Assembly (NCBI GenBank): GCA_025353485.1
Contig: JANXQO010000139.1
Span: 1 to 52,518 of the forward strand
Length of the DNA: 52,518 bases
Source of the DNA: Chitinophagales bacterium
GTDB taxonomy: Bacteria > Bacteroidota > Bacteroidia > Chitinophagales > Chitinophagaceae
Direction: 5' to 3'
Part shown: positions 1 to 52,518 of the stretch, piece after piece
Position numbering within the stretch: the stretch's first letter is position 1
Layout: each line of letters opens with the position of its first letter
Translations under genes and position numbers: made by a program
Notes under the pieces: generated by a model
What the model saw: only the letters and a program-made list of their open reading frames with translations
Told to the model about the DNA's origin: nothing
Databases searched by the model: none

Positions 1-242
1 AAGTTTCTTCTCCCGGTGTTGAAGAACCTTTAAAGCTTCATCGTCAATACAAAAAAAATATTGGCAGAACGGTAGAGGTTACAATGAATGACGAAACAAA
101 AAAAGAAGGGAAATTAACAACAGTAAATGACGATGAAATAATCATCGAAGAAAAAACAGGACAAGGGAAAAAAGCAGTTCTTACAACAACAAATATTTTA
201 TTTAATCAGGTTAAGCACGCAAAAGTGTTGGTAACATTTTAA
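1..242 (+). CDS. rimP: RimP ribosome maturation factor, C-terminal part
   Basis: This is the 3' end of a gene cut by the window edge. Reading from base 3, the frame opens with VSSPGVEEPLK, the typical central motif of RimP, followed by a KNIGR-type segment and a small SH3-like C-terminal domain that ends at the TAA at 240-242. RimP assists maturation of the 30S ribosomal subunit. It lies 13 bases upstream of nusA, and rimP-nusA-infB is a widely conserved bacterial order, so the three genes probably share a transcript. The N-terminal half is outside the window. Confidence 0.88.
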   Translation, partial: VSSPGVEEPLKLHRQYKKNIGRTVEVTMNDETKKEGKLTTVNDDEIIIEEKTGQGKKAVLTTTNILFNQVKHAKVLVTF

Positions 243-255
243 ACATCCATATTGT

Positions 256-1506
256 ATGGCAAGTATTAATTTAATTGATTCCTTCCAGGAATTTAAAGAC
301 GCTGAAAACATTGACAGGCCTACGCTTATGAAGGTGATGGAAGATGTTTTTAAAACACTCATCCGTAAAAAATACGGATCAGATGAAAACTTTGATGTTA
401 TTGTAAATGATCAAAAAGGTGACCTTGAAATTTTCAGGAGGCGAACGATTGTTGATGATGATGATCTTTATAATACCCTTACGGAAATTGAATATAAAGA
501 TGCAATTAAGATAGAGCCCGATTACCAGGTTGGCGAAGAATTGTATGAGGAAGTTGATATTCAAAAAGAGTTTGGCAGGCGTGCAATTTTAGCAGGAAAG
601 CAAACATTGGCAAGCCGCATAAATGATCTTAAAAAGAATATTTTAATTAAAAAATATGAAGATCGCGTAGGTGATATTGTAAGCGGTGAAGTTTACCAGG
701 TTTGGAAAAAAGAAATTTTATTGCTTGATGAAGAAGGCAACGAAATGATACTTCCAAAATCAGAACAGATACCTTCTGATTATTTTAAGAAAGGGGAGAG
801 CATCCGTGCTGTTGTAAAAAAAGTTGAATTAAAAAACAGCCAGGCTGTGATAATTGTTTCAAGAACAGACATTTCTTTTCTTGCCAAATTATTGGAAATT
901 GAGGTGCCTGAAATTTTTGATGGTTTGATCGTGATAAGAAAAATTGTTCGTGATCCGGGTGAAAGAGCTAAGGTTGCTGTTGAAAGTTTTGATGATAGGA
1001 TAGATCCTGTAGGTGCTTGTGTAGGTATGAAGGGAAGCCGCATTCACGGCATAGTTCGTGAATTAAAAAATGAGAATATTGATGTTATCAACTGGACGAA
1101 TAATCAGCAGTTATTAGTACAGCGTTCGTTAACGCCTGCTAAAATCACCAGCATGGATATTGACAATGAAACCAAACATGCAAATGTTTATTTAAAGCCC
1201 GACCAGGTTTCACTGGCCATCGGGCGGCGTGGAGTTAATATAAAACTTGCCTGCGAATTAACAGGATTGGAGATTGATGTTTTCCGTGATAATGAAGGCG
1301 AGGTGGAAGAATTTGATATTGATCTTGATGAATTTAGTGATGAGATTGAAACATGGATTATTGATGAATTAAAAAGAGTAGGTTGCGATACCGCAAGAAG
1401 CGTGATAGAGCTTACCAATGAAGAGTTAGAACGCAGAACAGATCTTGAAAAAGAAACAATTGCAGAAGTAAAAAGAGTATTGGCAGAAGAATTTAAAAAG
1501 GAATAA
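256..1506 (+). CDS. nusA: Transcription termination/antitermination factor NusA
   Basis: This 416-residue protein matches NusA in length and architecture. It has an N-terminal RNA-polymerase-binding domain (about residues 1-125), an S1 domain (about 135-200, beginning near GDIVSGEVYQVWKKE) and two KH domains (about 230-345) that contain VGACVGMKGSRI and the second KH signature LAIGRRGVNIKLA. A short acidic C-terminal segment follows. NusA binds RNA polymerase and nascent RNA and modulates pausing, termination and antitermination. The ATG at 256 directly follows rimP. The gene is separated from infB by a 162-base gap that holds two palindromic repeats. Confidence 0.96.
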   Translation: MASINLIDSFQEFKDAENIDRPTLMKVMEDVFKTLIRKKYGSDENFDVIVNDQKGDLEIFRRRTIVDDDDLYNTLTEIEYKDAIKIEPDYQVGEELYEEVDIQKEFGRRAILAGKQTLASRINDLKKNILIKKYEDRVGDIVSGEVYQVWKKEILLLDEEGNEMILPKSEQIPSDYFKKGESIRAVVKKVELKNSQAVIIVSRTDISFLAKLLEIEVPEIFDGLIVIRKIVRDPGERAKVAVESFDDRIDPVGACVGMKGSRIHGIVRELKNENIDVINWTNNQQLLVQRSLTPAKITSMDIDNETKHANVYLKPDQVSLAIGRRGVNIKLACELTGLEIDVFRDNEGEVEEFDIDLDEFSDEIETWIIDELKRVGCDTARSVIELTNEELERRTDLEKETIAEVKRVLAEEFKKE

Positions 1507-1518
1507 AGGCAGCCTCGC

Positions 1519-1552
1519 TAAATCCCTCCGAAGGAGGGACTTGAGAAAGTCT
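1519..1552 (+). repeat. Palindromic repeat family A, copy 1 (forward)
   Basis: The core TCCCTCC-GAA-GGAGGGA (1523-1539) is a 7-bp perfect stem, preceded by the outer arm CTAAA and followed by ACTTGAGAAAG. With copy 2 it forms an outward-facing inverted pair in the nusA-infB gap. Confidence 0.8.
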
Positions 1553-1631
1553 TTATAAAGAAAATATCCGTTTTATATTTCAAGCTTAAACTTTGATTAA
1601 CAATAATAGATTTTAATAATTTATAGATTTT

Positions 1632-1662
1632 AAAAGCCTCCCTTAGGGAGGTTGGAGGGTTT
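1632..1662 (-). repeat. Palindromic repeat family A, copy 2 (reverse)
   Basis: The core CCTCCCT-T-AGGGAGG (1637-1651) is followed by the outer arm TTGGAGGGTTT, the reverse complement of the AAACCCTCC arm seen elsewhere. It lies immediately upstream of the infB start at 1669, so it probably forms part of the infB leader. Confidence 0.8.
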
Positions 1663-1668
1663 CCTAAT

Positions 1669-4473
1669 ATGTCAGAAGCAAATACACCACGGTTAATGGC
1701 GGCAGCAAAGGAATTTAATATAGGTACAAGTACCTTAATGGAATTTCTTGCCTTAAAAGGTTTTAATGGTGATGACCTTAAACCAACTTCCAAAATTACG
1801 GAAGATATGTACCGTGTTTTGCAAACTGAATTCCAGCAGGACAAAGCTGCTAAACAAAAAGCAGAACAGATTGATCTCCCTAAAAATGCGGTTGCCGAAT
1901 CAAAACGTAAAAGGGATGAAGAAGATCTTTCAATAAAGAAAAAAGAAGCCGCTAAGATCAGGGAAACACCACCGCCTGCTGCAGAAGAAATAAAAGCGGA
2001 AATAAAGGAAACTCCTCTTCCTGAACCACCACCAACTCCCGAAATAACAAAAATTGAAGCTCCGGAAATTGAACAACCTAAGGTTATTGATAAGATAGAT
2101 CTAAGTACAATTGATTCATCTACCAAACCAAAAAAGAAAGAAAAAACAGTAAAGAAAGAGGACATCGAAGAAAAACCTAAAGCGCCTGCTGCAAAAACAG
2201 TAAAGAAAAAAGAAGAAGAAGCGCCTGAGAAAACAGAACCAATTCCTGTGGCAATAATTCCTGAACCCCAAAAAGAGGAAGCACCGGTTATTGAAAATAT
2301 AAAAGCTGATAAATTAGAAGGCCCTAAGATCATGGGTAAAATTAAACTACCCGTGCATAATGAAACAAGACCGATGGATGAGAAACGCATACGCAAACGC
2401 ATCCCGGTTGATCAGAAAAAAGTAGGCAACGCCCCTTCTAATTTTCAGCGTGGGCCAGGTCCCGGCCAGGGACAAAGAACTCCAAGCCCGTACCAGGGCA
2501 ATCGTCCTCAAGGTGGCGGTGGTGGCAGGTTTAGCAGAAATGCACCTGTAGTTGCCCGCCGTGATGATAAAGAAATTGATCAAAAAGAAATACAGGATAA
2601 AATACGGGAAACCCAAGCCAAACTTGCAGGTTCAGGCGGACGTGGTAAGAGCTTAAAAGCAAAATATCGTAAAGCAAAAAGAGACGAAGCTGCAGAATTA
2701 CAAAGCGGTGAAGCAACAGTTGATAATAAATTACAGCTAACCGAATTTATTTCAGTAAGTGAATTTGCAAACCTGATGGATGTAAGTTTTGCTGATGTTA
2801 TAAGCAAATGTATGAGCCTCGGAATTATGGTTTCTATCAACCAGCGTTTAGAAGCGGATGTAATTGAATTGGTGGCCGGCGAATTTGGATATGAAGTTGA
2901 ATTTATCGGTATTGATGACGAAGCAGACTTGGAAGAAGAGATTGCAGATACAGATGAAGAACTTGTTTCCCGTCCTCCCATCGTAACCATTATGGGTCAC
3001 GTAGATCATGGTAAAACATCTTTACTTGATTATATACGCCATGCCAATGTTATCGCAGGTGAAGCCGGCGGCATCACACAGCATATTGGTGCGTACGAAG
3101 TGATGTTAAAAGATGGACGGGCAATCACATTTTTAGATACGCCGGGCCACGAAGCATTTACTGCAATGCGTGCCCGCGGTGCCAAGGTTACTGATATTGC
3201 AGTAATTGTTATTGCTGCCGATGATGCGGTAATGCCTCAAACAAAAGAAGCAATTTCACATGCGCAGGCAGCAAATGTTCCTATGATATTTGCTTTGAAT
3301 AAAATTGATAAAGACGGCGCTAATCCTGAAAAAATCAAAGAGCAATTATCCGGAATGAATCTTCTTGTAGAAAGCTGGGGAGGTAAATACCAAAGCCAGG
3401 AAATTAGCGCAAAAAACGGATTAAATGTGGATGAACTTCTTGATAAAATATTATTGGAAGCAGAACTGCTGGAGCTGAAAGCCAACCCTGATAAGAATGC
3501 CAGCGGAACAGTAATTGAAGCATCACTTGATAAAGGACGTGGATATGTAGCAACCATTCTTGTACAAAACGGAACGTTGAAACAAGGTGATCTTTTGGTA
3601 TCAGGTCAAAATTACGGAAGAGTAAAAGCAATGTTTAATGAACGTAACCAACGAACTGAGGTGGCTCCTCCTGCAACACCTGTATTAATTTTAGGATTGA
3701 ATGGCGCTCCCCAGGCCGGTGAAACTTTTAAAGTGTATGAAGATGAAAGCGAGGCAAAAGAAACTGCAAACAGAAGAGCGCAAATCCTGCGTGAGCAAGG
3801 TATAAGAGCTAAAAAACATATTACTTTAGATGAGATTGGGCGCAGACTTGCATTGGGTAATTTTAAACAACTTAATCTTCTTATCCGTGCTGATGTTGAT
3901 GGTTCGGTAGAAGCATTAAGTGATTCATTACAAAAATTAACTACAGAAGAAATTGCAGTAAGCGTAGTGCATAAAGGCGTAGGGCAAATTACAGAAAGTG
4001 ATGTATTGCTGGCTACTGCTTCGGATGCTGTCATTATTGGCTTTAATGTTCGGCCTGCATTATCTGCTTCAAAACTTGCAGAAAATGAAGGGGTAGAGAT
4101 AAAAACATATTCTATTATTTACGATGCCATTGATGAGGTTAAGAGTGCCATGGAAGGTATGCTTGAACCTAAAATTCAGGAAAAGGTTTTGGGTGTTGCA
4201 GAGATAAAAGAAACGTACAAATTTGATAAAGCTACGGTAGCAGGTTGTATGGTACTTGATGGTAAAGTTGCCCGTAACAACAGGATACGTTTGGTAAGAG
4301 AAGGTATCATTGTACACACCGGCGAATTAGGAAGCCTGAAAAGATTTAAAGATGACGCCAAAGAAGTAACCACCAATATGGAGTGTGGTATGATAATAAA
4401 AAACTACAACGATATAAAACCCGGCGATATGATAGAAGCCTTTGAAGAAGTAGAGGTGAAGAGAACATTGTAG
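1669..4473 (+). CDS. infB: Translation initiation factor IF-2
   Basis: This 934-residue GTPase delivers initiator fMet-tRNA to the 30S subunit. An IF2_N-like segment lies at the start, then a long charged, proline- and lysine-rich linker (about 60-320) that includes a Gly/Arg-rich stretch near 265-290. A second IF2_N domain follows at about 350-410, then the G domain. The P-loop GHVDHGKT (about 443-450), DTPGHE (about 490) and NKID (about 544) are all present, followed by the beta-barrel and C-terminal fMet-tRNA-binding domains. The length is typical of Bacteroidota IF2. It is probably cotranscribed with nusA, with the repeat-bearing leader between them. Confidence 0.97.
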
Positions 4474-4485
4474 GTGTTATTAAAA

Positions 4486-4515
4486 TGTAGAGACAGCGCA
4501 TGCCCTGTCTCTACA
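4486..4515 (+). terminator. Hairpin after infB, probable terminator
   Basis: TGTAGAGACAG (4486-4496) pairs perfectly over 11 bp with CTGTCTCTACA (4505-4515) around an 8-base loop, 13 bases after the infB stop. There is no strong T-run, so it may act as a repeat-derived 3' hairpin rather than a classical intrinsic terminator. Confidence 0.5.
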
Positions 4516-4581
4516 AATAATTTGTTAATTTAAAATTTAAAACAACTATTCAATTTATAGCTGTTTATTTTTGATAGTATT

Positions 4582-5940
4582 ATGAAGAAATTCTATTTAA
4601 CTGCATTATTTGCGCTTCTTTTTATTTCTCTTTTTGCTCAAAAAAAAGTACTTGCCGATAAAATTATTGCAACAGTTGGCGATAAGATCGTTCTTAAAAG
4701 TGAGATTGAAAATAGCATATTAGATATGCAGCGGCAAAATATTGAAATACCTGTGAATGCAAAATGCCTGCTTTTAGAACAGGCTCTTGGTATTAAAGCT
4801 TTGGTGTTGCAGGCCGAAAAAGATTCTCTCCCCGTGTCTGATGATGAAATTAATGCTGAAATAGATAATAAGGTCAGGTATTTTATTAACCAGTACGGTT
4901 CAAAAGATATTGTAGAACAAATTGCAGGCAAAACAATTTACCAGTTAAAAGAAGATTTTAAACAAACATTCCGTGAGCAAAAATTATCGCAAAGCATGCG
5001 TAATAAAATTGTTGAAGATGTAAAGATCACACCTTCTGAAGTAAAGGCTTATTTTGAAACTATTCCCAAAGACAGTTTGCCTTTTTATGAATCGGAAGTG
5101 GAAGTTGGGCAAATAGTGGTTTATCCAAAAGCAAGCCGTGATCTTGAAACATATGCAGTAGATCAATTAAAAGAATATAAGAAGCAGGTTGAAAGTGGTG
5201 CTAAAAAATTTGAAACACTTGCTACATTATACACCGATGATCCAGGCAGTAAAGAAACAGGTGGTAAGTATGATATAAATAAAAATGAAAAACAATGGGA
5301 TCCTTTATTTCTTGCAAAAGCTTTTAGTTTAAAAGAAGGACAGATATCAACCGTTTTTAAAACAAAATTTGGTTATCACATTATCCAGATGATAAGCCGT
5401 GCCGGTGACGATGCATCTATCAGGCATATATTAAAAATACCCCAGGTATCTTCTATAGAGGTAAATGATGCAAAACATAAATTAGATTCTGTAAGATCGA
5501 AGATCATTGCAGGAACAATGAAATTTGGAGAAGCGGTTTCCAGATACAGTGATGATGAATCCAGCAAATTTACCGGCGGCAGAATTCAGGGTAGAGATGG
5601 AAGCACATTTCTAACAATTGACCAATTAGATAAGGATTTAGTAGTAAAATTAAAAGATCTTACAATAGGCGAATATTCGCAGCCATCTGAATATGCTGAT
5701 GAAAGAGGAAAAAAAGGGGTGCGTATTGTACAATTAATTACAAGAACAGAACCACACCGCGAAAATCTTAAAGACGATTATAACAGGATTGCGCTAAGAG
5801 CCCAGGAAGATAAGAAAAACGAAACCCTGGAAAAATGGTTTACCAAAAATATCCCTACTTATTACATTAATGTTGATAATGAATACAAAAGTTGCCATGA
5901 AATGCAAAAGTGGATAGTAACAGCTACCGCAACAAAATAA
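4582..5940 (+). CDS. SurA-like periplasmic peptidyl-prolyl isomerase/chaperone
   Basis: The 452-residue protein starts with a signal peptide (MKKFYLTALFALLFISLFAQ). It continues with a SurA-type N-terminal chaperone domain (about 25-155) and two parvulin/PpiC domains: roughly 165-275, with the TLYTDDPGSKETGG core and ending in FGYHIIQM, and 280-395, with YSDDESSKFTGG. Family members fold outer-membrane beta-barrel proteins in the periplasm and catalyse prolyl isomerisation. The C-terminus is a short tail with one Cys. It stands alone between infB and the PurF-like gene. Assignment to the SurA/PpiC family is secure; orthology with E. coli SurA is less so. Confidence 0.88.
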   Translation: MKKFYLTALFALLFISLFAQKKVLADKIIATVGDKIVLKSEIENSILDMQRQNIEIPVNAKCLLLEQALGIKALVLQAEKDSLPVSDDEINAEIDNKVRYFINQYGSKDIVEQIAGKTIYQLKEDFKQTFREQKLSQSMRNKIVEDVKITPSEVKAYFETIPKDSLPFYESEVEVGQIVVYPKASRDLETYAVDQLKEYKKQVESGAKKFETLATLYTDDPGSKETGGKYDINKNEKQWDPLFLAKAFSLKEGQISTVFKTKFGYHIIQMISRAGDDASIRHILKIPQVSSIEVNDAKHKLDSVRSKIIAGTMKFGEAVSRYSDDESSKFTGGRIQGRDGSTFLTIDQLDKDLVVKLKDLTIGEYSQPSEYADERGKKGVRIVQLITRTEPHRENLKDDYNRIALRAQEDKKNETLEKWFTKNIPTYYINVDNEYKSCHEMQKWIVTATATK

Positions 5941-5981
5941 GCCCATCCCCACAAGCTTTTTTTTAAAGATGCAGGATTATA

Positions 5982-6012
5982 CTAAAGCCCCTTCCCGAAG
6001 GAAAGGGGAGCC
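5982..6012 (+). repeat. Palindromic repeat family A, copy 3 (forward)
   Basis: The outer arm ACTAAAG is followed by the hairpin CCCCTTCC-CGAA-GGAAAGGGG, a near-perfect stem with one extra base. It forms an outward-facing inverted pair with copy 4. The 274-base gap 5941-6214 holds only this pair and the purF promoter region. Confidence 0.7.
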
Positions 6013-6061
6013 AATACTTTCAAAGTTAACAGAGCAATAAAATGTTAGATAAGTAATAATC

Positions 6062-6095
6062 TAAGTTTCCCCTTTCGGGGACAGAGGGCCTTTTC
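6062..6095 (-). repeat. Palindromic repeat family A, copy 4 (reverse)
   Basis: TCCCC-TTTC-GGGGA (6068-6081) is followed by the reversed outer arm CAGAGGGCCTTTT. It is paired with copy 3 across a spacer of about 50 bases. Confidence 0.7.
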
Positions 6096-6152
6096 TGGAT
6101 TGTTTGTGTATTCTTTGCAAAGTTACCTTCTGCATAAACGTTTCTTATTTCT

Positions 6153-6160
6153 TAACTTTG
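6153..6160 (+). promoter_or_regulatory. Bacteroidota-type -7 box upstream of the PurF-like gene
   Basis: TAACTTTG matches the Bacteroidota -7 consensus TAnnTTTG, 55 bases before the ATG at 6215. No clear -33 TTG was found at the ideal spacing, so this is a candidate only. Confidence 0.4.
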
Positions 6161-6214
6161 CAGCAATGTTTGTATTAGCACAAACGTCTTCTAATTGTAT
6201 TTTCATTTTCATAA

Positions 6215-8062
6215 ATGAGTGACGAAATAAAACACGAATGCGGCCTTGCCTTCATTCGCTTACGTAAACCTTTTTCTTATTATCAACAGCAGCATGGTTC
6301 AGTAATGTATGGGCTAAACAAACTTTACCTGCTTATGGAAAAACAGCACAACAGGGGGCAAGACGGCGCAGGTATAGCAACCGTAAAACTTAACACCGAA
6401 CCTGGTTATCCATTCCTGCATCGTATAAGAAGCAATGCCAATCAGTCTATAGCCGATATTTTTTTACAGATAGGGAAAGAAATAAGTGAGATAGAAAAAA
6501 ATCATCCTGACATACAGCTTCACCCGGGATTAATGAAAGGGCATGTAAACTTCTTAGGAGAATTATTGCTGGGGCATTTACGTTATGGAACACAGGGAAA
6601 AAATAACGTAGACTTTTGCCATCCATTTGTAAAACGAAATACCATTCCTGCAAGAAATCTTGCCCTGGCAGGAAATTTTAATCTTGTAAATAAAGATGAA
6701 TTATTTTCTTTGATCAATTGTCATCCTGATGAATTTGAAAAACAAAGCGACCTGGGTGCAATGATGGAAGTGATCCATCACTTTCTAATAAAAGCTGACG
6801 AACTTTTTCCTGGTAATCTTGATATGACAAAAGTTTTAAAAAAGGCCGTTTCCTATTTTGATGGTGGCTTTACTTTTGGCGGCATTACCGGTAACGGAAT
6901 TGGTTTTGTTGTAAGAGATGCCCATGGCATCAGGCCATGTTACTATTATGTAAATGATGACGTAGTGGTAGCAGCAAGTGAAAGAGCGGCGATACGTACT
7001 GCTTTTAATGTGGGTGAAAATGAAGTGCGGGAGCTAATGCCGGGGCAGGCTGTAATGGTGGATACGCTTGGCAATTTTTCAATAGAACAAATTCTTGAAC
7101 CGAAAGAAAGAAAGGCATGCAGTTTTGAGCGTATTTATTTTTCAAGAGGCAGTGATGAAAAAATTTATAAAGAAAGAACTGCGCTGGGATATCATTTAAG
7201 TGAAGCGGTATTAAAAGCAATTGATTACGATCTTAAAAATACCATCTTCTCCTTTATACCAAATACTGCAGAAATTGCTTTTTATGGTTTGCTAAAAGGT
7301 GCTGAAGATTATCTTAATAAAATTAAAATAGAAAGAATATTAAGCTGGCAAAAAGACTACGATGAACAAAAGTTAACTGAAATGGTTAACAGGAAAATAA
7401 GAATAGAAAAGATCGCAATAAAAGATGTTAAGCTTCGCACTTTTATTACCGAAGACAGCAGCCGTAACGAAATGGTACAGCACGTTTACGATATTACTTA
7501 TGGCACGGTTAAAAAAGATGAAGATACTTTGGTAGTTATAGATGATTCCATTGTAAGGGGAACAACATTAAAAGAAAGTATTATCAGGATGCTTTCGCGG
7601 TTGCAACCTAAAAGGATCATTGTTGTTTCTTCTGCACCACAAATAAGGTATCCTGACTGTTATGGGATTGATATGAGCAAACTCAGTGAGTTCGTGGCTT
7701 TCAGGGCTGCGATTGAATTAATAAAAGAAACAGGGCAGGAAAAATTATTAGGTGAAATATTAAATAAATGTAAAGAACTGCAGCGCAATAATCAACTGCA
7801 TACAGAGAATTTAATCAGGCAAATTTACAAGCCATTCACGCTGGATCAGATCTCTAAAAAAATTGCTGAACTGATAACTCCAAAACAAATTTCAACACCG
7901 GTGGATGTAATTTATCAAACGATAGAGGATCTGCACGATAGCTGTCCCACCAATTTAGGTGATTGGTATTTTACAGGAAATTATCCTACCCCCGGCGGAA
8001 ACCGTGTTGTTAATAAAGCATTCATTAATTATATGGAGGGGAAGAATGTACGGGGATATTAA
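6215..8062 (+). CDS. purF: Amidophosphoribosyltransferase (PurF-type, long Bacteroidota form)
   Basis: The 615-residue protein joins an N-terminal class-II (Ntn) glutamine amidotransferase domain to a C-terminal phosphoribosyltransferase domain. The presumed nucleophile Cys9 lies in HECGLAF, followed by EKQHNRGQDGAGIA, which is diagnostic for the family. The PRPP-binding motif VVIDDSIVRGTT is near residues 440-452. It is longer than the roughly 470-510 residues of classical PurF, as is usual in this phylum. It would make 5-phosphoribosylamine, the first step of purine synthesis. purH, further along the window, acts at the end of the same pathway but is not linked in an operon. The eight residues before Cys9 may be a cleaved propeptide. 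Confidence 0.87.
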   Translation: MSDEIKHECGLAFIRLRKPFSYYQQQHGSVMYGLNKLYLLMEKQHNRGQDGAGIATVKLNTEPGYPFLHRIRSNANQSIADIFLQIGKEISEIEKNHPDIQLHPGLMKGHVNFLGELLLGHLRYGTQGKNNVDFCHPFVKRNTIPARNLALAGNFNLVNKDELFSLINCHPDEFEKQSDLGAMMEVIHHFLIKADELFPGNLDMTKVLKKAVSYFDGGFTFGGITGNGIGFVVRDAHGIRPCYYYVNDDVVVAASERAAIRTAFNVGENEVRELMPGQAVMVDTLGNFSIEQILEPKERKACSFERIYFSRGSDEKIYKERTALGYHLSEAVLKAIDYDLKNTIFSFIPNTAEIAFYGLLKGAEDYLNKIKIERILSWQKDYDEQKLTEMVNRKIRIEKIAIKDVKLRTFITEDSSRNEMVQHVYDITYGTVKKDEDTLVVIDDSIVRGTTLKESIIRMLSRLQPKRIIVVSSAPQIRYPDCYGIDMSKLSEFVAFRAAIELIKETGQEKLLGEILNKCKELQRNNQLHTENLIRQIYKPFTLDQISKKIAELITPKQISTPVDVIYQTIEDLHDSCPTNLGDWYFTGNYPTPGGNRVVNKAFINYMEGKNVRGY

Positions 8063-8085
8063 AAACTACCGATTCGGTTTTTATT
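8061..8085 (+). terminator. Weak hairpin after the PurF-like gene
   Basis: ACCG-ATT-CGGT (8068-8078), flanked by an A-run and a T-run (AAAAA / TTTTT), follows the stop codon directly. The stem is short and carries a bulge. Confidence 0.4.
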
Positions 8086-8118
8086 TTAATATTTTTACAT
8101 TTGAAGAGAAATAATTTT

Positions 8119-8342
8119 ATGAGTTTACAATCAGAAAAATTAGAAATTGCCAAACTGGTTTTAAGTACGAAAATAAATCGGTTTTGATGCAGATAAAAAC
8201 AATTTTTGAAACAGAAAAAATTGATTTTTGGAATGAGCTTCCTGATAAGGTTAAACAAGATGTAAATGAAGCTCTCACACAATCAAAAGCTGGTTTGGGA
8301 AAGCCGCATAATGAGATTATGAAAATATATCTCTCTGCGTAA
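8119..8342 (+). pseudogene. Frameshifted small antitoxin-like gene
   Basis: From the ATG at 8119 the frame reads MSLQSEKLEIAKLVLST and hits a stop after KINRF. Shifting by one missing base right after ST gives a second segment that begins ENKSVLMQIKTIF and contains DFWNELPDKV and GKPHNEIMK. The joined sequence resembles the short addiction-module (RelB-like) antitoxins common in Bacteroidota. The last residues and the TAA come from a repeat (8333-8371) that seems to have cut the 3' end. No toxin gene follows. Family recognition is from memory of the pattern; the frameshift is directly visible. Confidence 0.55.
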
Positions 8343-8371
8343 ACTCTTTTATCTCTTGTCCTCTGCGGTAA
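8333..8371 (+). repeat. CTCTGCG repeat family B, copy 1
   Basis: These 39 bases, starting CTCTGCGTAAACTC and ending CTCTGCGGTAA, match 35030-35068 with three mismatches. A further arm in reverse orientation (ACGCAGAGTTAA) ends near 8430. The rest of the gap to 8488 shows no gene. Confidence 0.75.
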
Positions 8372-8488
8372 GAAAAAAAATATAATCCTTCACCCCAGAG
8401 AAAGAAGAAGCAGAAATTACGCAGAGTTAATATTTTACGATTATTACAAAAATTTTCAGAATCCAAAAAAAGATATTTAAATAACTTT

Positions 8489-8989
8489 TTGTTGAAAACA
8501 CTCCTTCTCATACGTCATGCAAAAAGCAGTTGGGATGATATTTCCCAAAGCGATTTTGAACGTCCTTTAAATGAGCGTGGTAAAAGTGATGCGCCAAAAA
8601 TGGCTGCGAGATTACGTAAGAGAGATATAAAAATTGATGCATTTATTTCAAGCCCGGCAAAGCGTGCAAAAAAAACAGCCGAATATTTTATAAAAGAATT
8701 CGGTGAAAAAACTGACGATATAATTCTTGTTTCTGCTTTATATGATGCAGGCACAAATAATTTTAGTGATACTGTAAAAGATATTGACGATAAATATAAA
8801 AGCGCTGCTGTCTTTTCCCATAATCCCGGCATTACCGCTTTTGCTAATCAGTTAGTTGATAAAGCAAATATTGATAATATGCCCACCTGTAGCATATTTG
8901 CCGTAAAAGCAGATGTTGAAAAGTGGAAAGATTTTTCAAAAGCAAAAAAGGAATTTTTATTTTTTGATTATCCTAAAAAAGAAGAATAA
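8489..8989 (+). CDS. SixA-like histidine phosphatase, cytosolic
   Basis: This 166-residue histidine-phosphatase-superfamily protein has the phosphohistidine motif LLLIRHAKSSW at the N-terminus, an SSPAKRAKKTA segment (the second Arg motif) and the distal His in FSHNPGI. That layout matches SixA-type phosphatases, which act on phosphohistidine or small phosphoesters. No signal peptide is present. The frame offers no ATG; it must begin at one of two adjacent TTG codons (8489 or 8492), since the RHA motif follows at once. A second, lipoprotein member of the superfamily lies at 26109-26618. Confidence 0.82.
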   Translation: MLKTLLLIRHAKSSWDDISQSDFERPLNERGKSDAPKMAARLRKRDIKIDAFISSPAKRAKKTAEYFIKEFGEKTDDIILVSALYDAGTNNFSDTVKDIDDKYKSAAVFSHNPGITAFANQLVDKANIDNMPTCSIFAVKADVEKWKDFSKAKKEFLFFDYPKKEE

Positions 8990-9146
8990 TTTATTCCTTT
9001 AATTTTTCCTCAAAAAACGGCTGTTGAGCTTTGATTTTCCTCTTGTATTTGTTTAAGACTTGCATACGGCAGATATGGCTAAAGATGAAGCAGAAATTAT
9101 TAACATTTTTTAAAGCAACAAATTTTTATCTTGGTGTTTCATTATT

Positions 9147-9674
9147 ATGAAAAAATACATCACTCTCATCGCTTTAGTCATTTGTACTTTCAGCTCTTTT
9201 TCTCAAAACGGTAATTCAAATACCATTCTTGTTCGTCACGACACTACCCTATTAAAAGCTTCGGAATGCGAATGGATCATTAAATCGCTGACAAAAAATA
9301 ATCCTGAATTAACATCAGAAATCGGAAAACCTGTTCCGCTTATTATTTTGCAGGCAATAGCAAAAGGAAAGCTGAAAGCCATTGACCCGGAAACGAATAA
9401 ACAAATTCCGGGTAAACAAATTTATACATGGCATTTGACGGCAGATACAATACCCGTATATAATGATGCCGGTAATGCTACCTACAAAGTTATTCAGCGG
9501 CAACACAGTTCGGATAATATTCCAATTATAAGAATTTACCAGGATTGGTACTTTGATGTTTCAACCGGCAAATTCCAGTCTGTTATTAAATGGATTGAAT
9601 TAATGGAAGAAGTTCATACAAATTCCAGCGGTATATTTATCGGTTACATTTCTTTGTGCCGGATTTATTATTGA
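9147..9674 (+). CDS. Secreted protein of unknown function, possibly GldN-like
   Basis: The 175-residue product starts with a clear signal peptide (MKKYITLIALVICTFSSFSQ), so it is probably periplasmic. I do not recognise it firmly. The order of features (WIIKSLTKNN, then AIAKGKLKAIDPE, then DTIPVYNDAGN, then YQDWYFD and a final CRIYY) faintly recalls GldN/PorN proteins of the type 9 secretion and gliding machinery, but the protein is much shorter and no other gld gene is nearby. The 157 bases upstream hold nothing clear. Confidence 0.6.
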   Translation: MKKYITLIALVICTFSSFSQNGNSNTILVRHDTTLLKASECEWIIKSLTKNNPELTSEIGKPVPLIILQAIAKGKLKAIDPETNKQIPGKQIYTWHLTADTIPVYNDAGNATYKVIQRQHSSDNIPIIRIYQDWYFDVSTGKFQSVIKWIELMEEVHTNSSGIFIGYISLCRIYY

Positions 9675-9733
9675 TACAATTTTTCTCAAAAAAATAATCT
9701 ACTCTTTCCATTATTTTTTAAAATGTAAATTTT

Positions 9734-10654
9734 TTAAGCTTTCGAAAGTCCTCTCTTTAGGGAGGATTTAGGAGGGGTTTTATTGGCAAGATAAACCCCG
9801 CTGAATATAATTATACCGGCGATAATTTTATAAAAATCCAGGCTTTCTTTCAAAAAAATTGTTGATATTATTACAGCAAAAACCGGTTGCGAATAAATAT
9901 ATGTGCCGGCAGTAGAGGCACTCAATTTTTTAATTCCGTATGCATTAAAAATGTATGCTAAGAAAGTGCCGGGAACAACGATCATAAACAATAAAAAGTA
10001 TTCATCAAGTTTATAAAGGCTCCATGGGATTTGTACAAACTCTTTCCATCCTAATGGCAATATCATAATAAATCCAAAAGTAAACACCCATCTCATAACA
10101 TCCATTGTGGAATATTTTTGCATTAATGGTTTAACCAGTATAAAATAAATAGTGTAAAGAACAGTACTCATTATTACCAAAAGATCTCCCAATAAAATAT
10201 CATTTCTTTTGGTTGCATTATGGCCCGACATTATTAGTATACAGGCTCCGGTAACACCAAGAAATAATCCAATAAGTTTTAGCGGTGTAATGGTTTCTTT
10301 TAAAACCCATGCAGCAATAAATGTGATAAGGATAGGCGTGATGAGCAATAGTAATGATGCATGAATAGGATAAGTTAGGGACACACCTTTCATAAAAAGC
10401 ATCTGGTTGGCGGCCAGCGCAGAGAATGCGCAAAGCAGAAACCTTACAATATCTTTCTTCCCAATTTTTTTCTTCTCACTGGTTATAAAAAACAGTAACC
10501 AGAATAGTATTACACAAACTCCACTGCGAACTACATTAAGCCCATAAGGTCCTGCCAGGCTCTGCCCGGTAAAATATTTAATAGCGCTAATATTTATTGC
10601 AAAGAAAAGATTGGTTGCCAATAAGCCAATGTGTGCCTTGATCTGTGGGCTCAA
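9734..10654 (-). CDS. EamA-family drug/metabolite transporter
   Basis: The 306-residue membrane protein has about ten transmembrane helices in two EamA repeats (about 5-140 and 155-290), including the characteristic LLLLITPILITFIAAWVLKE at the end of the first repeat and YIYSQPVFAVIISTIFLKE in the second. Such proteins export amino acids or other metabolites; the substrate cannot be read from sequence. The final residues (TPPKSSLKRGLSKA) are encoded by a palindromic repeat rather than by a normal transporter end. The next gene on this strand, the glycosyltransferase, ends about 30 bases upstream. Confidence 0.88.
   Translation of the reverse strand: MSPQIKAHIGLLATNLFFAINISAIKYFTGQSLAGPYGLNVVRSGVCVILFWLLFFITSEKKKIGKKDIVRFLLCAFSALAANQMLFMKGVSLTYPIHASLLLLITPILITFIAAWVLKETITPLKLIGLFLGVTGACILIMSGHNATKRNDILLGDLLVIMSTVLYTIYFILVKPLMQKYSTMDVMRWVFTFGFIMILPLGWKEFVQIPWSLYKLDEYFLLFMIVVPGTFLAYIFNAYGIKKLSASTAGTYIYSQPVFAVIISTIFLKESLDFYKIIAGIIIFSGVYLANKTPPKSSLKRGLSKA
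9739..9783 (-). repeat. Palindromic repeat family A, copy 5 (reverse)
   Basis: TCCTCTCTTTAGGGAGGA (9749-9766) is followed by the reversed outer arm TTTAGGAGGGGTTTT. The copy overlaps the 3' end of the EamA gene and supplies its last codons. Confidence 0.8.
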
Positions 10655-10687
10655 AATTATTTTAATTAAAATGCAAAGTTGCAGTGT

Positions 10688-11788
10688 TTACATTGACTGA
10701 ACAAATTGATCAATCACATTTTTGTACTCTTCCATATTATATTCAGGGATAGTGTAAGAAAACGAATAAGCTTGCTGAAGCGAATTTTGCAGATCAAAAT
10801 CATTTTGACTTATAGTATAGAACATTTTGTTTTCCCTTAAATACGTAGCTAAATATTCCTGCTCTGTTTGTCCGGGAGTGGGTACAAGAATGGCCTTTTT
10901 TTGCAGCTTGATCAGATCCATGACGGTGGTATAACCGCATCTGCTGATGATAATAGCAGATTGCAGAATTGCTTCATTTAATTGTTTGGCAAAAAGATGA
11001 TTTTTAATTTCTACTAATGGATTTTCATTCTTCAGAACTTCGTTATTTTCTGGCAATCCTCTTATAAATAAAACCTTCCCGTGATAAGACGCCAGTTCAT
11101 TTAAAATTTGATCTTCAAAAATTGTTCTCTGTGGTTCCGGCCCCGAAATAATTATAAGGAGATCATATTTTTTTACAGTATCAAATAACGTAAATCTTGA
11201 AAGCGCTCCCAGGTATTTTATTCTATTTGGTAATTTTTTTGGATGAGATAATTTACCTGCCAGGCCATTTATTTCAAAATCAGGCACCCAGCATTCATTA
11301 TATTTATTGATAAAATAATAATGAATTTGCCGGGCAATTCTTTCTGTAAGTGCATTACCTGTTTTAATTAATAACTGATGTGTAATGTAAACCGAAGCAA
11401 TTTTAGAGTGATACATTCCAAACCTGTTATCAGAAATAACAGCGTCAATTTTATTTTCCCTTACAATTTTTCTTAGCCATTGATGTTCTTTATATATAGC
11501 GAATATAATTTTTGGCAGCTGGGTTACAATCTTCCATGGTAAAAAATATTTTTTCCTGCTATACTTCACCCTGTATCCCGTTAATGATAAAAAAGTAAGG
11601 CCGGGAAATTCATGCTTTAGTAAATAAAAAGTGCCCCCTTCAGCAGCAATTAATACCTCGCAATTTTGATTTAGTAATTGGTTTATTATAGGGATACACC
11701 TTGTGGCATGACCAAGACCCCACTCTAAGGGGGCAACTAATATTCTTAACCTAGTGGGTATATTGTTAATTTTTTTACCGTTTCTCAA
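10688..11788 (-). CDS. MurG-like (GT-B fold) glycosyltransferase family protein
   Basis: The 366-residue soluble protein has an N-terminal Rossmann-like half starting APLEWGLGHATRCIP, the GLGH.TR loop of glycosyltransferase-28-like proteins. A C-terminal half holds LLIIISGPEPQR and SRCGYTTVMDLI, the latter resembling the UDP-sugar-binding SR.GY.T motif, followed by PTPGQTEQEYLA. These features fit a conserved family of putative glycosyltransferases related to MurG; donor and acceptor are unknown. The neighbouring EamA gene lies downstream on the same strand. Confidence 0.75.
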   Translation of the reverse strand: MRNGKKINNIPTRLRILVAPLEWGLGHATRCIPIINQLLNQNCEVLIAAEGGTFYLLKHEFPGLTFLSLTGYRVKYSRKKYFLPWKIVTQLPKIIFAIYKEHQWLRKIVRENKIDAVISDNRFGMYHSKIASVYITHQLLIKTGNALTERIARQIHYYFINKYNECWVPDFEINGLAGKLSHPKKLPNRIKYLGALSRFTLFDTVKKYDLLIIISGPEPQRTIFEDQILNELASYHGKVLFIRGLPENNEVLKNENPLVEIKNHLFAKQLNEAILQSAIIISRCGYTTVMDLIKLQKKAILVPTPGQTEQEYLATYLRENKMFYTISQNDFDLQNSLQQAYSFSYTIPEYNMEEYKNVIDQFVQSM

Positions 11789-11838
11789 AACATTGCAATA
11801 AATAATTGTGAAAATAGTTTAATTTGGTATCTGATTTT

Positions 11839-11964
11839 ATGAAGAAAGCAAACAGGATTTTATTGATTTTTTTATTTGGCATAACTTTATTGGTTAGCGG
11901 ATGCAGCTCTTCTAAAAAAAGCGGTTGCGGATGTCCAAGTAAAAAAGGTTTGGTAGGTTACTAA
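11839..11964 (+). CDS. Very small Cys-rich lipoprotein
   Basis: This 41-residue ORF begins MKKANRILLIFLFGITLLVS and runs straight into a lipobox with the lipidated Cys (LVSGC). The mature part is only about 20 residues, SSSKKSGCGCPSKKGLVGY after that Cys, with three further features: a CGC motif, a Lys-rich segment and a Tyr terminus. It precedes the 83-residue gene by 13 bases, so the two may be cotranscribed. The CGC cluster could bind metal or form a disulphide; that is speculation. The intact signal sequence and lipobox argue that it is a real gene. Confidence 0.65.
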   Translation: MKKANRILLIFLFGITLLVSGCSSSKKSGCGCPSKKGLVGY

Positions 11965-11977
11965 AACTTAATAAATA

Positions 11978-12229
11978 ATGATGAACAAATCTAACCGGGA
12001 TTTACTGGTGTTGTTCAAAGAAGAATTAATGAGCCCGCAGGCTATAGAACATGAAGTAGAAATGCTTCACGAGCTTTTATATGCTGTTGAAAGTATAGAG
12101 AACCTTGTTATCGCTCATGAAGTAATAAACCTTAACAGGTATAAGATTCAAAATCAATTTAATATTATTCGCAACACCCTCCGTAAAAAAGAACTCAAGC
12201 CGTTTATCTTTTTAAATAATAAGAATTAA
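11978..12229 (+). CDS. Hypothetical 83-residue protein
   Basis: The product is small, soluble and rich in Glu, Leu and Asn, predicted mostly helical (for example HEVEMLHELLYAVESIENLV). I do not recognise a family. Two adjacent ATG codons (11978 and 11981) can serve as start. It follows the small lipoprotein closely and converges with the aminotransferase, whose stop codon begins at the next base. Confidence 0.6.
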   Translation: MMNKSNRDLLVLFKEELMSPQAIEHEVEMLHELLYAVESIENLVIAHEVINLNRYKIQNQFNIIRNTLRKKELKPFIFLNNKN

Positions 12230-13501
12230 TTACTGTAATCCAGTCAATGCCTTTTTTAAGTTAGCAAGCATCTCATGTATTTCCTCTTTTTTACAGGTAC
12301 CAACACTCAACCTGTACCAATTAGAATTTTTTGAAGCTCCAAATGCATAAAATGGAACGACAGCAAGTTTTGCTTCATTTAAAATGTATTCGGTTACCTC
12401 TTTTTGCTCCTCCAGTATTTTCTGATCAACCGTTTTTTTACCGGCAAGATTAATCTGAATGGTTAAGTAAATCGCTGCCTGTGGGGCTATTGAATCAACA
12501 CTGAACCCTTCCTTCTTTAATTTTTGAAATCCTTCATGTATAAGGCGCAGCCTGTCTTCTAATTCTTTTTTGTAATGTTCAAAATATTTATCAATTGCTT
12601 CAGTTTGTACAAGATATTTTGCAGCAGCATGTTGTTCCGCCATGGGGCTCCATGCACCCACATGACTGTTTATGGCCTTCATCTTATTTAATACATGCTG
12701 GGGGCCAAGTGCCCATCCCACTCTAACTCCGGTAGCAGCAAATGATTTGCTTATACCATCAATAAAAATGGTATAATCTTTCATTTCGGGCCTTAATGAG
12801 ACGGGGTTATAATGTTTAGAATCCCCGTAAGTTAATGCCCAATACATTTGATCATACATCACATATAATTTTTTTTCCTCGGCTCCTCTTTCCATATTTT
12901 CCTGTAAAACAAGGTCGCAAATCTCTTCCAGCTCTTTCTTTTTAAATATGGTTCCTGTTGGGTTTAGCGGAGAGCATAATGCAATAAGTGCAGCCCCTTT
13001 TAAATGAGGTCTTATTTCTTCCGCGAGGGGCATAAAATTATTTTCTTCTATAGCTTCAATCACCGCATGTTGCCCTTCTACAAAATGTACATAATGATTA
13101 TTATTCCAGCTGGGTACTGAATAAATTACTTTATCATCTTTATCAACAAGGGCTCTGTATAATGCATAAATAAGTGGGCGTCCACCGGCAGCAATTAAAA
13201 TTTCATTCGCAGCATAATCAAGGCCTTCTCTGTCACTTATAAATTTTGAAACTGATTCTCTCAAGGCAAGTATACCTTCAGCCGGGGGATATGTAGTATA
13301 ATTATTTTTATAAGCGTCTATAATTTCCTGCTCAAATTTTTTTGGGATAGGAAAAATGGAAGAATCAAAATCACCAATAGTGTAATTGTAAATTTTTTCT
13401 CCTTTGTTAATTTTTTCTTTTATATCTGCTCCCAACCGAACGATTTCGGAACCAATTAATGTTTCAGCAAGATGACTTAATCTTCCAAAAACCTTTTTTA
13501 T
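12230..13501 (-). CDS. PLP-dependent aminotransferase, class I/II; start codon unclear
   Basis: This is a fold-type I aminotransferase with YPPAEGILALRESV near the N-terminus, the substrate-loop motif SPLNPTGTI, YVMYDQMYWAL and the PLP-lysine segment IDGISKSFAATGVRVGWALG. The first conventional start is a TTG at 13435. Upstream of it the frame stays open and reads GRLSHLAETLIGSEIVRLGA, which looks like the genuine N-terminus of this family. The only initiator-like codon before that is ATA at 13499-13501 (giving IKKVFGRL...), so I extend the gene to there. It is third in a minus-strand group after the AhpD-like gene and the amidase. The substrate is unknown; aspartate- or alanine-type are plausible. 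Confidence 0.8.
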   Translation of the reverse strand: MKKVFGRLSHLAETLIGSEIVRLGADIKEKINKGEKIYNYTIGDFDSSIFPIPKKFEQEIIDAYKNNYTTYPPAEGILALRESVSKFISDREGLDYAANEILIAAGGRPLIYALYRALVDKDDKVIYSVPSWNNNHYVHFVEGQHAVIEAIEENNFMPLAEEIRPHLKGAALIALCSPLNPTGTIFKKKELEEICDLVLQENMERGAEEKKLYVMYDQMYWALTYGDSKHYNPVSLRPEMKDYTIFIDGISKSFAATGVRVGWALGPQHVLNKMKAINSHVGAWSPMAEQHAAAKYLVQTEAIDKYFEHYKKELEDRLRLIHEGFQKLKKEGFSVDSIAPQAAIYLTIQINLAGKKTVDQKILEEQKEVTEYILNEAKLAVVPFYAFGASKNSNWYRLSVGTCKKEEIHEMLANLKKALTGLQ

Positions 13502-13551
13502 AGATGTGTATATATTGATAATTGAATATTTAGAGAAGCAAAAATACTATT

Positions 13552-14706
13552 TTATAAATTTTTTAGAAATTCTTCAATGCCTTCCACTATTTTTTTTGCA
13601 ACAGCTTTATGAAATGCAGGATCAAGAATTTTTTTCTCATCTTCTACATTACTCAAAAATGCCACCTCCACAAGACAATTTGGATAATCAGTAGGTCCGT
13701 TTAAAGAAAAATTAAATGAGCCTATATTTCCATATTCTTTTAAATTAAGATCGAGCATGTGGTGCAATAGTGCCACGCTTAAAGAACGAAAACCAATATA
13801 CCGGTAATAGGTACTTACACCCTGTATGGAATCTATGTCAGATGAATTGAGATGAATGCTGATTAACAGATCAGGGCATTGTTGTTTTAAAAATTCAATC
13901 CGCTCAGGCATACTCAGGGTTGTATCCTTCTCTCTTGTCATGATAACATTTGCTTTCTTTTTTACAAGTGCATTTCTTAATTCGTTGGCAAATAAAAGTG
14001 TATAATTCTTTTCAAGTATTTTGCTGGTAACTCCATCTGCACCATTATTATCTCCGCCATGCCCTGCATCTACAGCTATGGTTAAATATTTAAGTTCGGG
14101 TTTTTCAGGTTGCCGCTTAACCCTGATAATTAATTTATTTCCTTCATAATATATGCTGTGCCCCCAATGTTGTTTATGCTTAAGCTCAATAATAACTTTC
14201 ATTACATCATCTTCTGTTTGCTCATAATATGCATTCTTTATTTCTTTAGTTGTGCTAACCTGGGTTATCCAATTGGTATTATTTTCAGCACCAAAAATTT
14301 CTACCACCAGTCTTGAAGGGTCAATTTGCTGAATTCCGGTGTAGGGCAATTTTTCATTTAAAGCAATTGTCACATAATCATAAATGCTGTCTCCAGATAC
14401 TTTCCAGCTTCCTGTTAAATGATTTGGAGTGCCGGTTACGGGGCTGATAAGATTTTTTTTATCTATGTAGGCTGCACGGTATTTTGATAACTGAACTTTG
14501 TATTTGGTTTTAAAACTATCAACAACTTTTAGCAAAATATTACTGTCAAGAAATGTCATCTTAGCCCCGCCAAGCCTGTCATCCCCTATACCATACTCAA
14601 GAAAGGGAAGACTTCCGGTGGTGCGCCCAAAGAAAAATGATTGTGTATTTTGTGAGAACGATTTAAGGGATAAAAATATAAATGCAATCAGGAAAAATTT
14701 TTTCAT
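13552..14706 (-). CDS. N-acetylmuramoyl-L-alanine amidase (Amidase_3), secreted
   Basis: The 384-residue protein has a signal peptide (MKKFFLIAFIFLSLKSFSQ), an AMIN-like beta-rich N-terminal half and a C-terminal Amidase_3 catalytic domain (about 205-384). The zinc-site motifs are visible: VDAGHGG with His216, SIHLNSS, and the catalytic Glu in CLVEVAFLSN. Such enzymes cleave the amide between MurNAc and the stem peptide during wall turnover and cell separation. It lies 21 bases after the AhpD-like gene on the same strand. Confidence 0.92.
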   Translation of the reverse strand: MKKFFLIAFIFLSLKSFSQNTQSFFFGRTTGSLPFLEYGIGDDRLGGAKMTFLDSNILLKVVDSFKTKYKVQLSKYRAAYIDKKNLISPVTGTPNHLTGSWKVSGDSIYDYVTIALNEKLPYTGIQQIDPSRLVVEIFGAENNTNWITQVSTTKEIKNAYYEQTEDDVMKVIIELKHKQHWGHSIYYEGNKLIIRVKRQPEKPELKYLTIAVDAGHGGDNNGADGVTSKILEKNYTLLFANELRNALVKKKANVIMTREKDTTLSMPERIEFLKQQCPDLLISIHLNSSDIDSIQGVSTYYRYIGFRSLSVALLHHMLDLNLKEYGNIGSFNFSLNGPTDYPNCLVEVAFLSNVEDEKKILDPAFHKAVAKKIVEGIEEFLKNL

Positions 14707-14727
14707 TCTAAAGTTTTAGTGTAGTTA

Positions 14728-15072
14728 TTAACCGGCAATTAATTCTTCCCAATATTCAGCAGCTCTTCTTGTATGTGGAATTACAATGGTTCCCCCCACA
14801 ATATTTGCCACAGCAAAAATTTCGTACATCTGCTCTGTCGTTACACCAAGTTCATAGCTTTTGCCCAAATGATATTTAATACAATCATCACAACGCAAAA
14901 CCATGCTAGCTACAAGCCCCAGCATTTCTTTTGTCTTTTTATCAATAGCGCCATCCTCATAAGTATTCGTATCTAAGTTCCATAAACGTTTCATCACAAG
15001 ATTATTCTTGCTTAAAATAACTTCATTCATTTTTTCACGGTAATCATTAAAATCTTTTGCTAATGCTGACAT
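14728..15072 (-). CDS. Carboxymuconolactone decarboxylase/AhpD-like family protein
   Basis: The 114-residue protein has the CMD-family redox motif RCDDCIKYHL: a CxxC pair followed by His, as in AhpD peroxidase-reductases. Length and helix-rich composition fit the family. It could act as an alkylhydroperoxidase-type thiol reductase, but no AhpC partner is nearby. It is the first gene of the minus-strand group and is divergent from gnd. Confidence 0.85.
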   Translation of the reverse strand: MSALAKDFNDYREKMNEVILSKNNLVMKRLWNLDTNTYEDGAIDKKTKEMLGLVASMVLRCDDCIKYHLGKSYELGVTTEQMYEIFAVANIVGGTIVIPHTRRAAEYWEELIAG

Positions 15073-15149
15073 AATTATTGATATTAAATGTGAGGGAGCG
15101 AAGTTAAGTTGTAAGAGATAAACAATTTCAATTATACTAATTTTACCTG

Positions 15150-16607
15150 ATGGCAGATACTTTATACGATTTTGGAATGATAGGTCTTGGCGTTATGGGA
15201 AGCAATCTTTTACTTAACATGGCCGATCATGGTTTTAAAGTAATTGGCTATGATAAGAACCCGGATAAAACAAAAACGCTTGAAGTATCGGCGACTAAAG
15301 GCACAGTAGTAAAAGGAGTGAATACACTTAATGAAATGATAAGTCAATTACAAAAGCCACGGAAATTAATGATGCTAGTGCCTGCCGGAAACCCCGTGGA
15401 TAGTGTAATAGCAGAACTTATTCCATTGCTTGAGGAAGGGGATATAATTATTGATGGAGGAAACTCACATTATATTGATACTTTAAAAAGAATAACATTT
15501 TTAAAAGAGAAAAAGCTGCATTTTATGGGCATCGGAATTTCTGGCGGTGAGCAAGGCGCAAGACTTGGCCCAAGCATAATGCCCGGTGGAGATATGGAAG
15601 CCTATAAAGAAGTTGAACCAATTTTAAAAGCAGTTGCAGCAAAAGTTAATGGTCAGCCCTGTGTTGCGTATTTAGGAAATGATGCTGCCGGCCATTATGT
15701 AAAAATGGTTCACAACGGAATTGAATACGCCATAATGCAATTAATAAGCGAATGTTATGATGTATTACATAATGGAATGGGATTAGATAATGATGAATTG
15801 CATAAAGTTTTTTTAGAATGGAATAATGGTGAAATGAAATCTTTTTTATTAGAGATAACGGCTGATATTTTTTTAAAGAAAGATGATAAAAGTGAGGCAA
15901 TGCTTATTGATAAAATTTTAGATAAGGCGGGTGCAAAAGGAACAGGTAAATGGACATCAGAAGCAGCGCTGGATTCCGGCGAACCTATTCCTGCAATTGA
16001 TATGGCGGTAATGGTGCGAAATATTTCTGCATTAAAAGAGCAAAGAATTTTTGCCAATAAAATATATAATGCTGAAGTAAAAAAAATTAATATCCCCAAA
16101 GAAGAATTTATTAAACAGTTGCACGATGCATTATTTTTTGCAACCATAGTTAGCTATGCACAGGGTATGGCCCTCTTAAGTAAAGCATCAGCAGAACTAA
16201 AAATGGATATACCTCTGCCTGAAGTAATAAGAGTGTGGACAGGCGGATGCATCATTCGGTCTTCTTTATTGAATTTGTTTAGTAAAGCTTTTCAGAAAAA
16301 TTCTCAATTACAAAACTTATTGCTTGATGAAGATGTTGCAAAGCTGCTCAGTGCAAAAAAACAAAGATTAAAAGATGTAGTAACAACAGCACTTTCCAAC
16401 GCTTATCCCGTAAGTGGATTATCAGCTTCTCTAAATTATTTTAATGCTTATTGCAGGGAAAAATTGCCTACCAATTTAATACAGGCTCAAAGAGATTATT
16501 TCGGCTCACATACTTATGAAAGAGTTGACTCACCGGGAATATTTCATACTGATTGGCAACAGGATGATAAAACAGTTGATCATGCTTCAAATCAATTAAT
16601 CCTATGA
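15150..16607 (+). CDS. gnd: 6-phosphogluconate dehydrogenase, decarboxylating
   Basis: This 485-residue enzyme oxidises 6-phosphogluconate to ribulose 5-phosphate and CO2. The N-terminal NADP-binding Rossmann motif is GLGVMGSNLL, followed by the family signature GIGISGGEQGARLGPSIMPGG region (about 128-150) and the catalytic Lys in YVKMVHNGIEY (about 185). The helical C-terminal half contains VSYAQGMALL and the conserved IRSSLL segment. Its stop overlaps the zwf start by four bases (ATGA), so translation of the two is probably coupled. Confidence 0.96.
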   Translation: MADTLYDFGMIGLGVMGSNLLLNMADHGFKVIGYDKNPDKTKTLEVSATKGTVVKGVNTLNEMISQLQKPRKLMMLVPAGNPVDSVIAELIPLLEEGDIIIDGGNSHYIDTLKRITFLKEKKLHFMGIGISGGEQGARLGPSIMPGGDMEAYKEVEPILKAVAAKVNGQPCVAYLGNDAAGHYVKMVHNGIEYAIMQLISECYDVLHNGMGLDNDELHKVFLEWNNGEMKSFLLEITADIFLKKDDKSEAMLIDKILDKAGAKGTGKWTSEAALDSGEPIPAIDMAVMVRNISALKEQRIFANKIYNAEVKKINIPKEEFIKQLHDALFFATIVSYAQGMALLSKASAELKMDIPLPEVIRVWTGGCIIRSSLLNLFSKAFQKNSQLQNLLLDEDVAKLLSAKKQRLKDVVTTALSNAYPVSGLSASLNYFNAYCREKLPTNLIQAQRDYFGSHTYERVDSPGIFHTDWQQDDKTVDHASNQLIL

Positions 16608-18127
16608 ATCATAATTCAGAAAAAAAAAAATTACCTCCCGTTCTTATTTTTATTTTTGGCGGAAGCGGAGATCTTAATTATCGTAAGCTTACTCCGGCTT
16701 TGTATAATTTATTTCTTGATAATTCAATGCCTGAAAAATTCAGTATAGTTGGTATTGCAAGAACTGAATATGATGAATCAGCTTACAAAGAACATTTACT
16801 GGATGGTATAATTAATTTTTCCAGAAGAAAAGATGAGGATAGAAAATGGACAGAATTCTCGAAGCACTTAAGTTATTTAAAATTGGATGTATCAGACGAA
16901 AAAGCATATGGTAGTATTGCAGAGTTGGCCAAACAAAAGGAACAGGAATTTGGTGAGTATCCAACTTTACTTTTTTATATGGCGGTTGCACCACAATTGG
17001 TTCCTGTAATAATAAAAAATCTTGGCTTAATACAGGTTTGCACTGATGTAAAACATTCACGTATAGTTGTTGAAAAACCTTTTGGCCATGATCTTGAAAG
17101 CGCAAGAGAAATGAATTTGTTATTGGCCGGTATTTTTAAAGAAGAACAGATATACCGCATTGATCATTACCTCGGCAAAGAAACTGTACAAAATATTTTG
17201 GCGCTGCGTTTTGCCAATGCTTTATTTGAGCCGATATGGAACAAAAATTATATTGATCATGTTCAGATAACTTCGGCTGAAACAGTAGGAGTAGAAGGCA
17301 GGGGCGGCTATTATGAAAATTCTGGCGCATTGCGGGATATGGTTCAAAACCATATTCTTCAACTGCTTTGTATGATCGGCATGGAAGCGCCAATTTCTTT
17401 TGATGCAGATGAAATAAGAAATAAAAAAGTGGATGTACTTAATGCCTTGCGAAAAATTGACAAAGAAGAAGTGTATGATTATGCGGTACGGGGTCAATAC
17501 AGCGAAGGATGGATGCAGGGTGAAAAAGTTATGGGTTACCGGCAGGAGAAAGACGTAAAGCCGGATTCAACAACAGAAACTTTTGCGGCTATTAAATTTT
17601 ATATAGATAACTGGCGCTGGGAAGGAGTGCCATTTTATGTACGCACAGGTAAACATATGCATGAAAAAACAACAGCGCTTACCATACAATTTAAACCGGC
17701 GCCACATTATTCTTTTCCGGCAGAAGCTGCAGAAACATGGCGGCCAAACAGGCTTTCAATAAGTATACAACCAGAGATGGATATTTGTTTACGCTTCCAG
17801 GCAAAGAAGCCCGGTCAACACATGGTTCTAACTCCTGTGGATATGGTTTTTAATTATAAAGATGCTTACGATGGATACGAACCCGAAGCTTATGAAACGT
17901 TGTTGTATGATGTGATGGAAGGAGATGCCACTTTATTTATGCGGGCAGACCAGGTAGAAGCAGCCTGGAAAGTGGTAATGCCGGTAATTGAAGTATGGCG
18001 GGAAAGAAAACCCATTGATTTTCCGAACTATTCTCCTGATTCCTGGGGACCGGAAGATGCTGAAGCATTGATAGCAAGAGACGGACACAACTGGATAACC
18101 CTTCCTCCAAAAAGAAAAGAAAAATAA
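16604..18127 (+). CDS. zwf: Glucose-6-phosphate 1-dehydrogenase
   Basis: The 507-residue enzyme catalyses the first oxidative pentose-phosphate step. The dinucleotide motif FGGSGDLNYRKL replaces the more usual GASGDL (Ala to Gly). The active-site motif RIDHYLGKE lies at 185-193, followed by VQNILALRFAN. The C-terminal domain has the FYVRTGKHMHEK substrate segment. It overlaps gnd by four bases and pgl by one base (TAATG). All three enzymes from glucose 6-phosphate to ribulose 5-phosphate are thus in one transcript. Confidence 0.96.
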   Translation: MNHNSEKKKLPPVLIFIFGGSGDLNYRKLTPALYNLFLDNSMPEKFSIVGIARTEYDESAYKEHLLDGIINFSRRKDEDRKWTEFSKHLSYLKLDVSDEKAYGSIAELAKQKEQEFGEYPTLLFYMAVAPQLVPVIIKNLGLIQVCTDVKHSRIVVEKPFGHDLESAREMNLLLAGIFKEEQIYRIDHYLGKETVQNILALRFANALFEPIWNKNYIDHVQITSAETVGVEGRGGYYENSGALRDMVQNHILQLLCMIGMEAPISFDADEIRNKKVDVLNALRKIDKEEVYDYAVRGQYSEGWMQGEKVMGYRQEKDVKPDSTTETFAAIKFYIDNWRWEGVPFYVRTGKHMHEKTTALTIQFKPAPHYSFPAEAAETWRPNRLSISIQPEMDICLRFQAKKPGQHMVLTPVDMVFNYKDAYDGYEPEAYETLLYDVMEGDATLFMRADQVEAAWKVVMPVIEVWRERKPIDFPNYSPDSWGPEDAEALIARDGHNWITLPPKRKEK

Positions 18128-18921
18128 TGCATTTACATATTTATAAAAGTGCTGAAGAAACTATAACAGCTTTGGCAAATTGGATAACATCTTTGATACA
18201 AAAAACACTGGAGGTAAAAGACAAATTTACAATTGCTTTATCAGGAGGAGAAACACCCAAAAAATTATATCAAACATTAGCGTCAGATGTGTATCGTGAA
18301 AAAATAAACTGGAGCAGGCTTCATATTTTTTGGGGAGATGAAAGATTTGTTTCCTTTACTGATGAGCGCAACAATGCAAAAATGGCTTACGATAATTTAT
18401 TAAGTAAAATAAATATCCCTTCGGATCAGGTTCATAAAATATGGACCGACGTAACACCCGAAGAATCTGCAAAGCAATACGAAAATATTTTACACAAATA
18501 TTTTGATGAGAAGCAAACAACTTTTGATCTTGTTCTTCTTGGTATGGGTGATGATGGACACACACTTTCTTTATTCCCCGGGAATAAAATTTTGAATGAT
18601 AATAATTCATGGGTAAGTGCAGTTTCTTCAAAAGAAAAAGGAGAGCGGATAACTTTAATGCCCTCGGTTGTAAACAGATCTTCTACTATTGCTTTTTTAG
18701 TTACAGGAGAGAGTAAAGCAAAAAATTTGAAACAGGTTTTGGAATCTCATCAACAGGCTTATCCTGCACAACATATACAGCCTGCAAATGGCGAGCTGTA
18801 TTGGTTTGTAGACGAAGAGGCAGGGAAATATCTGCAGAAAAATTTTAGGAAAGACCTTGAAGGTTTTAAAAACCTTCAAGGTCTTGGGTATTTACTCTAT
18901 TGGTTTTACGTCTTTAAATAA
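18127..18921 (+). CDS. pgl: 6-phosphogluconolactonase, with repeat-encoded tail
   Basis: The 264-residue protein belongs to the DevB/Pgl family. It has TIALSGGETPKKLY (sugar-phosphate-binding loop), IFWGDERFV, and the active-site loop GMGDDGHTLSLFPG. It hydrolyses 6-phosphogluconolactone, the step between Zwf and Gnd. The natural domain appears to end around YLQKNF; the remaining residues (starting RKDLEGFKNLQGLG) are encoded by the palindrome 18853-18883 and the following DNA. As a result the gene runs 30 bases into the 3' end of the convergent BNR gene. Confidence 0.93.
   Translation: MHLHIYKSAEETITALANWITSLIQKTLEVKDKFTIALSGGETPKKLYQTLASDVYREKINWSRLHIFWGDERFVSFTDERNNAKMAYDNLLSKINIPSDQVHKIWTDVTPEESAKQYENILHKYFDEKQTTFDLVLLGMGDDGHTLSLFPGNKILNDNNSWVSAVSSKEKGERITLMPSVVNRSSTIAFLVTGESKAKNLKQVLESHQQAYPAQHIQPANGELYWFVDEEAGKYLQKNFRKDLEGFKNLQGLGYLLYWFYVFK
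18853..18883. repeat. Perfect 15-bp palindrome within the pgl 3' end
   Basis: GACCTTGAAGGTTTT and its exact reverse complement flank a single A. It could act as a bidirectional 3' hairpin for pgl and the convergent BNR gene. The sequence differs from repeat family A. Confidence 0.8.
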
Positions 18922-21900
18922 TTTTATTTTTGAATTTTCTACCTGGGTTTGATAGTCTTTCCATTTTGTTGCAAAGAAATTATTAGTTCTTTTTACCAAA
19001 TCACTTACTAAAAATTCTGCTTCTTCGGTAAGGCGCATTTCCTGTGTGTCAGGAATTTTATTTTTTCCTGTCACAGCCTGGTTTGCATCCTGCAATCTTC
19101 CATTTACTGTAACCTGGTAAGGTGTTCCATATCCTTGCTTATCCTGTTTTTTACCAAAGATATAATCACGGATATTTTTTATGGAGTCAGTCATTGCAGT
19201 GTTCAGTTTTCTAAGTGCACCACTTTGTCTTGCATCAACTCCTGTTAAGGTGGCGTCTACTTTTTTTATTGTTTCTTCCGCATCATTTAGCTGCTCACTA
19301 ACGGTAACTAATTTGGCGGTGCTTTTTTCTAATCTCCGCAGCACTTTCATCCGGGCATCATACATTTCTTTTGATACAGAAACATTCGGATCGCCTTTAA
19401 CTATCATCATTGTAGAATCTGATGCACCACGTAAACTTATTACCATTTTATATGTGCCGGGATAAACCGGTTGCCCCGGTGGCTCTGTACTTCTTGCACC
19501 TCCAAAGCGTCCGAATCTGCCACCACCGCCTGCGCTACCACCGGCTTGATTTGGATTAACTACTGGTCGAACACCTTTCATTTCAAAACCCCAGTAAGCC
19601 CTGTTAAAGCCTGTATCTGCTTTAACTCTTAATGTTCTTATCAACTCATTATTATCATTATAAATTTTTACAGTTGCCGTATCTCCCTGTGCCCGTAAAC
19701 CAATTCTTGCTTTTGAAGAATCTACTTCCATATTTGCTAAATCTTCGCCGCTGTTTTGTGGCATTTTCATTTGAGAAGAATCAACAATTATTGCCGTTTT
19801 TTTAGGAAGCAAATTGCTGTCAGTTTTTAAAGATGGTTTTACAAAGAAAGAATATGCAGCGCCCCTGCTCCTGTTCTTACCTTCATACATTCCCCACGGG
19901 CTGCTGTTATAGCCGGCAGGAGTTTTATAATTTACCATGTAGGATGAAGGCGTTTCAAATGCTGTAAGTTGTTTGGATGGCAGTTGCCCTTTTAAGGCAG
20001 CAATTTTTCTTAGCGGCCTGATATCATCTAATATATACAGTGATCTTCCGAAAGTTGCAATGGCAAGATCTGCTTCTCTTTCCTGTATGGCAAGATCGTA
20101 TGTAGAAACGGATGGGTAATCATTTTTAAATTGCTGGAAAGATGCTCCGTTATCAAAACTTATCCAAAGGCCCTGTTCAGTTCCTGCAAAAATTAAATTA
20201 GGTTCTGCCGGGTCCTGCAATACACATAATGCATACCCTTTCACATTGCTTCCATCTAACATTTTTGTCCATGTTTTACCGAAATCTTTTGTTCGGAAAA
20301 TATAAGGTTTAAAATCTCCTCTTCTGTAATCGTTGGCAACAACAAATGCTTCCGCAGCATTGTATTGCGATGCTCTTACCTGTGGTATCCATGCACCTGC
20401 AGGCAAGCCTGCGATTTTTCCGCGGAAGCTTGTCCATGTTTTGCCTCCATCCTGCGTTAACTGTACATTGCCATCATCGGTACCAACCCAAATAACACCA
20501 TTTTGTTTTGATGAAGGGGCTATTGTAAGAATGGTCGTATAATTTTCTGCGCCGGTGATATCAATTGAAAGTCCGCCATTCTCATCCTGCTTTTGCCGGT
20601 CTTTATTATTTGTGGTAAGATCAGAAGAAATGATCTCCCATGTTAATCCTTTATTACTGCTTTTATGAAGAAACTGGCTGCCATAATAAATTGTTTTTGC
20701 ATCCAACGGATCAACTGCAAGCGCAGCATTCCAGTTAAATCTTAATCTTGTTTGCAGGTCAGGAGCAGGCGGTTGTATTCTTGCTTTTTCACCTGTTGCA
20801 ATATTATATTTAGAAAGTTCTCCCCCCTGGCTCATTGCGTAAACCCAGTTAGCATTTTCGGGATCGGGAGCTACATCAAAACCATCTCCGCCACTCACAT
20901 CCTGCCACGCTAAATTTTGTATGGGTCCATTTGTCCATTGATAGGCTGGGCCCCACCAGCTTCCGTTATCCTGCAATCCTCCCATTACATGGTAGGGCAT
21001 TTCATTATCTACATTAATATGATAGAATTGCCCAAAGGCTAACTGCTCTTCAAATTTCCATGTCTTTCCTTTATCATGGCTGATGGCTAAGCCACCATCC
21101 CCGCCTTCTAAAATAAAAGAAGGATCCATTGGGCTGATCCACATGGCATGGTGATCGGCATGGATCTTATCCATCGGGGCAATAACTTTAAAAGATTTTC
21201 CTGCATCTTCACTCATGGCAATAGGCTGGTACAAACTATAAAGGCGATTTTCGTTTTGAGGGTCAACCCGTATATCCTGAAAATAAAATGAACGTGTTGT
21301 AACATAAGCAGGATCGCTGTTAACAAGCTCCCATTTAAAACCTCCATCATCACTTTTATACAAACCATTTTTTGTTGCTTCTATCATTGCATATACTCTG
21401 GAAGGTTGGCTGGCAGAAAACGCTAACCCAATTCTTCCAAGATCTCCTTCAGGTATGCCATTTTCTTTGCCTAATTTTTTCCATGTTTTACCGGCATCCA
21501 ATGTTATATATAATCCGCTTCCTTTTCCTCCGCTGTTAAAGCTCCACGGTGTACGCCTGTGCTGCCACATGCCTGCTAATAATTTATTGGGGTTAGAAGG
21601 ATCCATTACCAAATCAGCGGTTCCCGAAGTATCATTTGTATATAATACTTTATTCCATGTTTCACCACCGTCAGTTGTTTTAAAAACGCCTCTTTCAGAA
21701 TGTTCCGCATATGGATTGCCAATGGCTCCTGCATAAACAGTGTTTGGATTGGTGGGATCAATAATAACCCGGTGAATACATTTTGTTTTTTCAAGCCCCA
21801 TCAACTTCCATGTTTTTCCTGCATCCATACTTTTATAAATACCGCCACCTAAACTTATAGAGTTACGGGGATTGCCTTCACCTGTACCCACCCAAACAAC

Positions 21901-22194
21901 TGATGGATTACTCTGCTGTATTGCAATTGAGCCAATATTTAAAATAGGTTGTTCATCAAAAATGGAAGCCCAGGTAGTTCCTCCGTTTTCAGTTTTCCAA
22001 ACACCGCCTGATGCAGCGCCAACATAAATTATATCTGTATTGGAATTTACAGCATCAATGGTAGTAACACGTCCACTCATTCCGGCAGGGCCAATGTTTC
22101 GTGGCTTTAAATTTTTAAAAAGATCCAGGGTGGTTTTTTGAGAAAATACTGCGAAGGAAAAAAAACTGATGATAAGTGCACAAATTTTTTTCAT
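18892..22194 (-). CDS. Secreted giant BNR/Asp-box (sortilin-like VPS10) repeat protein
   Basis: The ATG at 22194 is preferred over an upstream in-frame start at 22263, because it begins a good signal peptide (MKKICALIISFFSFAVFSQ). The mature protein of about 1080 residues has many Asp-box repeats of the S.DGG.TW type (KTENGGTTW, KSMDAGKTW, KTTDGGETW, LTQDGGKTW), which form beta-propellers like sortilin or glycosidase-like BNR proteins. A Gly/Arg-rich stretch near GGGGRFGRFGG and a helical C-terminal part follow. Databases often label such proteins as glycosyl hydrolases, but no catalytic residues can be identified, so function is unknown. It probably resides in the periplasm or outside the cell. 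Confidence 0.85.
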   Translation of the reverse strand: MKKICALIISFFSFAVFSQKTTLDLFKNLKPRNIGPAGMSGRVTTIDAVNSNTDIIYVGAASGGVWKTENGGTTWASIFDEQPILNIGSIAIQQSNPSVVWVGTGEGNPRNSISLGGGIYKSMDAGKTWKLMGLEKTKCIHRVIIDPTNPNTVYAGAIGNPYAEHSERGVFKTTDGGETWNKVLYTNDTSGTADLVMDPSNPNKLLAGMWQHRRTPWSFNSGGKGSGLYITLDAGKTWKKLGKENGIPEGDLGRIGLAFSASQPSRVYAMIEATKNGLYKSDDGGFKWELVNSDPAYVTTRSFYFQDIRVDPQNENRLYSLYQPIAMSEDAGKSFKVIAPMDKIHADHHAMWISPMDPSFILEGGDGGLAISHDKGKTWKFEEQLAFGQFYHINVDNEMPYHVMGGLQDNGSWWGPAYQWTNGPIQNLAWQDVSGGDGFDVAPDPENANWVYAMSQGGELSKYNIATGEKARIQPPAPDLQTRLRFNWNAALAVDPLDAKTIYYGSQFLHKSSNKGLTWEIISSDLTTNNKDRQKQDENGGLSIDITGAENYTTILTIAPSSKQNGVIWVGTDDGNVQLTQDGGKTWTSFRGKIAGLPAGAWIPQVRASQYNAAEAFVVANDYRRGDFKPYIFRTKDFGKTWTKMLDGSNVKGYALCVLQDPAEPNLIFAGTEQGLWISFDNGASFQQFKNDYPSVSTYDLAIQEREADLAIATFGRSLYILDDIRPLRKIAALKGQLPSKQLTAFETPSSYMVNYKTPAGYNSSPWGMYEGKNRSRGAAYSFFVKPSLKTDSNLLPKKTAIIVDSSQMKMPQNSGEDLANMEVDSSKARIGLRAQGDTATVKIYNDNNELIRTLRVKADTGFNRAYWGFEMKGVRPVVNPNQAGGSAGGGGRFGRFGGARSTEPPGQPVYPGTYKMVISLRGASDSTMMIVKGDPNVSVSKEMYDARMKVLRRLEKSTAKLVTVSEQLNDAEETIKKVDATLTGVDARQSGALRKLNTAMTDSIKNIRDYIFGKKQDKQGYGTPYQVTVNGRLQDANQAVTGKNKIPDTQEMRLTEEAEFLVSDLVKRTNNFFATKWKDYQTQVENSKIKLFKDVKPIE

Positions 22195-22315
22195 GTGTGT
22201 GTGGTTTAAAAAATGAATATCTGATAAAACTATCAGGCTGCAAAAAAGAATTGCAAAAATCAACCATCAAAATGGCTTATGCAGTATTTAATTTATTTTC
22301 GGTAAAAATTAAACT

Positions 22316-22606
22316 ATGACAATAATTGGTTTCCTGGTTCTTTTGCTGATAGCTGCAATATGCGGCGGCATTGGCCAATCATTAGCTGGGTACAATTTAG
22401 GAGGATGCCTCGTATCCACTGTTGTTGGTTTTATCGGTGCATATATAGGTTTATGGATGGCAGCAAAAATGGGATGGCCCCACCTTTTTGAGATAAGTAT
22501 TGAAGGAAAGCCTTTCCCGGTAATATGGGCTGTTATTGGTGCTACAGCATTTACGCTTATTATGGCTTTATTGCGAAAGCTATTTACAGGACGAAACAAT
22601 TTGTAA
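22316..22606 (+). CDS. GlsB/YeaQ/YmgE (transglycosylase-associated) membrane protein
   Basis: The 96-residue protein has three hydrophobic Gly-rich helices. IAAICGGIGQSLAG and GGCLVSTVVGFIGAYIGLWMA match the Transgly_assoc family. Such proteins are small inner-membrane, often stress-induced proteins of unclear role. The loop between helices two and three (WPHLFEISIEGKPFP) is typical of a longer family branch. It is monocistronic, followed by a hairpin terminator. Confidence 0.8.
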   Translation: MTIIGFLVLLLIAAICGGIGQSLAGYNLGGCLVSTVVGFIGAYIGLWMAAKMGWPHLFEISIEGKPFPVIWAVIGATAFTLIMALLRKLFTGRNNL

Positions 22607-22620
22607 TTTTTTTACAATCT

Positions 22621-22661
22621 GCAAAAAGAGGATAGATGAAAATTTTCTACCCTCTGCTTTT
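22621..22661 (+). terminator. Probable intrinsic terminator after the GlsB-like gene
   Basis: AGAGGATAGA (22627-22636) pairs with TCTACCCTCT (22646-22655) with one mismatch. It is preceded by five A and followed by GCTTTT. Confidence 0.6.
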
Positions 22662-22702
22662 GATTTGCTTTCAGAAGATAAGGTATTTTAAAATCCATCC
22701 AT

Positions 22703-22710
22703 TATATTTG
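22703..22710 (+). promoter_or_regulatory. Bacteroidota-type -7 box upstream of adk
   Basis: TATATTTG fits TAnnTTTG exactly, 23 bases before the adk ATG. The -33 element is not clear. Confidence 0.5.
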
Positions 22711-22732
22711 AACCTCACAAGGTTTACGGAAA

Positions 22733-23320
22733 ATGTTCAATCTTATTTTATTTGGTCCGCCGGGCAGTGGCAAAGGTACGCAGTCAGAAAAGCTGACTGC
22801 TAAATATAATCTTAAGCATCTTAGCACCGGAGATTTGCTTAGAAGTGAGATCCAAAATAAAACACCTTTAGGAAATGAAGCTAAAAAACTTATGGATAAA
22901 GGGCATCTTGTACCCGACGAAGTTGTAATAGGAATGATAAGTACGGCATTAGACAGCAATCCCAAATGTGATGGTTTTTTATTTGATGGATTTCCCCGTA
23001 CTTCTGCCCAGGCAGAAGCGCTTGATAAATTACTTGATCTTAAAAAAGCGCCTATAGCGGCAATGCTTGCGCTGGATGTTAGTGAAGAGGAACTGGTAAA
23101 AAGATTATTAAAAAGAGGAGAAACCAGCGGAAGATCTGATGATAATAATGATATGGTTATTCGGGAAAGAATTGAGCAATACAATAGAAAAACTGCTCCT
23201 GTAGCCGACCATTATAAAGAGGCTGGAAAAGTAGTTATGGTAAAAGGGGAAGGCAGCGTGGATGAAATATTTTCTGCCTTATGCAAAGAGATTAACAGCC
23301 GGATAAAAACAAAAGCATGA
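22733..23320 (+). CDS. adk: Adenylate kinase, short-LID form
   Basis: The 195-residue enzyme interconverts AMP, ADP and ATP. The P-loop is FGPPGSGKGTQ; the AMP-binding segment STGDLLRSEI and the signature FDGFPRTSAQA are present. The LID (RLLKRGETSGRSDDNND) is short and has no zinc-binding cysteines. The C-terminus holds the Arg and Tyr of the ERIEQYNRKT segment. A small DUF1569-like gene follows after three bases, suggesting cotranscription. Confidence 0.95.
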   Translation: MFNLILFGPPGSGKGTQSEKLTAKYNLKHLSTGDLLRSEIQNKTPLGNEAKKLMDKGHLVPDEVVIGMISTALDSNPKCDGFLFDGFPRTSAQAEALDKLLDLKKAPIAAMLALDVSEEELVKRLLKRGETSGRSDDNNDMVIRERIEQYNRKTAPVADHYKEAGKVVMVKGEGSVDEIFSALCKEINSRIKTKA

Positions 23321-23323
23321 CTG

Positions 23324-23797
23324 ATGCAAAAAAAAGATTTTGTAAAAAATGATTTCATCTTTTTAGTAAAGAAATTAAAAGGCGATGAAAAAGGAAGATG
23401 GGGTAAGATGAATGCACAGCAAATGATAGAACATGTATCAGCGTTTTTTAAAGTATCTACACAAAAAATACATTTCCCTCTTACAACACCTGCTGAGCAC
23501 CTGCCTAAATACAAAGAATTTTTACTGAGTGAAAAAGAGTTCCGGGAAAATACCAAAGCGCCTGTATTACCCGAAGAACCATTGCCCTTACACTATTCAA
23601 ATTTGCAGGAAGCAAAAGATCAGCTTAAAAAAAGTGTTGATGACTTTTTTGAATTCTTTAAAGACGATCCTTCTAAAACAACTCTGCATCCCGTTTTTGG
23701 CCAGCTTAATTTTAATGAATGGGTTCAATTACATCATAAGCATATAACTCATCATTTAAAGCAATTTGGGTTATTAGAGAACAGCATTCCTGCATAA
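23324..23797 (+). CDS. DUF1569/DinB-like putative metal-binding protein
   Basis: The 157-residue helical protein has the spaced histidines of a DinB-type four-helix bundle: MIEHVSAFF near residue 35-43 and HHKHITHHLKQFGLL at the C-terminus. The combination matches the DUF1569 branch. DinB-fold proteins often use bacillithiol or similar thiols and a divalent metal, but the activity of this one is unknown. It starts three bases after the adk stop. Confidence 0.7.
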   Translation: MQKKDFVKNDFIFLVKKLKGDEKGRWGKMNAQQMIEHVSAFFKVSTQKIHFPLTTPAEHLPKYKEFLLSEKEFRENTKAPVLPEEPLPLHYSNLQEAKDQLKKSVDDFFEFFKDDPSKTTLHPVFGQLNFNEWVQLHHKHITHHLKQFGLLENSIPA

Positions 23798-23866
23798 TTT
23801 TTCTCATTTCATTTTTCTGTTTTTCTTAACCTTGATTATTTTATTTTTATTCATCAATAAAATAAT

Positions 23867-24514
23867 ATGAAAAAGGTTTTAGTTGCCATGTTATTTCTAC
23901 ATAATCTTAGCGCTTCTGCGCAGGAGGTTCAAAAGCCTAAAAAAAATTATGAATACCAGGACACCCGTAAAAAAAATGAATCCTTTGCCAAACTACCCCC
24001 GGATTTAAAAGCAGAACTTTCTACATTTACTTTTTCAGGTATTGATGTTGGAATTAAAAAGGAGCCGCTTTCAAAAATTTCATATACTTCTTTTGGCGCT
24101 GATTTTATGAGCTTTGAAGCGGCTGATATAAAAGCAACCATTACTATCGCACCATTTAATTCAACCAAACATAAGCTTGATTATGATGAAGGGTACCTGA
24201 TAAGGATTGACAGAAAACCTTACTACGGAAATTATAGTGTGCTCCCTAAAACACATATCAGCAACATGCTAATAACAATGGGTAAGGATACTGTTGTTAT
24301 ACCGCCTGTAGCCTATGCTGATCTATATAATTTAAATTTTGCCTATGCAGATAAAGGAACAGAAAGAACGACAAATGGTATTTACCGTTCTGCTAATCCT
24401 CACAGGCTTTATCTATATCTTTTTTGTAAAGATAATACCGGCAGTTACGAAGTAACATGGATCATCTATGATAAAAAATTTGTGCGCCGTGTATTGGATT
24501 ATGGATTTATGTAA
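23867..24514 (+). CDS. Secreted protein of unknown function
   Basis: The 215-residue product has an N-terminal signal peptide ending near LSASAQ, then a charged linker and a beta-rich domain rich in Tyr and Asp. I recognise no family. The predicted end (TWIIYDKKFVRRVLDYGFM) looks natural. Unusually, the same frame continues open for 36 codons after the TAA. A hairpin terminator lies about 125 bases downstream. Confidence 0.65.
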   Translation: MKKVLVAMLFLHNLSASAQEVQKPKKNYEYQDTRKKNESFAKLPPDLKAELSTFTFSGIDVGIKKEPLSKISYTSFGADFMSFEAADIKATITIAPFNSTKHKLDYDEGYLIRIDRKPYYGNYSVLPKTHISNMLITMGKDTVVIPPVAYADLYNLNFAYADKGTERTTNGIYRSANPHRLYLYLFCKDNTGSYEVTWIIYDKKFVRRVLDYGFM

Positions 24515-24636
24515 TATGATCTCAATAATTATGTGATGCAAAATGGAGAAACTACTAATAGCATACAATACAAGAGTTGCAATGGCAGAGGCCCGGTCTT
24601 TTTAATTTTTAATAAAAATAATTAATTCATCAATAA

Positions 24637-24658
24637 AAAGAGGCTATGAAGCCTCTTT
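24637..24658 (+). terminator. Hairpin terminator-like structure
   Basis: AAAGAGGC pairs perfectly with GCCTCTTT around the loop TATGAA. It lies downstream of the secreted protein gene and is the likely end of that transcript. Confidence 0.6.
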
Positions 24659-25148
24659 GTTGTAATTGAAAACCTATGGGAAATCTTCTCAATGATCTTT
24701 CGCCAGTTTATATTTTAATCTTTTTTCGGGAATGTATAAACAGTACGATATGTGCTGCAATCAATAGCTCGAAAATAATTTCTTTAACGATCATAAGAAG
24801 GGGGATTTTAGGATTTACAATTTCAAGATATAAGTATAAACGTATCGGGAAGAGAAATATTATTCAATGATTGAGATACCTTTAAACTCCCATTCAGTAT
24901 TAATTATAACCAATTTAGCAAGCTTGAATTGTAATATGGTATGCAGGTGTATACATTTATACTATTAAGAAACAAGATAAGATCATGTAGTTCTAAAACC
25001 CTCAAAGTAAAAAAATTATCCCGGCTCTTATTAAAAACCAAATTCCGACGATCCGGAATACCCGCTTTATCCAATTGATGAAAACACCAACCCGGTAACA
25101 CCCTTAAATCTTTAAGGCTTAATAGCCCCTAAATCAAAAGATTTACAA

Positions 25149-25190
25149 ATGCCACTCAATAATGGACTTATTTTGAGTGGTATTTTTCTT
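25149..25190 (+). terminator. Strong rightward intrinsic terminator
   Basis: ATGCCACTCAA (25149-25159) pairs with TTGAGTGGTAT (25173-25183) over 11 bp with one G-T wobble, followed by a T-rich tract. On the minus strand the tail is poorer, so the plus direction is favoured although no plus-strand gene precedes it closely. Confidence 0.65.
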
Positions 25191-25212
25191 TGTATTACTT
25201 TATAATGATAAA

Positions 25213-26064
25213 TTATTTTTGCGCAAGCAGGTGATTATAGGTAAAAACTTTTTGTTTAATCGCTTCATATTGTTTTAAAGAACCCAACATATTATCCCGC
25301 CTTACTGTAGAAATAATTCCTGCAGCATATAATAATTTATTTAACCAGGCCCATCTTTTACACATCTCTTCAAGATTTCTGTAGGATACCATCATGTTAG
25401 CTGTTACATCTTTGCTCTCAAAAAAGCTGAATCCCGATCCTAAAGCATGCGAACGGTGTTCCTCAAATGTGTCAAGATCAGGTATTGCCCATGAATGAAA
25501 TATCTCTTTTAATAATTCTTCTTTCTCTTTTTCCAAAGGCCGTGCTGTTCGTAAATTTTCTCCCATAAGTAATTTGCCCCCCGGCTTTAAAACCCGGTAT
25601 ACTTCTTTATAAAATTGGGATTTATCTTTTGCATGACAAACCGCTTCAATTGCCCAAACCACGTCAACACTATTGTCTTCAAATGGCATATTAAAATAAT
25701 TTGCCTCTAAAAAATCAACATTTTTTATTCTATTTTTAAGTATAAATTTTTGCATGGTTTCCACCTGCTTAGGCACAATTGTAATACCGGTAACATGGGC
25801 ATTATAATGCTCTGCAAGCCATACTGCAGAATGCCCTAAGCCGCAGCCGGCATCTATAATTATTGCACCTTGCTTAATATTTCCCCATTCAGCCAATACC
25901 TCGTTTGCCCGTATTACAGAGCGATGATGGTTCGTGGCCTTTTCATCATAATATCCAAAGTGTAATGCGGGTGTATGTTTTGATCTCCAGTTCCATACCA
26001 ATCCATATTCAAACTGGGTATCGCTATAATATTTTTTTATGGCTTCTGTACCAGGTGGCGGCAT
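25213..26064 (-). CDS. SAM-dependent methyltransferase, class I
   Basis: The 283-residue protein has the SAM-binding motif I VIDAGCGLGHSA-type sequence (IIDAGCGLGHSAVWLAE, about residues 70-86), motif II around EDNSVDVVWAIEAVCHAKD and motif III YRVLKPGGKLLMGE. Overall organisation recalls the tocopherol/sterol C-methyltransferase-like group. The substrate is unknown; quinone, sterol-like or fatty-acid substrates are possible. It is on the minus strand, 44 bases after the phosphatase gene. Confidence 0.85.
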   Translation of the reverse strand: MPPPGTEAIKKYYSDTQFEYGLVWNWRSKHTPALHFGYYDEKATNHHRSVIRANEVLAEWGNIKQGAIIIDAGCGLGHSAVWLAEHYNAHVTGITIVPKQVETMQKFILKNRIKNVDFLEANYFNMPFEDNSVDVVWAIEAVCHAKDKSQFYKEVYRVLKPGGKLLMGENLRTARPLEKEKEELLKEIFHSWAIPDLDTFEEHRSHALGSGFSFFESKDVTANMMVSYRNLEEMCKRWAWLNKLLYAAGIISTVRRDNMLGSLKQYEAIKQKVFTYNHLLAQK

Positions 26065-26108
26065 AGTATTTTTTAAAAGTTGTGCAATGATACAGGTAAA
26101 TTATTATT

Positions 26109-26618
26109 TTAGTTTTTAGGAGAAAGAGAATTATAATACGTCTCTATTATTTTTACCGGTTTTCTCTTTTTAATTTTAATGATAAAGATATTTTCATAAC
26201 CATTGTCAGGAATAAAAGTGATAGTATACGGCAGGTTTAATGTGCTCATCATAGTGATGCAGGTGTTACTATGCCCAATAATAAGTGCGTTTTTTTTAAG
26301 GCCTGTAACCATTTGTAAAAAATTTTGCAAAGTATCATTGCCATAATATTGTATGGGAATATTCATCAATTTGCTTAGTGGTGTTGCTGTTTCTACAGTA
26401 CGCTTTTTTTCAGTAGAGAAAATAGCTTTTATTTTTTTATCCTTCAAAATATCCTTTAAAGTTTCTGCTCTTAGCTTCCCTTCAGCAGTAAGATGCGGAT
26501 CGTTTGCAGGCTCTGTGCTTTTTTCTGCATGACGTACAATATAGATATCCTTAGTGCTTTGGCAGCTTATTAAAAACAAGCCGGATAAAAACAAAGTTGC
26601 ATAGATAAAAAATTTCAT
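26109..26618 (-). CDS. Lipoprotein histidine phosphatase, SixA-like
   Basis: The 169-residue protein begins with a lipoprotein signal peptide (lipobox LISC), then has IYIVRHAEKST, the catalytic RHA motif, followed by STEKKRTVETATPL and the distal LIIGHSN His. It should be anchored at a membrane facing the periplasm. It belongs to the same superfamily as the cytosolic gene at 8489 but is a different branch. It is divergent from comEC, with a shared 57-base promoter region. Confidence 0.85.
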   Translation of the reverse strand: MKFFIYATLFLSGLFLISCQSTKDIYIVRHAEKSTEPANDPHLTAEGKLRAETLKDILKDKKIKAIFSTEKKRTVETATPLSKLMNIPIQYYGNDTLQNFLQMVTGLKKNALIIGHSNTCITMMSTLNLPYTITFIPDNGYENIFIIKIKKRKPVKIIETYYNSLSPKN

Positions 26619-26675
26619 AGCAATATTTTAAAGGAAGTTACAAAGTATTCTTATTTTAAAGTTTCATAACTGCTT

Positions 26676-28775
26676 ATGCGCTCACTTTGGATTCCTTTAT
26701 GGAAAAAAGCGCCTTTTTTGCGCCTGCTTATCCCTGTTACAATAGGTATCTTATTGCAATGGTGCCTCCAGTTTGACCGGCAAAATATTTTATTGGCGGC
26801 AATTTGTTTTGCAATTGCATTTGCAGCTTTTCAGTTATTGCCGCTGGTAGTAAGATTTAAATTTCAAATACTGCAGGGGTTTCTTCTCAACCTCATCCTT
26901 GTTTTGCTGGGATTATTTGTTACTTATCAAAAAGATATTCGTCATAGTTATAAGTGGTTTGGCAATGCGTATCGGGATAGCGATTATATAGCCGTAACCA
27001 TTAATGAACCATTACTTGAAAAAAACAAATCTTATAAAGCTGAAGCTGTAGTTGATAATATTTTGCATAATGATCACATACAAAATACAACCGGTAAACT
27101 GATAATTTATTTTGAAAAAGATTCTGCCAATGTATTGCCATTAAAATATGGCGATAAAATTCTTATCAATAAAAATTTACAGGAAATTAAAAACTCCGGA
27201 AATCCAGGCGCTTTTAATTATCATCGCTATTCTGCTTTTCATCAAATCTTTCATAATGTATTTTTAAAAAAGAGTGATTGGGTTTTGCTGGATGAAAAAA
27301 ATATTAATTCGTTTAAGCAATTTCTTTTTACTACAAGAAAAAATGTTTTAAACATCCTCCAAAAAAATATGCAGGAGAATGATGATCAACTTTCTATTGC
27401 AGAAGCCCTTCTGATAGGGTATACACAGGATTTGGATAAAGACCTTGTGCAGGCATATAGCAACACAGGGGTAGTGCATATCATTGCAATTTCAGGTATG
27501 CACCTTGCATTAATTTATATTATGCTGGTATGGATATTTAACAGGATACCATTTATCAAAAGGTCGAAGATCATAAAAGTGATTTTCATTCTGTCTTGCT
27601 TATGGCTTTTTTCTTTACTCACAGGAGGCGCTGCGTCTATACTGCGTTCTGCTGTTATGTTTTCATGTATCGTTATTGGTGAAAATTTTGCAAGAAAAAC
27701 TTCTATTTATAATTCCCTTGCAGCATCCGCATTTATATTACTTTGTTATAACCCCTATTTTTTATGGGATGTAGGTTTTCAGCTTTCATACCTCGCTGTA
27801 TTAAGCATTGTAATTTTTCAAAAGCCATTATATCACCTGCTCTATGTAAAAAATAAATGGCTTAATAAAGTATGGGTATTGGTTTCTGTATCGCTGGCTG
27901 CTCAAATTTTTACCTTTCCTGTTTGCCTCTATTATTTTCACCAGTTTCCTGTTTTATTCCTGTTCACTAACATCATCATGGTTCCATTGTCGGGCCTTGT
28001 TTTATTTGTAGAAATATTTTTAGTTTCTTTTGCATGGATGCCATTTATCAGTGCGCTTACCGGCAAACTTACCTGGTGGCTGATATGGCTAATGAATAAA
28101 ATTATTTTATGGTTTAACAGTTTGCCATTTGCTTTGTGGGACAGGATTTCGGCCTCTGTAGCATCTACTTTAATTTTATATTCATTTATAATTTGCACAG
28201 GGTATTGGCTATTGAATAAAAGTAAAACTGCATTTAGATTATCATTATTACTTTTATTGGTATTTGTTATTAATACCAGTTATACAAAATGGCAAACTGC
28301 TTCTCAGCAAAAATTAATCGTGTACAATGTTGCACAGCATCAATCAATTGATTTCATAAATGGCAACAGTTATAAATTTATCGGAGACTCTGTTTTATTG
28401 GAGGATGGGATGTTGCAAAACTTTCATTTAAAACCAGGCAGAATAGCATTACAACTTAGTAAGAAAGTTGATTTCCTCCCCGCATTGCATCAAAATAACT
28501 ATCTCTGCCAATTTAATGATAAAAAGATATTGCTGATTGATACGTCATTTGTAGTTGAGCCTGCACAACAAAAAATAAATGTTGATTATATTATTATTTC
28601 AAAAAACCCAAAGCTCTACATTCCGCAACTGGCAGCGGTTTTCAATTGCAGGCAATTTATTTTTGATGGGTCTAACAGTTTGTGGAAAATTGCCAAATGG
28701 AAAAAAGACTGTGAACAATTACATTTGCGTTGCTATTCCGTTCCCGAACAGGGAGCATTTATTGTAGACCTGTAG
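26676..28775 (+). CDS. ComEC/Rec2-family DNA-uptake channel protein
   Basis: The 699-residue polytopic membrane protein has an N-terminal DUF4131 region (about 20-190), a Competence domain with VVHIIAISGMHLALIY and LLTGGAASILRSAVMFS (about 235-500), and a short C-terminal soluble part of about 150 residues. ComEC proteins carry single-stranded DNA across the inner membrane in natural transformation. The C-terminal part keeps a beta-lactamase-like pattern (KKILLIDTSF, VDYIIISKNP) but lacks the HxHxDH metal motif, so nuclease activity there is unlikely. purH follows after 12 bases. Confidence 0.88.
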   Translation: MRSLWIPLWKKAPFLRLLIPVTIGILLQWCLQFDRQNILLAAICFAIAFAAFQLLPLVVRFKFQILQGFLLNLILVLLGLFVTYQKDIRHSYKWFGNAYRDSDYIAVTINEPLLEKNKSYKAEAVVDNILHNDHIQNTTGKLIIYFEKDSANVLPLKYGDKILINKNLQEIKNSGNPGAFNYHRYSAFHQIFHNVFLKKSDWVLLDEKNINSFKQFLFTTRKNVLNILQKNMQENDDQLSIAEALLIGYTQDLDKDLVQAYSNTGVVHIIAISGMHLALIYIMLVWIFNRIPFIKRSKIIKVIFILSCLWLFSLLTGGAASILRSAVMFSCIVIGENFARKTSIYNSLAASAFILLCYNPYFLWDVGFQLSYLAVLSIVIFQKPLYHLLYVKNKWLNKVWVLVSVSLAAQIFTFPVCLYYFHQFPVLFLFTNIIMVPLSGLVLFVEIFLVSFAWMPFISALTGKLTWWLIWLMNKIILWFNSLPFALWDRISASVASTLILYSFIICTGYWLLNKSKTAFRLSLLLLLVFVINTSYTKWQTASQQKLIVYNVAQHQSIDFINGNSYKFIGDSVLLEDGMLQNFHLKPGRIALQLSKKVDFLPALHQNNYLCQFNDKKILLIDTSFVVEPAQQKINVDYIIISKNPKLYIPQLAAVFNCRQFIFDGSNSLWKIAKWKKDCEQLHLRCYSVPEQGAFIVDL

Positions 28776-28787
28776 TTCCCATATAAC

Positions 28788-30326
28788 ATGAATAAAAAAA
28801 TTAAATCTGCACTTATCTCTGTTTTTTATAAAGATGGATTGCAAAATATTGTAGCGCTTTTACATTCACTTGATATTAAAATTTATTCTACAGGTGGCAC
28901 GCAAAAATTTATTGAGGATTTAGGCGTATCATGTATTGCTGTAGAATCTCTCACGTCCTATCCCTCTATTTTAGGCGGCCGGGTTAAAACCCTTCATCCA
29001 TCAGTATTTGGCGGTATTCTCGGGAGAAGGGATAATGAAAAAGATCTTGAAGAAATGATGCAGTTTAATATCCCTGAAATTGATCTTGTTATTGTTGATC
29101 TGTACCCTTTTGAAGAAACCGTTCTTTCAACAAATGATGAGGCGGCTATCATAGAAAAAATAGATGTTGGAGGACCTTCAATGATAAGAGCGGCAGCAAA
29201 AAATTTTAAAGATGTATTAGTTGTAGCAGCAAAAAAAGATTATCGGGAGATTGAAAATATTCTTAAAAAGCAAAATGGTGAAACAACTTTAGAGCAAAGA
29301 AAAACCTTTGCTATAAAAGCATTTGATGTTTGTACTAATTATGACATTGCTATCTCAAACTATTTTAATAAAACAAATTTTTTCAACCCTTTCTCAAGAG
29401 CAAAAAAAATATTGCGTTATGGAGAAAACCCTCATCAGCAGGCAATTTTTTATGGGGATATCAATAGAATTTTTGATCAGTTGCATGGGAAAGAACTTTC
29501 TTACAATAACCTTGTTGATGTTGATGCAGCAATTCAATTAATGAATGAGTTTTCTTCTCCCCCTCTCCCAATGGAGAGGGGGACGGGGGGTGAGGTTTTT
29601 GCTATCATTAAACATACAAACGTGTGTGGTATAGCACAAAGACAAACGCTGAAACAAGCATGGGATGGGGCTTTACAGGGTGATCCGGAAAGTGCCTTTG
29701 GCGGTGTATTAATTACCAATACAGAAATAGATAAAGAAACCGCTTTCGCGATCAATGAATTATTTTTTGAAGTTTTAATTGCTCCTTCTTTTAATGATGA
29801 AGCATTACAAATACTCAAAGGAAAAAAGAACCGGATTCTCCTGAAGCATACACAAAATATTTCTTCAACACATCAATTCAAATCTGTTTTAAACGGTATG
29901 CTTACCCAGCAAAATGATGAAGGAAATTTTACTGAATGGAAAGAATCAGGCGGAAGAGAATCAACACAAAACGAAAAAGAAGATTTAAAATTTGCCAACA
30001 TCATCTGTAAGCATTTAAAAAGTAATGCTATTGCTCTTGTAAAAAATAAACAGCTTATTGGTAAAGGTTGCGGGCAAACTTCACGAATAGATTCTCTGCG
30101 GCAGGCCATCGAAAAATCTAAACAATTTAATTTTGATTTAAAAGGCTCTGTGCTCGCAAGCGACGCATTTTTTCCTTTTGATGATTGTATAAAAATTTCT
30201 CATGCTGCCGGCATTACTGCATTTATACAACCAGGCGGATCTATACGTGATAAGGATTCTATTGAATATTGCAAACAAAATAATCTTGCTATGGTTATAA
30301 CAGGCATGCGTCATTTTAAACATTAA
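28788..30326 (+). CDS. purH: Bifunctional AICAR formyltransferase/IMP cyclohydrolase, with an in-frame palindromic insertion
   Basis: The 512-residue enzyme performs the last two steps of IMP synthesis. The N-terminal IMP cyclohydrolase/MGS-like domain (about 1-190) has STGGTQKFIEDLG and GGRVKTLHPSVFGGIL. The AICAR transformylase domain has RYGENPHQQA, SYNNLVDVDAA and the catalytic KHTNVCG (normally KHTNPCG). Between NEF and VFAIIKHTN there are about 14 residues (SSPPLPMERGTGGE) encoded by a palindromic repeat. The frame is kept, so the protein is probably functional. The final half contains GSVLASDAFFPFDD. It lies between comEC and an EamA gene with very short gaps. Confidence 0.95.
   Translation: MNKKIKSALISVFYKDGLQNIVALLHSLDIKIYSTGGTQKFIEDLGVSCIAVESLTSYPSILGGRVKTLHPSVFGGILGRRDNEKDLEEMMQFNIPEIDLVIVDLYPFEETVLSTNDEAAIIEKIDVGGPSMIRAAAKNFKDVLVVAAKKDYREIENILKKQNGETTLEQRKTFAIKAFDVCTNYDIAISNYFNKTNFFNPFSRAKKILRYGENPHQQAIFYGDINRIFDQLHGKELSYNNLVDVDAAIQLMNEFSSPPLPMERGTGGEVFAIIKHTNVCGIAQRQTLKQAWDGALQGDPESAFGGVLITNTEIDKETAFAINELFFEVLIAPSFNDEALQILKGKKNRILLKHTQNISSTHQFKSVLNGMLTQQNDEGNFTEWKESGGRESTQNEKEDLKFANIICKHLKSNAIALVKNKQLIGKGCGQTSRIDSLRQAIEKSKQFNFDLKGSVLASDAFFPFDDCIKISHAAGITAFIQPGGSIRDKDSIEYCKQNNLAMVITGMRHFKH
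29551..29600 (-). repeat. Palindromic repeat family A (CT-rich variant), copy 6, inside purH
   Basis: CCCCCTCTCC (29559-29568) and GGAGAGGGGG (29573-29582) form a perfect 10-bp stem around CAAT, followed by ACGGGGGGTGAGG. It is read through in frame as part of PurH. Confidence 0.8.
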
Positions 30327-30330
30327 CAGC

Positions 30331-31374
30331 ATGCAAAAATATTTCACTCAAAAATATTATGCTGATAAAAGACAAAGCACTTCCACAAAAAATAAAGCGT
30401 TGTTTGCACTCGTATGGGTGAGTATTGCATGGGGAACTACGTGGCTTGCATCAAAAGAAGCAGTAACAAATATGCCTGCTTTACAGATGATAGCCATAAG
30501 GCAATTAATTGGAGGTATATTATACATAAGTTATTTTATTTTAAAAAAACAGCCATGGCCTAAGGGAAAACAATGGATAGCTATTTTAGTGCTGAGTTTT
30601 TTAACTTTTATGCTAAGCAATGCCTTAAGCACATGGGGGATAAAATTTATTCCAAGCGGGCTGGGCGCTATTATGGGAGCTATTTTTCCATTATGGTTAG
30701 TCATCATTACAATGTTTAAGGGCAAGCGTTTACCGCGGCAAACATTAGCAGGATTATTAATGGGCTTTGGCGGTATATGTATAATTTTTTACGAACACCT
30801 TAAAGATTTTATAAATCCTGATTTCATGTTTGGAATTTTATTATCATTAGCGGCAACAATTTCCTGGGCATTCGGCACACTGTATACCAAGCAGGAGGCT
30901 ATAAATTTTAATCCCTATTTCAGCTTAGGATTTCAAATGCTTATTTCCGGAATAATAATTTTGTTTATCGCAGAAACTACGGGTAATACCGTAAAGTTTT
31001 CTGATATCCCTGCATCCTCCTGGTGGGCTATAAGCTATCTTGTTGTTATTGGTTCTGTGCTAACTTTTGTGGCTTACATTTATTCACTGCAAAATTTACC
31101 AACGGCACTGGCTTCTATTTATGCATACATAAATCCTATTGTGGCAGTCCTTTTAGGCGCTATGCTGCTTAATGAAAAGCTTACCATATTTATCGGAATT
31201 GGTGGCGCAATTACTATCGCAGGAGTATATCTTGTAAACAACAGTCTTAAGAAAAAAATGATTAGCCCCCTGCCCCCCCGAAGGGGGAACTTAGACCGCA
31301 AGTGGTTTTACTATTTTATTATTGTTTTAGATTTGAATGAACGTGCTTCCCTTCCCGAAGGGAAGGTGCTTTAG
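30331..31374 (+). CDS. EamA-family transporter with repeat-encoded C-terminal tail
   Basis: The 347-residue membrane protein has about ten helices in two EamA repeats, starting with VWVSIAWGTTWLASKEAV and including SGLGAIMGAIFPLWLVIITMF and ASIYAYINPIVAVLLGAMLL. After NNSLKKKM the transporter fold is complete; the last 38 or so residues (ISPLPPRRGNLDRK onwards) are encoded by an inverted pair of family A repeats. It follows purH by four bases. The substrate is unknown. Confidence 0.87.
   Translation: MQKYFTQKYYADKRQSTSTKNKALFALVWVSIAWGTTWLASKEAVTNMPALQMIAIRQLIGGILYISYFILKKQPWPKGKQWIAILVLSFLTFMLSNALSTWGIKFIPSGLGAIMGAIFPLWLVIITMFKGKRLPRQTLAGLLMGFGGICIIFYEHLKDFINPDFMFGILLSLAATISWAFGTLYTKQEAINFNPYFSLGFQMLISGIIILFIAETTGNTVKFSDIPASSWWAISYLVVIGSVLTFVAYIYSLQNLPTALASIYAYINPIVAVLLGAMLLNEKLTIFIGIGGAITIAGVYLVNNSLKKKMISPLPPRRGNLDRKWFYYFIIVLDLNERASLPEGKVL
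31262..31293 (+). repeat. Palindromic repeat family A, copy 7 (forward)
   Basis: The arm TTAGCCCCCTG is followed by CCCCC-GAA-GGGGG (31275-31287) and AACTTAG. It lies in the EamA reading frame and is paired with copy 8. Confidence 0.75.
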
Positions 31375-31375
31375 T
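31344..31375 (-). repeat. Palindromic repeat family A, copy 8 (reverse)
   Basis: CCTTCCC-GAA-GGGAAGG (31350-31366) is followed by TGCTTTAG, the reversed CTAAAG arm. The EamA stop codon (TAG, 31372-31374) is part of this arm. Confidence 0.75.
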
Positions 31376-31415
31376 GTTATTTTAAATTTTTAAGAATGTT
31401 TTTGGGGATGGACTT

Positions 31416-32792
31416 TTATTTTTTAAGTCTTTGCTTCCACATTTCATTAAAAGTTTTTGGACTGAAGTGTAATTCACTCCTGTTTTTTTGCCAGCCTTTA
31501 AAAATTTTATTCACTAACCAGTTCTTTATTTTACCATTGCTCATGTTCATCATGTTTCTGTTTAAGGATGCAGTCTTCCACATTTTCCAGGCTAATTTTT
31601 CTGAAAAGGAAACCGCTCCAGATTCAACTGCTTCATTCCTGTTCTCCAAAAGCAATTCGTGTAAATTTATTTTTACAGCACAAACTTCTGTGCAATTACC
31701 ACAAAGTGATGAGGCATAACTTAAGTGTTTGAATTCGGCCATGCCCTGCAGATGCGGAGTAATCACACTTCCAATCGGGCCGCTGTAGGTTGTTCCATAT
31801 GCATGGCCGCCAATATTTTTATAAACAGGGCAGGCATTTAAGCAGGCTCCGCATCTTATGCAATAAAGACTTTCTCTTTGTTTTGGATTAGCTAAAATAT
31901 TGGTGCGGCCATTGTCAAGTAATATCACATACATCTGTTCGGGGCCGTCTGTTTCATTTGGTTTTTTTGGTCCGCTGATAATAGTATTGTACACAGTTAT
32001 CTTTTGGCCGGTGCCATAAGTGGCAAGCAATGGCCAGAATAATCCCAGGTCAGTTATAGAAGGAATTATTTTTTCGATACCCACAATAGCAATATGTGTT
32101 TTTGGAAAAGCAGCGCTCAATCTTGCATTGCCTTCATTTTCTGTAACAGCAATACTTCCTGTATCGCTGATAATAAAGTTGGCGCCTGTTATACCAACCT
32201 CTGCCTGAACATATTTTTCCCGGAGTTTTTCTCTTGCAACTAAAGTGAGTTCTTCCGGTGTTAGTTTGGGGTCTGTTCCTAATTTTTCTGCAAATAGTTT
32301 TGCCACATCTTCTTTGCTTTTATGCATGGCAGGTGTAACAATATGATAAGGGGCTTCACCATCTAATTGCTGGATATATTCTCCAAGATCTGTTTCAATA
32401 CTTTCAATATTATTTTTTTCTAAAAAATGATTCAGGTGTATCTCTTCTGTAACCATGCTCTTGCTCTTCACTAATGTTTTGCAATTTTTTTCTTTACAGA
32501 TATTCAGAATTTCCTCCAATGCATCCTGTGCTGTGGATGCCCAAATAAGTTTGCCACCATTTTTAATAAAATTCATTTCAAACTGTTCCAACTGCTGGTC
32601 TAATGTTTCAATCGCTTTCCATTTCACATTTTTTGCTCTCTCTCTTGCAAGGTGAACATCACTAAACTGGTGCTTACCTTGCGGCACCACTGCATCATAT
32701 CTCCCGATATTAAAATTTATTTTTTGGCGATGCTCAAGATCAGCACTTTTAATTGCGCTCTTAGCCTTGAATGTTGTTGAGGAATCTGACAT
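31416..32792 (-). CDS. LutB-like iron-sulfur protein (LUD domain plus 4Fe-4S ferredoxin)
   Basis: The 458-residue protein has an N-terminal LUD domain (about 60-300; for example GITGANFIISDTGSIAVTEN) and a bacterial ferredoxin-like region with CIRCGACLNACPVY and CGNCTEVCAVKINL. This is the LutB/YkgF layout of the lactate-utilisation complex LutABC. In the second cluster the usual Pro after the last Cys is Ala. No LutA or LutC gene is adjacent, so the partner subunits would have to be elsewhere. It probably transfers electrons from L-lactate oxidation. Confidence 0.87.
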   Translation of the reverse strand: MSDSSTTFKAKSAIKSADLEHRQKINFNIGRYDAVVPQGKHQFSDVHLARERAKNVKWKAIETLDQQLEQFEMNFIKNGGKLIWASTAQDALEEILNICKEKNCKTLVKSKSMVTEEIHLNHFLEKNNIESIETDLGEYIQQLDGEAPYHIVTPAMHKSKEDVAKLFAEKLGTDPKLTPEELTLVAREKLREKYVQAEVGITGANFIISDTGSIAVTENEGNARLSAAFPKTHIAIVGIEKIIPSITDLGLFWPLLATYGTGQKITVYNTIISGPKKPNETDGPEQMYVILLDNGRTNILANPKQRESLYCIRCGACLNACPVYKNIGGHAYGTTYSGPIGSVITPHLQGMAEFKHLSYASSLCGNCTEVCAVKINLHELLLENRNEAVESGAVSFSEKLAWKMWKTASLNRNMMNMSNGKIKNWLVNKIFKGWQKNRSELHFSPKTFNEMWKQRLKK

Positions 32793-32865
32793 TAGATAGT
32801 ATTATAAATATTTCAAAATTAGGTGAATAAAATAATGTAGTAACTTTATAATAAACTCTATTGAA

Positions 32866-33081
32866 ATGACAAAGCAACTTGTTAAAGATAAAATTGATCA
32901 ATTACCTGATACCAAAATTGATACTGTTGCTGATTATATTGACTACATTTTATATAAAGAAAATTCAGTATTTCCTATATGGGAAATAATAAAACTTCAG
33001 GAAGAAAGTGGTGTGTTTGATTTTTTAAAAGACGAACCTGATTTATATCCTGATGATAAACTATTAGAAAAATATCAATGA
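32866..33081 (+). CDS. Antitoxin of a MazF/PemK-type toxin-antitoxin pair
   Basis: The 71-residue acidic protein has a DNA-binding-type N-terminus that is only weakly recognisable (KQLVKDKIDQLPDTKIDTVADYIDYIL) and an acidic C-terminus (DEPDLYPDDKLLEKYQ) as expected for toxin neutralisation. The strongest evidence is position: its stop overlaps the start of a PemK/MazF-like gene by four bases. A degenerate -7 (TAACTTTA) lies near 32840. Confidence 0.7.
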   Translation: MTKQLVKDKIDQLPDTKIDTVADYIDYILYKENSVFPIWEIIKLQEESGVFDFLKDEPDLYPDDKLLEKYQ

Positions 33082-33398
33082 AAAAAGGTGATATAGTTTC
33101 TGTGATTTTTCCATTTAGCGACTTATCTGATAGCAAAAGGAGGCCAGCTTTAGTTTTACATGTTAGGTTAGATGATGTGATACTTGCATTTATTACTTCT
33201 AAAATCAACAATGCTGAGGAAAGCACAATATTGATTTTAAAAACCGATTACAATAACTTACAGGCAGACTCCTTAATCATTCTGGGTAAAATTTTTACAG
33301 GAAATCGTTCTCTTATTAAAGGAAAAATTGGCAAGATTGAAAGCATGTATTATTCTAAAATAAATGAGGTTATAAAAGAAATATTATTTTTTGAGTAA
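33078..33398 (+). CDS. PemK/MazF-family mRNA interferase toxin
   Basis: The 106-residue protein starts MKKGDIVSVIFPFSDLSDSK followed by RRPALVLH, the conserved beta-barrel start of PemK/MazF endoribonucleases, with the Arg of RRPALVL. The middle contains DDVILAFITSKI and the end holds the usual KIGKIESMYYSKI helix. Family members cleave mRNA and arrest growth until neutralised by the antitoxin. It overlaps the antitoxin by ATGA and converges with the DUF433 remnant. Confidence 0.85.
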   Translation: MKKGDIVSVIFPFSDLSDSKRRPALVLHVRLDDVILAFITSKINNAEESTILILKTDYNNLQADSLIILGKIFTGNRSLIKGKIGKIESMYYSKINEVIKEILFFE

Positions 33399-33412
33399 GT
33401 TTTTTTTAAATA

Positions 33413-33666
33413 TCATGCAGGCATTTCTTCTTCATTAGAAATTTTTAACGCAGCAAATAAGAGGCAGGCTTTAATGTCCTCTCTTCCAGTAAAGGAAATT
33501 CTTTAATTATATCTGCATGAGAAATTCCTCTGGCTAACATTTTAATTATCTGCTCTACGGAAATTCGCATACCTCTCACAACTGGCTTGCCTGTAAATAC
33601 AGATGGGTTATTGGTTATCCTGTTTAATAAAGTAGTTTCTATAACAAAATCTTTTCTATAAGTTAT
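33413..33666 (-). pseudogene. Broken DUF433 antitoxin-like gene
   Basis: Reading leftward, the frame gives LLNRITNNPSVFTGKPVVRG, then MRISVEQIIKMLARGISHAD and IIKEFPLLEER: a clear DUF433 protein, found as antitoxin for DUF5615 PIN-like toxins. After LLEER a one-base loss shifts the frame; the alternative frame continues DIKACLLFAALKISNEEEMP to a stop. No ATG exists at the expected start; the frame opens with ATA overlapping the kbl stop. No DUF5615 toxin gene is adjacent. It is therefore a remnant. Confidence 0.7.
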
Positions 33667-34868
33667 TCAAAATATTCTTTATTCTTTAGCGCCTGCAATT
33701 CTTTACCAATTTTTGTAAAAGCTTCAATGGCTTTATCAAGCTGTTTCTTTTTGTGGGCAGCACTTATTTGAACACGGATACGTGCCTGGCCTTTGGCAAC
33801 CACAGGGAAGAAAAATCCTATTACATAAATTCCTTCTTCTAAAAGGTTGGCAGCGAAAGTTTGCGCCAGCACTGCATCGTATAACATTATCGGAACTATT
33901 GGATGATCGCCGGGCTTTATATCAAAACCTGCAGCTGTCATTTTCTCCCTGAAATATTTTGTATTTTTTTCCAGCTTATCACGCAACTTTGTAGTTTGGC
34001 TAAGCATATCAAAAACAGCTATGGAAGCGCCTACGATACCTGGCGCAACGCTGTTACTAAACAAATATGGTCTGCTGCGCTGGCGCAACATTTCAATGAT
34101 TTCTTTTTTGCCACTGGTAAAACCACCGCTTGCACCACCCAATGCTTTGCCTAATGTTCCGGTGATAATATCAATTCTTCCCATCACATTTCTATATTCA
34201 TGAGTGCCTCTTCCTGTCTTACCAACAAAGCCGCTTGAGTGACTTTCATCTATCATTACAATGGCATCGTACTTATCAGCAAGGTCGCATATCACATCAA
34301 GTTTTGCAATGGTTCCATCCATGCTAAAGGAACCGTCAGTAACTATTATACGGCTTCGTAAGCCTGCAGATTCTTTTAATTTATTTTCAAGATCTTCCAT
34401 ATTATTATGCTCATAACGCAGCCGCTTTGCCTTGCATAATCTTACACCATCAATAATACTTGCATGGTTCAATGCATCGGAGATGATAGCATCCTCTTCG
34501 CTAAACAAAGGTTCAAACAAACCTCCATTTGCATCAAAAGCTGCTACATATAAAATGGTATCTTCTGTTCCTAAAAATTCTGATATTTTATTTTCAAGTT
34601 CTTTATGAATATCCTGTGTGCCGCAAATAAAACGTACACTGCTAAGGCCATAACCTCTTTTATAAATATATTTTTTAGCGGCTTTAATAACTTTGGGATG
34701 TGAGGATAAACCAAGATAATTGTTGGCACAAAAATTTAAAACGCTTTTCCCGTTTACAGTAATTTTTGCTCCCTGCTCACTGGTAATTATTCTTTCGTTC
34801 TTGTAAAGTCCTGCGTCTTTTATCTCTTCTAATTCAGTGCCTATGCGATCAACAAAATTTGTGTTCAT
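33663..34868 (-). CDS. kbl: Glycine C-acetyltransferase (2-amino-3-ketobutyrate CoA ligase)
   Basis: The 401-residue alpha-oxoamine synthase has [44 protein letters not shown] and the PLP-binding Lys241 in [13 protein letters not shown]. It best matches Kbl, which converts 2-amino-3-ketobutyrate and CoA to glycine and acetyl-CoA in threonine breakdown. Related serine palmitoyltransferase or KAPA synthase are alternatives, but the N-terminus fits Kbl best. No tdh gene is beside it. Confidence 0.9.
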
Positions 34869-34887
34869 ATAACATTATTAACTACCG

Positions 34888-34895
34888 CAAACCTA
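34888..34895 (-). promoter_or_regulatory. Bacteroidota-type -7 box upstream of kbl
   Basis: On the minus strand the sequence reads TAGGTTTG, an exact match to TAnnTTTG, 20 bases before the kbl ATG. Confidence 0.45.
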
Positions 34896-34930
34896 CATGA
34901 AATTGAGAAAAGATGTAAATTGATATTACT

Positions 34931-35068
34931 TAACCGCAGAGAACGGGAGAAGCCGAGGTTGCGCAGAGAAGATTTTATATACTACTTTAAAAAAATTGTT
35001 TTAAACAATGGTTATAACTTTTTCACCTCCTCTGCGTAAACTCTTTTAACTCATGTTCTCTGCGGTAA
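34931..35068. repeat. CTCTGCG repeat family B, copies 2 and 3 in inverted orientation
   Basis: CCGCAGAGAAC (34934-34944) is the inverse of GTTCTCTGCGG (35055-35065), and CGCAGAG (34962-34968) is the inverse of CTCTGCG (35030-35036). The right copy, 35030-35068, is nearly identical to 8333-8371. The surrounding 301-base gap between kbl and the sigma factor contains nothing else but the kbl promoter region. Confidence 0.75.
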
Positions 35069-35169
35069 TAAATACGGCTTATTATTTCCTTAGGTGTAAC
35101 TTTTTGTTTTAGCTCATCGTATAACTACAAATAAATGCTTATCAGAGTAATTGTAAATTGCCAATTTAA

Positions 35170-35655
35170 ATGACTGAGAAAGAGTATAACCAGTGTGTAA
35201 GCCAGTATGCCGATAATGTTTATCGCTTTATCGTAAAAAATCTTGGGCATAAAGAAGATGCACAGGATGTAGTGCAAACTGCATTTGAAAAGCTTTGGAT
35301 AAACAGGGAGCAGGTAGATAATGAGAGGAGTAAATCATACCTGTTTACGGTAGCCTATCACCAGATGATAGACCATATAAGAAAACAAAAAAGAATAACT
35401 TTAAAAGAAAATTTTAAAGACCATACGGCAATAACAGATAAGCAGGAACATAATGTAAAAAAAATATTAGATGAGGCTTTACATAAATTAGGAGAAACGC
35501 AACGAAGCCTTGTATTATTAAAAGATTATGAAGGCTATAATTATAATGAGATCGGCGAAATAACAGGATTGAGCGAAAGCCAGGTAAAGGTTTACCTGCA
35601 CAGGGCACGGTTGCAATTAAAAACGTATTTAGTGAGAAGAGAAAATGTGCTATAA
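35170..35655 (+). CDS. ECF-type RNA polymerase sigma factor
   Basis: The 161-residue protein has a sigma-70 region 2 with YRFIVKNLGHKEDAQDVVQ and AYHQMIDHIRKQKR, and a region 4 helix-turn-helix YNYNEIGEITGLSESQVKVY followed by LHRARLQLK. There is no region 1 or 3, as in extracytoplasmic-function sigma factors. It starts an apparent three-gene operon with an anti-sigma-like membrane protein and an outer-membrane protein, so it probably responds to an envelope signal. Confidence 0.92.
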   Translation: MTEKEYNQCVSQYADNVYRFIVKNLGHKEDAQDVVQTAFEKLWINREQVDNERSKSYLFTVAYHQMIDHIRKQKRITLKENFKDHTAITDKQEHNVKKILDEALHKLGETQRSLVLLKDYEGYNYNEIGEITGLSESQVKVYLHRARLQLKTYLVRRENVL

Positions 35656-35666
35656 AGTAAAACATC

Positions 35667-36779
35667 ATGAACATTAACAGAAATAATTACGAAGAATATT
35701 TTTTACTGTATGCAGATAAGGAATTATCTGCAGAAGAAAAAAATATGGTGGAGATGTTTGTAAAACAAAACGCAGATCTGGAAGAGGAATTTATCATGCT
35801 GCAGCAATCTGTTGTAAAGCCTGATAATACAATACGGCTTACTGATAAAAATTTCTTATTTAAAAACGAAAAGTTTATAGATCAAACTAATTATAAAGAA
35901 AAATTTTTACTGTACGTTGATAACGAACTAAGCTTATCTGAAATAGAAGAGACAGAAAAATTTGTGGTAACAAATCCTTCTTTGCTAAATGAGTTTGCTT
36001 TATTGCAACAGGTGAGGTACGAAGCCGATACTTCCATTGTTTTTCCGGATAAAATATCTTTATATAAAAAAGAAGATAACACTAAAGTAATTCCCTTCCG
36101 CTGGAAAGCATTGGCAGCAGCAGTTTTGCTGGGTATTGGATTGTGGACAGGAGTAAATTATTTGCCAGTCCGACTGGGTCATCCGGGCGGGCAAAGCAAT
36201 AAAGCAGAAAAGATTGTTGCAACAAAACAAACCAAAATACCAACAGAAAAAATTACCGTTAAACCGGTTGAACAAAAAGATGATGTGAAAGATCTTGTAA
36301 AAGAAGATGATCAAAAAATCCAATCGCCTAAACATGTTCAAAATAATTTCGATAATTCAGCAAAAAAACAAGCTCAGCCTCAGCAAAATGTAACGGTAAA
36401 AAATGTTCAACCAATTAATAAGCCCGAGGTAAAAGTTGTTGACCAGAAAAAAGAAGTTGCTGTTATTGATCTGCCAAACAAAAATGAAGTAAATAAAACA
36501 AATAATCTTCCACAGCCAATCAATACTATATCAGAGCCAAATGATAAAACGGTAACTACGATGCCTGCTCTTCAAAATAATTATATACAGCCTGCTTCTT
36601 ACATTGCAGATGCAGAAGTAAAAAGTGAGAACTATGTTTTTTATAATATCACTACTGAAGAATTCAGGAAAAGTAAAGTGGGTAACTTTCTGAAAAAAGT
36701 AAAACGTGCCATTGAAAGAAAAATACCTTTTAAAAATAATGGCTTTAAAGCAGAACTACCCAAGGACACTGGAAATTAA
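35667..36779 (+). CDS. Anti-sigma-like single-pass membrane protein with duplicated N-terminal module
   Basis: The 370-residue protein has two similar N-terminal segments (about 3-38, NNYEEYFLLYADKELSAEEK; about 72-108, TNYKEKFLLYVDNELSLSEI), one transmembrane helix (about 146-166, WKALAAAVLLGIGLWTGV) and a long Lys/Gln/Asn-rich periplasmic region. Position right after an ECF sigma gene and the cytosolic-TM-periplasmic layout suggest an anti-sigma factor. The N-terminal modules resemble zinc-finger-type anti-sigma domains in their Y..LY.D.ELS pattern but lack the HxxxCxxC zinc ligands. Confidence 0.7.
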   Translation: MNINRNNYEEYFLLYADKELSAEEKNMVEMFVKQNADLEEEFIMLQQSVVKPDNTIRLTDKNFLFKNEKFIDQTNYKEKFLLYVDNELSLSEIEETEKFVVTNPSLLNEFALLQQVRYEADTSIVFPDKISLYKKEDNTKVIPFRWKALAAAVLLGIGLWTGVNYLPVRLGHPGGQSNKAEKIVATKQTKIPTEKITVKPVEQKDDVKDLVKEDDQKIQSPKHVQNNFDNSAKKQAQPQQNVTVKNVQPINKPEVKVVDQKKEVAVIDLPNKNEVNKTNNLPQPINTISEPNDKTVTTMPALQNNYIQPASYIADAEVKSENYVFYNITTEEFRKSKVGNFLKKVKRAIERKIPFKNNGFKAELPKDTGN

Positions 36780-36806
36780 ATCTGAAACTCTAAAAATAAA
36801 TAAGTA

Positions 36807-37688
36807 ATGAAACGGATCTATGTAATGATTGTAACCTGTTTTGTATCGGCAACATTGTTGGCACAAAATGATTCTACAAAAAACCAGCAGGCAGATACGA
36901 TTAAGATCGGCGGAATGATAATTATAAAAAAAGATTCACCTGATCAAAATCGTAAAGAAACAACTGTTACTATTGGTAACAGGCGTGATCAAAAACATTC
37001 AAACGTAAGCACAGCCGAGTTTATCATTGATCTTGGGTTTGCTAACTGGGATGATAAAACGGATTATGCAACAGCTACTTCTCAAAATTTTCTTATTAAT
37101 AAACCCGGAACTACTTCTCCCCTTGGGGCTAATGATTTTAAATTAAAAACCGGGAAATCTACCAATGTAAATATCTGGCTGTTCATGCAACGGCTTAATC
37201 TTATTAAGCACTATGTAAACCTCAAGTATGGCATTGGTGTTGAATTAAATAATTACCGTTTTAAATCCAATGCAAGTTTTAAAGAAGGTGGCGTTAATCC
37301 TTATGCAACGGCTCAAAGTATAAACCATGCTTTTGTTTTCAGGGATTCTGTTGCCTTCTCCAAAAACAAACTGGCAGCGGATTACGTGACAATTCCTTTC
37401 ATGATAAATTTTAGAACCAACCCTAATTCTTCCAGCAAAGGCTTAAGCCTTAGCGCCGGTGCAAGCATAGGATATTTATATAACAGCCGCAACAAACAAA
37501 TAAGCGGTGAACGCGGAAAATTAAAAAACCGTGGTGATTATGATCTTGAAAAATGGAAGTTCTCTTACATAGGAGAACTTGGACTTGGTCCCGTTCGTTT
37601 ATATGGCTCTTATGTTCCCAAATCAATTTTTTCAAACGGCCTGAAAATGCGGACTTATAATATTGGAATCAGGTTTAGTAACTGGTAG
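36807..37688 (+). CDS. Outer-membrane beta-barrel protein
   Basis: The 293-residue protein has a signal peptide (MKRIYVMIVTCFVSATLLAQ), then a disordered stretch and a PorT/OMP_b-brl-like barrel with alternating aromatic strands (LIKHYVNLKYGIGVELNNYR, GLSLSAGASIGYLYN, FSYIGELGLGPVRLYGSY). It ends in a typical aromatic residue (RFSNW). As the last gene of the sigma/anti-sigma operon it may be the regulated product or the sensor. Exact family is uncertain. Confidence 0.75.
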   Translation: MKRIYVMIVTCFVSATLLAQNDSTKNQQADTIKIGGMIIIKKDSPDQNRKETTVTIGNRRDQKHSNVSTAEFIIDLGFANWDDKTDYATATSQNFLINKPGTTSPLGANDFKLKTGKSTNVNIWLFMQRLNLIKHYVNLKYGIGVELNNYRFKSNASFKEGGVNPYATAQSINHAFVFRDSVAFSKNKLAADYVTIPFMINFRTNPNSSSKGLSLSAGASIGYLYNSRNKQISGERGKLKNRGDYDLEKWKFSYIGELGLGPVRLYGSYVPKSIFSNGLKMRTYNIGIRFSNW

Positions 37689-37692
37689 AGGA

Positions 37693-37754
37693 ATTACACG
37701 AATTAAATCGAATTACACGAATTTCCATAAATTAAAAATCTATTCGTAATTCGG
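37693..37754. repeat. Short palindromic AATTACACGAAT repeat, left part
   Basis: GAATTACACGAATTAAATCG and a second GAATTACACGAATTT lie in tandem just after the OMP stop. The inverse arm (GTAATTCG...AAATCGTGT) occurs at 38268-38287, on the other side of the 510-bp element, so the element probably landed inside an older inverted-repeat structure. Confidence 0.6.
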
Positions 37755-37776
37755 TAGTGTCTCAGTTTGAATTTTA

Positions 37777-37935
37777 ATGCTTGACCGGAATAAGCAAATC
37801 CTTAAGAGTGCCGCCAGCAATGCAGCAGGGTTGATAAAAAGATTATTGAGCATTGAAGATATTGCGAACTTAGTAGTTGATGAAGTACCGAATAAAAGAG
37901 GCTCTTATAAAAAGAAAACCGATATTGATAAATGA
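37777..37935 (+). CDS. Small ORF 1 of the 510-bp element (52 residues)
   Basis: The product starts MLDRNKQILKSAASNAAG and has a helical core LIKRLLSIEDIANLVVDEVP and a basic tail (KRGSYKKKTDIDK). I do not recognise it. The start codon lies directly after the left terminal repeat and the stop overlaps the start of ORF 2 by four bases (ATGA), so translation is likely coupled. The pair layout recalls toxin-antitoxin genes but sequence does not prove that. Confidence 0.5.
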   Translation: MLDRNKQILKSAASNAAGLIKRLLSIEDIANLVVDEVPNKRGSYKKKTDIDK

Positions 37936-38246
37936 GTAAAAAAATAAGAATCAAATGGATAGGGTTAGCTAAAGTTGTTGTATTAAACAACAGTAATATT
38001 TTGAATGGAGATAAAGCAGCTTTCACTAATGCTTTAGGGTTAGCAAAAACTAAAACGGAGTTTAGAAACAAAGTTAAAAACAAGTTTTACTCTATGGATT
38101 TAAAGTTGCTCCGCTTAGAAGAAGTAGAATCTTTTGCAGATCGTCTAAAAAATCATAATGTAAGCAAGGATATTATTAAAGTATCAAAACGGTTATCGGA
38201 AATCAACGAAGTTGAGTTTTCAATATTTCATACTTTCCCTGAATAA
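37932..38246 (+). CDS. Small ORF 2 of the 510-bp element (104 residues)
   Basis: The product is basic at the N-terminus (MSKKIRIKWIGLAKVVVLNN) and charged and helical afterwards (SMDLKLLRLEEVESFADRLK). It ends in EVEFSIFHTFPE. I recognise no domain. The stop codon TAA (38244-38246) already belongs to the right terminal repeat. It is the only gene of reasonable size in the element, so it is either cargo or a highly reduced mobility protein. Confidence 0.6.
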   Translation: MSKKIRIKWIGLAKVVVLNNSNILNGDKAAFTNALGLAKTKTEFRNKVKNKFYSMDLKLLRLEEVESFADRLKNHNVSKDIIKVSKRLSEINEVEFSIFHTFPE

Positions 38247-38299
38247 ATTCAAACTGAGACACTATCTGTAATTCGTAAAAATCGTGTCTTAAAATAATG

Positions 38300-39337
38300 T
38301 TACACAGGGCAGTGCTCATGATAGTTATGTAAAACGATAGGCTCTCTTTCAAAATCGTAGCCGGCATATTGGTTTATTATTTCATTTAACACTTCTTCAA
38401 TTTTCTGTGGCTCTTTTAAAGTAACCAATTTACCCCTGAACTCTTTTATGTTGGGCATGCCTTTTAAATAATTTGCATAATGCCTTCGCATTTCATTAAT
38501 GCCAACTATCGGGCCTTTCCATTCAACTGATCTTCTTAAATGCTTTTTACAAACTTCAACTCTCTCTTCAATCGTTGGCGGCGCTAATAATTCTCCCGTT
38601 GCAACATAATGTTTTATTTCATTAAATATCCACGGATAACCAATGGCTGCACGCCCTATCATAATACCATCTACACCATATTTATTTTTATACTCCAACG
38701 CTTTTTGCGGAGAATCAATATCACCATTCCCGAAAATGGGAATCGTTATTCTTGGATTTTCTTTTACTCTTGCAATCAGCTCCCAGTCTGCTTCTCCCTT
38801 ATACATTTGTGTTCTTGTTCTTCCATGTATGGCAAGCGCTTTTATCCCGATATCCTGTAAACGTTCTGCAACCTCTTCAATATTTTTTGTGTTATCATCC
38901 CAGCCTAATCTTGTTTTTACAGTTACCGGCAGGTTAGTGCTTTTAATAACTGCATCCGTTAACCGTATCATCAACGGAACATCTTTTAATACACCGGCGC
39001 CTGCTCCTTTGCACGCAACTTTTTTTACAGGGCATCCAAAGTTTATATCAAGAAGATCTGGATTTGTTGCATCAACAATTTTTGCTGCCATGGCAAGACT
39101 GTCTTCATCACCGCCAAAAATTTGTATGCCTACCGGTTTTTCATAATCAAATATGTCAAGCTTTTTACGGCTTTTAATGGCATCTCTTATCAGGCCTTCG
39201 CTGCTGATAAATTCAGTGTACATCAGGTCGGCGCCATTATCTTTACACACAGCCCTGAATGGCGGATCGCTAACATCTTCCATTGGCGCAAGCAGCAAGG
39301 GAAAATTCGGTAATGTTATGTTGCCGATGGAAATCAT
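38300..39337 (-). CDS. dusB: tRNA-dihydrouridine synthase, DusB-like
   Basis: The 345-residue FMN enzyme reduces uridines in the tRNA D-loop. It starts with the flavin motif LLLAPMEDVSDPPFR, then has the active-site Cys segment INFGCPVKKVACKGAGAGVL, VKTRLGWD, IHGRTRTQMYKG, FGNGDI and IGRAAIGYPW (FMN phosphate). Motifs fit the Dus family throughout; DusB is the common subtype in this phylum. It is divergent from the CPBP protease gene. Start at the ATG 39337. Confidence 0.93.
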   Translation of the reverse strand: MISIGNITLPNFPLLLAPMEDVSDPPFRAVCKDNGADLMYTEFISSEGLIRDAIKSRKKLDIFDYEKPVGIQIFGGDEDSLAMAAKIVDATNPDLLDINFGCPVKKVACKGAGAGVLKDVPLMIRLTDAVIKSTNLPVTVKTRLGWDDNTKNIEEVAERLQDIGIKALAIHGRTRTQMYKGEADWELIARVKENPRITIPIFGNGDIDSPQKALEYKNKYGVDGIMIGRAAIGYPWIFNEIKHYVATGELLAPPTIEERVEVCKKHLRRSVEWKGPIVGINEMRRHYANYLKGMPNIKEFRGKLVTLKEPQKIEEVLNEIINQYAGYDFEREPIVLHNYHEHCPV

Positions 39338-39430
39338 ATTTGTTCTGTTACCAGTTGCTGGTTGCCGGTTAACTGGTTAACTGGTTACTAAAAATTTGGC
39401 TGTAAATTTACGCACTTATAATTTAATGAT

Positions 39431-40390
39431 ATGCTGCCAGACTATAATTCTAAGAATATAAAATATCCTTCACAGCTGGCGATTTTACTGGGGCTCACGG
39501 GTGGCGGGCTTATCATTGGTTCTTTGGCAAGTCTTGCAATCTGGACGATGATGACAGGGCAACCTTTTCCGCTTAAGGCAGAAGACATTTTGCAGCCAAA
39601 ATATTACCAGGTTAACATGGTATTACAGGCTGTATCAACATTCTTTATTTTTTTTGTTCCTGTTCATTTTTTTGCAGCGATCTGTTACAGAAAGCCTTTT
39701 AAATACATGGGGTTTAATTTTCGCTTTAATAATAAACAGGTTTTATTAGTGATTGCAATTTTAATTTTGACTTTTCCATTGTCAGGCGCTTTGGCTACAC
39801 TAAATAAAATTTTACCTATATCAGAATACTGGGCAACTAAATTTAAAGCCATGGAACTTGCCAGGGAAGCGCAGGAAGCAGCGCTGATTAATATCAATTC
39901 ATTTTCACGATTTATTATTTCATTAATTGTTATTGCTCTTTTACCTGCCATTTTTGAAGAAACATTTTTTAGAGGCGGCATGCAAAATTTATTTACAAGA
40001 TGGTTTAAAGGTCCGTGGGTGGCGATAATTTTAACCGCTATAATTTTTAGTCTTATACATTTATCTTTTTATGGATTTTTAGTAAGGTTTGCATTGGGTA
40101 TGATTTTGGGATTTATTTTTTATTACAGCGGCAGCTTATGGCTTAATATATTATTACATTTTCTTTTTAACGGTGTACAGGTTACTGCGCTGTATATAAT
40201 GACCATGCATGGAGCAAAAGATAAAAATGTAGAAGATAATTTTCCTTTGTGGATGGGATTGATAGCATTAGCCTTATTGCTTTATTTATTTAAGGTATTT
40301 AAACAAACCTCTGCCATTAAACAGTCACAGCATGTTGAAGAAATAAGGCCTGATGAGGAGTTTCATAACTGGACTGCAAAAAATTCATAG
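39431..40390 (+). CDS. CPBP-family intramembrane metalloprotease
   Basis: The 319-residue polytopic membrane protein has the CPBP (Abi) motifs: EETFFRGGMQNLF with Glu176/Glu177, the second-motif His in FSLIHLSFYG, and the third motif LLHFLFNGVQV (HxxxN). Those residues form a glutamate/histidine protease site as in Rce1. Roles in bacteria vary (bacteriocin immunity, protein processing). The substrate is unknown. cdsA follows after eight bases. Confidence 0.9.
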   Translation: MLPDYNSKNIKYPSQLAILLGLTGGGLIIGSLASLAIWTMMTGQPFPLKAEDILQPKYYQVNMVLQAVSTFFIFFVPVHFFAAICYRKPFKYMGFNFRFNNKQVLLVIAILILTFPLSGALATLNKILPISEYWATKFKAMELAREAQEAALININSFSRFIISLIVIALLPAIFEETFFRGGMQNLFTRWFKGPWVAIILTAIIFSLIHLSFYGFLVRFALGMILGFIFYYSGSLWLNILLHFLFNGVQVTALYIMTMHGAKDKNVEDNFPLWMGLIALALLLYLFKVFKQTSAIKQSQHVEEIRPDEEFHNWTAKNS

Positions 40391-40398
40391 TTTATTAC

Positions 40399-41082
40399 AT
40401 GGCATTTAACCTGCAAACTTTTAAAACAAGAACATTAACTGCAACTGTTTTTGCGATTGTAATGGTTGGCGGTTTGTTATGGAACCAATGGAGTTTTATT
40501 ATTCTATTTACCATTATTCATTTTGGTTGTTGGTGGGAGTTTGTAAAATTGTGTAAGAAAATTGATCCACAAAAGTTTTGGTATTATTTACCATTAGGCT
40601 TGTTATATATTACAATGCCTGTCTTAATGATGATCTATATAAGAATGGGATTTTTTTATTCAGGTGGATATGTTAATGATAACTTGCTAAAAATTCTGCC
40701 ATGCATGATAATTTTTTCTATCTGGATTAATGATACCATGGCTTATATCGTAGGATCATTTATTGGTAAAACTCCGCTTTCAAAAATATCACCAAAAAAA
40801 ACAATGGAAGGAACTTTAGGTGGCGCTGTTCTTTGTGTTGCTGCAATGGCATTAATAAGTTGGTGGCTTAATTTTAATGTAATACACTTTACTATTATTG
40901 CAGCCATCTGTGCCATCTTCGGAACACTTGGTGATCTTCTCGAAAGCAAACTTAAACGAATGGCACAGGTAAAAGACAGTGGCAGCATAATGCCTGGCCA
41001 TGGCGGCTTTTTAGACAGGTTCGATTCGTTTTTAGTTGCTACACCATTTGTGTGGCTGTATGTTTATTTTTTTATGAGATAA
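40399..41082 (+). CDS. cdsA: Phosphatidate cytidylyltransferase
   Basis: The 227-residue integral membrane enzyme makes CDP-diacylglycerol from phosphatidate and CTP. The full CDS signature is visible near the C-terminus: ESKLKRMAQVKDSGSIMPGH followed by GGFLDRFD. It has six or so helices, shorter than E. coli CdsA. It sits directly before psd, whose product completes the same lipid pathway; a pssA gene is not in view. Confidence 0.93.
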   Translation: MAFNLQTFKTRTLTATVFAIVMVGGLLWNQWSFIILFTIIHFGCWWEFVKLCKKIDPQKFWYYLPLGLLYITMPVLMMIYIRMGFFYSGGYVNDNLLKILPCMIIFSIWINDTMAYIVGSFIGKTPLSKISPKKTMEGTLGGAVLCVAAMALISWWLNFNVIHFTIIAAICAIFGTLGDLLESKLKRMAQVKDSGSIMPGHGGFLDRFDSFLVATPFVWLYVYFFMR

Positions 41083-41111
41083 TAATACGTCTTTCTCTCC
41101 CTGCACTGATT

Positions 41112-41119
41112 TATATTTG
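41112..41119 (+). promoter_or_regulatory. Bacteroidota-type -7 box upstream of psd
   Basis: TATATTTG matches TAnnTTTG, 20 bases before the psd ATG. A -33 TTG is not apparent. Confidence 0.4.
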
Positions 41120-41138
41120 CGTTTCAATTTTTTTTTGA

Positions 41139-41795
41139 ATGAATATCCATAAAGAAGGATACAGAACTATTATTATTGTTGCCGTTTTATTAGGGCTGAT
41201 CAACACCAGTTTCTTTTATTATTTCAGTGCAATAATGCCGCTTATAACGTGGCTGATAATAATTGCAAGCATACTGCTTTTTTTATTTATCGTTTCATTT
41301 TTCCGTTCGCCAAAAAGAGATTTTACCATAAGCCATCCGCAAATAATTTGCCCGGCAGATGGAAAGGTTGTAGTAATAGAAGAAATTTTTGATACTGAAT
41401 ATTTTAATGATAAACGTTTGCAGGTGTCCATTTTCATGAGCCCCGCCAATGTGCATTTAAACCGGATACCCATGAGTGGCGAAGTTGTATACAGTCAATA
41501 TCATAAAGGAAAATATTTGGTGGCATGGAATCCAAAATCTTCAACTGAAAATGAAAGGCATTCTGTCGTTATAAAAAATGAGGCAGCAATAATTTTGGTT
41601 AAACAAATTGCAGGTGCCGTGGCAAAGAGGATCGTAAATTATTTAAAGGTTGGTCAAACCGTCACCCAGGGATCAGAAATGGGATTCATAAAATTTGGCA
41701 GCAGAGTAGATGTGCTCTTGCCAACTAATGCGACAATTGATGTAAAGCTTAACCAATTGGTGAAAGGCGGTGTAACAGTTCTTGCTACAATATAA
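41139..41795 (+). CDS. psd: Phosphatidylserine decarboxylase, proenzyme
   Basis: The 218-residue protein of the short (archaeal/PSD-II-like) type has two N-terminal helices, ICPADGKVVVIEE, MSPANVHLNRIPMSG, and the self-cleavage site FGSRVDVLLP. Cleavage between Gly187 and Ser188 would produce the pyruvoyl group of the active enzyme, which makes phosphatidylethanolamine. It follows cdsA by 56 bases with its own possible promoter. Confidence 0.93.
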   Translation: MNIHKEGYRTIIIVAVLLGLINTSFFYYFSAIMPLITWLIIIASILLFLFIVSFFRSPKRDFTISHPQIICPADGKVVVIEEIFDTEYFNDKRLQVSIFMSPANVHLNRIPMSGEVVYSQYHKGKYLVAWNPKSSTENERHSVVIKNEAAIILVKQIAGAVAKRIVNYLKVGQTVTQGSEMGFIKFGSRVDVLLPTNATIDVKLNQLVKGGVTVLATI

Positions 41796-41879
41796 TACTT
41801 GCCAGACCTTTTTTATTTAGAAATTTATTTGGTAGAATAAATTCATTCCAATAATTTATAGCCTGTTAAGTAAATGATT

Positions 41880-42197
41880 ATGAAAAATCTTTTGATTTTC
41901 TTTTTTACTCTTGCACTTTTTTCCTGTGAGAATACAAGGTTTGACAGCGATAAAAGACAAATAATTGCCAAGAACGAGATAAGCAATAAAATTAAGAACA
42001 TACGATTTGATATAACAGCCTTTAAAGAAGATACTTTACAAACCTGGCCTGATTCAGCATTTAAACATCCTATCCGTTACACACTTGATATTGTTTATAA
42101 AGATTCCGCTAATACGTTGCAAAGAAAAAGAGGCATTGTACTATTTACGCCTGATGGAAATTCAATTATTAATTCATGGATAACAGATAGCCAATAA
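41880..42197 (+). CDS. Small lipoprotein of unknown function
   Basis: I start the gene at the ATG at 41880 rather than 41874 since MKNLLIFFFTLALFSC is a compact lipoprotein signal with lipobox LFSC. The mature part of about 90 residues is soluble, mixed alpha/beta, with no recognised domain. It ends eight bases before the DUF5009-like gene and is probably cotranscribed with it. Confidence 0.65.
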   Translation: MKNLLIFFFTLALFSCENTRFDSDKRQIIAKNEISNKIKNIRFDITAFKEDTLQTWPDSAFKHPIRYTLDIVYKDSANTLQRKRGIVLFTPDGNSIINSWITDSQ

Positions 42198-42205
42198 ATT
42201 TTTAT

Positions 42206-43342
42206 ATGAATCAACCAAGCCCACGATTTTTAGCGCTGGATGTTTTTAGAGGAATGACGATTTGCTTTATGATAATTGTAAACACTCCGGGTAGTGGCGC
42301 TGTTGCATTTGCGCCATTACAACATGCAGGCTGGCATGGCTTTACACCTACTGATCTTGTATTTCCTTCTTTTTTATTTGCAGTTGGTAATGCAATGAGT
42401 TTTTCGCTGGATAAATACCGGTTGATAAGTAATGCAGTTTTTTTAAGAAAGATTTTTAAAAGAACATTACTCATATTCTTACTTGGTTATTTAATGTATT
42501 GGTTCCCGTTTTTCAGATTGAATAATGAAGGTCATATCATCTCTGCACCCCTTGCTAACACACGTATTATGGGAGTGTTGCAACGCATAGCTCTTTGTTA
42601 TTTTTTCGCATCTTTATTAATACATTATTTATCGGCAAGAAAAGTTATTGTAGTAAGTGTAATAGTATTGACAGGCTATTGGTTTGTATTACTGCTTTTT
42701 GGAAATTCATCACAGCCATTTAGTTTATTAGGTAATGCAGGCCTGTATCTTGATAAATTTTTAATGAGCAATGATCATTTGTATCATGGAGAAAAAATTC
42801 CTTTTGATCCGGAAGGGTGGTTAAGCACCCTGCCTGCAATTGTAAATGTGATTGTTGGATATTATGCAGGCAGGTTTATTAAAAAAAATGGAAGAGGTTA
42901 TGATACTTTAGCAAGGCTATTACTTGTTGGCTCGCTGTTTATTTTTGCTGCATTGTGCTGGAATATTATCTTCCCTATTAATAAAAAATTATGGACCAGT
43001 TCTTTTGTATTGCTTACTACCGGCCTTGATCTTTTTATTTTATCATCATTAATTTATATTATTGAAATAAAGAAATGGATTAAGTTTAAATGGTCAAACT
43101 TTTTTCTTGTGTTTGGCAGAAATCCGTTATTTATTTATATTTTATCTGAGCTGCTGGTAACAGTGCTTGAAATGATACGTGTTGCTCCGCATGAAAATTT
43201 ATTTGGCAAAATAAATACAGTTTTTTTCCAGGCAATTGCACCGGGTGCGATGGGCTCATTTTTATTTGCAATTTTTTATATGTTGATCTGCTGGAGTATC
43301 GGCTGGTGGCTTGATAAAAGGAAGATCTATATCAGAGTTTAA
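42206..43342 (+). CDS. HGSNAT/NagX-like membrane acyltransferase (DUF5009 family)
   Basis: The 378-residue protein has about ten helices. The N-terminal signature RFLALDVFRGMTICFMIIVN and HAGWHGFTPTDLVFPSFLFA is typical of bacterial homologues of human heparan-alpha-glucosaminide N-acetyltransferase, as in NagX next to N-acetylglucosamine genes. It may acetylate a sugar across the membrane. The His of HGFTPTD is the likely catalytic residue by family analogy. The rest of the window gives no direct substrate clue. Confidence 0.85.
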   Translation: MNQPSPRFLALDVFRGMTICFMIIVNTPGSGAVAFAPLQHAGWHGFTPTDLVFPSFLFAVGNAMSFSLDKYRLISNAVFLRKIFKRTLLIFLLGYLMYWFPFFRLNNEGHIISAPLANTRIMGVLQRIALCYFFASLLIHYLSARKVIVVSVIVLTGYWFVLLLFGNSSQPFSLLGNAGLYLDKFLMSNDHLYHGEKIPFDPEGWLSTLPAIVNVIVGYYAGRFIKKNGRGYDTLARLLLVGSLFIFAALCWNIIFPINKKLWTSSFVLLTTGLDLFILSSLIYIIEIKKWIKFKWSNFFLVFGRNPLFIYILSELLVTVLEMIRVAPHENLFGKINTVFFQAIAPGAMGSFLFAIFYMLICWSIGWWLDKRKIYIRV

Positions 43343-43372
43343 TTGTAATATCAACAGATAATTTTGTTTTAT

Positions 43373-44566
43373 CTATTCAATAATTTTTTCTACGATTTTT
43401 CCTGAGGCCTTATTTTTTAAAATTAATTTTTTTGTACCGTAGTGTGTTACTTCTTCTTTTATAAAATAATGCTCATCATCATACGGTGTAAGATGATTAT
43501 ACTTTGATGCATCTTCTTTGCCACGCCACACCTCTAATGGTACAGGCTCCCATAGTTTTGTTTTTGCTGACCGGTAAGCAGCATCCAATACAGCATTAAC
43601 AACATAGCCATCGTAAAAAGTTTCTTTGGGTTGTTTGTTTTGTTCTAACGAATTAAACATATCCATGAACATATGATTATAGCCAAGCTCATTTAATTCA
43701 TCTCCAACCGGAAAGAGCCATCCTGTATTGCTTTCCGCTTTTTCTGCAACATAATCTGTATCCTTTCCGGTAGTAAACATCTCAAAGCCTGTACGCAAAA
43801 AATTGTTGATCCATATTGTTCCTTCAGTACCCATCACTTCATCACGAAGATCAAGGCCGCCACGAAATGTCCAGCTTACTTCAAATTGACCAATTGCGCC
43901 ATTTTGATATTTTACCAATCCGATTGCATGATCTTCGGCATCAATTGGCTTTACCTGGGTATCAGCCCAGCACATCACCTCAATGGGTTTAATATCTTTA
44001 CCAATATAACTTCGTGCAATTTCTACACAATGACATCCGAGATCTAAAATGCAGCCACCACCTGCCTGCTCAATATCCCAAAACCAATCACTGTGCGGAC
44101 CTGGATGAGTTTCTCTTGATTTTGCCCAAAGTATTCTTCCTAATGAACCGTTGCGTACACTTTGCTCTGCCTTAATAAATTTTGGTGTATATACTAAATC
44201 TTCGAGATAGCCATTAAAAATACCGGCTTCTTCTGTAGCCTGCAACATTCGTTTTGCTTCTGCTGCATTTCTGCCCAAAGGCTTTGTAACCATCACTGCT
44301 TTTTTGTATTTGCAACAAAGCATTACTGCTTCTTCATGAAGATTATTTGGAAGTGCAACACATACAACATCCACACCGGGGTGTGCAATTGCTTCTTCCA
44401 TATCAGTTGTAAAATGATTTACATTATACTCTTTAGAAAATTTTTTAGCCGACTCATCTTTACGGGAATAAACGCTTATAATTTTATCCTGGCTTCTATA
44501 TCCCTGTATAGAATCTGCATAAAATCTTGCAATAAAGCCGGAGCCAAGCATAGCAATTTTTTGCAT
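43373..44566 (-). CDS. Gfo/Idh/MocA-family oxidoreductase
   Basis: I choose the ATG at 44566 (MQKIAMLGSGFIARFYAD), seven codons inside a longer frame that would start on TTG, because the nucleotide-binding motif follows immediately. The 397-residue protein has the family EKP-equivalent VTKPLGRNAAEAK and the active-site stretch CILDLGCHCVEIARSYIG. It has no signal peptide, so it is cytosolic, unlike the Tat-exported MocA protein at 46505. It may reduce or oxidise sugar derivatives produced by the neighbouring cluster. Confidence 0.88.
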   Translation of the reverse strand: MQKIAMLGSGFIARFYADSIQGYRSQDKIISVYSRKDESAKKFSKEYNVNHFTTDMEEAIAHPGVDVVCVALPNNLHEEAVMLCCKYKKAVMVTKPLGRNAAEAKRMLQATEEAGIFNGYLEDLVYTPKFIKAEQSVRNGSLGRILWAKSRETHPGPHSDWFWDIEQAGGGCILDLGCHCVEIARSYIGKDIKPIEVMCWADTQVKPIDAEDHAIGLVKYQNGAIGQFEVSWTFRGGLDLRDEVMGTEGTIWINNFLRTGFEMFTTGKDTDYVAEKAESNTGWLFPVGDELNELGYNHMFMDMFNSLEQNKQPKETFYDGYVVNAVLDAAYRSAKTKLWEPVPLEVWRGKEDASKYNHLTPYDDEHYFIKEEVTHYGTKKLILKNKASGKIVEKIIE

Positions 44567-44603
44567 TGTTTTTATTTTGGTTATCAATCGTTTTCAATTG
44601 TCG

Positions 44604-44661
44604 CTGGCTGGTGTGGACACCAGCCAGGGCAGGCCGTCGTGGTCAGTATCCCCCTGACCAC
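44604..44661. repeat. GC-rich double hairpin
   Basis: CTGGCTGGTGT pairs perfectly with ACACCAGCCAG (44604-44627, GG loop) and GTGGTCAG with CTGACCAC (44639-44661). It lies in the divergent gap between the MocA gene and a lipoprotein gene and is much richer in G and C than its surroundings, as expected of a REP-type element. Confidence 0.65.
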
Positions 44662-44741
44662 AGTGATAAATATTAAACTATATGGGTTTCAATCTACGCA
44701 AAAATAAAATTACCTTTATAAAAATGATAAATATGATAAAT

Positions 44742-44945
44742 ATGAAAAAGATATTGATCGTTGTATTTGCTTTGATGATCTTTAGCTGCAATTCAAACGA
44801 TAAAAAAACAACCGAGAATAAAAATACTAAAAACGAAGTGGGTGTGCAAAATGATAATGGAGGAATTCCGGATACAACCAATGCAATAGACCTAAGCACT
44901 CATAAAAAAGATACTACAATGAAATCAAAAGATTCATTGAAATAG
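44742..44945 (+). CDS. Small Asn/Lys/Thr-rich lipoprotein
   Basis: The internal ATG at 44742 is chosen because MKKILIVVFALMIFSC is a clean lipoprotein signal (lipobox IFSC). The mature 50 or so residues are highly polar and low-complexity (Asn, Lys, Asp, Thr), probably disordered. No domain is recognised. It is a lone plus-strand gene in the minus-strand sugar cluster. Confidence 0.6.
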   Translation: MKKILIVVFALMIFSCNSNDKKTTENKNTKNEVGVQNDNGGIPDTTNAIDLSTHKKDTTMKSKDSLK

Positions 44946-44960
44946 TTTATAGAAATCAAA

Positions 44961-45857
44961 TTAAATTTTCAACTTTTTTAAGTATTCTGCATCTGCTTTT
45001 GCGGCAGCTAAAGGTGTAGTGTCCTCATACTTTTCCTGCTCTACAATATAATATTGCATGCCTTGTTTTTTTGCAACAGCTAATATTTTTTTAAAATCAA
45101 TACTGCCTTCTCCAACATTTACTGAAACTTCTCTTTCTGAAAGAGGAGTGTCTTTTTTTCGGTCCTTTATATGACCGAGTTTGAAGCGGTTTGGATATTT
45201 ATTTAACCAGGTAACAGGATCCTGCCCACCGGTAACTACCCAATAAATATCCATTTCAAAATCTACCAAAGATGGATCAGTATTTTGCAATAAAACCTCT
45301 TCAGCAATAAAGCCTGATGGTCTTTGAGAAAAAGCCTGGTCATGATTATGAAAAGCAAATCTTAAGCCTTTTGCTTTACATACTGCTCCTCTTTGATTAA
45401 ATATTTCAGCAGCCTTTTTGTAATCCTCCTGTGTCATATCTTTTTCGTGAGGTAAACTTGGACAAATAAGATATTTCATTCCTATTGCTGCAGCCTCATC
45501 TGCTTTTCTTTCAAAATCTTTATTAATATCAGTATGGCTGGAAACAATCTGCATCCCAAGATCATCCATATACTTTTTAAATTCAGTATTTTTCATCCCC
45601 CAGAACATTCCCAATTTATCATGCTGATAACTTTCAATTTGTTTATAGCCCATTTCTGCAATCTGTTTTAAAACTCCTTTAGGATCAGCGGGCATCACAT
45701 CACGTAATGTATAAAGTTGTAGGCCAAATTCTTTTAATGTTCCATCGGAACCGCCAAGCATTGAAGATGATTTACAACCCGGCAATTCTCCTGTGATGGC
45801 TGTTATTGCTATTGCAGCAGTTGTTGTTTTTAAAAAATCTCTGCGCTTGTATGACAT
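44961..45857 (-). CDS. Sugar phosphate isomerase/epimerase-like TIM-barrel protein, exported
   Basis: The 298-residue protein begins with a Tat-type signal (RRDFLKTTTAAIAITAI) that also carries a lipobox-like LPGC. The mature part fits the AP_endonuc_2 TIM barrel: IAEMGYKQIES, FAFHNHDQAF, FEMDIYWV, IKDRKK and a late IVEQEKYED. Metal-binding Glu/His/Asp are present. Family members include 3-keto-glucoside epimerases or isomerases. It lies next to the GMC oxidoreductase partner subunit. Confidence 0.85.
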   Translation of the reverse strand: MSYKRRDFLKTTTAAIAITAITGELPGCKSSSMLGGSDGTLKEFGLQLYTLRDVMPADPKGVLKQIAEMGYKQIESYQHDKLGMFWGMKNTEFKKYMDDLGMQIVSSHTDINKDFERKADEAAAIGMKYLICPSLPHEKDMTQEDYKKAAEIFNQRGAVCKAKGLRFAFHNHDQAFSQRPSGFIAEEVLLQNTDPSLVDFEMDIYWVVTGGQDPVTWLNKYPNRFKLGHIKDRKKDTPLSEREVSVNVGEGSIDFKKILAVAKKQGMQYYIVEQEKYEDTTPLAAAKADAEYLKKLKI

Positions 45858-45879
45858 GGATATAATTAAATTTTAAAAT

Positions 45880-46440
45880 TTAAGCAAAAGCTTTATCGCC
45901 TTTTTTATAAGGAATGCATGGTTCAAATTTTCCCGGAGTTTCTACATACCGCCTTGCTTTTGTACTTCCAATTTCTGATGTAAAATAACCAAGCATAGTA
46001 AGTTCCTTCATCATCCGGAAATAGTGAGACGATTCTTCTTTCTTTTTATTCTTCATGTATTCTTTTTGTTCGTTATCTAACTTTACTAAGAGATCATGGC
46101 GTTGTTGTTCGTTAATTTTCATAAATAAATTATCATACGTTTTCTTTGAGAGATCATTTAGTTTATCCATTCCGTCATGAAATATTTTTTGGTCTTTTTC
46201 TTCGTAACAATCGTTTATCATAACCGTCATGAATTGCCCAACCATAGCCGCTTTTGCACCTGGAGTTGATGTGTCAGGTAAAATAGTATTGGATATTTCA
46301 TCCAGATAACTAATATCATCTGCACTAAAACTCATTTGCTTGCCGGTATCACTTTTACATCCGGTTAAAAAAGCGTTTCCCCCAACAAGTGTTCCTCCTA
46401 AAAGGAGCGAAATATATTGTACTGCTTCTCTTCTGTCCAT
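45880..46440 (-). CDS. Gluconate 2-dehydrogenase subunit 3 family protein
   Basis: The 186-residue protein begins MDRREAVQYISLLLGGTLVG, a twin-arginine signal followed by a lipobox-like LTGC. The body contains ADDISYLDEISNTILPDTSTPGAKAA, which is diagnostic for the family. Its relatives are small partners of FAD-dependent GMC sugar dehydrogenases and carry the export signal for the complex. It therefore probably pairs with the signal-less GMC protein at 48104-49780. Confidence 0.88.
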   Translation of the reverse strand: MDRREAVQYISLLLGGTLVGGNAFLTGCKSDTGKQMSFSADDISYLDEISNTILPDTSTPGAKAAMVGQFMTVMINDCYEEKDQKIFHDGMDKLNDLSKKTYDNLFMKINEQQRHDLLVKLDNEQKEYMKNKKKEESSHYFRMMKELTMLGYFTSEIGSTKARRYVETPGKFEPCIPYKKGDKAFA

Positions 46441-46448
46441 ATAAAAAG

Positions 46449-46487
46449 TTTACCCTCTAAATCTCCCTAAAGGGAGACTTTCGAAGT
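46449..46487 (+). repeat. Palindromic repeat family A, copy 9 (forward)
   Basis: ACCCTCTAAA, then TCTCCCT-AA-AGGGAGA (46462-46477), then CTTTCGAAG. It lies between the subunit-3 gene and the MocA gene. The outer arm is almost identical to that of copy 11 beside the DUF559 gene. Confidence 0.85.
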
Positions 46488-46504
46488 ATGAAATAAATAG
46501 AATT

Positions 46505-47965
46505 TTACACATTTAAACTAAATCCTTTTCTGTATTCACGTTTTATAAATTGATTTACGTCATCAAAGTTTGTCACTTTCATATTATCATTATCCCAAAG
46601 AAGTTTTACGTAACGGCCCGGATAAGTAAATCCTTTGCCATCGTCTTTTGGCTTGCGAATGTCAGCGCCTCTTATTGCTAAATTAGCCATCAGCAAAGCT
46701 TCGGTTAATGGTCCTGCAGTTTCAAAAGGTGAACTCACTTCTTTATTTCCATATCCGGCAATACAAGCTTCTACCCATTGAGCATAGTGGCCTTCTGCAC
46801 TGCCCGGCACTCTTGCTATTCTTTGTTTTACCTGCACTTCTTTTGTTTTAGCTATTGGCAACAGTTGCGGATTTGCTCCATACGTGCCGCACATCATATT
46901 TCCTTTTGTGCCAATGAATAAAGTTCCGTTTCCGCCATCACCAAAAACTTCATTGGGTAATAATTCTTCCGGCCTTTCGGGCTGAATACCTCCATCCATC
47001 CAATGCACCGTTACATCATGTTTTGTTTTATGTGTTTTAGGAAATGTAAGAGTAACATGACTTGAAGGCGGACAACTCTCAGGAAAATAGCCACGCTTAA
47101 ATTCATCTACATATACACTGCCCACACTTGCCTGTACATCGGTAACATATTTTAGATCGAGCACAGCAAAAGCAGGCGCCATTATGTGGCATCCCATATC
47201 TCCCAATGCGCCGGTTCCATAATCCCACCAGCCACGCCAGTTAAAGGGAACCAGCTTTTCAATATAATCTTTATAGGGCGCTGTACCCAACCATAAATTC
47301 CAATCCAAAGTCTTTGGTACTTCTGCTTTTTGTGAAGGCCATGGAACTCCCTGTGGCCACACGGGTCTGTCCGTCCAGCAATAAACAGTATGCACTTTTC
47401 CAATAATATCTGCATCATACCAGTCAACCAATTGACGAACGCCATCACCTGATGCGCCCTGGTTGCCCATCTGCGTTACAACTTTATATTTTTTTGCAGC
47501 ATTCGTAAGTACCCTTGCCTCATAAATATCATGGGTTAATGGTTTTTGAACATATACATGCTTGCCTAATTGCATAGCAGCTAATGCAGCCACTGCATGG
47601 TTATGATCAGGAGTGGAAACAGATACAGCATCAAAGTTTTTTGATTCTTTATCAAACATTTCACGCCAGTCTTTATAATATTTTGCTTTGGGAAAATTTT
47701 TAATTGTATTGGCTGCTCTTCTATCATCTACATCACACAAAAAAGCAATATCGGCTTTACCGCTTTTAAAGAAGTTGGCAATATCACTTTCTCCTTTTCC
47801 ACCCACACCAACACCTGCAATTAACAAGCGGTCACTGGGCGCTATAAAACCTTTTCCACCTAGCACATGACGAGGAAGAATAATAAAACCTGCTGCGGTG
47901 ATTGCAGTATTCCTTAGAAATTCCCTTCGTGATGTAGATGAAATGTTTTTTGTTTCGTCAGTCAT
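46505..47965 (-). CDS. Tat-exported Gfo/Idh/MocA-family oxidoreductase
   Basis: The 486-residue protein has a Tat signal (TSRREFLRNTAITAAGFIIL), a Rossmann motif IAGVGVGGKGES, the EKP-equivalent YVQKPLTHDIYEAR, and a C-terminal sugar-binding domain with NWRGWWDYGTGALGDMGCHI. This longer branch is typical of periplasmic MocA proteins in Bacteroidota, where several act in pathways through 3-keto sugars. It sits between the GMC enzyme and its subunit 3, so a joint role in carbohydrate oxidation is likely. Confidence 0.9.
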   Translation of the reverse strand: MTDETKNISSTSRREFLRNTAITAAGFIILPRHVLGGKGFIAPSDRLLIAGVGVGGKGESDIANFFKSGKADIAFLCDVDDRRAANTIKNFPKAKYYKDWREMFDKESKNFDAVSVSTPDHNHAVAALAAMQLGKHVYVQKPLTHDIYEARVLTNAAKKYKVVTQMGNQGASGDGVRQLVDWYDADIIGKVHTVYCWTDRPVWPQGVPWPSQKAEVPKTLDWNLWLGTAPYKDYIEKLVPFNWRGWWDYGTGALGDMGCHIMAPAFAVLDLKYVTDVQASVGSVYVDEFKRGYFPESCPPSSHVTLTFPKTHKTKHDVTVHWMDGGIQPERPEELLPNEVFGDGGNGTLFIGTKGNMMCGTYGANPQLLPIAKTKEVQVKQRIARVPGSAEGHYAQWVEACIAGYGNKEVSSPFETAGPLTEALLMANLAIRGADIRKPKDDGKGFTYPGRYVKLLWDNDNMKVTNFDDVNQFIKREYRKGFSLNV

Positions 47966-47988
47966 GTTTATTTTTTAAAAGTAATCAT

Positions 47989-48133
47989 ACATTCATTTTT
48001 TTTAATTCACTTACTGTTGTTGAACTTTCCAAAAGTTAGTAACGAACTTTTTATTTATAAACTATCTAACAAAACTTTTGGAAAGTTTGTTTGAAAGTTA
48101 TTATTAAACATTCATTTTTTTCAATTCACTTAC
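47989..48133. repeat. 26-bp direct repeat around a hairpin element behind the GMC gene
   Basis: The stretch 48108-48133, which covers the end of the GMC gene, recurs at 47989-48014 with one mismatch. Between the copies, AACTTTCCAAAAGTT (48023-48037) and its exact inverse (48073-48087) form a 15-bp inverted repeat. The hairpin may serve as GMC terminator. Confidence 0.7.
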
Positions 48134-49780
48134 GGCATAATCAACAGCCCGGGCAGTAAGCGCCATATAAGTAAGTGATGGATTAACACAATTTGCTGAC
48201 GTCATGCATGCGCCATCGGTTACAAAAACATTTTGTGCATCCCATACCTGGTTCCATTTATTTAATACAGATGTTTTTGGATCTGCTCCCATACGTGCAG
48301 TACCCATTTCATGAATGCCTTGTCCCAAACCATATTCTCCATTATAGCTTTTAACATTTTTTATCCCTGCTATTTCAAGCATTTCTTTTGCATCATTGGC
48401 CATATCCTCACGCATCTTTTTTTCATTCTCCTTTATCTCAGCATCTATGGCAAGTATGGGCAAGCCCCATTTATCTTTTTTGTTTTTATCTAATGTAACC
48501 TGGTTTTCATGATAAGGAAGTATCTCACCAAAACCCCCAAAACCTATACTCCATGGCCCTGGCTCTGATAAAGCATCTTTGAAATCGCCGCCAATATTCA
48601 TTTCTGCAATATCACGGCTCCATCCGGATCTGCTGGCCCCACCCTGGTAGCCAAAGCCACGCAGGTATTCACGTTTATCACCAAAAAGATTTCTGAACTG
48701 AGGTATATAAGGACCATTGGGACGACGGCCAAAATAATATTTATCTTCATATCCTTCAACTGTGCCACCTGCCCCCACACGTAAATGGTGATCCATAAGA
48801 TTATGACCTAATTCTCCGCTGCTGCTGCCTAAGCCACCGGGCCAAACATCAGTAGCCGAGTTCATTAATACCCATGTTGAATTTAATGTGGAAGCATTTA
48901 AAAATATTATTTTAGCAAAGTAATCATATGTCTGATTTGTTTGTGCATCAAGAACCCTTACTCCTTTTGCTTTTTTGGTGTCTTTATCATAAAGTATTTG
49001 TGTAACAATAGACCATGGACGAAGGGTTAATTTACCCGTAGCCATTGCTGCAGGAAGCGTAGAGGACTGTGTGCTAAAATACCCGCCAAACGGGCAACCG
49101 AGCCAACATTTATTTCTGTATTGGCAATTGGTTCTGGCTTGTAAAGGAGCAGTAAGATTCGCACTTCTTCCCATAATTATTCTTTTGCTTTTGTAATGCG
49201 CATTTACCCGTGCAACCACATCCTTCTCTACACAATTAAATTCCATAGCAGGTAAAAATTCGCCATCCGGCAATTGAGATAATCCTTCTTTTGATCCATT
49301 AATGCCTGCAAATTTTTCTACGTAACTGTACCAGGGAGCAATGTCTTTATACCGGATAGGCCAATCTACAGCAATACCATCTTTTGCATTCGCATCAAAA
49401 CTATGGTCACTCCATCGGTAAGATTGCCTGCCCCATGTTAGTGAGCGGCCTCCAACCTGATAGCCTCTGTACCAGTCAAATCTTTTAACCTCTGTGTAAG
49501 GGCTTTCCTTTTCATTCACCCAAAAATCAAGATTAGTTTCATTTAACGGATAGTCTCTTTTTAAGTTTGGATAATCTTTTACCATTTGCTGTGTGCGGCC
49601 GCCACGGTGAGGAAACTCCCACGAACCCTTAGTGGCATTTACATAATCTTTTACATGCTCAATGTTTCTGCCTCTCTCAAGCATTATTGTTTTGAGGCCT
49701 TTTTCAGTAAGCTCTTTTGCAGCCCAACCTCCTGAAATTCCTGAGCCTATTACAATTGCATCATAAGTATTTTCTGCCAT
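48104..49780 (-). CDS. GMC-family FAD-dependent sugar dehydrogenase, large subunit
   Basis: The 558-residue protein has the FAD-binding motif VIGSGISGGWAAKEL (Gly12, Gly14, Gly17), MLERGRN, and the C-terminal GMC_oxred_C domain with the catalytic His490 in GIHEMGTARMG and Asn533 in CVNPSLTYMAL. A Cys-rich stretch CWLGCPFGG is present. It has no signal peptide; export would depend on the Tat-bearing subunit 3 gene nearby. Homologous complexes oxidise sugars, for example glycosides at C3, and pass electrons to cytochromes. The exact substrate is unknown. Confidence 0.9.
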   Translation of the reverse strand: MAENTYDAIVIGSGISGGWAAKELTEKGLKTIMLERGRNIEHVKDYVNATKGSWEFPHRGGRTQQMVKDYPNLKRDYPLNETNLDFWVNEKESPYTEVKRFDWYRGYQVGGRSLTWGRQSYRWSDHSFDANAKDGIAVDWPIRYKDIAPWYSYVEKFAGINGSKEGLSQLPDGEFLPAMEFNCVEKDVVARVNAHYKSKRIIMGRSANLTAPLQARTNCQYRNKCWLGCPFGGYFSTQSSTLPAAMATGKLTLRPWSIVTQILYDKDTKKAKGVRVLDAQTNQTYDYFAKIIFLNASTLNSTWVLMNSATDVWPGGLGSSSGELGHNLMDHHLRVGAGGTVEGYEDKYYFGRRPNGPYIPQFRNLFGDKREYLRGFGYQGGASRSGWSRDIAEMNIGGDFKDALSEPGPWSIGFGGFGEILPYHENQVTLDKNKKDKWGLPILAIDAEIKENEKKMREDMANDAKEMLEIAGIKNVKSYNGEYGLGQGIHEMGTARMGADPKTSVLNKWNQVWDAQNVFVTDGACMTSANCVNPSLTYMALTARAVDYAVSELKKMNV

Positions 49781-49787
49781 AAAAAAA

Positions 49788-49826
49788 ACCCTCCTAAATC
49801 CTCCCTAAAGGGAGGACTTTGCTTTT
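49788..49826 (+). repeat. Palindromic repeat family A, copy 10 (forward)
   Basis: AACCCTCCTAAA, then TCCTCCCT-AA-AGGGAGGA (49799-49816), then CTTTGC. The stem is perfect over 8 bp. It lies directly upstream of the GMC start and downstream of the DUF559 stop. Confidence 0.85.
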
Positions 49827-50235
49827 AGTTAATAATCTGTTTATGTAATTCTGTTTCAACAATAGAATTTATTTCAGCTAAAATAAATTCCAATTGATTG
49901 TACACTTGTGTATTGCTAAATCTTATAATTTTATAACCTAATCCAATAAAGTATTTTTCTCTTTCTTCATCGTATATTTTTATTTCCTTCAGATCATGAA
50001 TGCTGCCATCCACTTCTATAATAAGTTTTAATTTATGACAGAAAAAATCTGCAACATAAAGTCCAATGGGATGTTGTCGTCTGAATTTTATATTCTGTAT
50101 TCCTGATTTTAAATGCACCCACAAAATTTTTTCTGTATCTGTCATTTCCTTTCTTAGTTGTTTGGCAAATCCAAAAACTAAATGATTTGCCCCTTCAAAC
50201 ATTCCTCTATTTTTATATAGTGATTTTTCGTTCAT
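49825..50235 (-). CDS. DUF559-domain protein (Vsr-like nuclease fold)
   Basis: The 136-residue protein carries the full DUF559 core: FRRQHPIGLYVADFFCHKLK then LIIEVDGSIHD, with Asp63, Glu74, Asp76 and His80 in the positions expected of a PD-(D/E)XK/Vsr-like nuclease, then YDEEREKYFIGLGYKIIRF. All putative catalytic residues are intact. Function is not established; relatives are annotated as endonuclease-domain proteins. It is flanked on both sides by inverted family A repeats and is unrelated in function to the sugar genes around it. Confidence 0.88.
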   Translation of the reverse strand: MNEKSLYKNRGMFEGANHLVFGFAKQLRKEMTDTEKILWVHLKSGIQNIKFRRQHPIGLYVADFFCHKLKLIIEVDGSIHDLKEIKIYDEEREKYFIGLGYKIIRFSNTQVYNQLEFILAEINSIVETELHKQIIN

Positions 50236-50261
50236 ATTGTTTATATACTCTCTTAAATTAC

Positions 50262-50305
50262 AATCTTCCCAAGTCTTCCTTTAGGGAGATTTAGAGGGTT
50301 TTTTT
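50262..50305 (-). repeat. Palindromic repeat family A, copy 11 (reverse)
   Basis: AAG, then TCTTCCT-TT-AGGGAGA (50274-50289, one mismatch), then TTTAGAGGGTTTTTT. Its outer arm reaches the TIM-barrel gene's stop codon. A further partial stem TCTTCCC precedes it. Confidence 0.8.
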
Positions 50306-51191
50306 ATACATCACAAATTTTTATTGCTTCTTTAAGCGAGTCTAATTTATCTTTCATTGTCGGAACAAATTCCTGTGCTACATAACCTTTATAACCTGTT
50401 TCAACAATTGCTTTCATTACTGCAGGGTAATACAGTTCCTGTGTATCATTAATTTCATGCCTGCCGGGAATGCCTCCCGTATGATAATGCGCAATGTATT
50501 GATGATAATCTCTGATGTTCCTTATAATATCTCCTTCCTGTATTTGCATGTGGTAAATATCAAACAGCAATTTAAAATTTTCTGAGCTAATGCGTTTACA
50601 TAATTCTGCTCCCCATTCTACATGGTTACACATATAATCTTTATGATCAATCTTGCTGTTTAAAAGCTCCATCACCATTGTAACACCATTCTTCTCTGCT
50701 AATGGTAAAATCTTTTTCAACGCATCCATACAATTTTTCATTCCTGTTTCATCATCCATTCCTTCACGCTTACCGCTAAAGCAAATAAGATTTTTGTATC
50801 CTGCTTTTGCCATTATCGGGATCGTTTCCAAATATTCTTTTATGAGGTTTTCATGATAGACCGGGTTATTCAATCCATTATTTAAATTATTATCGCCGGC
50901 AGTATAACACATAGAGCTGTAAATGCCGTGGTGCTGCAGCGTAGGCCAATCTTTGGGCTTCACCAGATCAATAGCATTAAATCCTATTTCTTTTACTGCT
51001 TTACACAATTCATCTAATGAAAGATATCCAAACGTCCATCTTGAAACTGAATGGTTGATATTGCCTTTTAATTTAGTTTTATTTTCAATTTTATTTTGTG
51101 ATGCAAAAGAAACCACAGGTGCAGCAATAACTGCAGATGCAGCAAATACCATATTTTTTAAAACATTTCTTCGTGAGGTTTGAACAGGCAT
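50304..51191 (-). CDS. Hydroxypyruvate-isomerase-like TIM-barrel protein, Tat-exported
   Basis: The 295-residue protein has a Tat signal (TSRRNVLKNMVFAASAVIAA) followed by an AP_endonuc_2 TIM barrel: AVKEIGFNAIDLVKPKDWP, VTMVMELLNSKID, LLFDIYHMQIQEGD, HYHTGGIPGRHEI and a final VAQEFVPT. The pattern matches the hydroxypyruvate isomerase/sugar epimerase group, with metal ligands Glu, Asp, His and Glu present. Export implies action on periplasmic sugars. The MFS permease gene lies 18 bases upstream on the same strand. Confidence 0.87.
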   Translation of the reverse strand: MPVQTSRRNVLKNMVFAASAVIAAPVVSFASQNKIENKTKLKGNINHSVSRWTFGYLSLDELCKAVKEIGFNAIDLVKPKDWPTLQHHGIYSSMCYTAGDNNLNNGLNNPVYHENLIKEYLETIPIMAKAGYKNLICFSGKREGMDDETGMKNCMDALKKILPLAEKNGVTMVMELLNSKIDHKDYMCNHVEWGAELCKRISSENFKLLFDIYHMQIQEGDIIRNIRDYHQYIAHYHTGGIPGRHEINDTQELYYPAVMKAIVETGYKGYVAQEFVPTMKDKLDSLKEAIKICDV

Positions 51192-51209
51192 TTTATAAAA
51201 AATTATTAA

Positions 51210-52457
51210 TTAAGAAACAGGGCCTGCGGCAAGCCCTTCATCAATTTGGGTATCAGTAACATTTGTTTTCTTATTCCCTTTAAAAAATATTGCAAACATC
51301 AGCATTACCAAAAATGCAATTCCGGCAGGTATAAGCCAGATGCTTTTCCAATCGTGACCATTTGTTCCGGAATATTTTTCTGCTATTAAGCCCGCAAACC
51401 AAAAGCCTATAAGCATTCCCACGCCATACGTTGCTAATGTTATCATTCCCTGTGCAGAAGATCGAATGCGTTCTCCGGCTCTTTCATTTGTATAAATATG
51501 ACCTGTTACAAAGAAAAAATCGTAACAAATACCATGAAAAATTATTCCTGCATATAGCATCCACATGCCACTTCCTGTATCTCCAAATGCAAAAAGCAGG
51601 TATCTTATGGCCCATGCTGCCATACCAATCAAAAGCATTTTTTTTACACCCAAACGAACAAAAAATAATGGCATTAAAAAGAGGAATAAAGTTTCAGACA
51701 TTTGCCCTAAAGTCATTTTACCTGCGGCTCCTTTTACATTTAATTCATTTAAAAAAATATTTGTTTCCTGGTAATAAAATGCAAGCGGGATACAGATGAG
51801 CAAAGAAGCAAGAAAGAAAATAAGGAAGTTTTTATCTTTCAATAATCCAAGTGCGTCAAGCCCAATAATATCTCTGAAAGATGTTTTGGTTCCTGTTTTT
51901 ACAGGAGGAGTATCAGGCAATGTAAAACTAAAAATACCCAATACAACCGATACAATTGCTGAAAGTTGAAAGGTAAGTGACAAAGAATGTTTCTGCTCCC
52001 AGGAGAGCCATGCAATAATTAATCCTGCCGCTATCCAGCCAATAGTACCCCAAACCCGAACATTGGAAAATTGTTTTTCAGGACTGTGCATTTGCTTAAA
52101 CGAAACTGCGTTTACCAAAGCCAGTGTTGGCATATAGAGAATCATATATATAAGCAGGGCAGGATAAAAAGCAGAAAAATTATTTACCGTAGAAATATAA
52201 TACATTAACCCCGCACCAGCCAGATGAAGCACTCCCAGAATTTTTTGTGCAGCAAAATATTTATCTGCAATTAAACCAATAATAAATGGTGCTATGATGG
52301 CCCCCAGCGATTGTGTGCCGTATGCTAAGCCTACCTGTACATCAGTAACACCGGGTATCGATTTTAAAAAAGTTCCCATGGTTACAAACCATGCACCCCA
52401 AACAAAAAAATTTAAAAACATCATCGTGGAAAGCTGCAACCGTATAGTAAGTTTCAT
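51210..52457 (-). CDS. Nucleoside:H+ symporter-like MFS permease
   Basis: The 415-residue protein has twelve transmembrane helices and the N-terminal motif LQLSTMMFLNFFVWGAWFVT of the Nuc_H_symport (NupG/XapB) family. A central loop lies at about 195-210 and GHIYTNERAGERIRSSAQGM occurs in the second half. In Bacteroidota such permeases often sit beside periplasmic sugar-oxidation genes, so it may import a modified sugar rather than a nucleoside. It is the first gene of the minus-strand set in view; 61 bases remain upstream. Confidence 0.87.
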   Translation of the reverse strand: MKLTIRLQLSTMMFLNFFVWGAWFVTMGTFLKSIPGVTDVQVGLAYGTQSLGAIIAPFIIGLIADKYFAAQKILGVLHLAGAGLMYYISTVNNFSAFYPALLIYMILYMPTLALVNAVSFKQMHSPEKQFSNVRVWGTIGWIAAGLIIAWLSWEQKHSLSLTFQLSAIVSVVLGIFSFTLPDTPPVKTGTKTSFRDIIGLDALGLLKDKNFLIFFLASLLICIPLAFYYQETNIFLNELNVKGAAGKMTLGQMSETLFLFLMPLFFVRLGVKKMLLIGMAAWAIRYLLFAFGDTGSGMWMLYAGIIFHGICYDFFFVTGHIYTNERAGERIRSSAQGMITLATYGVGMLIGFWFAGLIAEKYSGTNGHDWKSIWLIPAGIAFLVMLMFAIFFKGNKKTNVTDTQIDEGLAAGPVS

Positions 52458-52518
52458 CGCAAATTAATTAACTGGTTAATTATGGAGTGGTTAAATGTAC
52501 TATTTTTAGAAACACTAT

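Follow-up and report, generated by a model that had tools for sequence, protein, structure and literature searches.

Bacterial genomes commonly contain short palindromic repeats, and to our knowledge many palindromic repeat families have no known mover. The closest described systems are the REPtrons of the REP/REPIN-RAYT type, in which, according to the excerpted accounts (PMC3116915, PMC3733652), a gene is bounded by palindromes of its own type while solo and paired gene-less copies occur elsewhere. The CGTC class of palindromes, in the same excerpts of PMC3733652, seems to be without a dedicated transposase. Rickettsia palindromic elements and intragenic REPs are palindromes that lie inside conserved genes and are translated; the excerpted sections of PMC3733652 report them without a nuclease gene of the kind considered below. 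On the protein side, I-Bth0305I is a homing endonuclease of the EDxHD group (a name taken from PMC3943268), and in Caulobacter a DUF559 protein with a functional link to a methyltransferase is proposed in the excerpt of PMC12907096 to be a mismatch-repair nuclease. Our search of the open-licence PMC literature listed no paper linking DUF559 with palindromes.

The locus described here lies in a 52,518-nucleotide stretch of a Chitinophagaceae genome, hereafter called the window. A palindrome-bounded DUF559 unit of 523 bp (49781..50303, minus strand) fills the spacer between two genes, with the stop codon of a TIM-barrel protein gene (50304-51191, minus) directly before its 5′ end and the ATG start codon of a GMC oxidoreductase gene (48104-49780, minus) directly after its 3′ end. 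It carries a Vsr/EDxHD-type nuclease gene of the DUF559 family (PF04480; 49825..50235, minus; 136 aa). As the original prediction held, the unit interrupts a collinear minus-strand cluster, which reads MFS transporter, TIM-barrel gene, DUF559 gene and GMC oxidoreductase. At each end, the outer part is a tail (CCCTCTAAAT or the variant CCCTCCTAAAT) and the inner part a short hairpin; the two ends are mutually inverted. The 5′-end palindrome (50271..50303, minus) has the CCCTCTAAAT tail and a hairpin with one mismatched, decayed arm. The 3′-end palindrome (49781..49818, minus) is inverted relative to it and consists of the hairpin TCCTCCC-TTTA-GGGAGGA and a tail. The oppositely oriented palindromes with matching outer arms that had been predicted were recovered, 31 nt being matched without gaps at 71% identity with a perfect 12-nt outer match. 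Relative to shuffled sequences, the 3′ (downstream) palindrome folds well (z -2.59), and the 5′ (upstream) one, whose arm is broken, folds no better than expected (z 0.75). In a scan of 345 window positions for inverted pairs, the DUF559 site ranked top, with a score of 23.5 against a mean of 9.65. The same scan gave a score of 20 to a second inverted pair (TAGTGTCTCAGTTTGAATTT..., 37770-38275), which is not of the DUF559 palindrome type and encloses a 104-aa ORF (37932-38246, plus) without a Pfam or PHROG match.

The arrangement resembles a REPtron in that the DUF559 gene sits between palindromes of its own types, with solo and gene-less paired copies elsewhere, and in that an inverted palindrome pair is matched to the flanked gene, as found for 55 of 87 DUF559 copies. 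It differs in the gene itself, which has the PF04480 Vsr/EDxHD fold rather than that of an HUH/Y1 tyrosine transposase (PF01797), and in the tails, which are of the CCCTCTAAAT or CCTCACCCC types rather than GTAG. Unlike REPtrons, DUF559 units also occur several per genome, many of them in frame with host genes. We compared the Y1 (RAYT) transposases of the same bacterial family at 27 of 30 loci, three short loci being left out. Pair scores above 13 were found in 11 of these 27, with other palindromes, several of them GTAG. The REP-RAYT analogy of the original prediction thus stands for the anatomy but not for the palindromes, which differ beside RAYTs of the same family, and a RAYT as mover of the DUF559 palindromes was set aside as unsupported on that ground. 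The RAYT-like Y1 genes at L329, L332, L335, L337, L341 and L347, with their other palindrome pairs, several GTAG, form a parallel system.

The window protein matches PF04480 with an E value of 3.2e-32, and Pfam shows no second domain within its 136 residues. The four residues by which the gene had been judged intact, Asp63, Glu74, Asp76 and His80, are invariant in 44 aligned sequences, and Asp89 is also among the invariant residues; around DFVCLEKK, the procedure by which the loci were collected exaggerates conservation. Profile matches in the PDB were 3hrl (E 7e-33) and the homing nuclease I-Bth0305I (3r3p; E 8.6e-6). A predicted model of the protein (mean pLDDT 85.1) matched the same two structures in Foldseek (9.4e-8 and 9.3e-4, respectively), with weak matches to PvuRts1I (E 0.02) and Vsr (1vsr; E 0.07). 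The fold search also ranked two Toxoplasma mitoribosome chains (E 5e-4 and 9e-4). With I-Bth0305I, the DUF559 protein shares a related catalytic domain, by profile and by fold, and presence inside conserved genes; unlike in homing of that type, the DUF559 units have palindromic ends, occupy many unrelated sites and leave the host frame uninterrupted.

The nuclease is conserved among the copies. The median dN/dS was 0.106 and the maximum 0.43 over the 161 of 217 similar pairs with unsaturated dS (the rest being saturated, and the pairs not independent). A lenient active-site pattern is retained in 172 of 174 copies, and five of the 174 have an internal stop. The DUF559 protein is clearly kept functional by purifying selection in most lineages. 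A role in defence was considered and rejected, its sole support being a weak PADLOC match to mREase_II (E 3.9e-6), which the shared fold would give.

The protein could be a resident repair enzyme of the Vsr kind whose palindromes are ordinary terminators or chance neighbors. It resembles the Vsr/VsrA mismatch-repair nucleases, as presented in the excerpt of PMC12907096, in fold and active site, and both the weak fold match to Vsr and the methyltransferase link of the Caulobacter protein favor such a role. The frequency of paired palindromes around the gene bears on this reading. We aligned the upstream 300 bp to the reverse-complemented downstream 300 bp for 87 distinct full-length copies in the family (89 distinct matches, from which the partial L055 and the weak L009 were dropped), using as controls 159 positions chosen at random in the family's other loci. 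Fifty-five of the 87 copies scored above the maximum of the controls (0/159), and the same score was reached by 5 of 113 other small ORFs (6 of 114 before removal of the window's own DUF559 gene, contained in L069). Flanking by paired palindromes beyond controls, the check proposed with the original prediction, was therefore found, and on these controls together with the window scan a chance landing of palindromes beside a small gene was rejected. Among the 32 copies that fail the test, some still show palindromes by eye and others, such as L123, L136, L137 and L139, show no clear pair. The test was also passed by 62 of 80 loci of named organisms (flanks of 320 bp against 300 bp in the control), which are the best 80 of 162 matches to one query rather than a random sample and span Bacteroidetes, Ignavibacteria, Desulfobacteraceae, Alphaproteobacteria and others. 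Palindrome pairs that far exceed the controls, copies in frame inside unrelated enzymes and a patchy presence among relatives make a resident repair enzyme very improbable; unlike Vsr/VsrA, DUF559 is here palindrome-bounded and multi-copy.

PF04480 was matched at E 0.001 in 48 of 98 genomes of the family, 41 with a long match by our own count, and at E 1e-15 DUF559 was matched in 162 of the 395 genomes searched across the phylum, which named relatives indicate to be Bacteroidota. Matches were also present in 45 plasmid and five phage records, at under 60% identity. Similarity between proteins goes with similarity between their palindromes (Mantel r 0.38 over the 55 copies with clear pairs, reached by 0 of 5000 permutations), a correlation that shared descent alone could produce. 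The palindrome pattern and full-length DUF559 co-occur among genomes (21/25 versus 20/73, Fisher 9e-7, in tables tallied by hand), and they still do so in a recount after two genomes matching only beside a DUF559 copy were moved (19/23 versus 22/75, Fisher 8e-6). The pattern occurs without any DUF559 match in G039 (28 matches), G045 (14) and G047 (1); G078 has four pattern matches and a weak DUF559 match only.

The genome from which the window derives has eight full-length PF04480 copies and one weak, partial match. By eye, paired palindromes of about four types surround all eight, and seven of them have a pair score above 13. Matching-end scores averaged 24.1 within a copy versus 11.9 between copies. 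The window copy shares its palindrome type with L148 and, more weakly, with L008; the CCTCACCCC type is common to L004, L006 and L150, and L154 and L152 are each separate from these groups. Of the eight, one is found within each of icmF, aroC and leuS, two form in-frame fusions with the starts of trpA and argB, and the other three are stand-alone genes. The leuS gene of this genome is apparently split at the inserted unit over two contig ends (C58 and C137), probably by an assembly break at the repeat. The weak match, L009, lies inside a 1338-aa open frame, with no palindromes visible in the stretches of its flanks that were inspected.

Palindromes without the gene are present in the window as well. 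The original prediction had counted at least nine further copies; we found six with a tail and a hairpin, of at least three sequence types, by a pattern-based count in which more decayed copies could be missed. One, at 46453..46480 (plus), is intergenic and of the same type as the ends of the unit. Another, of the CCTCACCCC type (29555..29597, minus), lies in frame inside purH (28788-30326), in its AICARFT part. Two lie at the C-terminal ends of EamA transporter ORFs (31266..31292, plus, in ORF 30331-31374; and 9748..9778, minus, in ORF 9734-10654, minus). The remaining two are found just upstream of ORF 1669-4473 (1634..1661, minus) and in an intergenic position (6063..6089, minus). In the same purH stretch of 17 congener loci, G103 has a related but different palindrome and G098 another type; no palindrome is visible in the other 15, for example G113. 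Further in-frame solo palindromes occur in a dihydroorotase gene (L182) and at a second LeuS site of the source genome. The unit and the short palindromes dispersed in these genomes would be versions of one element: the unit has the gene, and solo palindromes and gene-less inverted pairs would be its non-autonomous or decayed forms. In G039, pairs of inverted palindromes separated by about 220-340 bp (L164, L165, L166) resemble REPINs or MITEs. In G045, palindromes about 350-460 bp apart (L175, L176, L177) have the same orientation and lie within longer similar blocks.

Many DUF559 copies, in the genomes of both the family and the phylum, sit in long open frames, by which 20 genomes were selected for retrieval. 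Script-assigned labels place 46 of the 87 family copies in one frame with a host gene and 41 on their own; the pair score is passed by 30 of the former and 25 of the latter. A same-strand gene lies upstream of 45 of the 54 stand-alone copies examined. The hosts include leuS, metH, aroC, icmF and metG. Pfam, the source of host names for in-frame copies as for window neighbors and ORFs with solo palindromes, shows the host domain split in two around DUF559 in chorismate synthase (L004, L013), homocysteine S-methyltransferase (L015, L028), the MetH activation domain (L020) and MetG (L026). It also places LeuS, IcmF, HsdR, Lhr helicase, CinA and M23 peptidase in one frame with DUF559. The dihydroorotase (L182), DUF58 (L112) and thrB (L118) assignments and the tRNA-synthetase site numbers were read from the sequence by eye. 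The open frame runs uninterrupted from host to nuclease to host, which makes an intron unnecessary. AlphaFold modelled AroC together with its insert at low confidence (mean pLDDT 42.8), and the model was set aside. In their in-frame, translated location the insertions resemble the Rickettsia palindromic elements and intragenic REPs, from which, as excerpted, they differ by the presence of the nuclease gene.

In-frame copies could be domesticated parts of their host enzymes, a reading with which purifying selection and, in some groups such as MetH site 2 and RecG, recurrence at one site would agree. The hosts have no common function, however, and many host orthologues are empty. The protein phylogeny also bears on this point. 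In a FastTree of DUF559 with 174 of 177 sequences (score above 85), the host-site label changes 21 times over the 107 rows whose label is shared by two or more (12 labels; minimum 11). These host-gene labels, like the MetH site 2 and RecG groups, rest on short sequence motifs of our own choice. Ten changes are between host and stand-alone positions, so that copies on the same tree also stand alone between genes. Domestication can hardly be credited as the explanation.

Comparison with relatives shows sites without the unit. At the TIM-barrel/GMC junction, the unit was present in none of the 39 other loci compared (29 + 10). The two genes are adjacent in seven congeners, in whose spacers no hairpin palindrome was seen by eye; the G106 and G111 junctions, counted as lacking the unit, have a tail-like CCTCACCC stretch and no hairpin. 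L083 carries a gene-less palindrome pair at this junction, and a decayed pair may be present in L082. Because the congener spacers differ from each other, the precise sequence of the empty window junction could not be fixed. A comparison of orthologous junctions of this kind had been proposed with the original prediction.

A clearer case was found in metH, which was matched in 273 of 299 genomes of a genus taken, from named relatives and from the 100% match of G289 to the L239 query, to be Flavobacterium. At site 1, L276 has a unit where nine relatives (L277-L285; 95-98% upstream protein identity) are empty, and since these close relatives lack it, the unit appears from the sequences to have been gained in L276. 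It replaces about 11 codons of a variable MetH stretch while keeping the frame (YIEASKDGKSSSAGK becomes YV, unit, AGK), and no target duplication is seen between L276 and the empty relatives. In other species, the unit in this stretch belongs to a second DUF559 subfamily and differs in its left junction. Other genomes use a second MetH insertion site; L309 and L319 hold units at both sites, and in L315 the gene has been deleted at site 2 with both palindromes retained.

Copies within one genome can be nearly identical. In G064, the L112 and L118 units are identical over approximately 450 bp except for one substitution and one single-base gap. On the right, identity stops at the outer edge of the palindrome, beyond which the flanks are unrelated (read as a DUF58 gene and thrB); on the left, it begins inside the unit, and the palindromes at the outer left edge show a diverged relationship. 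The pattern suggests recent copying or gene conversion between units, conversion fitting as well as a new insertion. By eye, an ATG just before the right end reads through the palindrome in frame into both downstream genes.

Direct target duplications were sought in 26 units with recognised ends. There was no excess at lengths 1, 3 and 5-8; at length 2 the frequency was 0.15 versus 0.06 (reached by 18 of 500 shuffles), and at length 4 a single unit matched (105 of 500 shuffles). Beyond the ends of the same units, the first outward base matched its counterpart in inverse orientation at 0.96 versus 0.42 in shuffles, and the second at 0.54 versus 0.26; this was not built on because many of the 26 are related LeuS insertions. 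The units thus differ from DDE-type insertion sequences, having no direct target-site duplication and showing replacement at the MetH site instead. With duplication absent and host codons replaced, break repair is a better fit than strand transfer by a transposase.

The main doubt concerns direction, that is, whether the palindromes are the ends of the unit or the target into which the nuclease homes. In the latter case another enzyme would move the palindromes, and DUF559 would be a hitch-hiking homing nuclease that cuts them and is copied into them, the pairs marking its target. The relatedness of the protein to a homing nuclease agrees with this, as does the existence of palindrome-rich genomes without DUF559; these genomes (G039, G045) could have lost the gene or could owe their palindromes to an independent mover. 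LeuS site 2 carries a solo palindrome in the source genome and full units in others, and different palindrome types and DUF559 subfamilies occupy the same purH and MetH stretches. However, the obvious movers, RAYTs, adjoin other palindromes in the same family (11 of 27 above 13). Moreover, the pair is inverted and matched for each copy, whereas insertion into one palindrome would be expected to leave two halves or a direct repeat. Hitch-hiking is unlikely, though it is the rival to be taken most seriously.

We favor as the probable explanation that the unit is a small mobile element, in which inverted palindromes, each a tail and a hairpin, form the ends around a DUF559 nuclease gene, and that it is spread by the nuclease. 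That the unit is mobile is well supported: it has a defined structure, its palindrome pair goes with the gene, it occupies many unrelated sites of which some are empty in close relatives, it has gene-less derivatives, and its conserved nuclease is kept by selection. As for the cause of the spread, the Vsr/EDxHD-type nuclease would recognise or cut DNA, be it the palindrome of the unit or a target, and repair of the resulting break might copy the unit in the manner of homing. Such repair would explain why target duplications are absent and why a few host codons are lost at the site. Palindromes and gene would form one open frame, and inserts in variable stretches of conserved proteins would be tolerated unspliced; the element could survive inside essential genes because insertion keeps the frame open. 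The original observation is thus partly confirmed and largely right, the pattern being wider than first seen, and its interpretation is supported, with the spread of palindromes by DUF559 still an inferred step. Tentatively, these units may belong to a class of mobile elements in which a Vsr/EDxHD-type nuclease, rather than a transposase, moves palindrome-bounded units by break repair, with element and ends in one frame as an unspliced domain of essential enzymes in several phyla; we hold this wider proposal with less confidence than the mobility of the unit itself.

These observations suggest a little-known kind of selfish DNA. Each single trait has precedent, and the units would constitute a new class if the nuclease proves to be the mover. 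They show how selfish DNA can reside in essential genes without interrupting the frame, and they carry a warning for annotation, as about half of the DUF559 copies in the family (46/87 by script labels) appear in frame with larger enzymes. One large group of palindromes is hereby tied to a widespread protein family of unknown function, which gives that function a testable direction.
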